NCBI GenBank assembly: GCA_023515795.1
Contig: JALGPX010000025.1
Coordinates: 32,094 to 64,621, forward strand
Length of the DNA stretch: 32,528 bases
Origin: Amoeboaphelidium occidentale
Taxonomy: Eukaryota; Aphelidiomycota; Aphelidea
Direction: 5' to 3'
Below the pieces are notes generated by a model. The model searched no databases. It was not told the origin of the DNA and saw nothing but the letters and a program-made list of their open reading frames with translations. Numbering within the stretch: position 1 is the first letter of the stretch; the number at the start of each line of letters is the position of its first letter. This document shows positions 1-32,528 of this stretch, in pieces. The translations under genes and the position numbers were made by a program.

Positions 1-257
1 AATATTCAAAATTATGGTTTGAAAATTAAAAGAAGGATCCAACTGAACCAATTAAGAACATGGAACATGATGTGTTAGAAATGCCGATTGATTAAGATCC
101 AAGAGCACCGTTGCCTTGAATAATCGATCTGGGTATTAATCAATAAAACTGTTGGAAACTTGTTTCGGTTTAAATGGAAAACTCTCTAATCTCGAATAAT
201 CGCGCTTCCACTTCACTTCAATTGATGTAAGATCAAAGAAACAGTCTGCGTCTTCAC
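1..257. other. left-edge intergenic stretch, no gene seen
   Basis: I see no protein-like reading frame, tRNA or clear repeat in this stretch. It precedes the solo repeat tail at 258-295. It does not visibly continue the Fanzor-like homology that precedes the same tail in the two full repeat copies, so either the copy here was truncated or its upstream part has diverged beyond recognition. Confidence 0.5.
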
Positions 258-295
258 TTTTATTTGAACTAATCCTGTAGCGAAGGGCCAGTTAT
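258..295 (+). repeat. solo right-end tail of the Fanzor-like repeat family
   Basis: This 38-base stretch matches the last 38 bases of the full repeat copy at 25758-26102 and, over its last 33 bases, those of the copy at 21975-22313. It can fold as a short imperfect hairpin: AACT at its start pairs with AGTT near its end, and TCCT with AGGG inside. The homology stops at GTTAT; the following bases differ in all three copies. The tail ends six bases before the stop codon of the minus-strand gene starting at 302. Read on the minus strand it carries AATAAA (259-264), so it may serve as that gene's polyadenylation signal. Confidence 0.8.
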
Positions 296-301
296 TCAGA
301 C

Positions 302-2113
302 TTACGCGCCTTGGTTATAATTTCTCACAAATGTTGTCAGAGCTTCATCATAAACAGCATCACTTGATATACCCTGGAAATCATAAGATCCCATGTTCCA
401 CAAGTAAGCATCTCTTGTATCATACTTGCTCTTTGAGTCTTCCTTTGCCAAATATTTCAATAGTTGCTTCGTGTAATAATCTCTGAACTCCTTAACTTCA
501 GAATTAGCCCATGGATTATTCTGAGAGTTGACTATTTTAACTGAAAAGTAAGGTGAAGAGGCAGCCCATTGAGCATTAGGAGCTGGTTGAACTCCACCCA
601 GATCATAACCACCACCAAGACCACACTCAGCAAAAATGAAACGCTTTCCTGCACCAATAACTTGTTCAATAGATAACTGATAGTATTTCTGGAACTCGCC
701 GTTGAAAATATCTGCAGCATACTCCAACTCACTAGGTTCAAATTGAACATTGACTGACGCATATGCAGATATTCCAAAGAAATCAATTGTTTCGAGGAAC
801 AGCTTCTTGATATTCTCCAAATTCTTTTGTGGATTTGTCTTCATTATCGGCTCATAGACAGGATCATCAGGAGTTAGAGAATCCAAAGAGATCTTGTTGA
901 AGTTCATTGCGACACCAAACCTGATATTCAATGAGGATCCATAGTCTTGTCTGAATTTTCCAATAACCTTTATCCATTCAGCTGCATTATAGAACACGGT
1001 GGCAGACATTTCACCAACAACACCAAAGTCAATTGCTGTCTGTGGTGTAGCAACAGCCTTCGAAGCTCTCAATAATGGTAGAAGCATCATATCAATATAA
1101 CTTGCACCTTGGTATTTCTCTTCAGGATCAAATACAAGCCAGTTTCTCCAGATGGCCTTGTATTGCTGTGATAGATCGCTTCCTTCAGCGGAATCATCCA
1201 AATGAGGAGTGAATGCTAAATTCATACCGTACTGTACTGCAACTTGTAAACAATCAGTCATGATACTTTCGAAACGCGCAATTTCTTCAGGAGTTGCTGG
1301 AGTACACTTTGCCTTGTTGTAACAGTAGTGCGAAATGACGTTATCACCCTGTTTCCAATAAGCAGTTGGCACAAACATGAGAGACTTTGCACCGCTACGC
1401 TCTGCGGCCCTTTTTACAAGAGCTTTGCAACGGTCTGGATCTTCAAAAGTGTTAAAGTAAAACAAGATGATCGATGATGATAGCTGTACTTTGCCATTCT
1501 CTGGTGTAACCACTGGCTTAACTGCAGGAGTTGGAGGTGTTTCTGGAGCAGTATCATTCAGATCAGTAACTGCCTTGATACCATTGGTTAGATTCTGAGA
1601 AGGCGCATTATCAGGCATTGGAATAGTAACGGCATCCTTCTTATCATTGGCACTTTCTTGAGGTGCAGGCTCTGTCAAAGTATCATTTGCTTGTGCTGGC
1701 TCTGTCAAAGTATCATTCACTTGTGCTGGCTCTGTTAAAGTATCATTCACTTGTGCTGGCTCTGTTAAAGTATCATTCACTTGTGCTGGCTCTGTCAAAG
1801 TATCATTCACTTGTGCTGGAACTTCAGCTGGTTTCGCGCTTGTTGCTGTTTCATTTCCTGTTTTTTCTTCAGGTAGACGATATGCTGGAACCAAATCAGG
1901 AGATGGTTGAAGTGGCTGCAAGAAACTCGAGTTATCCGGTGCCGTGGCATTCTCGCCTTCTCCTAATGGGTTTGGTAAGCCAATACTACCAAGATCAGGA
2001 AGATTGCCACCAGTTGTTGGCACGACAAACTTCTTTCTCCACAATTTACAGGTTCTTTCAGCAAGAGTCGTACTTGTCAAAGCTATAATTAAACTTAAAT
2101 ACGATGATTTCAT
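302..2113 (-). CDS. secreted TIM-barrel glycoside hydrolase-like protein
   Basis: Single-exon gene encoding 603 aa with an ATG start. An N-terminal hydrophobic stretch (MKSSYLSLIIALTSTTLA) looks like a signal peptide. Residues about 60-200 are a low-complexity, Thr/Pro/Asn-rich stalk containing five tandem ten-residue units of the EPAQVNDTLT type; each unit holds an N-D-T N-glycosylation sequon. The C-terminal ~390 residues look like a clan-A (beta/alpha)8 glycosidase: a Glu in VVGEMSATVF (about residue 367) is placed like a catalytic acid/base and a Glu in FAECGLGGG (about 496) like a nucleophile. I recognise the fold style (GH5/GH113-like) but not the exact family or substrate. A cell-wall or extracellular polysaccharide role is inference. 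The 3' end abuts the solo repeat tail at 258-295. Confidence 0.6.
   Translation of the reverse strand: MKSSYLSLIIALTSTTLAERTCKLWRKKFVVPTTGGNLPDLGSIGLPNPLGEGENATAPDNSSFLQPLQPSPDLVPAYRLPEEKTGNETATSAKPAEVPAQVNDTLTEPAQVNDTLTEPAQVNDTLTEPAQVNDTLTEPAQANDTLTEPAPQESANDKKDAVTIPMPDNAPSQNLTNGIKAVTDLNDTAPETPPTPAVKPVVTPENGKVQLSSSIILFYFNTFEDPDRCKALVKRAAERSGAKSLMFVPTAYWKQGDNVISHYCYNKAKCTPATPEEIARFESIMTDCLQVAVQYGMNLAFTPHLDDSAEGSDLSQQYKAIWRNWLVFDPEEKYQGASYIDMMLLPLLRASKAVATPQTAIDFGVVGEMSATVFYNAAEWIKVIGKFRQDYGSSLNIRFGVAMNFNKISLDSLTPDDPVYEPIMKTNPQKNLENIKKLFLETIDFFGISAYASVNVQFEPSELEYAADIFNGEFQKYYQLSIEQVIGAGKRFIFAECGLGGGYDLGGVQPAPNAQWAASSPYFSVKIVNSQNNPWANSEVKEFRDYYTKQLLKYLAKEDSKSKYDTRDAYLWNMGSYDFQGISSDAVYDEALTTFVRNYNQGA
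1671..1820 (-). repeat. in-frame 30-bp coding minisatellite, five units
   Basis: Five consecutive 30-base units of the form TCTGTNAAAGTATCATTCAC plus TTGTGCTGGC lie inside the stalk of the secreted glycosidase-like gene. Units differ by single bases (for example GTCAAAG or GTTAAAG). The unit length is a multiple of three, so copy-number change keeps the frame and lengthens or shortens the glycosylated stalk by ten residues at a time. Confidence 0.95.
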
Positions 2114-2404
2114 TATAAAGACACAATAAATGCAACAATGGCCTTGGTTTTAACTGTTGGTCGAATCTGGATCTTGATAGAGTGAATCTCATGGGGAATC
2201 CATAACAAAGATCGCGTTTATGTTACATTGCCAGCCAATTAGTCGTTAGTTTATCTAAAGTTACCAAAGGCGATAGACGTAAACTCTAGAAAGTTGATCA
2301 TTTATCAGAATCTGTCCAACTGAAACGCTAGCAAACAGTCTTCTGTTCTCAAAAGTGATCACTTGCGATTTCCATATTGTTACTTAACAGCCCTTCCAGT
2401 TTTA
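2114..2404. promoter_or_regulatory. divergent promoter region between glycosidase and Vps2 genes
   Basis: A 291-base gap separates two divergent start codons, so it should hold both promoters. A TATAAA-like word (TTATAAAG) lies just upstream of the minus-strand start, and a CCAAT box is visible near 2235 (GCCAGCCAATTAG). No coding sequence is apparent. Promoter function is inferred from position. Confidence 0.4.
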
Positions 2405-3061
2405 ATGTCTCTTTTGAATATCTTTGGTTCTAAAAGCCCCGCAGAAGTCTTAAAGCAGCAGCAGAGAGCTCTGAATAAAGCCATCAGAGATTTAGACAGA
2501 GAAAGAACAAAGTTAGAACAGCAAGAGAAGAAACTTATTCAGGACATTAAGAAATCTGCAAAAGCTGGACAGAATAATGCTTGCAAAGTCCAGGCCAAAG
2601 ATTTAGTTCGGACCAGGCGTTATGTTCAAAAGTTTTACCAAATGAAGACGCAGTTACAAGGAGTCTCTTTGAGGATTCAGACTATGCAGAGCACAACTAC
2701 GATGGCTCAGGCTATGAAGGGCGTTACTAGGGCAATGAAGACTATGAACAAGCGGATTAATTTGCCGCAGATTCAAAAGATTATGATGGACTTTGAAAAA
2801 GAGTCTGAGATTATGGACATGAAGGAAGAAATGATGGAGGATGCGATGGATACCGTTATGGATGAAGAGGGCGATGAAGAAGAATCTGATCAGATTGTCC
2901 AGCAAGTGTTGGATGAAATTGGTATTAATCTTGCTCAGAGTCTTCCTGGAACTGCTGGTGCGTTACCACAAAAGGAAACAGTTGGCAACTCTGCTGAGCC
3001 CGTTGCTTTAGGGGCTGATGATGACTTGGAGGCAAGATTGAATAGCCTTAGGAAGGAATAG
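2405..3061 (+). CDS. VPS2: ESCRT-III subunit Vps2 / CHMP2
   Basis: Encodes 218 aa from the ATG at 2405 (MSLLNIFGSKSPAEVLK), chosen over an in-frame upstream ATG at 2363 because Vps2/CHMP2 proteins begin with this short hydrophobic-basic helix. The sequence follows the family throughout: a basic helical hairpin (DLDRERTKLEQQEKKL), the TTMAQAMKGVTRAMKTMNK region, an acidic stretch (MDEEGDEEESDQ), and a C-terminal MIM1 motif (DDLEARLNSLRKE) that binds the MIT domain of the Vps4 ATPase. Length is normal. Vps2 helps remodel and sever membranes at endosomes, giving multivesicular bodies. No intron. Confidence 0.95.
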   Translation: MSLLNIFGSKSPAEVLKQQQRALNKAIRDLDRERTKLEQQEKKLIQDIKKSAKAGQNNACKVQAKDLVRTRRYVQKFYQMKTQLQGVSLRIQTMQSTTTMAQAMKGVTRAMKTMNKRINLPQIQKIMMDFEKESEIMDMKEEMMEDAMDTVMDEEGDEEESDQIVQQVLDEIGINLAQSLPGTAGALPQKETVGNSAEPVALGADDDLEARLNSLRKE

Positions 3062-3190
3062 ACTAACTGTGTCTTCAAACAATCCGTGACGAAATATGAA
3101 ACCATGTTTGGTGTCACCATGTGCTTCGCGATCGAGAGTTTCAAAGATTGAGGGGCTGACTTTTACTATTTTTCATTAAAGAATTTTCAA

Positions 3191-3811
3191 ATGAAATCCT
3201 TGTTCACTCTCTGTCTTGGTTTTGCTATTGTTTTGAGCCCATTCGCGTTGGCTGTTGCAGATTGTGACAGATTCAACTCACAGTGTTCTACTGATTGCTC
3301 TGGTCTGAAGGCACAAAATCAGACCATCAACTGCAATCCCTTTAGTTCTTCGTGTTCTTGCCAGGAACTACCTTCGCGTCCACAAGATCAGTCGGGCACC
3401 GCTCAGTGGTTGGATAATGGTCGCAAGTTTTGTCAATCTCAGAATTCAACGTGTTCTTCTGTCGTCTGCTCTGGCAATGCTGTAGATTCTTTCTCTTGCG
3501 ATCCTTACTCATTCAGTGCACAGTGTCAGTGCAAATCTAATAGCAACATGAAGGGTGGCCAGATGTTGGGCAAAGACGAGCAAGAGTGTCAGAAGTTGCA
3601 AAACAAGTGCACCAACGAAATTTGCAGTGGCAAGAAGGTGATCACTAATGTCTGTTCCGTTCCTAAGGATGCGCAGTGTCAGTGCGAGGGTGGACCAATT
3701 GTTAACCCTAACACCGGTTCTACACAGTCTCAGAACAATGGACCAAAGACTTCCTCTGATATTGCATTCATTTTGACTACTATTTTCGCATTAACTTACT
3801 ACATTTATTAA
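3191..3811 (+). CDS. secreted, probably GPI-anchored protein with three six-cysteine modules
   Basis: 206 aa from an ATG at 3191. A clear signal peptide (MKSLFTLCLGFAIVLSPFALA) is followed by three tandem modules with the spacing C-x6-C-x3/4-C-SG-x7/9-C-x6/8-C-x-C, starting at about residues 25, 80 and 133. A Ser/Asn/Thr-rich linker and a C-terminal hydrophobic tail (DIAFILTTIFALTYYIY) without a charged end suggest a GPI anchor. The cysteine pattern and the FCQSQNSTC core resemble fungal surface proteins of the DUF7707 type, an inference from memory of the pattern. Likely a cell-wall or adhesion component. It converges with the next minus-strand gene, with only 21 bases between stop codons. 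Confidence 0.7.
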   Translation: MKSLFTLCLGFAIVLSPFALAVADCDRFNSQCSTDCSGLKAQNQTINCNPFSSSCSCQELPSRPQDQSGTAQWLDNGRKFCQSQNSTCSSVVCSGNAVDSFSCDPYSFSAQCQCKSNSNMKGGQMLGKDEQECQKLQNKCTNEICSGKKVITNVCSVPKDAQCQCEGGPIVNPNTGSTQSQNNGPKTSSDIAFILTTIFALTYYIY

Positions 3812-3816
3812 AATCT

Positions 3817-3822
3817 AATAAA
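3817..3822 (+). terminator. AATAAA polyadenylation signal candidate
   Basis: AATAAA occurs five bases after the stop codon of the Cys-rich gene, inside the 21-base convergent gap. Transcripts of the two convergent genes must therefore overlap at their 3' ends. Confidence 0.35.
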
Positions 3823-3832
3823 GCTCTACATT

Positions 3833-4420
3833 TTAGAAACCTCTAACACCAGCTAATAGTTGCTGTTCTTGAATACTCATGCCAGATGCTTTCGCGTTCT
3901 GCTCTGCGGGAGATATCATGCCGAGGTTTGTCATGATCATGTAGTTGTAACTCATCATGTTGAGCCTTGCAGCAGAACCATCGGGACTTGTTTCAACAGG
4001 AACTTGCGGAATGATTGCCTTCAATTCATCGTGGCGAGGCAAAGAGGCATTGTAACACTGTAAGAACACGCCCTTGTTCAATGAAGAATCAAAACTTCTC
4101 TCCATGTAAAGAACTTGGCGGGCTAAGATCAGGAATTCGTGCTTGCAATCGTTAGTTGGAAGACTCTTTGCAAAATCAACCATCTTGTCTGCAAGAATGA
4201 CTTGTGTGCAAGGACTTGCAGTCTTGTCGATGACTAGAGGTAGTTGACTGACAAAGCCTTTCGTGATGGCAGAGATATCAAGAGTTAAAGTACATTGAGT
4301 GTATGGAGAGGGTTTACCAAAACCAACAACAGCTTTCTGTAAGGTGTCTGGAACACCAACAACTCTACCTGAAACAGAATACATGGACAGTAATGAAGCA
4401 ATAAGAATTGAGGCTAACAT
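3833..4420 (-). CDS. small secreted protein of unknown function
   Basis: 195 aa with an ATG start and an N-terminal signal-peptide-like stretch (MLASILIASLLSMYSVSG). The mature part is mostly helical in appearance with five cysteines (for example YTQCTLTLD, SPCTQVIL, NDCKHEFL, LQCYNAS). The C-terminal third is rich in Met and Gln. I do not recognise a family. Placed next to two other secreted proteins, it may belong to the extracellular or wall proteome; that is inference. Confidence 0.6.
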   Translation of the reverse strand: MLASILIASLLSMYSVSGRVVGVPDTLQKAVVGFGKPSPYTQCTLTLDISAITKGFVSQLPLVIDKTASPCTQVILADKMVDFAKSLPTNDCKHEFLILARQVLYMERSFDSSLNKGVFLQCYNASLPRHDELKAIIPQVPVETSPDGSAARLNMMSYNYMIMTNLGMISPAEQNAKASGMSIQEQQLLAGVRGF

Positions 4421-4473
4421 AACGGATTAATACAAAACAATTTACAAAAATATTTTGACAGACTCTGAGCATT

Positions 4474-4543
4474 GATCAATAACTTTGATCAAGATCAAAC
4501 ATTTCAATCAAACTGATCTGATCGCATATCATCAAAAAGGATC
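4474..4543. promoter_or_regulatory. cluster of six GATC words upstream of secreted-protein gene
   Basis: Six GATC tetramers begin at 4474, 4487, 4493, 4515, 4520 and 4540, three of them in a TTGATCA-like context. They lie 50-125 bases upstream of the minus-strand start codon at 4420, within the 180-base gap to the kinase gene. A repeated transcription-factor site is a possible reading; the sequence alone does not identify the factor. Confidence 0.25.
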
Positions 4544-4600
4544 TATTTACACAAAAAGAAAACGCCCTTAGCAATAAAGATAAATAAAAATTGATTGAGA

Positions 4601-6576
4601 TTAGCGCCTCTTGGTTTTACCGTACTGACTTCTTAGTGATCGATCAGAGTTTTGGAGAGAATCACTTGAGTTCATAGGAGTTGAGGAAGAAGAGCTTCCT
4701 TGGCTGCCAGAGCCATGGTTTGGTTTTGTGATTCCAACTGCAGTAACTAATTTCTGAAATCCTGTTTGAATAAATTGTAGAGGTGCAGCCCAGTTTGGAG
4801 AAGAGATTGATCGAGGAGGTCTTTGTTGTCGTTCAGAATCAACATTGAAAGGTTGTTGTGCTGGATTTGTTTGGTAAGATTTTAAGTCATCTTGACGTCT
4901 AGTAGTTAATGGAGTCCTTGGATTGTTCCGTGGTAAATTTCTTCTAACTTCAGGTGGACTGAAAGTCGCTGTCGCAGGCACTTCGTGGCATTGGCCTTGA
5001 TGATAAACTTTCTTCCTCGCTTGGTAAGCTGCGACCATTCCGCCGACTTCTCTGCGTGGAGGATAAGGCTAATAGATTAAATTGAAACTCATAATAACAC
5101 TTACTTCATTGTTGGAAATTAGAAATGGATGTCTCAATGCTTCAAACGGAGTGAGACGACTTTCTGGATCAAAATCAAGACAATTATAGACGAAATCGAG
5201 AAAGTAATTGTAAACCCTTAGATCATGATCAGCTTTAGCTTGCTGTCGTGGATCTCGAGGAGTAACAGTGGTTGAAGAAGGAGGTCTAAGCACATCACTT
5301 AAACGTTTGCCATTTGGTTTTCTGATTCTGCCTCGTTGATTTGGTCCGAGACGCGGCGAATAGTTGGAGTGAAAGAAAACTTTCTTCCTGGAAGCGCTTT
5401 CAATCAACTCTCTAGTTGGAATACCAAGTAATTCCATAAAGCATTGAACCAGTTCAGCTTCATCCTGAGCAGGAAAGATTGGATGGCCAGAGTATAACTC
5501 TGCCATTATACATCCCAAACTCCACATATCAATAGGTCGTCCATAAGGCAAACCAAGAACAACTTCCGGAGACCGATAAAAACTAAAAACTCTGTACGAC
5601 CTTGAAGATAAAGCTTACCGTGACTGAATGTAAGTGTATATCCGCTCAGATTCGTAGCAACTACTTCCAAAATCAATAACTTTGATCTCATGAGGTTTTC
5701 CATTAGGAACCATGAGAATATTTTCCGGTTTGAGATCACAATGAACAATTGAATGTTCATGTAAAAGACAAAGAGCTTGAACCAATTGGAGAGTAATTGA
5801 TTTCACAGCAGTTAGACCAAAGCCTCTGAAATTGTTTGCCTTGATATTCTCATACAAGTTTTGCCCAAGCAAATCAAAGATAATACACAAGTGCTCTCTA
5901 AAGTAGAAATGTGACTTGATCTTGATAATGTTGGCACGATCATGAACATCTTCATCTCTGATCTTCTCCAATACTTTAACTTCAACCAAAGCCTGTTGAT
6001 GGAAGCGTTTCTTGTTTCTGATGATTTTGACTGCGACTACATTCTGTGTAGCATGATCGATAGCTTTTACCACTTGACCAAAAGATCCTATAGAGATCAA
6101 CCCAGTACTTCAACATGCAACAAACCTTTTCCGAGTATGTCAATTATTTCATATCTATAATAAAGATGATCACCTGGAACGATGTTATAATCTCCTCGAG
6201 AATCATCGTATCCTAAAGAATGCCAAAATCAGCAATTGAAACAGCCATGATTACCATAATTGTTCTCACCCTTGAGAACGGAAGCATGAAACTTTTGACA
6301 TTTCTGGCCAAAATAGTAAAGATTCTGTCTGTGGAATGTCCTGCACTCATCTAATTCATACACTGTCAAGTATTGTCTCATGTCTTGCGAAACATCAAGA
6401 GTTCTCGGAAGTGGTTGGGAGTAGGATTTGTCAATGACGATCGACGGTGGGCTGTTTCCAGAGCGACGATCTTTGGTTGCTTCTGAGGAGGGCCTCTTTG
6501 TACGATCAATTAACTGTTGTTGCTGCTGCTGCAATTGCAGCTGTTGGTGCTCTCGTAAATCCTTGTTTGAGATCAT
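4601..6576 (-). CDS. DYRK-family dual-specificity protein kinase, five exons
   Basis: Exons (minus strand) 6576-6255, 6212-6126, 6087-5619, 5582-5105 and 5068-4601, with GT...AG introns of 42, 38, 36 and 36 bp; the joined frame gives 607 aa. An N-terminal Q-rich stretch leads to the DYRK-homology region (YDDSRGDYNIVPGDHLYYRY). The kinase domain has GKGSFGQV, VAVKIIRN, HCDLKPENIL, VIDFGSSC and the DYRK activation loop YTYIQSRFYRSPE, in which the second Tyr of Y-T-Y is autophosphorylated in this family. The C-terminal ~155 residues are disordered, Ser/Pro/Arg-rich. The first in-frame ATG is at 6576. A 37-bp intron-like segment (6619-6655) upstream ends close to the frame but adds no ATG, so it may lie in the 5' UTR. 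Likely roles are growth, polarity or stress signalling. Confidence 0.9.
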
Positions 6577-6666
6577 TTCAAGGTCGAAACTGTTTGCCAG
6601 AATGTTACTGCTCAACAGCTAAAGGGATTCTATTTCAGCAAAATAAAAACTTTACTTCCACACCAG

Positions 6667-6720
6667 AGCGCTGTCTTTGTTTTCAGATCAACGACAAAGA
6701 ATTAGTTTTGCGACAGCGCT
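6667..6720. repeat. inverted repeat AGCGCTGTC / GACAGCGCT
   Basis: Perfect 9-base arms at 6667-6675 and 6712-6720 are separated by 36 bases. A second short pair, CTTTGT (6675-6680) and ACAAAG (6694-6699), lies between and could form a competing hairpin. It sits about 100 bases upstream of the kinase start codon. It could be a palindromic factor-binding pair or a structured 5' UTR. Confidence 0.5.
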
Positions 6721-6797
6721 GTAACGATCGACATTCAGCCTCAAAACTTTCCCATCAAACACTCTGCCCAAACAGGAAGCCGCATTTTCAAGTTGAA

Positions 6798-7055
6798 TTA
6801 GCGGTTCAATTTATCTCTAGATAGTACGTTTGATGTTATTTTAGCAGGGAAGTTTCGTTGTACGCAGGCCTGGACGTAAATGATGTTTGAACAAGGATCG
6901 TACGTGCATAGGACAAGACGTTCTTTCGCGGGTAAATAGAGTCGCGCCTTTTGTACAGGGGTAACTAATTTTTTTGACTCAGACTTGCCTTCTGAGACTG
7001 TTTTGTCTTTGTCCTGATAAACAGGACGGTAACAGTCAAGAGGCTTAAAACCCAT
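6798..7055 (-). CDS. short hypothetical reading frame, 85 aa
   Basis: ATG at 7055 opens 85 codons (MGFKPLDCYRPVYQDKDK...), Lys-rich at first, then more hydrophobic (KERLVLCTYDPCSNIIYVQA). I recognise no family and there is no supporting intron or neighbour. It could be a real small gene, an upstream exon of the kinase, or a relic of the accessory island that begins here. Confidence 0.2.
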   Translation of the reverse strand: MGFKPLDCYRPVYQDKDKTVSEGKSESKKLVTPVQKARLYLPAKERLVLCTYDPCSNIIYVQACVQRNFPAKITSNVLSRDKLNR

Positions 7056-7090
7056 GGAGAATTTCCAAAGGATCAAACGCTCAACATCAA

Positions 7091-7813
7091 ATGGAGAATG
7101 ATCACCAAAGTGAAAACTATTTTTGTAAGCCTAAGCGCCAAGGATACCTACCAGAAGTCACACACTCATCACCCATTACTTTGCGGCATTTTTGTCCTAT
7201 TAGGTTCGGGTTTGTCGAAGTTTTTGAAACCGCGATTTTCATTTCTCGACGGTGGGTTCCGGGACAAAATAGGCAAGCGAATATTGCTTTGCCTGAAGAC
7301 GGGTCAGGTGGTTCAGATGAGATTTGGATAATGAGAGAGGGCGGAGCGGGCGCAGACAAATTCAGCTTGTCCGAACTTCCTGCTAATGTTAAGGATATTT
7401 CAGGATTCCGCCGTCACATCAAGGAATACTACCAAGAAAACAATTGATCAACAACCGTAGACCGCGTTACGATCAAGGATGAGGCTACTGGTGTTCAGCT
7501 AGATCCCTGGCTAAAGTTATCAGAATTGGTGGGAAACAGCGAAGATACCCCAAACCCGGTCAAAGTCAAAGGTTTGTCCTCAGATTTACTCTCGCTGATA
7601 TTCAAGTTAGATAAAACTTTGTGCGAGTCTAATTTAAAGGCGATACAAGCAAGACCATTCGCATATGGTTTTTGGGCATGGCTCTTCCTCGGTATCGGAT
7701 GCGAAGTACGGGGTATCGCAAGAACCAAAGGAGATGGTGCCGTTGTCCTTGCCGCCCTCTATACCTTCGCATCGCAGCTCCGCGACCTTCAAAAGTCTAG
7801 CGAGGAAAAATAG
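7091..7813 (+). pseudogene. broken gene with one in-frame TGA, possible Crinkler-like header
   Basis: One frame runs from ATG 7091 to TAG 7813, interrupted only by TGA at 7445-7447. The part around the stop reads as protein on both sides: GFRRHIKEYYQENN before it, then STTVDRVTIKDEATGVQLDP and WLKLSELVGNSEDTPNPVKV. The pattern of a beta-strand, an acidic turn, L-x-P and a hydrophobic run resembles the ubiquitin-like N-terminal header of Crinkler-type proteins; this is a weak, memory-based match. The C-terminal ~95 residues have two amphipathic or hydrophobic helices (FAYGFWAWLFLGIG). A non-canonical intron removing the TGA cannot be ruled out. The neighbour on the opposite strand encodes a nuclease-kinase-like protein of a type also found in Crinkler proteins. 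Confidence 0.35.
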
Positions 7814-7943
7814 TTCTGAGCTGGAATGAACGGTATTAAGGCGGCGGTTGGTGGCTAGTTAAGAAGACATTGACACTGCATAATATTATTATAGATGTGC
7901 CCTTTTGAATAAAAGTATTTATTTACAAGTACGACTTTGAGTT

Positions 7944-8248
7944 TTACTGAATGAGATTTACAAGAGAAAGTTCCCCACCAAAGTGATAAGTGTTTAGCGG
8001 CATGATATCGGTTAAGATTGTCGCATCTGGGAGCTGATTGCAGATAGCTATATGGAGATCATTGGATATGACAATAACTTTGTAAGTAGCAGCATAATTA
8101 CCAGAAGGAATAGTTTCTGATATCTGATCAGAGAGAAATGGGCGGGTTTTGCTATGCTGAGGGGAAGGCCAGGAATAATGATTCCTTCCTTAAGCACTAC
8201 ATCAACAGTATCGAAGTACAAGAATATGCTTCTTGATAAAGCAGAGGG
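7944..8248 (-). pseudogene. relic of a small secreted ML-like protein
   Basis: The minus strand reads YFDTVDVVLKEGIIIPGLPL then SIAKPAHFSL in one frame, and after a frameshift near 8120-8130 continues as SDQISETIPSGNYAATYKV and IVISNDLHIAICNQL to a TAA at 7944. The G-x-P-L start, the I-P-S-G-x-Y turn and the alternating strands that follow resemble small beta-sandwich secreted proteins (ML/NPC2-like) of early-diverging fungi. No start codon or signal peptide remains upstream; a TAA precedes the frame. I treat it as a decayed gene fragment. The family guess is tentative. Confidence 0.35.
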
Positions 8249-8278
8249 CAGTTAAGCGTTCGAAATGAAACCCATTTA

Positions 8279-10027
8279 TTAGTTAGATTGTTTCAGTGGC
8301 ATTAAGTCTTGTAATATCTTTAAATGGCGAATGAAGATATCCCGTCGGTTTTCCTTTTCAATCTTCCTAACCCGTGTCAAATCGATCATTACAGGCTCAA
8401 GAGTCCAACCGTCTTTGGTATTTGTTGGAAGTAAGCCTATATGCTCCCGCTTTACTTCTTCGTCATCCTGTTTCCATCCGCAATCTACAACCATTCTACG
8501 TAAAGCTAATTCAGCAACCTTCAGAGGATTTTCCAATAAAACCTTCGATTCATGTTCTTCAAGTTCGGAGTCTTCTTTAAGTTGTGATGGGCTGAACGGT
8601 GATGTTATGATATCACCTTCAAACCTGGATCTAAAATTCCATCTCGCCATCGGGCAGAAACGCAGTTCATTCGAGTACCTGCGAACATGAAAAACGAACG
8701 GCATCATCAAAACATGAAGACCAAACATACGTAAAACAAATGTCTCCACTTCCCAGAATTCTCTCCATCTTTCCTGTTCATTTTGAGCCATCAGTGCTTG
8801 TTTATGAATATCCTTATTGATAAAAAATTTTGCCACTCCAATACGACCACTTCCCGTCGACCATAACGCTACTTTACCATCGCCTGTCTTTTGATAAACA
8901 TGTAAAAAGTAAAACGTGTTTGTATTGCCATGTGGAGGGAATTCATAAGTAAAACTTTCTAAATTTGAAGGAAGCTTTCTAAATGAATATTTTTTCCAAT
9001 TCTGTTCTCCAACTTGATAAAGACGATTTGGACGAAGAAACCCGTGAACACGATCACAAGGAATATTAATCCACTTCAACAAAAGTGTACATAGAGTGTA
9101 AACTAGACTTTTGTCGTTGTAATCATACGCAAGACTTTTTCTGACAACTGTATCGGATGGTATCACCGCGTAGCCAGCAGTAGAACTTTTGTCATTTGTA
9201 GATGTATCAATTGGAGTACTAGGTGGCGACTTTGTACATAGGTCCACAAAACTGTCTAGCGAGTCACACAGCATGGCTTCATCACTATCTTCAAACCAAA
9301 AGAATCGCCATTTCTCGTATGTAGTTAAAATTCCAAACACAAAGCGGACTCCAAAGTTTGAACGTATATCATACATGTACTGAACTAGCTGACCAGCATT
9401 ATCCATGTCAAATTCATGTATTCCTCTTTGTTTTTCGATTGGGGGCTTTTTCACTTCAATAGCTCCGATAATAACAGAAGTGACCGCGTCTCTAACCAAA
9501 GCCAAATCAGTACGATCTATTTTCTTTGCATTTACACTCACAAACGTAACTTCTTGTGTTGTCCTTAGATTTTTCGATACACACGCAGCATTTATGCAAT
9601 CATCAATCGCCAGCTGAACCATAGTTCTGATGGAAGTCTCGTTGTCCCATTTGCGTGATGTTTTCCACACCATTGAAATATCTTTTTTCAATTGCATGTC
9701 ATCAAATATAGGCAGCTGGACTTCTTTTTCGTGGAGAGTAAACCCAACAGTTTTTGCTTGAGACTGTGATGGCTTAGAGTCTAAGCAACAAGTCTCTAAA
9801 GCCGGGAATCCTGCTTGTAAAATTTTCCCCACAAAGCCTAGTTCTTCCAATTCTTCTGTTCGCTGCCTCTCCAACTCGGCCCTCAGCTCCGCCAATTCTA
9901 AATCCTGCTGGTGCTGTTTAAGCTTTGTTTCAAGAGCTTTAATTTTTTTATCATTTGGAAGCTGGCTGATCTCAATAAGTGATAAATTTCTCACTAATTC
10001 GTCGAAATCCTCATCTTGGCTGGACAT
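8279..10027 (-). CDS. PD-(D/E)XK nuclease-like and kinase-like fusion protein
   Basis: 582 aa from the ATG at 10027 (MSSQDEDFDELV). Residues about 25-65 form a charged coiled coil. A restriction-nuclease-like core follows: D174 in RTDLALV, then GAIEVKKP with E191 and K193 in E-x-K spacing, then GQLVQYMYDIR and FGILTTYEKWRFFWFED. After a linker, GKVALWSTGSGRIGVAKFF resembles the glycine-loop and VAIK strands of a kinase N-lobe, and EHIGLLP...EPVMIDLTRVRKI resembles a degenerate catalytic-loop/DFG region without the usual HRD. Such nuclease-plus-kinase pairs are known from Crinkler-like effectors and mobile genome-conflict proteins of fungi and oomycetes. I see no signal peptide. Nuclease activity and role are inference. 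Confidence 0.5.
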   Translation of the reverse strand: MSSQDEDFDELVRNLSLIEISQLPNDKKIKALETKLKQHQQDLELAELRAELERQRTEELEELGFVGKILQAGFPALETCCLDSKPSQSQAKTVGFTLHEKEVQLPIFDDMQLKKDISMVWKTSRKWDNETSIRTMVQLAIDDCINAACVSKNLRTTQEVTFVSVNAKKIDRTDLALVRDAVTSVIIGAIEVKKPPIEKQRGIHEFDMDNAGQLVQYMYDIRSNFGVRFVFGILTTYEKWRFFWFEDSDEAMLCDSLDSFVDLCTKSPPSTPIDTSTNDKSSTAGYAVIPSDTVVRKSLAYDYNDKSLVYTLCTLLLKWINIPCDRVHGFLRPNRLYQVGEQNWKKYSFRKLPSNLESFTYEFPPHGNTNTFYFLHVYQKTGDGKVALWSTGSGRIGVAKFFINKDIHKQALMAQNEQERWREFWEVETFVLRMFGLHVLMMPFVFHVRRYSNELRFCPMARWNFRSRFEGDIITSPFSPSQLKEDSELEEHESKVLLENPLKVAELALRRMVVDCGWKQDDEEVKREHIGLLPTNTKDGWTLEPVMIDLTRVRKIEKENRRDIFIRHLKILQDLMPLKQSN

Positions 10028-10358
10028 GTTTGTTGTCAAAACTGGAAACAAATTTTGGGTTGTAAATCGAAACTTCCTAAAAAAATGTTTCAGGAGTTGC
10101 TTGATAGTTCCTTAGTTTATTTTTAATGGATGCTGCACGTGTATCGCAACCATACAGATCTCATAGGCTAATACACCATGTAGCATGAATGCAGTATCTC
10201 GCATTGATTGACTGCAGCAGTACAGATATCTTTAGAATAACATTGGTTACCGTTCATGAAACAAGATCTCTTGCCATTTGAGTAAATTTAACTACATCCT
10301 GGTCCCCCTTCAGCAATAATACAAGATTTCCCATTAGCGCCTACTTCGTTTTTATTCA
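10028..10358. other. intergenic stretch, no gene seen
   Basis: This 331-base gap lies between the nuclease-kinase-like gene's start and the eIF2-alpha stop. I find no convincing coding, RNA or repeat signal in it. It presumably holds the promoter of the minus-strand gene at 8279-10027. Confidence 0.45.
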
Positions 10359-11437
10359 TTACTCGTCTAAATCGTCATCTGAATCCTCATCACCTGAAAC
10401 ATCTTCATTTTCTCGTTCAGCCCTTTCCATCATTGCCGCCAAAGACTTGTCATCAACATCTGAAACAACACGAGGCTTCATCTTCACAACGACTTTACCA
10501 TCGTGCTTCTTGATTGTTTCTTCTATGCTCGTAATTGCCTTTTCCAAAGTCTCAACGCCATGTACTTTATCAGCACAGTTGGTAACCATGACATACAGTG
10601 GGGGAGCAACAAGTTTGATCTTGATATCAGCAGTCTCTGTTTTGCAAGCTTCACCCGCATTCAGTGCCTCTTTAATTGCATCAATTCCAGCCGGAGAGAA
10701 ACAAGTAACTTCAATATCAGAACGTATCTTCATGGCTTGTGGAGTTAATCGCTTCCTGATAGTTCCTATGAGTTCATGATATGTTCCCTCTTCAATCTTG
10801 TACTGAGCAAAAACCTTTTCATCATCCTCCAATGCAACTTTAAAAGCTTCGTAAGCATGACCAAATCTCTTGTATAAATCCCAACCAAAAGACTCATACA
10901 AATCCTGTAATTTACAGCCTCTCTTCTCAGCAACGTGCCTCAGTACGGAATGGACAATACGTGACTTGTTGTACTTTTCTTCGCATTTGATGATTTCCTC
11001 TGGGCTGACTCTTCTCTTTGATAAGTCAATGTAACCCTTCTCCTTATCAACACGCAGAACCACGACAACTTCAGTTCTGCCGACTCTGATAATCTTCTGA
11101 ATGGAGCGGATTCTTCTTCTGCTCAATTCCGATAACAAAATCATTCCTTCAATGTTGTTGTATTCCATAAGATTTACGTCTGCACAGAAATTATATAATC
11201 AGTCGCTCTTTAGGAAATTTAATAAGAATTACATGCGCCCATCTCTGCAACCTGTCTAACAGTGACCATAACCAAATCATCGACTTCCGGAAACATGTTT
11301 TCATACATTCTACGGATTCTAAGCACGCGCTCCCTGTAGAAGATTTACCTGCATTGAAATTGCTCCCTGTTGAATTGGTTCTGTTCCTTTGAAAGTTGCG
11401 CCTGTTCAGCGTCTGATAGTTGCGGTTGTGGTTCCAT
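10359..11437 (-). CDS. SUI2: translation initiation factor eIF2 alpha subunit
   Basis: Exons (minus strand) 11437-11349, 11309-11233 and 11179-10359, with introns of 39 and 53 bp; 328 aa. The joined start reads CRMYENMFPEVDDLVMV, matching the family's CRFYE...PE(V/I)DD. The S1 domain continues to EYNNIEGMILLSELSRRRIR, which contains the Ser51-equivalent that stress kinases phosphorylate to shut down initiation. The helical and alpha/beta domains (KRLTPQAMKIR, DAIKEAL, PPLYVMVTN) and an acidic C-terminus (SGDEDSDDDLDE) are intact. An unusual Gln-rich N-terminal leader of about 28 residues (MEPQPQLSDAEQAQ...) precedes the conserved start. Intron 1 has two in-frame AG acceptors nine bases apart. 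Confidence 0.95.
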
Positions 11438-11551
11438 TTGTCGCTTCAAGAAATAGATCAGGAAGTTCGATTAAGTTTCAGCACGCCAAAGTAGGAAGAT
11501 TACAGATGTCCCTAAAACATTAATTCCCATTATCTATCTCTTCTGTTGAGA
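11438..11551. promoter_or_regulatory. bidirectional promoter, eIF2-alpha and WD40 gene
   Basis: Only 114 bases separate the divergent start codons of eIF2-alpha (minus) and the WD40 gene (plus), so both promoters must overlap here. No TATA box stands out. Confidence 0.45.
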
Positions 11552-12526
11552 ATGAAGGTTGTATCAAAGGCAAAGCACGCAGACGTAAACTGCATTGATC
11601 AGGTCTCGGAGAGTATATCATGTGTTGCAGATGCTTCCGGCTTAGTGGCACTGTATGATCATAGAGTATTCACTAAAGCAATACTAGAAGCACGTGTTCC
11701 TGGTGAGATTACAGCGTTGAAGAAGCATCCCATCAAAGAACACGATGTTTACTTTGCTGCAGGCTCTGGTATTTATCTGTGGGATATAAGGATGAGCTCT
11801 TCATCAAAGGAGCATGATACTTCAGTTGCAGAAATAAGCGCATTTGATATTGGCAGTAGAGGAAATATTGCTGTTGGTAGCGATGATGGAAAGATATCTT
11901 GTGGTTCTTTTAATGAGACTAAGGAGGAAGGGCCTCGCGAGCTCCAGCGACTTCCATCTAGTACGTTTTCTAAGGATATGAAAAAGTATCACGAAATGAT
12001 GGTCACTGGTGTGTGCTTCAGGCAGAAACAGCCATCTGAGTTTGTGTCCATTGGCTTTGACAGAAGCATTCACGTTTACGACATAATGAAAGGCAGGCTG
12101 GTTGATATGGTTACTCTAACTGATGAGGAACAGGCTATGACTATGGTAAATCCGCCGTATTTCTATTGCATGCACTTGTTTAACGATACGAAAATGGCTA
12201 TAGGTTGCGGAGATGGTTCAGTATTGGTACTGAAGAAGACCAATGACAAGAAACTGTCAAAGTGGACAAGGTTTAGCTTGTATGGACATAATTCGGCCGT
12301 TGTCTCAGTTCAACTCGCAAATGATTTTATGTACTCCTGCAGTAACAATGGAGAGTTGTTCACGTGGAACTTGAAGTCTAATGCTCAAGTGCCTTGTGAT
12401 AAGCTCAAGTTCACATCCAAGTTAAATGCTGTTCGAATAATTACATCATCACCTTCTGACAGTGCTCCATGCCGGCTGTTGTTGGCAACCACAAACTCAA
12501 TCTTTTTTCTTCAGCAACAACTTTAG
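11552..12526 (+). CDS. WD40-repeat protein, WDR53-like
   Basis: 324 aa from the ATG at 11552 (MKVVSKAKHADVNCID); the frame extends two codons upstream only through a TTG. Repeats end in WD-type signatures: LVALYDHR, GIYLWDIR, RSIHVYDIM, GELFTWNLK. The predicted beta-propeller fills the whole protein, with the order and short length of WDR53-like proteins. WD40 propellers are docking platforms; WDR53-type proteins have been linked to cullin-ring ligases, but this one could serve elsewhere. The stop codon lies 26 bases before the next gene's ATG on the same strand. Confidence 0.7.
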   Translation: MKVVSKAKHADVNCIDQVSESISCVADASGLVALYDHRVFTKAILEARVPGEITALKKHPIKEHDVYFAAGSGIYLWDIRMSSSSKEHDTSVAEISAFDIGSRGNIAVGSDDGKISCGSFNETKEEGPRELQRLPSSTFSKDMKKYHEMMVTGVCFRQKQPSEFVSIGFDRSIHVYDIMKGRLVDMVTLTDEEQAMTMVNPPYFYCMHLFNDTKMAIGCGDGSVLVLKKTNDKKLSKWTRFSLYGHNSAVVSVQLANDFMYSCSNNGELFTWNLKSNAQVPCDKLKFTSKLNAVRIITSSPSDSAPCRLLLATTNSIFFLQQQL

Positions 12527-12552
12527 TCGAGAGCTTTCCTATTAATACAAAA

Positions 12553-12847
12553 ATGAACGTTGATGAGGAAATCGAAAGACTTCAAAAGGAAATAATCAGA
12601 CTTGGAACAAGAGACAAAGATGGAAAGGTCAAAGTTGCTTATGGAGTTCTTTTCAAAGATGATGTAGTTGCGAATACATGTAGATCTCTTTTGCACTGAC
12701 TGACTGACTGATTTCCTAGTTGAGGCTCTCTTGGGAACTTTAAAGGCTGCAAAGAAGAGAAAGATCGTCACTTATGATGGTGAGATTCTACTGCAGCGGG
12801 TTCATGATCATGTCTTGGTCACTCTGCTACAAGAACCTCATGCCTAG
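12553..12847 (+). CDS. Costars family protein (ABRACL)
   Basis: Two exons, 12553-12679 and 12720-12847, with a 40-bp intron; 84 aa. The joined protein reads MNVDEEIERLQKEIIRLG, VKVAYGVLFKDDVVANTFEAL, then LGTLKAAKKRKIVTYDGEIL and LQRVHDHVLVTLLQE, matching Costars/ABRACL proteins end to end in length and sequence. Costars is a small winged-helix-like domain related to the STARS C-terminus and linked to actin dynamics and cell migration in Dictyostelium and animals. The intron contains a CTGA tandem run that repeats the branch-point-like CTGAC/CTGAT word. Confidence 0.95.
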
Positions 12848-12911
12848 ATCTTTTGCGATGAGATAATAGATTTCGTCTAGTCTATGGTTTATTATCGTTG
12901 ATGATACGATA

Positions 12912-13685
12912 TTATTCAAATGAAAGCCTTCTGTTAGCGTTGGCCAATTTGATCGAGCCACTTATGAGATAAGCGATCAAGATTGCTATTACGAAGAACA
13001 GAATACCAACTGAAACCCAAGTCCATACCAACGCGAGCAAAGAAGGAAGTACAAGATACGCTCCACCAAATATGAAGAATGCGAGAAATATGATGGAAAC
13101 ACCAAGACCAGTCGCAGAGAGAGCAACTGAGACTTGATATCGCTGCTGGTCTTCCTGAATTGATCTTAGCGATAGTGACTTTCTGCATTGCTGATTAAAT
13201 GGAGCGCATGCAGAATTATGATCATTAACGCATTTCGTGAATTCTTCGTAATCTTTTGAATCTTCCTCCTTTGTACCGCATGTTGCCTTTTGGACAGTGA
13301 AGAATGACTTTCTTGAGAATTCATTAAGGGCTTCTTGATCGCCAACATCCATCTTAGAAACTTCTTTAACAGGTGTACTGAATTTAGTCTTGAAGAAGGA
13401 GCTGAACTCATTTCGCGTTAATAATCCATCACCATCTTTATCTAATTCTTCAAAGTTGACGCTCCCTTCCGTCTCGCCTAGTAGTGCTGTAGTAGCGTTA
13501 CTGAATAACGCGGCGAATCTATCCTTAGTGACAACACCAGCACGTGTTGAATCCAATTGATCATAACTTCTGGAGACAAACGATTCAAAGTGCTTATCAG
13601 ATGGAAATATATACTGATAAACAGTCTCTTGGGCTAATGCGGAAGATATACTTAAAGTTAGAAGCAAGATCAACGCGAACATCAT
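12912..13685 (-). CDS. membrane protein with signal peptide and EF-hand
   Basis: 257 aa from the ATG at 13685 (MMFALILLLTLSISSALAQE), a clean signal peptide; the frame upstream of it starts only with TTG. One canonical EF-hand loop, DKDGDGLLTRNEF, lies near residue 88, with a weaker partner (DSTRAGVVTKDRF) near 45. A Cys-containing region (ATCGTKEED, KCVNDHNSACAPFNQQC) follows. Two C-terminal membrane helices (LSATGLGVSIIFLAFFIFGG and VSVGILFFVIAILIAYLI) and a short tail complete it. A calcium-responsive luminal or extracellular domain anchored in the membrane is the natural reading. I do not recognise a named family. Confidence 0.65.
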   Translation of the reverse strand: MMFALILLLTLSISSALAQETVYQYIFPSDKHFESFVSRSYDQLDSTRAGVVTKDRFAALFSNATTALLGETEGSVNFEELDKDGDGLLTRNEFSSFFKTKFSTPVKEVSKMDVGDQEALNEFSRKSFFTVQKATCGTKEEDSKDYEEFTKCVNDHNSACAPFNQQCRKSLSLRSIQEDQQRYQVSVALSATGLGVSIIFLAFFIFGGAYLVLPSLLALVWTWVSVGILFFVIAILIAYLISGSIKLANANRRLSFE

Positions 13686-13751
13686 GCTTTTGAAAAGTAA
13701 CAAAAATGGCGCAATCCGATAACAAAAGGAAGATTACTCTCAAAAATATAT

Positions 13752-15542
13752 CTATTCAACGACAATGGAACGAATAGGAACCACTTTAGAGCCATTGTCT
13801 TCTTTGTCATCGATAATAGTCTTAAGTCTTTGTTTCGCCAAGAATCTGGCAAAGGTGTTCTCATAAAGAATTGCCAAGATATGATCCTTTACGCTATCGA
13901 ATAGTTTAACTGGTACTTCCAAAACCCCTTCGGTGACTCTGCACTCATAATTATCATCCGTAAAAACTAACAATATGCCAAGAATTTCCGGATCTTTCCT
14001 TCCTTGCTTCTTTGGCAGAGCAACATTGGTAAGAGCCAATAACGGGCTTTGAGGATACTGTTCTGGTTGTGGTTCAAACCCTTCTAAGAACTTTGAAACC
14101 CTTTCATTTAATGGATTAATGACTTGCTCGATCTGCTTTCTCTCTGAACTTGGAATATTCAATTCATAACGCGAGTCTGCAACGATGAAGGTCTCATAAA
14201 TTTCAATAAACATGGATGCAACAGACAGTTTCATTGGAATCTTTGCTAAAGCCCTATTGCCTTCTGTTACCGCATTTTTTGCTGCTAGGACAGAAGGTAA
14301 TTCCTGGCTGTCGACCTTCAATAACTCGCTTTTCAAATGGCTAATATCCTTAAATCCAGAACCAGATCCCTTAGTCAAGCCGGGAATTCCAGTAACTTTC
14401 AAGCCGTTATTCTCAATTGCTAAAACGAGTTCCTTGTATACTTTACGCATAACAAATACGTAGGAATTCCAGAACGCGACGTTCTCGGTGGAAAATTCTT
14501 CAGCAGCACACTCTTGAAGCTGATCATAGGTCTCAGTATTAGAGATTGTTTCAATAAAGCTCTGATAATTCCTGGCCAGTTTGATGGATTTCTCCTGCAT
14601 GTCTTTTAGAACTGGCATGACAGAGCAGTAAAAGTGCATTACACAGATGATAATGTACGGAATATTTGTGGGGTCCAAAATAGATTTAATTGGCCCAGCC
14701 CTTGTTACGAATGATAGAATAAAGAATAAAATGTATCCTGGCAAACCAATTTGAATTCCAAAAGTTGTCGCATCTCTCAAGTAATAAGCGTCTTTCTTTC
14801 TGTTGAGAATATACAAAAGCAACGGTGAAACAATTACGACGTACATTCCAACAAAGCTCCACACTAAAATGAATGCATTACTTCTCATGCAGCCATCCCT
14901 GGATCCTGGTGCAAACCAAGTTGTATTCATGCCTGCCAAGAAATTGATTGCCAGCAGTACTAACGACAACCCAACAACCGCGAGTACATAGACAATTTCA
15001 TTCTTTTCGTATTTTCCTACTCCAGAGGAATTGTTGCCGTTGTTCGGTAAAGTTGCATGCGGCAACATCAACCCAGTCGCAGCAGTCACGGAATTGCTAC
15101 TGTAGATGGAAGAGTCGTCCAATTTAGAAATATCAGCAGCAGGTGCAGACTTATTTGCTGTGTTAAGAACAAATTTTAGGTACAGCCTTAAACTTCTTGC
15201 AGTAAAGCCATACAATCCCCAGATCCAGACAATATACTTTGTTACAATAGCAATCCTACAATTGTAGTCCCATTCATTGAACATTGTCGATGATATACCA
15301 ACCCATCCATCAACAACTATGCCTGTGAAACCTAGAAGAGTCAAAACATTGAGCAAAGTTGATCGCTTATTCAATTCGGAGTGGCGATCAAACAACAAGC
15401 TTCTTATTGTTACTCCCTGAGACTTTCCATTTTGTAAACCTTTTCTAATAAAATAGCAAAGATGGAATACTATAGCTGTAATAGAATAGGTCAGGAAAAG
15501 GCCTGCTAAGCAGAGGTAAGTTATCGATGGCGCACTCAACAT
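13752..15542 (-). CDS. 7TM receptor fused to RGS domain, paralogue 1 (intronless)
   Basis: 596 aa from the ATG at 15542. Seven hydrophobic helices span about residues 8-310, followed by a cytoplasmic RGS domain: SFIETISN...YDQLQECAAEEFSTENVAFW, then IYETFIVADSRYELNI and finally FDSVKDHILAILYENTFARFL, which correspond to the first, middle and last RGS helices. Extra segments of roughly 70-90 residues separate these blocks. 7TM-RGS fusions (plant AtRGS1, fungal GprK class) accelerate GTP hydrolysis by G-alpha. A Ser/Asn-rich loop lies between TM3 and TM4. It is the only one of the three tandem copies with no intron. Its start codon lies 24 bases from the stop of paralogue 2. Confidence 0.85.
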   Translation of the reverse strand: MLSAPSITYLCLAGLFLTYSITAIVFHLCYFIRKGLQNGKSQGVTIRSLLFDRHSELNKRSTLLNVLTLLGFTGIVVDGWVGISSTMFNEWDYNCRIAIVTKYIVWIWGLYGFTARSLRLYLKFVLNTANKSAPAADISKLDDSSIYSSNSVTAATGLMLPHATLPNNGNNSSGVGKYEKNEIVYVLAVVGLSLVLLAINFLAGMNTTWFAPGSRDGCMRSNAFILVWSFVGMYVVIVSPLLLYILNRKKDAYYLRDATTFGIQIGLPGYILFFILSFVTRAGPIKSILDPTNIPYIIICVMHFYCSVMPVLKDMQEKSIKLARNYQSFIETISNTETYDQLQECAAEEFSTENVAFWNSYVFVMRKVYKELVLAIENNGLKVTGIPGLTKGSGSGFKDISHLKSELLKVDSQELPSVLAAKNAVTEGNRALAKIPMKLSVASMFIEIYETFIVADSRYELNIPSSERKQIEQVINPLNERVSKFLEGFEPQPEQYPQSPLLALTNVALPKKQGRKDPEILGILLVFTDDNYECRVTEGVLEVPVKLFDSVKDHILAILYENTFARFLAKQRLKTIIDDKEDNGSKVVPIRSIVVE

Positions 15543-15566
15543 CACGTCAAGATCTATTTTTACACG

Positions 15567-17367
15567 TTAGACATTGTTATCAGCATTTTCAATCTTATCC
15601 TTCTGTTTCCTGTTCAGTAATCTTACAAAAGTATTCTCATAAATATTGCTTAAAACTCCATCTTTGATATTATCAAATACGTGAACTGATACTTCAAGGT
15701 CTTCTTTACTGCTATCATAGTCTGACGGTGTTCCATCATGAAATACCAAGTAAACATTCTTCAATTCAGGATCATTCTTCTTCCTAGCTGCTGCGACAAT
15801 TCCAGTAGTTGCTGGCTCATTGGTTGTTGTTGCGTCCATATCATCCAACCTCTTGGCAAGGGCCAAAATCAACGGTTCAATAGATTTACGTTCTGTATTC
15901 AGAATATTCAATTCGTACTGAGATCCAATAGAAATGAAATATTCAAACAGCTTGACGTATGCAGAGGCAACGGAATATTTCATAGGGACACGAATTTCAG
16001 TCGTGTTCTCTGTATTGCCTGATTTTGCAGCATAAAGAGAAGGCAAGACAACAGAATCATATTTTACAAGTTCAGATTTCAAATGTTGAATATCCCTTAA
16101 CATCGGATAGCCCTGCTTTGTGAGTCCAGGAATAGATTTGAGATCTTGCTTGGAATTCTCAACGTGCCTAGCCAACTCATGAAAACTTCGTCTCATTAGA
16201 GTCATGAAACTTTCCCAAAACATTGTGTTCTCTGTAGAAAACTCTTCTGCTGCGCATTCCCTTAATTTCTCATATTTTGAGTGTTCTGCCAAAGTTTCTA
16301 CAAAGCTGGCATAAGTTCGTGTTAAATTGGTGCTTTTTGGAGCATCCTTGATAATTGGCATAACAAAAACAAAGAAATGGATAGCGCATACAACCATATA
16401 CGGGATATTAACCGGATTTACATTCTTTTTTAGATCAGAATCACCTGTTCCAAATTGCAGCCCAAAATACAGAATATACGCAGGAGCGCCTGGAATCATT
16501 AGACACGAGGAATGATAACTTACCAGCCTTTATCGAAATCATTATTCCATCTTGTAAATAGTAAGCATCGTGTCCCTTTCGTAAACAATACAATAAGTAG
16601 GGTGATAAGAAAAAGATGTAAATCCCAATGAAACCCCAAACAACGTAATAAGACTCACCAGTATTGCAACCCTAAATGTCAGCATGAAGCACAGCACTGC
16701 TTACGATTCGACTAGGATTATACGGGTCATAATAACCTTTCGGTAAACCAACTAAAACGTTTAATACTGTTGCCAACACAGTGATAGCCATAACAGCAAA
16801 AACAAAGTAGCGCTCATTCTGTGCATAATATTCTATGCGCGAGAGACGATCATCTTTATCAGACTGAGATAGCAGGAACATTTGGTCCGTGGATGGAGCT
16901 GCAATTGAACCAAAGTGTGAGGACTCCTTGTCTGAGTCTTTCTCGGATCTTCTTTGAACGCCAAAAACGCCCTGCTTCCTCTCATTATTTACATAGATTT
17001 GAAGATAAAGCCTAAATGCTCGTGCTGAGAAACCATAGAGAGCCCAGATCCATGCAGTGTACTTGACTAGTAAGTTTGTCACGCAATCATAATGCCAAGG
17101 AGAATCTAAGCCACTAGAGAGGAATAGCCAACCATCAATAGCCACCGTAGCAAGTCCTATACCTGAGATCAAGTTTAATATGCTCGATCTCTTGTTCAGT
17201 TCACTGTGCTTGTCGAAGCACTGTTTCAAGATTCCCATGAACGACAATGACTCTTCTGGTTTCAAACCCTTCTTTCCGAAGTAGTAGAAATAGTAGACCA
17301 TTGAGATGATGGCATACACTGTGAATACAGCTGCGAGCGTTGTGTAGATGGCGGTGAACACGGCCAT
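15567..17367 (-). CDS. 7TM receptor fused to RGS domain, paralogue 2 (three exons)
   Basis: Exons (minus strand) 17367-16705, 16671-16524 and 16489-15567, with introns of 33 and 34 bp; 577 aa. Splicing restores NPSRIGCNTGESYYVVWGF and SIKAGAPAYILYFG, aligning with paralogues 1 and 3. Seven TM helices are followed by the RGS blocks YEKLRECAAEEFSTENTMFW, YELNILNTERKSIEPLI and FDNIKDGVLSNIYENTFVRL. The 33-bp intron has only the ends GTAAGC...TTTAG and a GCTGAC branch-like word. The second intron sits at the same codon and phase as the single intron of paralogue 3. Confidence 0.85.
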
Positions 17368-17481
17368 ATCGTTTGGTAGAAATCGAGCTATTTTTAGCCT
17401 AGACTAGAATTTTCCCTAGCTCTGAACACGTTTTGAATTTAGTCAAAAGGCATTTAGTACTAAGTTTGAATGGAACTTTTA

Positions 17482-19296
17482 TTAGACAGCCATGGAAGCG
17501 TCAATGTCGGTGAACTCTGTCTCCCCTTTCAAAGCTTTTGCCCTCTTGTTCAAGTATCTCACATAAGTGTTATCATACAAGTTAGCTAAAACAGCATCCT
17601 TAATTTTATCAAAAATATGAACAGAAATATCTAGCTCTCCAGTTTTCGCGTTATAGTTTGTCATAAGACTATCATGGAAGACAATGTAAACATTCTCCAT
17701 ATCAATATCTTTCTTCAAAGACTTGTTTACAGTGACCATTGAGCTTTTAGTTGCTCTTACCTCAGAATCACTGTAATCATCCAACTTTTTTGCCAAAGCA
17801 AGGATAAACGGTTCAATTTCCTTTCTATCTTGGTTAAGAATGTTCAACTCGTAAACGGCGCCAATAGAGACAAAAGCTTGATATATCTTTACAAATCCTA
17901 AAGCGAGAGATACTTTCATCGGTATTTTGACATCAGGTTGATTCTCAGGAAGACCCAGCTTGGAAGCGAATTGAACTAGTAAAATTTTGGAGTCATGCTT
18001 AATGAGCTCTGCTCTTAGAGCTGCCAAGTCTTTGACGGGTGAACATTGAGGCTTGTGGAGACCAGGTACGTGTTTCAATTCAATTCTGTTTGCTTCAGCG
18101 TATCTTGCAAACTCAAAGTACAACTTTCTCATGAATGTGACATAGGAGTCCCAAAAGGTGGTGTTCTCTGAAGAAAATTCTTCTTCAGCGCATTCTTTCA
18201 GTCTGTCATACTTGTCTGGTCTGGCCAAGACTTCAACAAAACTCGAATAACCTTTTGTAACGTCTCTTTTTTCAGCGTTATCTTTCAACACAGGCATAGT
18301 TATGCAGTAGAAATGCATGAATGCAACAATAATAAAAGGCATGTTATCAGCGTCAAATACATTTTTCCAGTAACCTTCTGGTACTGCAAACCAGATGATA
18401 AAGTAAAGTATGTATGCAGGGATACCTAAACAATGAGCGCTTTTTCATATAAACTTACCAGCAAGAATCACAAGAACAGTAGCATCTTTCAGATAATATG
18501 CATCATTTTGTCTGTTCAAGACATACAACAGCAGCGGACACACAGCGATCGCATAGAACCCAATAAATGCCCACATTATACTGAATGCTTCATTTCTTCC
18601 ACAACCAAAACTTGAATCGCTAGCGTACCAGCCAAATACTGAACCGATCCCTACGTTAAGAAGAACGAGGACAACCGCAATAATAAGTACGGCTCTTACA
18701 AAAAGCATTTCGTTTCTTTCCCATTCTTCAAAACGGGTCAGTCTATCTTCAATTTGATGCAACTGATCATCCAATAGTAAGTTGCTTGCATTACCGCGAC
18801 TTTCTTCTGACTCTGTATCTTTCTTTTGAAGTGCTTTGAATACACCTTTCTGTCTACCTTTGTTAATCAAGATCTGTAAGTACAATCGAAGACCACGAGC
18901 CATGAAACCACCAAGACCAAGAACCCAAGCAACGTATTTCAAGACCAAAGAGACAGTGCACGGGTAGTTGTAAAGACCGAAGTGATGAGAGTAAAGAACC
19001 AAGTAACCATCGACTATGATGATGGTGAAACCAACTGCCGAAATGAAGTTCAGGATAGACGATCTCTTGCTAAGTTCAGTGTGCTTATCAAAGCAGAGCC
19101 TGTAGATCAACCCAAGTGTAACCTTTCCTTCTGTTCCAACTACGAGATTAGAACGATAATACGATTCTGAATTACCTTGTTTCTTTGCAAAGTAGTAGAA
19201 GTGGTAAGGAACTGAGATCAATGAATAGATCAAGAACACGCCTGCTATTGTCAGGTATACAACAGTAGGAATAAGTCTTTCCTCGTAGCTATACAT
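17482..19296 (-). CDS. 7TM receptor fused to RGS domain, paralogue 3 (two exons)
   Basis: Exons (minus strand) 19296-18459 and 18425-17482, with a 33-bp intron; 593 aa. Splicing gives VILAGIPAYILYFIIWFAV, continuing TM6. Seven helices precede RGS blocks YDRLKECAEEEFSSENTTFW, YELNILNQDRKEIEPFI and FDKIKDAVLANLYDNTYVRY. Between blocks it has the same two inserts as its paralogues (for example HVPGLHKPQ and MENVYIVFHDSL). A charged coiled segment follows TM3 (LQKKDTESEESRGNASN). It heads the tandem array; a multi-TM protein starts divergently 332 bases away. Confidence 0.85.
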
Positions 19297-19628
19297 CAGC
19301 GTCTTTTCTATTTCAAAAGTTAGTCACATTATTTATAGATCACTGATCTGTCTGACGTATAATTCGGCTGACCGAGAAATGACAACATACTCGTAATCTG
19401 TTCAAAGCTAGCAGCAAGCCTGATGCACTGTACGTGGATTTAACAACTCTGCTTGAGAATTCTGGGGCCTAGAACCGCAGTCTGATCTTCTCTTGTTGAT
19501 CGTTTCAACCAATCCTGTGACGATTACGAGCATCATTGAAGTCTCGACTCGGTAAAGACGTGTCCCCCTCTTATGTCATAAATATTCGCTGAGAATTTGT
19601 AAATATTCTGGCTGAACATTTACCATTC
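19297..19628. promoter_or_regulatory. divergent promoter between 7TM-RGS gene 3 and multi-TM gene
   Basis: This 332-base gap lies between two divergent starts. Visible words are a CCAAT box (CAACCAATCCTG near 19507) and a C-rich CCCCCT stretch near 19565 that resembles a fungal stress-response element; both are short and could be chance. No coding or RNA gene is apparent. Shared control of two signalling genes is possible. Confidence 0.4.
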
Positions 19629-20498
19629 ATGTGGGGTCAAGATTCCATCCATGATACTGTGGTTGTGCTTGATATCATAGCGCTTGTATTTGGTCTGGTA
19701 CTGCTCGTAACTTTTTGTGTTGAAGCATTCAATAGCTCGCTGGTATTCAACAGGATGTTAGTGGCTCTTACGGCATTCCTTGAGATTATTGTGACGCTCC
19801 ACTTGGTTACCATCACAGTGGACCATCCATTACTGAAATACGGGATACAAATATCGATCATCTTGGCAACCATCTACACGGTCATACATAGTGGTCTGAC
19901 ATTGTACAGATTTCAATTATTTGGAACTTTCTTAAAGAACTACAAGGTGATATATGGGCAAATCGCTATCGCGTTACTAACTCTCGGAAGTATCGCGATG
20001 AGTATTGTGATATTTGTATATCCGCCTGATCAAGCAGGAACAAAAGGTCCTTGGTGGATAGCTCATTTCTGTTTCTATGGTTTCGCTGGAATGATGGAAT
20101 TAATTGTTGCACAATTATCGCTGTATGTCGTATACAAGATCAAGACTGCATTTGCTCGAGAGAGTGTTCTAGAGCAGAAGAACCCAAAAATTATGGAGGC
20201 AATTAGGAAAATACTTTTCGCGATTGCTGGCGAAATTGCGTGTTTTACATCTGGCTTCATAAGTATCATCATCTTCAGTTATCCTACAGGTTTCGCTGTT
20301 ACAACAGTTGTTGGAGTCACACTTCTATTCTTTTCAAGACTATATTTCCATTATATTAAGGAATTATCACAAATGAAACCCACAATTGATAATGAAGACG
20401 TTGCAGTGCGCACGAGCAGAAATCGGTGTATAAATAATGGCAACATCGACACGTCGTCATTGCCAGCGGTCTCCAGTACGCGATCAGATGAAGCGTAA
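19629..20498 (+). CDS. seven-helix membrane protein, possible GPCR-like, unknown family
   Basis: 289 aa from an ATG, single exon. About seven hydrophobic helices fill residues 15-245 (for example IIALVFGLVLLVTFCVEAF, ISIILATIYTVIHSGLTL, AIALLTLGSIAMSIVIFVY). A hydrophilic Ser/Arg-rich tail of about 45 residues follows, with sites typical of regulated receptor tails. No RGS domain and no recognisable family signature. Its position beside three 7TM-RGS genes suggests a signalling role, but a transporter-like or structural membrane protein is equally possible. Confidence 0.65.
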   Translation: MWGQDSIHDTVVVLDIIALVFGLVLLVTFCVEAFNSSLVFNRMLVALTAFLEIIVTLHLVTITVDHPLLKYGIQISIILATIYTVIHSGLTLYRFQLFGTFLKNYKVIYGQIAIALLTLGSIAMSIVIFVYPPDQAGTKGPWWIAHFCFYGFAGMMELIVAQLSLYVVYKIKTAFARESVLEQKNPKIMEAIRKILFAIAGEIACFTSGFISIIIFSYPTGFAVTTVVGVTLLFFSRLYFHYIKELSQMKPTIDNEDVAVRTSRNRCINNGNIDTSSLPAVSSTRSDEA

Positions 20499-20667
20499 AC
20501 CTCTGTAGTAATAACAAATGTTAATAGACGTGTTTCATTTACTTTCGGTTGTTCACAACAAGCAAGACTGCGCCGTTTTCGGTTGAAACGGGCGCCACAT
20601 CAATTCGTGCTGATCAGTCCAAATTGCGCAACCAATTCTTTTCTGCTGTCTAACTTGTTAATTTTAA

Positions 20668-21937
20668 ATGCCTGTACAACCTCAGCAAATGTCTGAAAAC
20701 ACTTTTCTTTTCACTTCCGAGTCTGTCGGTGAAGGCCACCCAGGTACGTCTACTTTTCATGTTAAGTTCCTTTTAAATTAACCTATGCAATAGACAAAAT
20801 CTGCGACCAAGTTTCCGATGCAATTTTGGATGCTTGCTTAAAGCAAGACAAGTTCTCAAAGGTCGCTTGTGAGACCGCTACCAAGACTGGTATGGTTATG
20901 GTTTTGGGCGAAATCACCACTCAAGCTCAACTTGACTATCAAAAGATCATCCGTGGCGTTATCAAGGACATTGGTTACGATGACTCCAACAAGGGTACGC
21001 TTCAGCCTTTGTATTTAAATGCTAATTTCGTGTTTTAGGTTTCGATTACAAGACTTGCAACGTTTTGGTTGCCATCGAACAGCAATCACCTGATATTGCA
21101 CAGGGTTTGGTTCAGGTTTCTGACAAGGTTGAAGACACTGGTGCTGGTGACCAAGGTATCATGTTTGGTTATGCTACCGATGAGACCCCTGAACTTATGC
21201 CTTTGACAATCATGTTGGCACACAAGTTGAACCAAAAGATGACTGAATTGCGTAAGTCTGGTGTTTTGGGTTGGTTGCGTCCTGATAGCAAGACTCAAGT
21301 CACTGTTGAGTACAAGAACGAAAAGGGTGCCATGATTCCTGTCCGTGTTCACACTATTGTTATTTCAACTCAGCACTCCGAGGAAATTGACAATGATGCT
21401 ATCCGTAAGGCATTGAGAGAACAAGTCATTAAGGCAGTTATCCCAGCAAACTTACTTGATGACAAGACTGTCTACCATTTGCAGCCTTCTGGTCGTTTCA
21501 TCATTGGTGGTCCTCAAGGTGATGCTGGTGTCACCGGTCGTAAGATCATTGTTGATACTTATGGAGGTTGGGGTGCTCACGGTGGTGGTGCTTTCTCTGG
21601 AAAAGATTGGTCCAAGGTCGACAGATCTGCTGCTTATGCTGCTCGTTGGGTCGCAAAATCTTTGGTTGCGGCTAAGCTTGCTAAGCGTTGTTTGGTTCAG
21701 TTGTCTTATGCTATCGGTGTTGCTGAGCCATTGTCCATCTATGTTGATACCTACGGTACTGGAACCAAATCCAATGCTGAATTATTGGCTATCATCAAGA
21801 AGAACTTTGACTTGAGACCTGGTATTATTGTCAGAGATTTGAACATGCAGCAGGCAATTTACCAAAAGACTGCTTCTTACGGTCACTTTGGACGCTCTGA
21901 ATTCCCATGGGAACAGCCAAAGAAATTGGAACTTTAA
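20668..21937 (+). CDS. S-adenosylmethionine synthetase
   Basis: Exons 20668-20743, 20794-20994 and 21039-21937, with introns of 50 and 44 bp; 391 aa, the family's usual length. It makes S-adenosylmethionine from ATP and methionine in the cytosol. Splicing restores the GEGHPDKICDQ motif (catalytic His and Mg site) and [23 protein letters not shown] (ATP-binding) and [17 protein letters not shown] (phosphate/triphosphate loop) are intact. Codon use is strongly biased to GGT, GCT and AAG, as expected for high expression. It ends 37 bases before repeat copy B. Confidence 0.97.
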
Positions 21938-21974
21938 TTGAATAAACGGGAGGTAGTGGTGGTATTTTATAAAT

Positions 21975-22313
21975 GCAGAGCTCCAGCTCAAGCGTCTATT
22001 TGCTTTGCGAGCTGGAGCACGAATGCGCTTTCTTAAAAGGAGTATGTGTAGCTCGCTTTGAATCCCGCAATGTTATGCTCACTCCGTTGACATGAGTTGA
22101 AACAAAGTTTTAGGCGGTTAAAGTCTGTAATTTAGATTGCTTATTAGTTTGGAACAGGGACATAAACGCTGCACGGAATATCAGGCAGGTGATTATTCTT
22201 GCATTTTACTTGCACAGTGTTCGCCAGCGTAACCCAGAAATTGAGCAGTTCGTGTAACGCCCTCAAAGTAATATATATTGTTTGAACTAATCCTGTAGCG
22301 AAGGGCCAGTTAT
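21975..22313 (+). mobile_element. Fanzor-derived non-autonomous element, copy B
   Basis: A 339-base unit that is repeated in the same orientation at 25758-26102, with most bases matching and small indels. It begins GCAGAGCTCCAGCTC and forms a perfect 10-bp hairpin (GCTCCAGCTC with GAGCTGGAGC, 19-base loop). The centre keeps the end of a TnpB/Fanzor-like reading frame (listed separately). It ends in the conserved tail AACTAATCCTGTAGCGAAGG plus GCCAGTTAT. The right end abuts the TAG stop codon of the minus-strand gene at 22314 without a single spare base. Both this copy and copy C have TTAT just outside the left end and at the right end; a TTAT target preference is possible. Confidence 0.75.
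22114..22257 (+). pseudogene. remnant C-terminus of Fanzor/TnpB-like nuclease (copy B)
   Basis: The frame reads AVKVCNLDCLLVWNRDINAA, RNIRQVIILAF and ends at TAA 22255-22257. C-x3-C followed by W-N-R-D-x-N-A-A-x-N-I is the second half of the OrfB zinc ribbon and the final catalytic Asp region of TnpB and eukaryotic Fanzor proteins. The first half of the ribbon is frameshifted here. The stop codon is 56 bases before the element's right end, the place where the guide RNA scaffold lies in this class. Confidence 0.65.
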
Positions 22314-25300
22314 CTATTCTTCGTCTGCACTGACATCCAGACTCTTTTCCAATTCCTTGATGATTTTTGCTTTTGTTTGGTCCTTCAGAGCTCTGCTGTC
22401 ATTTAACTCAACAATTAGTTGCCTTATATTTTGGAAACGGATCAAGTAATCAAAAGCCCATTTGATCATGCATTGTTCTTCTGATGAAAATGCCATAAAT
22501 TTTCTAATCTTATTCTGGACATATCGTTGTCCTTCTTTGTAAATAATTCTCTTGCTGATCGCAGTTAGGATGATTTTCTTCAAATATTCAGGTGGAATCT
22601 TCTCTAGTACACAACGCAACACACCATTTTCGGCCTGATCAATTTGGTCTTTGATACAAGGAAGTACAAACTCCAAGAGCAAAGTCTTGTAAAGTTGAAC
22701 ATAAGAGGACGAAGGATCATTGTAAGTAAAGTTAGAGTCAATAAAGAAATTAGTTGGACGGTCTTGATCCTTGCGAGACAAATCTATCATCAGCTTCTGA
22801 TGCATATTATCCAAGAACAAATTACAGAATTTATCCAACGACATGAAGTCTTTCATGTTTTGCATACACAATGAAAAGTCATATGAGAATTTAGACAATC
22901 CATTTACAATTACGAAATCTTTCAAAATCAAATCCACTTCAATTTTCAAGAAAAACTCTAGCCTTCCAAGAGTTTCTTCAATGAAATTCGGTGTTCTTTC
23001 AGAGCTCTCTTTCAAAACAAATTTATGAAACATCTTGTATGATTTAAATGATTCAAACGGTTTCATAGTAGTCAACGAATTAATGAGTAAAATGTTCGCT
23101 GGAAAGTCTGCTTCAAGATGTGACGTTGGATGGTAAACATCCATTAAAACAATAATCCCAGCTTTTCCGTATAATGGTTCGATCCTTGTGGTCGAGTTGT
23201 TAATCGAGACACAAATATCTGTAGCAGAATCTCTCAGTTCGTCGACATCAAAAGGTACTCCCTTCTTGCTATTTTGAGTTATTTCTTTTGCCATTGCGGC
23301 TATACTAGCTCCTTTGAATGAGTACTTAAAATGTTTTCCATTTGAAAAGACATAAAGCGTTTTAATTGCCACATGCTTCTCAAGCTGAGCGACTCTAAGC
23401 AAGATTGCGTTCAAACACTTATTCAAATCTGAACCAGCATAGAAAATATCAACGCTTAATTTAGATTGACTTGAAGAAGGAGCAATCATATGCATCTTGT
23501 TAACAAGCATGAACAAGCAAGTGTAAATAGTCTGTGAAACCACCAAAGTTTTTTCTTCCTCCGTCAAGAGAGAGTCTAGAGCCAGATTCTTATTGTTGAT
23601 TTCATTAATTATCAGCTGATCTATACAACTTGCCTTTTCGATTGACTTCAAGTCGTCATCTAATACGACAGCTCCACAAGAACCATTCTCCGGAATGTCT
23701 CTGTTCAAAAGATGATCAAACAAACAATAACCCGAACTTTCATTAAACAAATTGATTACAGTGGACTTTTCAAAGTATTTGACATTGATTCTAGTCAGGA
23801 AATCTTTGTTCTTAAAAGCATAGAACCCAACAAGACCAGAACCATAGAGGTAATACAATGAAGAAGAGGATTTCATGGCAAGCTTCATCCCATCCAATTC
23901 GATTACTAGAATAGTTCTCTTTTCATTTTTGATATTTATCGAAAGAATCGCCTGAGATTGTAACAACCTTAACCATTCTCCAAATAACATCGCCACTTCC
24001 TTTTCTTCAACAAGTCTCAAGTGCCCCATTTTGAATTTTAACAGCGCTTCATCTAAAACATAGCTTTTCTCACCAGACATGGTAATTGCAACGATTTCTT
24101 TTGCTGCTTCTGGGTATCTCTCCAAGACTGTTTTAACAATTAAATCCTTTAAATTTGTGTTCCCTGCTGCAATATACAAGCACATGTTCACCATACCCAT
24201 GAAAACTTCATAAAATACTAAACTACTGTTGCTACTGCCATCAGCATGACCGTGATAGAATTCTTTCAAGACTTCAGCATCAACAAAACAAATTCTACTC
24301 AATTCATCACAGAAAGCGACTGTATCAATATGACCTTTCATACAAGAAATGTCAATAGTGAAGATAATGTAGTAAATATTCGGAAAGATCACTTTATCAA
24401 TCCGAGCCTTCTCGATATTCAGTCGCTGCTTCATGGAAACGTATTGAATTATTCTTGCGATAAACTCATTAACATTACTATTATTGTTCAATTCATCAAT
24501 AGGAATCATAATTGTGGCCTTGTAGAAGGAAATATTCGATGCTCCAGGATCGCTCTCAGAATTAGCACCGTTTCCATTAGCTGCCGCACTCACAGTCAAT
24601 CGATCTTCAAACTCAAACATCATATCATCAACATCAGATTCACCATAATCTTTCTTGCTATAATCGCCATCCTGTTGTTCCATTATGACAACACGTACAG
24701 TTGTATCCTTTTGAAAAGAATAAAGCATATCGTGATGTAACTTGATATCCTTTGGAGAAGTATTGAGAACATAATCAATATCACAAGCATCCAAATACTC
24801 TTGCAAAGACGATGATGATATCACAGCCGTATGGTCTTCAGTACTGATACTGCTGCTACTATTTCTTTTGTTACAAATGATATCAATCAGCTCTTTTTGT
24901 TTCATTTGTCTGACGCCTTGCTTAAACTCTACAACATCCTTTCGTATTTCCTGATTACTTTTCAAGGAACCCTGTTCATATGAATGATGATGATGATGGT
25001 CCAAAGATTCAAACTCGAACACGTCAATAACCAAATCTCCGCGCAAAGAACTGTAAATCATAGCTTCTCTAAGAACCATTCGTTTCATCTTTAGATACGG
25101 CAGAATTACAGTCTGCACCACTTCATACAGCAATCCAACATATGCGCTACCATCTCTCAGAATGGTACACTTTAAACCATCATTACTGAACATTATGATC
25201 TCCTGATGATGACGATGTTGCTGCTGCTGACTAGAAGATGAAGAATCCACAACCTGATTATCCTGTTGTGGCTTTGTTGCAGTTGTCGTAGTTGCAATTC

Positions 25301-25634
25301 TTGTCATTGTATGGCTTGATTGCTTGGATATCAACTTCAAAGAGATCAGAGCAGTTAAATGTTGCAGCTTGGTTTGTTCATCCAAAGATTTATGATACGA
25401 CAGTGGCAAATTATTATTCCACCATTTCAGTACTTTTCTTGAAGTTTGTTCTTGTTGCTGTTGTAGTAGGAGAAGCGTTGTTTTATCAGCACCACACACA
25501 GTATCATCAATCGCAGTGTCAAAATTCGTTGCAGACAGCTTCTCCGGAGATGTAGCGTAGAATGGTTTAGTCTCCAGTAATGGCAGGGGCTGCAAAGATC
25601 TTGAGATATTATTATTATTATTCATTCGACTCAT
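22314..25634 (-). CDS. large protein of unknown family, low-complexity N-terminus
   Basis: 1,106 aa from the ATG at 25634 (MSRMNNNNNISRS); the frame also extends upstream to an ATG at 25736 inside a CCAT-repeat tract. Residues 1-200 contain runs of Asn, Gln, Ser, Thr and, further on, His (HHHHH). The remaining ~900 residues look folded and alternate strands and helices. Parts such as NGSCGAVVLDDDL, KLSVDIFYAGSDLNKCL and FKGASIAAMAKEI faintly recall the HSPA12/Hsp70-like ATPase pattern, but the glycine-rich phosphate loops are not convincing, so I leave it unassigned. The gene is bracketed by direct repeat copies, its stop touching copy B. Confidence 0.7.
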   Translation of the reverse strand: MSRMNNNNNISRSLQPLPLLETKPFYATSPEKLSATNFDTAIDDTVCGADKTTLLLLQQQQEQTSRKVLKWWNNNLPLSYHKSLDEQTKLQHLTALISLKLISKQSSHTMTRIATTTTATKPQQDNQVVDSSSSSQQQQHRHHQEIIMFSNDGLKCTILRDGSAYVGLLYEVVQTVILPYLKMKRMVLREAMIYSSLRGDLVIDVFEFESLDHHHHHSYEQGSLKSNQEIRKDVVEFKQGVRQMKQKELIDIICNKRNSSSSISTEDHTAVISSSSLQEYLDACDIDYVLNTSPKDIKLHHDMLYSFQKDTTVRVVIMEQQDGDYSKKDYGESDVDDMMFEFEDRLTVSAAANGNGANSESDPGASNISFYKATIMIPIDELNNNSNVNEFIARIIQYVSMKQRLNIEKARIDKVIFPNIYYIIFTIDISCMKGHIDTVAFCDELSRICFVDAEVLKEFYHGHADGSSNSSLVFYEVFMGMVNMCLYIAAGNTNLKDLIVKTVLERYPEAAKEIVAITMSGEKSYVLDEALLKFKMGHLRLVEEKEVAMLFGEWLRLLQSQAILSINIKNEKRTILVIELDGMKLAMKSSSSLYYLYGSGLVGFYAFKNKDFLTRINVKYFEKSTVINLFNESSGYCLFDHLLNRDIPENGSCGAVVLDDDLKSIEKASCIDQLIINEINNKNLALDSLLTEEEKTLVVSQTIYTCLFMLVNKMHMIAPSSSQSKLSVDIFYAGSDLNKCLNAILLRVAQLEKHVAIKTLYVFSNGKHFKYSFKGASIAAMAKEITQNSKKGVPFDVDELRDSATDICVSINNSTTRIEPLYGKAGIIVLMDVYHPTSHLEADFPANILLINSLTTMKPFESFKSYKMFHKFVLKESSERTPNFIEETLGRLEFFLKIEVDLILKDFVIVNGLSKFSYDFSLCMQNMKDFMSLDKFCNLFLDNMHQKLMIDLSRKDQDRPTNFFIDSNFTYNDPSSSYVQLYKTLLLEFVLPCIKDQIDQAENGVLRCVLEKIPPEYLKKIILTAISKRIIYKEGQRYVQNKIRKFMAFSSEEQCMIKWAFDYLIRFQNIRQLIVELNDSRALKDQTKAKIIKELEKSLDVSADEE

Positions 25635-25757
25635 TGAAAAAGATATTTGGCTCGAAATAGGGAAATTCACGCAGTCGCAATTTGATTCATCGATCAATCG
25701 ATTCTCACTTGTTTCACGTATACGCAATCCATCCATCCATCCATTCACATTTATCGC

Positions 25758-26102
25758 GCAGAGCTCCAGCTCAAGCGTCTACATGCTGCGAGCTGGAGTG
25801 CGAATGCGCTTTCTTAAAGGGGGTATATCTAGCTCGCTCTGAACCCTGCAATTTATGTTCATTCAGTTTACATGAGTTGAAACAGACAAAGTTTTGGGCG
25901 GTTAAAGTCTGTAATTTAGATTGCTTAACTGTTTGGAACAGGGACATTAACGCTGCACGAAATATCAGACAGGTGATTATTCTCGCATATTTACTTGTAC
26001 AGTCTCCACCAGCGTAGCCGAGAAATCGTGCGATTCGTGTAACGCTCTTCTCAGTAAGATTTGGTTTTATTTGAACTAATCCTGTAGCGAAGGGCCAGTT
26101 AT
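25758..26102 (+). mobile_element. Fanzor-derived non-autonomous element, copy C
   Basis: 345 bases, directly repeated relative to copy B. The left hairpin (CTCCAGCTC with GAGCTGGAG) has one arm end mutated and a 17-base loop. The reading-frame remnant here keeps all four zinc-ribbon cysteines. The last 38 bases equal the solo tail at 258-295. The right end lies 24 bases before the stop codon of the minus-strand Nup93-like gene, and AATAAA on that strand (26066-26071) could end its transcript. Its left end lies in the region upstream of the large unknown gene, so the element may also affect that promoter. Confidence 0.75.
25799..26017 (+). pseudogene. remnant Fanzor/TnpB-like C-terminal zinc ribbon (copy C)
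   Basis: The frame reads ECAFLKGVYLARSEPCNLCS, then KFWAVKVCNLDCLTVWNRDI and NAARNIRQV, to TAG at 26015-26017. Cysteine codons at 25847, 25856, 25910 and 25922 give C-x2-C-x17-C-x3-C, then W-N-R-D-I-N-A-A-R-N-I. That is the zinc ribbon plus terminal RuvC Asp of TnpB/Fanzor nucleases. The RuvC I and II regions and the rest of the protein are absent, so it is inactive. Orientation and position at the 3' side of the element match full Fanzor transposons. Confidence 0.7.
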
Positions 26103-26126
26103 TATCCCTCACACTTTCCATTTAAA

Positions 26127-28542
26127 TCACTCCATCAATGAATCTTCTACAGCTGCAATCAATCTGAAAGTATTCTGTGATATTCTGACATGTCTACTGA
26201 CAGCACCAACATAAACGGACACCAGTCTTGACAACTGCGCCGCCCCAACAGACCTGAACAATTAAAAACTACAATTATAGATAAACTTACCACTTTCTGC
26301 CTCTGTAGCACAAGAGACTGACACTCAACAAAAATTGTTCCAATTGCATCAGTACTAAATCATTCAACTTTCTCAATTGCAACAACTTTCCATTGATTGC
26401 ACCCAAATCTGCACCATCTGGTAGCAACAGAGTCTTTTTCAGCGCATTCAAACATGAAAAGTAACCATCAGCATTATTATAATCAACTAAAAATCTTGAC
26501 AATTCCATATAATACTCACACAATCTCAACAGTGTATTCAAAGTCCTGTAAGAAGAAGTACCAGAAATCTGACGGTAAATGACCAATTTATCGGAGTAAT
26601 ACTTTTCAACTTGTGTAGCTTCTTCATAAACAGCCAGTAGGGATTCAGAAGAGGTTGTACCATAATTTTGATTGAACTGCTGTGGCTGCGGCTGCTGCTG
26701 CTGATCTACTTGCAATGACTGCTCCAATACCAAATCATACTTCAACAAACCACCACCACCACCACCACCACTCGAAAAAGTCTCACTCAATCGTTTACAA
26801 TACAGATCCAATACTAATTCGTACTTTTGACACAAATTAAACAATAGAATAGAAGATCGTAAATCCTTGACTCTTTGTGCAGCAACTTGTAGGACTTTAT
26901 CCAAATACTCTTGTTCAGAATGGATTAGAAGGATAGGAGACAAATACAAATCCAATAAACCCTTCTCTCTGTAAATCACTGCATTCCCTTTAGATTCTGC
27001 CAAATAACCATAAATCAATTCAATAGTAGAAGGATAAGCAACAGTATAATCAATAATACCATTAAGCGCAAAGTCTCGAACAGCGTCATTAGAAGGATTA
27101 CAAGTTAGAGCCAATACTAAATAATAGTATACAACATACTCATATGAATCATATGAATACAATGTACTCTTGATGAACCTATCAACATATTGAAACTCCT
27201 GAGGTATAGCTGATGATGATGACCCTTCTTTATCATTTAAATTCTCAATCGTACCATCAATACAAGAGCACAAGTACAAGTGAACAACATATGAAAACAT
27301 TCTTCCATCATCTATGGAAAAGTAATACTGAAACAATTCCTTGAATAATTCCCTTCTATCAACCAACGATAGTACTAACCAAAACCTCTCATCCTTTTCT
27401 CCTTTCAAAGCGATAAATCTATCAGCATACTCTTTACCCACACTCAATCCATTAATCTTCAGCAACAACCATAATTCATCTTCCCATCCAATATTACCAG
27501 ACAACATGTTCTCTTTTACTTGCAGTGACAACTTGAATTCTGCTCCTACCTTTAGAGACAAAACAGAATATACCAAATACTTGTAAACATCCCCAGAAAG
27601 ATATTCACCATTTGGATAATACAATCTGTAACGTGAATCACTAGAAGGTCGCTGCAGTAATGTAATCAAATCTTCTGATTGTGTCTTTAGTAAATACTTT
27701 TCATACTTACACAATAACTGCAATGCATCCCTTAGTAATCCTGATCTTAGTAGATAAAAGACACAAAAGTACAGAGCAAATCCATCACATACTTCCACAC
27801 CACCACCACCACCACCGCTACCATTAGAAGATTGCTGTTGAATGTAATGAACTGATGCTAAACGTAACTGCTGAAATGTATACTTTTTCCTAAATTCTTC
27901 TTCCAAATACTCCAAAGGATTCTTGAAACACAAAGATGCACTCAAAGAAGGCAATAATTTACAAGCAGCTGCATTAGACAATTCTTTGGTATACTTTTGA
28001 TTTCCCTGTAATTTCTTCATTCTAATGTAATTCAATGGAATAGATTTGATGATTGGAGTAAACTTTTTTAAATCTTCACCAAAAGAGGTTGATGGTTGTA
28101 AGTGAGTAGTACTAGTCGTAGTAGTAGTAGTAGTAGTAGTAGTAGAAGTAGTATCCATTATGACGTCATTGGTATAATTCATCTTACCACCACCACTGCC
28201 ACCAGAACCACTCCCTTCATTACCATTAAACAACTTTAAGGAATCCTTCTGTAAATCTCTTCTTATAGATTCATATACTCTCTTCTTTAAAGTATTCATT
28301 CTCTTTACTCTGTTATTCTCCATATCAATTAGAGTAGTAGTAGTAGTAGTAGTAGTTGTTGTTGTTGTTGTTGTCTTTTTAACTCTGTCATCCTTTCTTC
28401 TATCCTTTGTAGAAGTAACAGAAGTCAGAGGAGGAGCAGTAAATGGAATGCCTAATTCATTGTGTAGTTTCTCCAAGAACTCAATTGACTGTTTCTTCAA
28501 CTGCGCAGGATTTCTAATTAAGAAAGTGGAAGTGTGAGTCAT
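26127..28542 (-). CDS. nucleoporin Nup93 / Nic96
   Basis: Exons (minus strand) 28542-26291 and 26253-26127, with a 37-bp intron; 792 aa from the ATG at 28542 (MTHTSTFLIRNPAQLKK). The alpha-solenoid matches Nup93/Nic96 in order: KSIPLNYIRMKKL, DGFALYFCVFYLLRSGLLRD, WEDELWLLLKINGL, YEYVVYYYLVLAL, AESKGNAVIYREKGLLDL, and SILLFNLCQKYELVLDLYCK. Nup93/Nic96 is a core inner-ring scaffold of the nuclear pore. Runs of Thr, Gly and Gln, encoded by trinucleotide repeats, interrupt the N-terminal half. The 3' end lies 24 bases from element copy C. The assignment rests on recalled family patterns. Confidence 0.75.
28116..28155. repeat. (GTA)n trinucleotide tract encoding polythreonine in Nup93-like gene
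   Basis: A GTA/TAG run reads ACT/ACA codons on the minus strand, giving a Thr run at about residues 130-145. A second tract (GTAGTAGTA then GTTGTTGTT, 28333-28373) encodes another Thr run at about residue 60. Length variation stays in frame. Confidence 0.9.
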
Positions 28543-28582
28543 TTTCAAGAAGAAATGGAAAATTTTGATTGCATTGTTTCTA

Positions 28583-29191
28583 TTATTTTTTAACAGATCC
28601 TCCAGATTGTTGTTGTTGTTGCAGTGACGTAACCAAAGAATTCAATCCTTCTTCCAAATCTTTTAATACTTCTGCCTTTAATAATCCTCCTGCTCCTGCT
28701 CCTGCTCCTTCTGCTGAATCCTTACTTGATACATCATGAAGAGGATTCTTTACAACTCTGTCGATAAAACACTTGTAAATCTGATCCAGGATTTTATAGT
28801 AATATGATTCTTGAGGAGGAGTTATGGGTGCAGTTATTAGAACAAATTGTATGTTGGTGGCTGTCCTTAGAGAGAATAGACTGTAGTGATTTGTAGTATA
28901 AAATAATTTGTTTAAAGATTCTCTAAAAGTTTAACAACCCTGCAAAGAGATTTCTTACTGCTTTTTGGTTTGGAGGTTCTTTATGATGGTCTGCTCCAAA
29001 GAATATAATAATCCATAAACTAATTTAGATTGTTCCTCCTCAGAAATATTCTTCTTCTTTTTTATTGTTATTGTTGTTGTTGTTGTTGTTGTAGAAGTAG
29101 AAGTAAAGGAAGAAGAAGAAGAAGAGTAAAATTCTTTTGTGTAGATGCATTTGCATTTTCTGTTGAAGATGTAGATAGAGTGGATGGACAT
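28583..29191 (-). CDS. BET5: TRAPP complex subunit TRAPPC1 / Bet5
   Basis: Exons (minus strand) 29191-28959 and 28922-28583, with a 36-bp intron; 190 aa. The longin-fold start MSIHSIYIFNRKCKCIYTKEF and the later EEQSKLVYGLLYSL, YTTNHYSLFSLRTATNIQFV and FIDRVVKNPLHD match TRAPPC1/Bet5, a core subunit of the Rab1/Ypt1 exchange and tethering complex in ER-Golgi traffic. A Ser/Thr/Lys insert of about 35 residues, from trinucleotide repeats, separates the first two strands from the rest. The C-terminus has AGAGAG and QQQQQ runs not found in the usual ~145-aa family members. The stop codon is 40 bases before the start of the Nup93-like gene on the same strand. Confidence 0.88.
29061..29125. repeat. 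trinucleotide tracts inside Bet5 gene
   Basis: A TTG/TTA run (29061-29093) and an AGA/GAA run (29107-29125) encode adjacent Thr and Ser runs in the insert of the Bet5 protein. A further TTG run at 29201-29219 lies just upstream of the start codon, where it gives a CAA repeat in the 5' UTR. Confidence 0.9.
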
Positions 29192-29283
29192 TGTGTAAAG
29201 TTGTTGTTGTTGTTGTTGTAAAGAAAAGAAGATTTTTTTTGTTCCCAATCACACACACACTCACTCACTAACACGAAACAGTA
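29192..29283. promoter_or_regulatory. 92-bp bidirectional promoter, Bet5 and Trm61
   Basis: Ninety-two bases separate divergent start codons. The stretch holds a (TTG)n run, an A/T tract (GATTTTTTTTG) and a CACACACACTCACTCACTAA stretch near Trm61. No TATA box. Function is inferred from position. Confidence 0.45.
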
Positions 29284-30234
29284 ATGCTCTTCTCTAGCCC
29301 TCAGTCTACAACAATTAAGGATGGAGATTGCGTTTGTTTTTACGCTTCTCCTACACAGAGATACGCTGTTTATTGTTCTATTAATAGTCAGGACTTTTCT
29401 TGTTCACAGGGTACTTTTGTAGTACGCGCTTTAGTTGGATTGGAGTATGGTGTAAAAGTATATTCAAGGAATAGAAAGGGATTTGTGTTTTTGGTACAAA
29501 TGACTCCGGAGTTGTGGTCTGAATTATTGCCGCATCGTACACAGATTATATCCAGTTCAGATGTTGCCATGATTATCGGAGGGTTAGGATTGCATATTGG
29601 AGGCGCTAAAGTGGTGGAGTCTGGTACTGGTAGTGCGAATATGACACATGCACTGGCCAAAACTGTTTCATCTGGTGAAGGTGGTAAAGTTTATACTTTT
29701 GAGTATCATCAAAAGAGATATGAGGCTGCAAAGGAGGAGATTAAAAAGCATCATTTGGAGAATGTGGTGGTGTTGAATTGCAGGGATGTGTACAAGGAAG
29801 GGTTTCTTCTGGGCGGAGGTGGTGACGAAGGAGAATCTATAAATGCTAATTACGGCATTCTTGATTTACCTGAGCCTTGGTTGTGTATTGGGCATTTGGT
29901 CAAAGTGTTTGGTAGAGGTCTGTGTAGAGTTTGTGTGTATTCGCCGTGTATTGAACAGATATCGCGTGCTAGAGATGAATTGTTACACTATAAATTTACA
30001 GATATTCGAATGGTTGAATCGCTGCAGCAGAATTATTATGTCACAGAGCATTATAAGCAGTCATGCATGGGAACTAATGCAGTTGATCAGAGCACGGAAG
30101 CAGGTGGAAAGAAGAGAAAAGCTTCACAACCCGAAAAATCGCCGGAATCGTCGTTTCTATTGCATAAACCAACGCAGCAAACAAGAAAGGGTCATACTGC
30201 ATATCTCTTGTTTGCATCCTATTATAAAGAGTAG
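29284..30234 (+). CDS. TRM61: tRNA (adenine58-N1)-methyltransferase catalytic subunit Trm61
   Basis: 316 aa, single exon, ATG start. An N-terminal beta-barrel domain precedes the Rossmann methyltransferase fold: VVESGTGSANMTHALA binds S-adenosylmethionine, EYHQKRYEAAKEEI holds the acidic residue that contacts the ribose, and LDLPEPW is the family signature. The C-terminus ends with KGHTAYLLFA as in Trm61/Gcd14. With Trm6 it forms m1A58 in tRNAs, notably initiator tRNA-Met, in the nucleus. A Lys/Ser-rich insert (GGKKRKASQPEKSPESS) near residue 275 could be a nuclear localisation signal. It converges with the SMIM13-like gene, leaving nine bases between stop codons. Confidence 0.95.
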   Translation: MLFSSPQSTTIKDGDCVCFYASPTQRYAVYCSINSQDFSCSQGTFVVRALVGLEYGVKVYSRNRKGFVFLVQMTPELWSELLPHRTQIISSSDVAMIIGGLGLHIGGAKVVESGTGSANMTHALAKTVSSGEGGKVYTFEYHQKRYEAAKEEIKKHHLENVVVLNCRDVYKEGFLLGGGGDEGESINANYGILDLPEPWLCIGHLVKVFGRGLCRVCVYSPCIEQISRARDELLHYKFTDIRMVESLQQNYYVTEHYKQSCMGTNAVDQSTEAGGKKRKASQPEKSPESSFLLHKPTQQTRKGHTAYLLFASYYKE

Positions 30235-30243
30235 ATTCAATAA

Positions 30244-30423
30244 TCACTTGCGTTTGTCTTTAGTTGATTCTTCTTGTGTGCCAAATAGTTCTCGAACGAA
30301 TTTGAATTTAACAAGAAATAGACGGAATACAATAAACCATAAAAATGAAATGATTATTAAGAGTACTGTTAACAGAAGTAAAGTTATGCCAGTGATTTTT
30401 AGTAATTGTAGAACTTCCGACAT
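30244..30423 (-). CDS. 59-aa single-pass membrane protein, SMIM13-like
   Basis: ATG at 30423, TGA at 30244-30246; 59 codons, short enough to be missed by usual ORF cutoffs. The protein starts MSEVLQLLKITGI, has one long hydrophobic helix (TLLLLTVLLIIISFLWFIVF), then RLFLVKFKFVRELFG and a charged tail (TQEESTKDKRK). The post-membrane block closely parallels animal small integral membrane protein 13 (HLFLSKFKFLRELVG by memory), with the same distance from the membrane helix. Function of the family is not known to me. It is packed between Trm61 (9 bases, convergent) and Pam17 (154 bases, divergent). Confidence 0.75.
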   Translation of the reverse strand: MSEVLQLLKITGITLLLLTVLLIIISFLWFIVFRLFLVKFKFVRELFGTQEESTKDKRK

Positions 30424-30577
30424 TAAGTCTCAAAGCCGCAGAATCAGTCAAAGGAAACGAACAGGAAAGATCTTCAGAGATGCATTTCTCTGTTAGATAA
30501 TGAGCCTTCTTTCTAACGCAGAGCTGGATGTTTATCCGTGCCCAACTTCTTCCCATTTCTTCCTCTTTCTTTGTGAC
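30424..30577. promoter_or_regulatory. 154-bp bidirectional promoter, SMIM13-like gene and Pam17
   Basis: The start codons of the 59-aa membrane protein (minus) and Pam17 (plus) diverge across this gap. The Pam17 frame stays open upstream to an ATG at 30500, but the translated leader does not look like the family, so this stretch is more likely 5' UTR and promoter. Confidence 0.4.
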
Positions 30578-31240
30578 ATGATCGCGCGCAGGTTTTATGC
30601 AGCAGCTGCTAAATTATCAACTAAGCCACCCGGTAACAGTGGAGCTACAACAGCTACAACCTCGACTTCACCTTTACCTGCTTTATCATGGACAGACTAT
30701 TTCAAAATGAAGATTCAACGCGAACGAGTAGCGCGATTAGTTGGGATTCCAGCTGCTTTTGGTACGATGTTTGGCGTTATTGGTGGCTATGAATTCAATC
30801 CAGTTGAGCCAATTCTAGGAATGGATCCTTCTATTATGGTATTCATTGGCACTTTAGGTTCTGGGTTCTTTGGGTATCAAGTTGGTACATTTATGGGACA
30901 TCGATTATACTCTCTAGCAAAGTATAATCTGCACAAGTCAATTGATGCCAAAGATACTTCATTTTATACACGTATTAGAACTTACAGAGTGAATAGGCCA
31001 CAGTTGAATTATGTTCCTGGGATCGTTAGGACAGGATCAAAGTTATCAGCGGTATTCGCGCGTTCTGCAGAGAAGAAGAAGGCTGCAGAAGATTTGGCTT
31101 CAAGTAATGCAGCTGCTGATTATCACGGCGAGAAGATCAAGTCTGTTGCTGATTACAGAGCTTGGCTAAGACGACAAAGGACATGGTTGCGTCAACAGTA
31201 CGGAAAGGGCTATCAGCCAATTAGAGGAGTAAAAGAATAA
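30578..31240 (+). CDS. PAM17: mitochondrial import motor subunit Pam17
   Basis: 220 aa from the ATG at 30578 (MIARRFYAAAAKLSTKPP), chosen because it yields a classic amphipathic Arg-rich presequence; an in-frame ATG at 30500 would bury it. SWTDYFKMKIQRERVARL starts the Pam17 domain. Two membrane segments follow (VGIPAAFGTMFGVIGGYEF and SIMVFIGTLGSGFFGYQVG), then KDTSFYTRIRTYRVN and the family-typical DYHGEKIKSVADYRAWLRRQ. Pam17 organises the presequence-translocase motor (Pam16/Pam18) at TIM23 in the inner membrane. AATAAA overlaps the stop codon (31236-31241). Confidence 0.93.
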   Translation: MIARRFYAAAAKLSTKPPGNSGATTATTSTSPLPALSWTDYFKMKIQRERVARLVGIPAAFGTMFGVIGGYEFNPVEPILGMDPSIMVFIGTLGSGFFGYQVGTFMGHRLYSLAKYNLHKSIDAKDTSFYTRIRTYRVNRPQLNYVPGIVRTGSKLSAVFARSAEKKKAAEDLASSNAAADYHGEKIKSVADYRAWLRRQRTWLRQQYGKGYQPIRGVKE

Positions 31241-31331
31241 ACAGATTATACAGTAGGTATTGGTTGTGTATCAAGCGTGCTGGCTTGCTTGTCGAAACAG
31301 ATTTCGCTTTACGTTTTGTTGCAGCAATTTC

Positions 31332-32528
31332 ATGGCGCTAATCGACACGAATGAATTACGGAAGCAGGCTCTGGAATTAATAGAAGATAAAGAAAACTTA
31401 TTTACTGAGTATGGATTCTACTTTTCTTCTCATGTTTCTGTAACGGTCACGAATAAGAATGTTGCGACTATTGAGGAAGCATCTTTGGGTGATTTAATGG
31501 TCAAGTGCGTTTACTACGTTCCGGATTACATTGAAAAAGGCATCAGAGTAAACGATTTGAAATCCGTCATTGAGTGGCCTGAAATGCGAAAGAAATGGGA
31601 CGTTAATTTTGGTTCCGGTAGTCTTGTTGAAGCTTTGAATGAGAATACTATACTTGGTCATGTCAAGACTCGGTCCGTGTTTCCTATAGCTAGCAGAGAA
31701 ATGCTTTGTATTCTTCACTCTTGTAATGATTTTACCAAGAATGGTCAAGATATTTGGCTTAGCTTATCAAAATCTATTGCTTTGGCTTCTTCCGGAAAAC
31801 TGGCAAAGTTTGATTACCGATCTGTCGAGGCAACTCTTGAACTAGGATGTTTTGCAGTTGATATTGTGCCTACAAGTGATATTCCTACAGTTCATAAAGA
31901 AAGGCAGCCTATACTCGCTCAAAGAGAAAGAGTTTTACGCATAACAAATCTATTACAAACAGATCCATGTGGAAACTTGGGAGGTGTTGCAAAAATACTC
32001 ATTAAGAGATTGTTACCATCTGCATTCTCTTTAATTCTAAAAGAAGTCACTTCTTCTGGCTCTCCTCCCTACGTGCAGTCTCTCATGTGGTCTGAACCAT
32101 GGCCATGTGAAGTTCCTATCAAGAACTTTAAATACGATCCTTCAACAAAATTATTTTATATGGGATTTGAATATGATCTGCTTCAGGGTAATTCATTCGA
32201 AGGAAATGAGTCTGTTGAAGTAGTGCTGAGGATTGACACTTTGCGTTGGTGCAGAAATGCAAACGTGAATATTATAATCGAAGAAACGGGCTTGAAGGCA
32301 AAATTTTACGCAATGAGAAAAGTCGGAGAATTATTTCTTAAAATGGTTCACTACTCACTTACTCCTTCGTCAAAGCTGTGTCTCAAACTGTCTTGTGTCA
32401 ACAAGACTTCTACTGATAGTGATCGCACAGAAATAATTATAAACAACGGTCATATCAAAGTTGAGCCTTGGGTTGAGCACGCTGAAACTACTTCTGAGGA
32501 AAGTGAGAAATTCGAATCGACTGTTTTA
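31332..32528 (+). CDS. START-domain lipid-binding protein (3' partial)
   Basis: The frame opens at ATG 31332 and stays open for 399 codons to the window edge. After a helical start (MALIDTNELRKQALELIEDK), residues about 40-190 follow the START pattern: VIEWPEMRKKWDVNFGSGS, then LVEALNENTILGHVKTRS, VFPIASREMLCILHSC and FAVDIVPTSDIP. START domains bind lipids or sterols in a deep pocket. The part after about residue 225 (LPSAFSLILKEV, then WSEPWPCEVPIKNFKYD) is a second folded region I cannot assign. The 3' end lies outside the window. Confidence 0.75.
   Translation, partial: MALIDTNELRKQALELIEDKENLFTEYGFYFSSHVSVTVTNKNVATIEEASLGDLMVKCVYYVPDYIEKGIRVNDLKSVIEWPEMRKKWDVNFGSGSLVEALNENTILGHVKTRSVFPIASREMLCILHSCNDFTKNGQDIWLSLSKSIALASSGKLAKFDYRSVEATLELGCFAVDIVPTSDIPTVHKERQPILAQRERVLRITNLLQTDPCGNLGGVAKILIKRLLPSAFSLILKEVTSSGSPPYVQSLMWSEPWPCEVPIKNFKYDPSTKLFYMGFEYDLLQGNSFEGNESVEVVLRIDTLRWCRNANVNIIIEETGLKAKFYAMRKVGELFLKMVHYSLTPSSKLCLKLSCVNKTSTDSDRTEIIINNGHIKVEPWVEHAETTSEESEKFESTVL

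Follow-up and report, generated by a model that had tools for sequence, protein, structure and literature searches.

The repeat of about 340 bp that occurs twice in the analysed stretch of Amoeboaphelidium occidentale DNA (the window; 32,528 nucleotides, C166:32094-64621 in an assembly of 11.3 Mb and 204 contigs) is, by its origin and anatomy, probably a MITE-like non-autonomous derivative of a Fanzor1 element. It belongs to a family of copies in the genome that sit at a TTTAT target and carry a decaying reading frame, and its zinc ribbon, tail and right end are common to a Fanzor1-type gene. Both ends are kept, the interior is missing and the copies are many (33 complete), as expected of deletion derivatives; the terminal inverted repeats of classical MITEs are absent, as seen in copy B. 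A sequence-only reading of this DNA had proposed the Fanzor origin and had also suggested that the conserved tail is a guide-RNA scaffold. For the predicted scaffold we consider the case evenly balanced, and the copies in the window are probably inert.

The two window copies, both on the forward strand, lie at 21971-22313 (copy A) and 25755-26102 (copy B). Measured from AGAGCT to GTTAT they are 337 and 343 bp long and belong to the short class, copy A being assigned as an internal-deletion derivative of a Fanzor1 element by alignment with copy B and the other complete copies. They show 88% mean column identity to each other in an alignment that includes short flanks, and their identity to the majority sequence is 85% for copy A and 96% for copy B. 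Each is preceded by TTTAT (21966-21970 and 25750-25754), the insertion target and candidate target-adjacent motif; six bases separate it from AGAGCT in copy A and five elsewhere. The left hairpin of the earlier reading is real: in copy A (21980-22018) the arms GCTCCAGCTC (21980-21989) and GAGCTGGAGC (22009-22018) are retained across copies and fold with a z-score of −2.64, which 4 of 200 shuffles equal or better. The corresponding arms of copy B, CTCCAGCTC and GAGCTGGAG, were found at 25764-25798 by repeat search.

The claimed zinc ribbon is encoded in copy A at 22076-22182, ending with WNRDINAARNI (22150-22182), but its frame is broken by internal stops and a frameshift. It is the counterpart of the C-terminus of the Fanzor1 frame at C185 described below; the profile match of copy A has E 0.07. 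In copy B the WNRDINAARNI codons (25934-25966) lie within an open frame (25682-26017) that matches Cas12f1-like_TNB with E 0.011. The codons for NRDINAARN, the C-terminal catalytic Asp motif, are thus found in both window copies, with profile scores that are both under the family cut-off. A stop codon (22255-22257) is indeed present in copy A 56 bases before the right end; it is not, however, the stop of Fanzor itself. Longer copies end their coding part as ...HVFLDLNANEGKRPLAFSRKNRA-stop, and in the short class this original stop was lost by deletion and the frame continues into the tail. Frame ends vary by length class. The tail of copy A (22186-22313, delimited up to GTTAT in an alignment of 33 copies) bears out the conservation claimed for the right end but not its structure, since its fold is at the level of shuffles (z 0.05). 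The tail of copy B (25970-26102) gives z −0.88, with a predicted terminal stem of GTAACGCTCTTC (26039-26050) with GAAGGGCCAGTTAT (26089-26102).

A third scrap in the window (258-295, forward strand) consists of the right end alone and is identical to that of many copies over 38-41 bp, a length that includes one or a few flanking bases. It begins exactly at an internal TTTTAT of the tail; a deletion from the flanking TTTAT to the internal one may have left it behind. Rfam returned nothing at gathering thresholds in the window. As to the surroundings, copy A starts 33 bases past the end of frame 21065-21937, which we take to be S-adenosylmethionine-synthetase-like, and its right end abuts the stop codon of the minus-strand frame 22314-25748. 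TAG/TTG trinucleotide runs occupy 28095-29125, partly within frame 26287-28548.

A DNA search of the genome gave at least 81 matches to the repeat. The right-end pattern matched 60 places and the left-end pattern 73 (up to three mismatches), compared to none for either reversed control, which places the repeat far above chance. A longer left pattern that includes TTTAT matched 61 times, 31 of them exactly, and its control again not at all. From the DNA examined we extracted 33 complete, N-free copies, which have the same two ends, a mean pairwise identity of 90% and, measured from AGAGCT to GTTAT, four length classes: 15 copies of 455-467 bp, 2 of 440-441 bp, 9 of 371-382 bp and 7 of 327-346 bp. 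The region after the original stop is retained in 17 of the 33.

Single-N assembly joins could distort copy counts. In the DNA examined 41 of 45 N runs have length 1, and in nine regions one N stands between the repeated parts. Such joins duplicate tails, heads or flanks at C7, C11, C31, C59, C75, C103, C126, C168 and C173. Tandem tails, in which a single head precedes two or three tails that have one right flank in common, were considered as guide arrays and rejected; given the single-N separation we read them as unmerged contig ends. A separate observation concerns C12:37716-41096 and C112:15358-18736, where two clearly different copies with different left flanks agree almost completely over some 880 bp of their right flanks, presumably the end of an acetyl-CoA-carboxylase-like frame. 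Over the 1260 bp that they share, identity is 97%. In blocks of 100 bp it amounts to about 97-100% in the flank and 79-93% in the element, whose first block takes in 20 bases of left flank. Since the element is less alike than the flank, this is not simple transposition together with the flank.

Support for the Fanzor origin comes from locus C185, where a 327-aa Fanzor1-type frame, truncated at its 5' end, continues into the zinc ribbon, tail and right end of the repeat. The frame ends as ...KLCSFCLHELKQTKFWAVKVCNSDCLTVWNRDINAARNIRHVFLDLNANGGKRQVIMLAYLLVQSPPA-stop and is followed by the family tail and right end. Its protein matches Pfam Cas12f1-like_TNB with E 9.4e-9. Among solved structures (E ≤ 0.1) only SpuFz1 (E 0.016) and GtFz1 (E 0.098) were recovered, weak matches that cover parts of their RuvC/zinc-ribbon half. 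The segments ..VVSLDPGRKS.. and ..NEHNTSKLCSFC.. align with SpuFz1, and ..NRDINAARN.. was assigned by motif. C185 is a relative with a predicted RuvC Asp, Glu and C-terminal Asp beside the same right end. Most of the short copies among the matches listed are 74-91% identical to the C-terminus of C185, with two at 61 and 69%; copy B reaches 91%, and copy A is absent from these matches. The C185 protein has 13 relatives, including a 442-aa protein of the sister species A. protococcarum that is 48% identical. The gene itself lacks its N-terminal part and adjoins another Fanzor gene of opposite direction.

An intact, full-length Fanzor gene enclosed by both ends, as the earlier reading would expect, was sought in the genome and no such locus was found in the assembly, which is broken at repeats. 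The right end is joined to the coding half in C185, and the left end to a longer 5' region elsewhere, but the two are never together. Left ends extend into such a longer 5' region in at least nine places, and C110 and C145 have 460 bp at 95% identity in common. None of the four extended left-end loci read carries a Fanzor frame of the C185 group. Left ends also occur near genes of another Fanzor family (C119, C145); we rejected these as genes of the repeat family, the left segments being shared separately, over about 210 bp. The Fanzor genes of C119 and C145 share sequence among themselves, apart from the left segments.

The zinc-ribbon profile matched 142 places in the genome at E ≤ 1, the short copies included. 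Because some of the corresponding frames exceed 600 aa, Fanzor proteins that would act in trans are plausible. Further Fanzor/TnpB families are present in the genome (L042, L043, L051-L053, L055 and L031-L037), and it is our impression that the zinc ribbon of L031-L037 looks closer to that of prokaryotic TnpB. Beside a Fanzor gene of another family at C119:27900-32700 (L092), and in the same direction, lies a long frame starting MGVKGFSAFAKKH..., which we assume resembles an XPG/FEN1-type nuclease.

The 33 complete copies define the ends as TTTAT/CGCGCAGAGCTCC... and ...GGGCCAGTTAT/T, the slash marking the boundary of the element. The five positions before CGCGC read T in 31, T in 31, T in 28, A in 30 and T in 31 copies. 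GTTAT is identical in all 33, which were selected with a right-end pattern allowing up to four mismatches, and is followed by T in 31 copies, by C in one (copy A) and by N in one. Outside this set the right end reads GTTAC at C168 and GTTTT at C177. The copies sit directly 3' of TTTAT, and TTTAT is therefore a candidate Fanzor target-adjacent motif. The pattern fits a predicted insertion 3' of TTTAT; alternatively, it may be read as a simple 4-bp target duplication, TTAT, and the empty site is the same either way. Copy B shows its left hairpin and internal pairs but no terminal inverted repeats. In the terminal stem the final GTTAT has GTAAC as its predicted partner. According to PMC10432273, the motifs of SpuFz1 and GtFz1 are CATA and TTAAN. 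For viral Fanzor1 elements, the relevant passages of PMC10711439 predict a target duplication inside the guide-RNA scaffold, and the modelled stem GTAAC...GTTAT would likewise put the target repeat in the scaffold.

The proposed scaffold fares differently in long and short copies. The long class retains about 347 nt from the zinc-ribbon codons to the right end, and in six out of six long copies tested this region folds in the sense orientation with z-scores of −4.2 to −6.5, which 0 of 40 shuffles match, whereas the antisense strand of the same six copies gives −2.0 to +0.3. Two copies of the 371-382 bp class gave −2.0 and −1.1, and four of the short class −2.0, −1.8 (copy B), −0.1 (copy A) and +0.8, so that these folds from zinc ribbon to right end cover 12 of the 33 copies. 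The strongest part of the fold includes a long hairpin in which the NAARNI codons pair with bases around the old stop. Most of this hairpin is gone from the window copies, which keep 233 and 224 nt compared to 347 nt. With about one third of that stretch missing and folds near chance, the guide-scaffold idea holds poorly for them. The earlier reading of the repeat is supported in part.

Structure is strongest in the segment made up of the zinc ribbon and the first part of the 3' region, with a mean z of −5.7 over 17 copies; this segment had first served as the folding control. The post-stop region of the same 17 copies has a mean z of −2.7 in sense and −0.5 in antisense, and the tail of the remaining 16 copies a mean z of −0.9. 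Consensus folds scored against column shuffles gave −1.9 for the 33 tails and −2.8 for the 17 post-stop regions. The C185 frame is missing the stretch behind the zinc ribbon that the 371-382 bp class also lacks, and its fold is ordinary along the gene; with synonymous shuffling z reaches its minimum of −2.0 in the last but one of 17 windows and ranges from −1.2 to +1.5 in the others. For C183, a related gene, the 3' region gave z −1.0. In other Fanzor families low sense folds near the stop occur in some (for example L031, L033, L040) and are absent in others, based on 15 of 30 loci. A helix between the NAARNI codons and post-stop bases in C154, a second Fanzor family, was discarded as a parallel: it has 11 bp, and 37 of 500 shuffles equal it.

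Compensatory changes in the tail, whose absence counts against the scaffold proposal, did not appear: within the last 133 bases 0 of 40 pairs were altered on both sides, and 96.2% of pairs are kept versus 96.1% in shuffles. Paired-column transitions keep the pair in 19 of 26 cases, hardly above the 16.5 expected. The distribution of variants among the 15 long copies is more suggestive. Variants present in at least two copies fall on 11 of 238 paired versus 18 of 109 unpaired columns, whereas singletons fall on 37 paired and 12 unpaired columns (Fisher p = 0.0016, and between 0.0016 and 0.016 for the five structures tried), in a test whose design and cuts were picked after the fold was known. 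Over all 33 copies the same test gave p 0.40 for variants in two or more copies and 0.022 for four or more. By part, the 15-copy test gave p 0.015 for the coding and 0.09 for the non-coding part alone, so that part of the effect may stem from a coding past of the source elements. For the long class the modelled fold and the shared variants, which avoid the predicted pairs, suggest an RNA scaffold extending into former coding sequence. We take them as moderate evidence for a role of the fold during the spread of the elements, followed by drift of the copies.

Besides the reading favoured here, there are two accounts of what the elements do. One is that they are plain dead MITEs of the same Fanzor origin, in which the 3' region was kept solely for its transposase-binding DNA and ends and the short copies never made guide RNA; we take this account seriously, at somewhat under an even chance. 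It sits well with the lack of covariation in the tail, with pair-keeping changes near expectation and with the near-chance folds of the window copies, and non-autonomous Fanzor1 families with internal deletions are described in the relevant passages of PMC3627910. It explains less well that 17 of the 33 copies retain the post-stop region too, which is more than the ends alone, and that long copies fold much better in sense than in antisense, which hairpins in DNA do not predict. The other account, which we put forward tentatively and regard as possible rather than probable, is that long-class elements would be stand-alone mobile guide-RNA genes, consisting of two ends and a scaffold of about 350 nt, which would acquire a new guide with each insertion while a Fanzor from elsewhere in the genome would recut the empty TTTAT site.

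The sequence of events under the reading favoured here can be outlined as follows. An internal deletion probably spared the left end, the last coding stretch with the zinc ribbon, and the 3' end. The product would then be mobilised in trans by an enzyme that inserts 3' of TTTAT. Its zinc-ribbon codons, no longer used as protein, would persist as the 5' part of a structured RNA of about 350 nt, former codons having become RNA structure. This RNA would end at the right end, the place expected of a Fanzor guide-RNA scaffold; the host DNA that follows GTTAT would supply the guide, and TTTAT would be the target-adjacent motif. Under the guide-gene account, recutting of the empty TTTAT site would also aid the persistence of the short elements.

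We searched the genome for enzymes that could move them. Y1_Tnp had no match at E ≤ 0.1, with a control that matched in 6 of 14 genomes. A linked serine recombinase was not found, the single Resolvase match lying at C172:89432-89881 on a contig for which no family end is listed. Helitron_like_N and the Crypton tyrosine recombinase (DUF3504) gave no match, and their controls were equally silent. DDE_Tnp_4 (Harbinger-type) matched two places in the genome, which might speak for a motor of the kind found with MCi-5 of Mucor, a Fanzor1 element flanked by ATTTAT and without terminal inverted repeats. We consider such a motor unlikely. The direct repeat TTTAT...GTTAT and the absence of terminal inverted repeats agree with it. 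However, by coordinates neither DDE_Tnp_4 place is enclosed by family ends (the nearest copy, C145:41496, starts about 2.3 kb off), TTAT is missing on the left in 5 of 33 copies and on the right in none (a small difference, counted by eye), and the right ends of C168 and C177 deviate.

A Helitron2-type element, as in the Chlamydomonas Fanzor elements CRe-1,2,3 and their Helitron relatives, seems to us a quite improbable motor. The family does have a 5' terminal hairpin and inserts directly 3' of a T-rich motif, after which a T is fixed; the passages of PMC3627910 on these elements report a T-rich target and a 5' hairpin for CRe-1,2,3 and Helitron relatives as well. They place Helitron-1N1_CRe between TTTT and T/C with no duplication of the target, and report none either at CRe copies whose 5' end is complete. 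The same passages nevertheless mention target duplications at most CRe-1 and CRe-2 insertions, and copy B has no asymmetric terminal inverted repeat joining its ends.

The zinc-ribbon codons show no protein constraint after insertion. The distinct codon variants among the 33 copies (23 synonymous, 37 nonsynonymous and 7 stop) are close to the neutral fractions of 0.28, 0.67 and 0.05. Variants found in at least four copies comprise 7 synonymous and 4 nonsynonymous changes, and singletons 11 synonymous, 25 nonsynonymous and 7 stop. The synonymous lean of the widely shared variants is expected if the sources were coding; the source elements may thus have been coding while the copies were not protected as protein. 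A conserved peptide was rejected on these near-neutral variants, and a conserved small zinc-ribbon protein of the short elements is accordingly very improbable: in many copies the zinc ribbon does lie in an open frame of some 100 aa, but the 33 contain 7 distinct stop variants along with several frameshifts, frame ends are not constant between length classes, and the commoner synonymous differences in copy-weighted counts (76 of 161) fit descent from coding sources. Retention of the codons calls for a different explanation, such as the RNA fold.

Descriptions of non-autonomous Fanzor1 families such as CRe (Helitron2 group), and of MCi-5 elements with ATTTAT flanks, date from 2013 (Bao and Jurka 2013, PMC3627910). 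In the passages of that paper on these families they resemble the aphelid elements in the Fanzor1 coding end and the T-rich target (TTTT; ATTTAT in MCi-5), and CRe, which is called non-autonomous, also in the 5' hairpin and in internal deletions. The aphelid elements differ by being far shorter (about 340-460 bp), by the target TTTAT/T and by having no terminal inverted repeats that we could find. Moreover, the same passages record a Harbinger-type transposase in three of the five MCi-5 elements; inside the aphelid elements none was found. In known Fanzors the guide RNA may overlap the gene end, as stated in the relevant part of PMC10432273. Fanzor1 guide RNAs are known from SfAV, whose elements have terminal inverted repeats in the account of PMC10711439. 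The PATEs of Haloquadratum are archaeal, but the passages of PMC3119063 on them describe a similar situation: some arose from IS605-type (TnpB) elements by core deletion, they have near-terminal palindromes without terminal inverted repeats or target duplication, and they far outnumber the transposons. Neither a guide RNA nor a retained piece of tnpB is mentioned in these passages. A literature search that covered few subscription journals turned up no description of miniature Fanzor elements from aphelids.

With one small genome and dozens of miniatures that differ in the 3' region they retain, the family offers a compact natural test bed for the spread of Fanzor elements. If the retained stretch is a scaffold, eukaryotic elements can drop the nuclease and keep only their ends and the guide RNA. 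In that case the scaffold, the start of the guide and the target-adjacent motif would be defined for a Fanzor group of an early fungal relative.
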